The translations under genes and the position numbers were made by a program. This document shows, piece by piece, positions 1-5,451 of a stretch of DNA of 5,451 nucleotides (position 1 is the first letter of the stretch; each line of letters begins with the position of its first letter). Source of the stretch: Lachnospiraceae bacterium (GTDB taxonomy: Bacteria > Bacillota_A > Clostridia > Lachnospirales > Lachnospiraceae); contig JAFZJK010000144.1 in NCBI GenBank assembly GCA_017553965.1, positions 1 through 5,451 of the forward strand. Reading direction: 5' to 3'. The notes beneath the pieces were generated by a model. It was not told the DNA's origin and searched no databases. It was given only the letters and a program-made list of their open reading frames with translations.

Positions 1-38
1 CTAAAACATATACTTTTTCTTTACTGAAACAGCATAAC

Positions 39-59
39 GGGCCGAAGGGCCTTTTATTT
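39..59 (+). terminator. Weak terminator-like hairpin facing the left edge gene
   Basis: On the plus strand a short GC stem (GGGCC, loop GAAG, GGCCT, with one G-U pair) is followed directly by TTTATTT. It would suit a plus-strand gene arriving from outside the left edge, convergent with the HEAT gene, whose stop codon lies in the T-run. The stem has only 4-5 pairs. On the minus strand no T-run follows, so it does not obviously terminate the HEAT gene. Confidence 0.3.
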
Positions 60-659
60 CTGCGTAGTCGCCTTTATCGCGCCTAAGGAATGAATCCTTA
101 CTACGCGATTTTTGTCGGTCTCCGATATCAATCTCAGCTTCTCTATGAAAGGCCTTACAAATTCTGACCTGCGTTTTCCCAGAACACGAAAGATTTCCGG
201 TGCTTCCATCCTCACCTTGTCATCCTCATCGTACAAAAGCTTTTCAAATACCATCATATATTTCTCATAAATATCCGGAGTATTCGTAGCTATGTTCTCC
301 GACGCCCAAATAAAGCTCAGCCTGACCTTGGGATCCTCATCAGTCGCAAATCGGAACATATTTGCCCAATACTCCTTTATCAGTTGATAGTCGCCACGTC
401 CTATCCTGCCAAGCGCATTGACCGCACGTTCCCTCAAAAGAGCGTTTGGACTTCCACTGAACGAAACTATTACCGGAACCACATCTTTTACTTCTCCGGG
501 AAATTCAAGACCCATCTCCCCGATCAGCCAAAGTGCTTTAGCCTTAATCTTCTCAGATTCATGTGTAAGGAGTGCCGAAACATACGGGATACTTTCTTTC
601 CACTTTGCTTTTTCCTTTGTCAGCACTCCAAGTTCTTTGTACAATTCTGATTCGTTCAT
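54..659 (-). CDS. HEAT-repeat protein (201 aa)
   Basis: The protein is an all-helical solenoid. Repeated helix pairs are visible around residues 35-50 (IKAKALWLIGEMG), 72-88 (LLRERAVNALGRIG), 108-122 (DPKVRLSFIWASENIA), 145-162 (DDKVRMEAPEIFRVLG) and 182-197 (NRVVRIHSLGAIKA). The recurring D-x-K-V-R and A-x-x-A-L-G-x-I-G patterns are typical of HEAT repeats. There is no signal peptide or membrane segment, so it is probably cytoplasmic. Such proteins usually act as binding scaffolds; no catalytic residues are evident and the partner is unknown. The ATG at 659 is supported by a GGGAGAT Shine-Dalgarno site 7 bases upstream (665-671). It is the last gene of the minus-strand series, 159 bp after the acetyltransferase, and probably has its own ribosome loading. 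The ORF looks intact. AlkD-type DNA glycosylases are also HEAT-like, but this protein is shorter and I see no evidence for that activity. Confidence 0.9.
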   Translation of the reverse strand: MNESELYKELGVLTKEKAKWKESIPYVSALLTHESEKIKAKALWLIGEMGLEFPGEVKDVVPVIVSFSGSPNALLRERAVNALGRIGRGDYQLIKEYWANMFRFATDEDPKVRLSFIWASENIATNTPDIYEKYMMVFEKLLYDEDDKVRMEAPEIFRVLGKRRSEFVRPFIEKLRLISETDKNRVVRIHSLGAIKATTQK

Positions 660-680
660 ACACTATCTCCCAAACTCAGA

Positions 681-818
681 TCACTTTGCATTCTCCGTCA
701 TTCTGTTTATTGCTATGACAATTATCGGTAAATACATAAAGACAAGGTTAAGTCTCTGCCATAATCCCTCATTTTTAATGATCGTATTCTCAAACTCCGA
801 TTTATCTCTGCTGACATG
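681..818 (-). other. Open stretch in frame with the upstream acetyltransferase stop; possible membrane-protein remnant
   Basis: Immediately after the TAG stop of the acetyltransferase the same frame stays open for 45 codons to a TGA at 681-683. The translation contains a hydrophobic segment, LNLVFMYLPIIVIAINRM, that would suit one membrane helix, preceded by a charged stretch. There is no ATG, GTG or TTG start with a ribosome site at its beginning. The only in-frame ATG leaves 18 residues. It could be the C-terminal remnant of a lost membrane-protein gene, a read-through extension, or chance. The rest of the 660-818 interval holds the HEAT gene's ribosome site and nothing else I can identify. 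Confidence 0.25.
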
Positions 819-1373
819 CTAACCAAACTGTTCCCATTCCTTTTTTAGAAGTCTATATTCCAGACGCGTTTTCATATGACCGTCATGCCACTCATAATCA
901 ACATGTTCCGCTTCTTTTATCATACCGTTCTTTTGCATAACTCTTTCAGAGCGGATGTTTTCTTTCAGACAACCAGTTGTAACTCTGTACACATTGTCCT
1001 TTGTAAAAGCAAATTCCAGGACTTTTTTTAGTGCCTCAGAAGTATATCCATTCCCCCAGAACCTGGGATAGATAAAGTAACCAAGATGAACAATCTTACC
1101 TACAGGCGTATCATCAACTACTGTATACCCTATGCTTCCCACCTGTTCATGAGTTTCCCTTAATTCCATGTGAAGAAAATAAAACTTCCGATGATCATTC
1201 TCCATGTCGGCGATCACATTCTCGAACTCGGTCCGAGCCGTTTCGCGATCATCCAACATGATATCCTGCAAATAATACATAGTCCGGTTATCTGTTTTCA
1301 ATTTATAATATGCCTCAAAGTCCGCTTCTACATAGTCACGCAGGCATAATCGTTCTGTTTCAAGTTTTATCAT
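819..1373 (-). CDS. GNAT acetyltransferase, RimJ/RimL type (184 aa)
   Basis: The protein is a full-length single-domain GNAT enzyme that would transfer an acetyl group from acetyl-CoA to an amine. It opens with the RimJ/RimL-like ETERLCLRDY (residues 5-14). The acetyl-CoA pyrophosphate loop is R104-F-W-G-N-G-Y, fitting R-x-x-G-x-G, followed by helix TSEALKKVLEFAF. The later N139-I-R-S-E-R-V-M-Q-K-N-G-M (139-151) is the usual strand/helix of this subfamily. The substrate (ribosomal protein N-terminus, small molecule or other) cannot be read from sequence. Start: ATG at 1373 with GGAGG at 1387-1391, 13 bases upstream, a slightly long spacing. That ribosome site lies in sequence that appears to be the former 3' end of the upstream UDG-like gene, now separated by the 402-bp insertion. 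Before the insertion the two genes would have been about 6 bp apart and probably translationally coupled. Confidence 0.9.
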   Translation of the reverse strand: MIKLETERLCLRDYVEADFEAYYKLKTDNRTMYYLQDIMLDDRETARTEFENVIADMENDHRKFYFLHMELRETHEQVGSIGYTVVDDTPVGKIVHLGYFIYPRFWGNGYTSEALKKVLEFAFTKDNVYRVTTGCLKENIRSERVMQKNGMIKEAEHVDYEWHDGHMKTRLEYRLLKKEWEQFG

Positions 1374-1425
1374 CTATTTTCAAAAGCCTCCATTCTCTCC
1401 ACCGATAAACTCCGAGTTGTCGCGC

Positions 1426-1542
1426 TGACATCTAAATCGCAGCCACAACCCTGCGCTATCCAAATCACTAACTCAACCCTACCGCAAAAACATCTAAACC
1501 GGCAACTCAACCCTATGACATCTAAATGGCCTACTCAACCCT
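1426..1542. repeat. Four degenerate 27-34 bp direct repeats at the left end of the element
   Basis: Units lie at 1426-1452, 1453-1480, 1481-1514 and 1515-1542. The consensus is roughly ACATCTAAAT, a few variable bases, then ACTCAACCCT. Units 1 and 4 both read TGACATCTAAAT, then a variable centre, then CAACCCT, and match at about 22 of 27 positions. Unit 2 is the most decayed. Spacing is irregular and there are no unique spacers, so this is not a CRISPR array. Such repeats are plausible transposase-binding sites. Confidence 0.7.
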
Positions 1543-1655
1543 CCGACCGGAGCGATTGATCTGTTCTGACAGAGCGATTTTTGCGGTCAAGCTGTCTCTC
1601 CGGCACTGATGCCCAGATGCCAGATTAGCCCGGATATACGGCACTTTTTCGGCGG

Positions 1656-1697
1656 TCAGTCCTTAACTCGTGACATCAATACTACCGTCTCCACATG
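1656..1697 (-). pseudogene. RlmD/RumA C-terminal tail-like fragment (copy A)
   Basis: The minus strand reads HVETVVLMSRVKD followed by TGA. From memory, the 23S rRNA (uracil-C5) methyltransferase RlmD/RumA of E. coli ends in HLESMVLFSRVK, so the spacing and the H-x-E-x-x-V-L-x-S-R-V-K pattern agree closely. Upstream of the His codon the frame is unlike RlmD, so only the last 13 codons are present. A second copy lies at 3591-3626 and differs mostly at third codon positions, which suggests both derive from a real coding tail. It is not a functional gene; it may be a scar of recombination at the 3' end of that gene. Confidence 0.5.
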
Positions 1698-1749
1698 GCA
1701 CGAGTCGTGCTTCTGCATAATCATACCCCCAAGCACGCGCATCCACTTT

Positions 1750-1827
1750 GCGAAAAGAACATATCCACTATTCCAAACGCGCAGGGGAACATGTCAACCT
1801 GCCTTGAGCGTAACCGGAAACATGTCA
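1750..1827. repeat. Three ~30-bp direct repeats at the right end of the element
   Basis: The plus strand carries AGAACATATCCAC (within 1750-1768), GGGGAACATGTCAAC (within 1779-1798) and GGAAACATGTCA (within 1808-1827), each preceded by GCG 6-9 bases before the conserved core. Start-to-start spacing is 29-31 bp. On the minus strand each reads approximately TGACATGTTTCC, and the outermost one forms the element end and the UDG-like stop codon. Confidence 0.65.
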
Positions 1828-2595
1828 GCGCAGAATCTTCCTTTCCCATTCCGCGTGGGCTTTATGCCACCTTTCGCTGTGAGCTCCAAGCGCTCCGATC
1901 TGTCTCGGATGGGCAAGCGGCAAAACCCTGATGTTCTTTCCGCGTATTGTGGCATTGGAGAGATTCCCGTATCCGTACAGGTCCACATATTCCTGAAGCG
2001 TGCTGTAGGGCACATCAGCTACTCTTCTCAGGAACTGATCAATCGGAATATCTCCCAACAGCACAAGCAACTCAGCCTGTGACTGCATCAGCTCATCGAC
2101 AATTTCCTCTGCTCGTTTCTCGTCGCAGAGAGCCGAGGGCCGTTTGGGGATCGTTACGTCGTTCAGCCCGTATTCTTTTCTGAGCGGGTTATACTTCTCA
2201 TTGATAACCTTGACCTGACTTGGATTCAGTCTTGTCTCCGGCAGGCAATCGCAGAGCCATGCATCACTGCGAGTAAAACCGAGAGGTGCAAGGATGTGGT
2301 CATTGAGGACCTTTGCGGACGGGCCGTTGAGGTGGCTCCCCGCAGGCTCCAACACTCCCAACTCCTCCGGAATGCGAATACGGCTGATGATTTCCCTCGC
2401 CTCATCTGGATTGCCATCCCAGAAGATTCTCGGCTCGCTCGCCACTGCAAGAGCCTGACATATAATGTTGTTATCTTTTTTCCATCTCGCGTGGACAGCG
2501 CTGGCGTAAACGCCAAGTACAAAGGCCTTCTTCGGTGATCTGTCTTTCTGCACCAATGGCTGAACATATTCTCCAAAAGGATATTGGTACTTCAT
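1825..2595 (-). CDS. UDG-superfamily-like protein, stand-alone copy (256 aa, C-terminus altered)
   Basis: The motif order resembles the uracil-DNA-glycosylase fold: G28-V-Y-A-S-A-V-H-A-R-W near the N-terminus (motif A position), W113-L-C-D-C-L-P-E-T-R-L-N-P, the strand LLVLLGDIP (176-184), and near the C-terminus V224-L-P-L-A-H-P-R-Q-I-G-A-L-G (motif B position, H229-P230). The usual acidic residue of motif A is not obvious, so base excision is not assured and the substrate is unknown. There is no signal peptide, so it should be cytoplasmic. It is about 73% identical without gaps over 255 residues (hand count) to residues 150-404 of the fusion at 4051-5277. Four cysteines (46, 115, 117, 157) are shared. 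The ATG at 2595 has AGGAGA at 2605-2610. It starts 20 bp after the nuclease-like gene, so the two are probably co-transcribed. Its TGA is the first three bases of the inserted element; the original ORF likely ran 13 codons further. Confidence 0.8.
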   Translation of the reverse strand: MKYQYPFGEYVQPLVQKDRSPKKAFVLGVYASAVHARWKKDNNIICQALAVASEPRIFWDGNPDEAREIISRIRIPEELGVLEPAGSHLNGPSAKVLNDHILAPLGFTRSDAWLCDCLPETRLNPSQVKVINEKYNPLRKEYGLNDVTIPKRPSALCDEKRAEEIVDELMQSQAELLVLLGDIPIDQFLRRVADVPYSTLQEYVDLYGYGNLSNATIRGKNIRVLPLAHPRQIGALGAHSERWHKAHAEWERKILR

Positions 2596-2615
2596 TTTTC
2601 GGATTCTCCTATGCT

Positions 2616-3416
2616 TCAGAGTGCAACTGCCTTTGAAATGTCAATTACATATTGATCAGCAGGCATGAGCAACAGCCTGACAGGAACTGTTTTTTCGAAG
2701 CCGCTCATCTCATTCTGAACCGAACGGCTTTTCGAATTGTAGCCAGCAAGCAAAAATAGAATCTCGTGCTTATTCTGATTCAACTGTGGTACCGGATTGC
2801 TCAACAGTCCGAGAGAGGATTTGCAGTCCGCGATCTGCTGGACCGAATCATATAATTCCTTTTTCAGCTCACTGTCGGTCAAAACCCTGCAAATGTCTCT
2901 GTAATGCTTGGCAAGACCGGCACTGCCTGTGATTGCACCAAGACCATATTTGTTCTCTACGACTATCAGCCGGTCGTCCATTACCATCAGCATATCGAGG
3001 CGCATCAAATTCTTCACTTGATACTCAATGTCAATAATGGAAGCATTGTGAACCAAAAGCTGATGCTGATACTCCCGCTCCCGCTTCGGATGCACGGAGA
3101 ACCATTTTTGCATCTCGTCTATCAATAAATCAAAATGCTTGGCAAAATCAGGCGCGGAGGAAGAATCAAGTTTTGTAATCCGTTCAAAATTGGACTCGTC
3201 GCCTTTGTTCAGACAGTATCGAGAATCAAACTGAAATGTGTATCCGTTTCTCTTTTGCATGATTTTCAGCAGATTTCCGCCACGGTAATAAATATTGATG
3301 TATCCTCCTCTAATTTCAAGCGCGAGCTCTGTCTGTCGTTCTTTTACTTGACGCAAAAAGAAGGACAGTTCACCATTTGTCAGGTCAGATACGAAACGCG
3401 CATTGATGCCTCTCAT
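2616..3416 (-). CDS. PD-(D/E)XK nuclease-like protein (266 aa)
   Basis: The central core is R139-L-D141-M-L-M-V, a short turn, then R149-L-I-V-V-E154-N-K156-Y-G. This fits the D...E-x-K metal-binding signature of PD-(D/E)XK nucleases. An acidic helix upstream (E114, E116 in KREREYQHQL) and the following LAKHYRDI helix (168-175) are typical surroundings. The N-terminal third has LEIRGGYINIYYRGGNLLKI (33-52), likely a beta-rich region of unknown role. The protein would be cytoplasmic and act on nucleic acid, but no specificity can be read. I chose the ATG at 3416 because GGAGG (3424-3428) sits 7 bases before it. An upstream ATG at 3590 would add 58 residues that are low in recognisable structure and overlap a better-looking 28-codon ORF in another frame. 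It ends 20 bp before the UDG-like gene, which suggests joint function. Confidence 0.75.
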   Translation of the reverse strand: MRGINARFVSDLTNGELSFFLRQVKERQTELALEIRGGYINIYYRGGNLLKIMQKRNGYTFQFDSRYCLNKGDESNFERITKLDSSSAPDFAKHFDLLIDEMQKWFSVHPKREREYQHQLLVHNASIIDIEYQVKNLMRLDMLMVMDDRLIVVENKYGLGAITGSAGLAKHYRDICRVLTDSELKKELYDSVQQIADCKSSLGLLSNPVPQLNQNKHEILFLLAGYNSKSRSVQNEMSGFEKTVPVRLLLMPADQYVIDISKAVAL

Positions 3417-3418
3417 AT

Positions 3419-3505
3419 TTATGCCTCCAGCTTCTGTTGCAGGTCCTCCTCTAAAGCCTGTGCCTCTTTCTGGCACGCATGACTCCACTCTTGGTTTCTT
3501 TTCAT
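3419..3505 (-). CDS. Possible 28-aa helical peptide ORF just before the nuclease-like gene
   Basis: The frame from ATG 3505 to TAA 3419 reads a charged, alanine- and glutamine-rich helix ending ALEEDLQQKLEA. It stops 2 bases before the nuclease-like ATG, and the nuclease's ribosome site lies inside it, as in translational coupling. No good Shine-Dalgarno precedes its own ATG, and the frame is also open upstream to about 3570. It may therefore be the C-terminal end of a broken gene rather than a free peptide. I do not recognise it. Confidence 0.35.
   Translation of the reverse strand: MKRNQEWSHACQKEAQALEEDLQQKLEA
3424..3428 (-). promoter_or_regulatory. Ribosome binding site that sets the nuclease-like start
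   Basis: GGAGG on the minus strand lies 7 bases before the ATG at 3416. No comparable site precedes the alternative ATG at 3590, which directly follows the TAG of the RlmD-tail-like fragment. A second purine-rich stretch (GAGGAGG, 3445-3451) lies further upstream. Confidence 0.75.
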
Positions 3506-3529
3506 CCGGGCCGATCGGATCCAGTGCGG

Positions 3530-3555
3530 CTTTCGGCATGTCAAAGTGCCGAAAG
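3530..3555. repeat. Perfect 9-bp inverted repeat
   Basis: CTTTCGGCA (3530-3538) and TGCCGAAAG (3547-3555) pair across an 8-base loop. A T-rich stretch (GTTTTTC) begins about 5 bases later on the plus strand, but no plus-strand gene lies upstream. Possible roles are an mRNA hairpin in the nuclease leader, a protein-binding palindrome, or part of a decayed mobile-element end. Confidence 0.55.
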
Positions 3556-3590
3556 TATTCGTTTTTCAGGCCTTTTCTGCCCTTGTGCAT

Positions 3591-3626
3591 CTACATTTTG
3601 GACAGTAGTACCACGGTCTCGACATG
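3591..3626 (-). pseudogene. RlmD/RumA C-terminal tail-like fragment (copy B)
   Basis: The minus strand reads HVETVVLLSKM followed by TAG. It matches copy A (1656-1697) at the peptide level, with mostly synonymous nucleotide changes (for example GTC/GTG, ACC/ACG, GTG/GTA), and has the same orientation. It follows in frame directly after two tandem 33-bp repeats. Only about 11 codons resemble RlmD, so it is a fragment and not a gene. Copies A and B bracket the nuclease-like and UDG-like genes. Confidence 0.45.
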
Positions 3627-3692
3627 AGTCGATACCCCCCCAGAAAGAATACAATTCTTGATATCGACACCCCCAGAAGGAATACAATTTTT
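3627..3692 (-). repeat. Two tandem 33-bp repeats in frame with tail fragment B
   Basis: Two adjacent 33-base units (3660-3692, then 3627-3659 on the minus strand) translate in one frame as KNCIPSGGVDI and KNCILSGGVST. They run without a stop into HVETVVLLSKM. At the DNA level each has a run of five to seven G followed by a TATCGAC-like block. TCGAC recurs as an inverted pair at 3619-3632 (TCGAC-ATGA-GTCGA). They could be recombinase-binding repeats or remnants of a repetitive element. The interval 3694-3771 beyond them is AT-rich and holds no gene I can support. Confidence 0.7.
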
Positions 3693-3729
3693 GTTCTCTG
3701 TGAATTAGTTCTTATTCATCTACTGAATA

Positions 3730-3735
3730 ATTATA
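3730..3735 (-). promoter_or_regulatory. Candidate -10 box (TATAAT) upstream of the nuclease-like gene
   Basis: A perfect TATAAT on the minus strand lies in the AT-rich stretch after the 89-residue gene. The nearest -35-like hexamer, TTGTAT (3756-3761), is 20 bases away, which is longer than ideal. If real, it would give the nuclease/UDG pair its own transcript with a leader of about 300 bases containing the 33-bp repeats. Confidence 0.22.
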
Positions 3736-3771
3736 CATGCCCCTATTTTTCGGTTATACAAATAGTCCTTT

Positions 3772-4041
3772 CTATTTTTCATTTATGTTTCTGTAAAGAT
3801 TATTGATACTGTTGTTTGCGTGCTCAGATATGTGTTTGTTTATCAGGCGATCTCTCAAATCCTTTATCGCAATCATCTCATCTGCAACATCCTCAAGTCT
3901 TTTCTTCTCTCCTGATACGTAATGCATCATTTTCTCTGCCGTGAAATCTGTGCTCATTTCAAGACAGATAAGCCTGGAAAATTCTTCAGGATATCCCTTG
4001 CGAAGCATCATTTCATACAATAATCGTGTCTTTTCATTCAT
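3772..4041 (-). CDS. Small helical protein of unknown function (89 aa)
   Basis: The protein is almost entirely helix-forming and charged, with no signal peptide, membrane segment or cysteine pair motif (a single Cys26). Recognisable stretches are YPEEFSRLICLEMSTDFTA (17-35), EDVADEMIAIKDLRDRL (50-66) and KHISEHANNSINNLY (69-83). From memory, small proteins with a similar YPEEF...TDFTA...DEM.AI..RD...KH..EHA pattern occur in Lachnospiraceae and related Clostridia, without assigned function. The ATG at 4041 lies 9 bases after the TAA of the GNAT-UDG fusion, with only a weak purine site (CGGATAAAG), so translation is probably coupled to the fusion. It could be an accessory partner of the fusion protein; that is inference from position. 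Confidence 0.8.
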   Translation of the reverse strand: MNEKTRLLYEMMLRKGYPEEFSRLICLEMSTDFTAEKMMHYVSGEKKRLEDVADEMIAIKDLRDRLINKHISEHANNSINNLYRNINEK

Positions 4042-4050
4042 AATAATGCT

Positions 4051-5277
4051 TTATCCGGAGCTGTTGAGAATCCTCGACTCCCACTCTTGATGGGCATCAT
4101 GCCATCTTTCACTATGCGACCCCAACGCACCGATCTGGCGCGGATGTGCTAGCGGAAGGACTTCGATCTTTCTTCCGCTTATTATTGATTCGGAACGGTT
4201 CCCATACCCGATGAGATCTGTGTATTCCCGCAGGCTTTTATACGGTACATCCGAAACACGATTCAGGTATTGTGCGATCGGAATGTCTCCAAGCAAAACA
4301 AGCAAAGAAGCCTTCGATCTGAAAAGCTCCTCGCTTATCTCTTCAGCACGCTTTTTATCACAGAACGATGACGGCCTTGCAGGGATCGTGACTTCATTAA
4401 GACCATATCTTTTGATCAGAGGATCATATTTCTCTTTAATCACCTTGACCTGTCCCGGGTTCAGCCTTGTTTCAGGAAGGCAATCGCAAAGCCAGGCCTC
4501 TTCCCGGGTAAATCCCAGCGGCGCAAGTATATGCTCATCAAGCACCTTTGCTGAAGGGCCATTGAGATTCCGACCGGCCGGAACAAGTTTACCCAGTTCA
4601 ACAGGAATACTGATCCTGTCAATTATTGTTTTTGCCTCTTCAGGATCACCATCCCAGAAGATCCGTGGTTCGCTGGCGACCGCCAGCGCCTGGCAGACAG
4701 TCTCTCCGTTGCACATCCATCTTGCATGAACAGCACTTGCATATACTCCCAGAACAAACACTTCTTTCGGTGTCTGATCCTGCTGCACCAACGGTGTTAC
4801 ATACTCGCCAAACGGATACCGATAAGTCTTTTCAGGCAGACCCGGGTCGTTCACATACACCATCGGTATATAGCGGATCCCATCTTCTTCCTGAATTCCA
4901 TCCGTTTGTACAAAGCCCAGTCTTTTATAGATGTCCGCCGCGAATACAGATGAATGTACTTTGATTTCTGCTGCCTTATTATCTTCGAGCATTGCTCTCC
5001 ATAGACTGCGTCCGACACCCTTGCGATGATACTCCCCGTCAACGAAGAACAGGGCAATGTGATTCCCTCCATTTCTCGTTGCTATGATCCCGATCAGCCT
5101 GTCATCATCAAAAGAGCCATAGGCAGTCAGCATGTCTAGATACTCTTCTGAGTGGATCGCATTCCAGAATGCCTGTTTTCCGGCTTCCGGATAACCGATC
5201 GCCTCATAATCACAAAACACCTTCCACACTAACGGAAGCGCATTATTCAATTCGTTTCTATCCAGTAATCTGATCAT
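4051..5277 (-). CDS. Fusion protein: N-terminal GNAT acetyltransferase + C-terminal UDG-superfamily-like domain (408 aa)
   Basis: Residues 1 to about 140 form a GNAT domain: strand LIGIIATRNGGNHIALFFVDGEY (61-83), acetyl-CoA loop H84-R-K-G-V-G89-R-S-L, and the closing S109-S-V-F-A-A-D-I-Y-K-R-L-G-F-V. A short linker (about 141-149) leads to a UDG-like domain (150-408). That domain has G177-V-Y-A-S-A-V-H, W262-L-C-D-C-L-P-E-T-R, LLVLLGDIP (325-333) and L374-P-L-A-H-P-R-Q-I-G-A-L-G. It aligns without gaps to the stand-alone protein at 1825-2595 at about 73% identity (hand count). Both substrates are unknown; a modified base or nucleoside handled by both domains is a possibility, not a demonstration. 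The ATG at 5277 has AGAGGTGA at 5287-5294, 9 bases upstream. It lies 36 bp after another acetyltransferase and 9 bp before the 89-residue gene, suggesting an operon. No frameshift is seen at the junction, so the fusion appears real. Confidence 0.85.
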   Translation of the reverse strand: MIRLLDRNELNNALPLVWKVFCDYEAIGYPEAGKQAFWNAIHSEEYLDMLTAYGSFDDDRLIGIIATRNGGNHIALFFVDGEYHRKGVGRSLWRAMLEDNKAAEIKVHSSVFAADIYKRLGFVQTDGIQEEDGIRYIPMVYVNDPGLPEKTYRYPFGEYVTPLVQQDQTPKEVFVLGVYASAVHARWMCNGETVCQALAVASEPRIFWDGDPEEAKTIIDRISIPVELGKLVPAGRNLNGPSAKVLDEHILAPLGFTREEAWLCDCLPETRLNPGQVKVIKEKYDPLIKRYGLNEVTIPARPSSFCDKKRAEEISEELFRSKASLLVLLGDIPIAQYLNRVSDVPYKSLREYTDLIGYGNRSESIISGRKIEVLPLAHPRQIGALGSHSERWHDAHQEWESRILNSSG

Positions 5278-5313
5278 ATTATCGGTTCACCTCTGCAAAC
5301 TGGAATTTGTCAA

Positions 5314-5451
5314 TTAAAGGGTTATCCAATATCGTCTTAACAAATGTTGCCCCTCCGCATCATTATATGCTTCTATGGTGTCTTTCCAGATACCGCCCAG
5401 TTTTTCACATACTTGAATGGAGGCTTTGTTTTCGTCGTTGATTGTCAGCAA
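5314..5451 (-). CDS. C-terminal end of a GNAT-like acetyltransferase (partial, 45 aa)
   Basis: The frame is open from the right edge to TAA at 5314-5316. The peptide has the typical final part of a GNAT domain: N5-D-E-N-K-A-S-I-Q-V-C-E-K-L-G-G-I-W, matching the N-x-x-S-x-x-x-x-E-K-L-G-F/G element, then a closing strand RRYWITL. The catalytic and acetyl-CoA-binding parts lie outside the window, so nothing more can be said about activity. Its stop is 36 bp before the ribosome site and start of the GNAT-UDG fusion, on the same strand, so co-transcription is likely. With this, three acetyltransferase domains occur in the window. Confidence 0.7.
   Translation of the reverse strand: MLTINDENKASIQVCEKLGGIWKDTIEAYNDAEGQHLLRRYWITL

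Follow-up and report, generated by a model that had tools for sequence, protein, structure and literature searches.

We analysed a window of 5,451 nucleotides from a Lachnospiraceae bacterium (contig JAFZJK010000144.1) and found on its reverse strand a single gene in which a GNAT acetyltransferase domain is joined to a domain like those of the uracil-DNA glycosylase (UDG) superfamily, together with a stand-alone UDG-like gene and a separate GNAT gene (Table 1). The 408-codon frame of the fused gene is uninterrupted, as a sequence-only reading of the same DNA had stated, and its N-terminal part is an intact GNAT domain: Acetyltransf_10 matches residues 29–140 (E 7.4e-25), the fold matches include GNATs such as 5jph, and the acetyl-CoA loop has its G-x-G core at residues 87–89, with His at the first loop position. 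The relative of the C-terminal half that had been noticed nearby was likewise recovered, with residues 152–404 of the fused protein 74% identical to the stand-alone 256-aa ORF, and the fusion point falls just past the end of the GNAT and just ahead of the UDG-like start. In a structural model of the fused protein (pTM 0.63) the linker between the two domains is predicted to be flexible.

Table 1. Features of the GNAT/UDG-like locus, in window coordinates
Feature	Position	Strand	Remarks
Fused gene, GNAT + linker + UDG-like domain	4051..5277	-	408-codon ORF
GNAT domain, residues 1–143	4849..5277	-	Acetyltransf_10; HRKGVG loop at residues 84–89
Linker, residues 144–150	4828..4848	-	pLDDT <50 in the fused model
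UDG-like domain, residues 151–408 and stop	4051..4827	-	start coincides with that of the stand-alone protein
Asp265 codon (Asp116 of the stand-alone copy)	4483..4485	-	site at which family-4 UDGs have the Asn that reads uracil
Stand-alone UDG-like gene, 256 aa	1825..2595	-	74% identical to the fused domain; other clade
Separate GNAT gene (Acetyltransf_3)	819..1373	-	related to the fused GNAT at superfamily level only

The same GNAT-UDG order is found in P0001, which differs from the window protein at four residues (GNAT part 97% identical; 25 member sequences, 2 contigs), and in P0002 (403 aa), which is 83% identical in the GNAT part and 89% in the UDG-like C-terminal half; the GNAT-UDG fusions form one three-row clade (SH-aLRT 99). 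Since the architecture recurs in both proteins, the fusion is no assembly accident, and it represents a real and rare joining of two recognisable domains. A literature search for a GNAT or other acetyltransferase fused to a DNA glycosylase returned nothing relevant, and a word search of the main text of ‘Noncatalytic Domains in DNA Glycosylases’ (PMC9266487) found the words acetyltransferase, GNAT, fused and fusion to be absent.

The two UDG-like copies in the window share 66% of their bases and agree at 79, 86 and 34% of the three codon positions, and both are therefore under strong protein-level constraint. In a quick tree (support below 80 on 87 of 195 inner branches), the stand-alone copy sits in a seven-row clade (SH-aLRT 95) away from the clade of the fused copy, which indicates separate acquisition or divergence; given the separate clades and the level of base identity, we also rejected the view that the fused gene arose through duplication of its stand-alone neighbour. 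Between the two UDG-like genes lies a reverse-strand gene (2616–3590) for a 324-aa protein with a sub-threshold match to the NERD nuclease-related domain (E 0.027). The 451 bases that part the stand-alone UDG-like gene from the separate GNAT gene (1374–1824) hold no convincing gene and contain a degenerate repeat, with 53-base copies at 1428 and 1490 that are 72% alike; by our reading this repeat consists of several AGGGTTG...TTTAGATGT units and may be a relic of a mobile element.

That the C-terminal half belongs to the UDG superfamily, as had been suggested, was upheld by structure comparison: the domain almost certainly adopts the UDG alpha/beta fold, and all 51 rows of the family alignment (A3) have an HP-type motif 2 (His229-Pro230). 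The window copy scores 18.9 bits against Pfam UDG (PF03167), below the gathering cut-off of 24.3, 36 of 51 family members reach E 0.1 (best 2.1e-05), and hhalign of the family against family-4 UDGs is weak (probability 4%, E 0.0099). Compared with a family-4 UDG (Sulfolobus tokodaii 4zbx/4zby) and UdgX, to which it is 11–17% identical, the domain is about 60 residues longer, has Asp where those enzymes have the uracil-reading Asn, and has GVYASAVHARW in place of their motif A, GEAPG; all six family-4 rows of a second alignment (A4), taken from host genomes, have GE[AG]PG. In family-4 UDGs an iron-sulphur cluster is also held by four Cys ligands, whereas the UDG-like family has one invariant Cys (Cys115) and two that are nearly invariant (Cys46 and Cys157). 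Names are mostly lacking among the 120 homologues listed, JGI calling one member (P0120) a uracil-DNA glycosylase, and PADLOC gave no match for the protein itself. The domain belongs to an uncharacterised branch of the UDG superfamily.

The residues that are conserved within this branch outline a candidate active site. Specifically, Asp116, His229, Asn90, Glu54 and Tyr30 are invariant in all 51 rows of A3 and Asn124 is kept in 50 (stand-alone numbering; Asp116 and His229 are Asp265 and His378 of the fusion). Against the family-4 UDGs of A4, the register LGFTRSDAWLCD / VGIAREDVYIAN, that is, LGFTRSDAWLCD116 against VGIAREDVYIAN83, sets Asp116 at the uracil-reading Asn; the corresponding profile comparison is statistically weak (probability 4%), and the correspondence rests on this register together with topology, as Asp116 ends strand 112–116, the place expected of a base-reading residue. 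Family-4 catalysis is proposed, in the account of PMC5387724, to proceed via the motif-2 His and the motif-3 Asn. His229 matches the former, and Asn124, which the weak profile-profile alignment displaces from the motif-3 Asn by one or two positions, possibly the latter. For E. coli UDG, PMC3989344 describes that the N123D change of the reading Asn allows the enzyme to excise cytosine and is toxic on its own, and that the double mutant N123D:L191A retains some uracil activity. An Asp at the reading position would therefore widen the choice to cytosine, with uracil still allowed.

An acidic residue at the base-reading position is also described for the anti-phage glycosylase Brig1 and presumed for Brig3, both of which we compared with the UDG-like family by their published descriptions and which resemble it in their relation to the UDG superfamily and in their accessory distribution. 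According to the respective reports, Glu147 occupies the base-reading site of Brig1 and is needed for immunity (PMC11078745), and Asp127 of Brig3 is needed for excision of 5hmC (PMC13160076); Asp127 presumably occupies the same site, in which case both would parallel Asp116. The local motif given for Brig3 in the text (Asn50, Pro51, Ser52 and Glu55) differs from that of the UDG-like family. A PDB sequence search with A2 gave no match up to E 10, there was no Brig entry among the matches listed in the structure-comparison tables, and a literature search found no defence test of the UDG-like family.

The family is large: of 4990 candidates, 2974 proteins reach E 0.001 or better. In species genomes, 133 relatives were confirmed by a pattern scan, the best 80 of which were kept as genome loci. 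The hosts are mostly rumen and gut Prevotella, other Bacteroidales and Clostridia, and some belong to Coriobacteriia, Erysipelotrichaceae and Anaerovibrio/Veillonellaceae. The distribution is sporadic: in the taxonomic family of one Prevotella genome, 10 of 301 genomes have the gene, the centre included, and in a clostridial class sample 1 of 391 has it, that one being the centre genome itself. An ordinary family-1 or family-4 UDG clears the Pfam threshold in 14 of the 15 host genomes chosen from the 80 loci. A tblastn search of 50,697 phage records (E 1e-5) gave no match to the family, and there were four matches, at 43%, on Variovorax plasmids. We rejected a phage origin, the two IMG/VR matches (L002 and L003) being chance hits in long phage frames, with nothing found by the family profile in those loci, and likewise decay in Prevotella, as the TAA within matches L136 and L137 is the ordinary C-terminal stop and no sign of decay. 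No fixed operon partner of the UDG-like genes was found across loci. The commonest neighbour cluster occurs in nine loci at scattered offsets and is read as WYL regulators (WYL matches in 4 of 142 neighbour ORFs), and PADLOC matched WYL, PDC-S01, mad2, RmrA, Vsr and others at 1–4 of the 142 neighbours each, a count that has no background control and from which we therefore draw nothing.

Taken as a whole, we favour, at slightly under an even chance, a reading in which the UDG-like domain is an accessory glycosylase for cytosine-type bases and the GNAT is tethered to it by a rare joining, probably with no chemical coupling. Here the UDG-like domain would most likely act as a monofunctional DNA base glycosylase in which the motif-2 His is retained (His229/His378), motif A is rebuilt and the base is read through Asp116/Asp265 rather than Asn. 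If N123D UDG, Brig3 and Brig1 are a guide, its target would be a base carrying an exocyclic amino group, probably a modified cytosine, which it would flip out and release to give an abasic site. Its role would be accessory, for example in phage defence, rather than housekeeping repair, as suggested by the sporadic occurrence of the family beside ordinary UDGs. The GNAT would be an independent acetyl-CoA enzyme on a flexible linker, in a lineage-specific fusion. Taken separately, that the domain is an active glycosylase is probable, while cytosine-type specificity, which draws on the analogy with the engineered and Brig enzymes, is less likely than not.

Two alternatives concern the UDG-like domain itself. 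The first, an unlikely but credible one, is that it is an extra UDG, repairing uracil or another deaminated base with an unusual active site and no cytosine-type preference; the retention of uracil activity in the N123D:L191A mutant brings this alternative in and slightly lowers the chances of cytosine-type specificity. The UDG fold and the JGI name of P0120 agree with such an enzyme, for which uracil would still be a possible substrate with Asp at the reading position (PMC3989344), but nearly all of the examined hosts already have an ordinary UDG, the family is sporadic, and Asp is found in every one of the 51 rows. The second alternative, that the domain binds DNA or nucleotides without catalysis, having kept the fold and lost base excision, is also unlikely. 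It is raised by the replacement of the GEAPG-type motif A, since with this signature gone catalysis could be lost too, and by the score of the window copy under the Pfam cut-off; against it, five invariant residues and the nearly invariant Asn124 fit an active site, and strong protein-level constraint acts across the two copies.

A further alternative concerns the GNAT. The sequence-only reading had proposed a functional link between the two halves, with fusion and adjacency supporting each other, and such a functionally coupled enzyme would acetylate a base, a nucleotide, a DNA-bound protein or its own glycosylase domain in concert with recognition or removal of a modified base. The argument from adjacency fails because the adjacent GNAT belongs to another GNAT family, and few GNATs lie near UDG-like family members; the separate GNAT is probably not part of the system. 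Coupling is favoured by the order kept in P0001 and P0002, and by the observation that all three two-domain proteins among the 120 UDG-like homologues listed are GNAT fusions. The third of these, P0018 (398 aa), begins with the UDG-like domain and ends with a different GNAT, and it is placed apart from the GNAT-UDG clade in the tree (2 changes), so that the family would have gained a GNAT partner on two occasions, provided that P0018 is real. Two independent fusions, both with GNATs, somewhat favour a functional link. However, P0018 is known from one 1645-base contig, its GNAT matches that of the window marginally (24% over 51 residues, E 0.049), and GNAT pieces of its type also occur inside two otherwise unrelated proteins, P0187 and P0188, which are probably assembly chimeras. 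By our reading, P0188 looks like a phage portal protein.

Broader surveys also speak against coupling, and the expectation that the two halves co-occur did not hold. Among the anchor ORFs of the 80 UDG-like loci (198–298 aa) there was no GNAT fusion; 78 of these are complete and informative, as L067 and L082 are cut by contig ends. In 39 loci chosen from the 80 (42 taken, 3 dropped because the anchor was absent from the called gene set), a GNAT lies within two genes in at least two, L024 and L065, and among the 142 neighbour ORFs at least two reach Acetyltransf_1 and at least two GNAT_acetyltran; these counts are lower bounds that cover 25 of 118 matched Pfam families, from a set in which three neighbours above 700 aa were dropped. 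Leaving the window aside, a less sensitive iterated search of all called ORFs of the loci gave three GNATs, whose offsets are -5, +1 and +2. The GNATs at L024:5790-6557 and L065:6498-7274, which in two Clostridia genomes lie downstream of the UDG-like gene by one gene and by two, are related to each other (67% identical in A5). In the class sample of 391 genomes, fused-type GNATs occur in 22 (23 matches) and never together with a UDG-like gene, the sole genome with the latter, the centre, having no fused-type GNAT at E 1e-20; no UDG-like gene was seen near the 23 matches in stretches of about 3.4 kb or less. Sixteen of these matches are stand-alone and seven lie within frames above 300 aa, which by our reading of their sequences would hold a second GNAT (five frames), an AadS-like part (one) or a QueG-like part (one).

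The fused GNAT comes from a promiscuous subfamily, which joins HEAT-like and metallo-beta-lactamase domains more often than the UDG-like domain. Among 35 proteins from a survey of candidates of 224–714 aa, a range that leaves out stand-alone GNATs by design, the partner is HEAT-like in 21, a metallo-beta-lactamase in 8, UDG-like in 2 (P0001 and P0002) and another domain in 4. Proteins such as P0121 and P0144 have a GNAT of the same subfamily, 47–74% identical, with a different partner domain. The recurrent GNAT and HEAT-like protein is about 283 aa long (P0121–P0143 and P0150), with the HEAT-like part first in P0136. Because the relatives of the fused GNAT join many partners, the fusion is a weak argument for a link; we infer an absence of coupling, consider the coupled enzyme quite unlikely and, pending evidence to the contrary, regard the GNAT as a passenger. 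Of the sequence-only reading, the UDG fold thus stands, and the co-occurrence of the halves and the mutual support of fusion and adjacency do not. It is improbable that the family forms a new base-excision branch of phage defence in rumen Bacteroidales and Clostridia, made up of natural modified-cytosine glycosylases, and that in this lineage it is joined to a GNAT whose target is either the glycosylase or a hypermodified base that bears an amino group, with a single polypeptide carrying out both acetylation and excision. An assembly or frame artefact, of which the chimeras around similar GNAT pieces are a reminder, is very improbable and largely refuted by the recurrence of the architecture in P0001 and P0002 within one well-supported clade.

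The UDG-like family is the interesting part of this locus, and its joining to a GNAT is rare and may mean little; in genomes such as these, co-fusion with a GNAT is a poor guide to function. If the Asp acts as it does in the engineered UDG, then a large family of proteins would be natural glycosylases for cytosine-type bases. As a glycosylase for plain cytosine is described as toxic to E. coli (PMC3989344), a cytosine-type enzyme would need to be choosy, which would direct attention to modified cytosines and hence to phages whose DNA is modified, and such an enzyme would be a possible tool for mapping modified cytosines.
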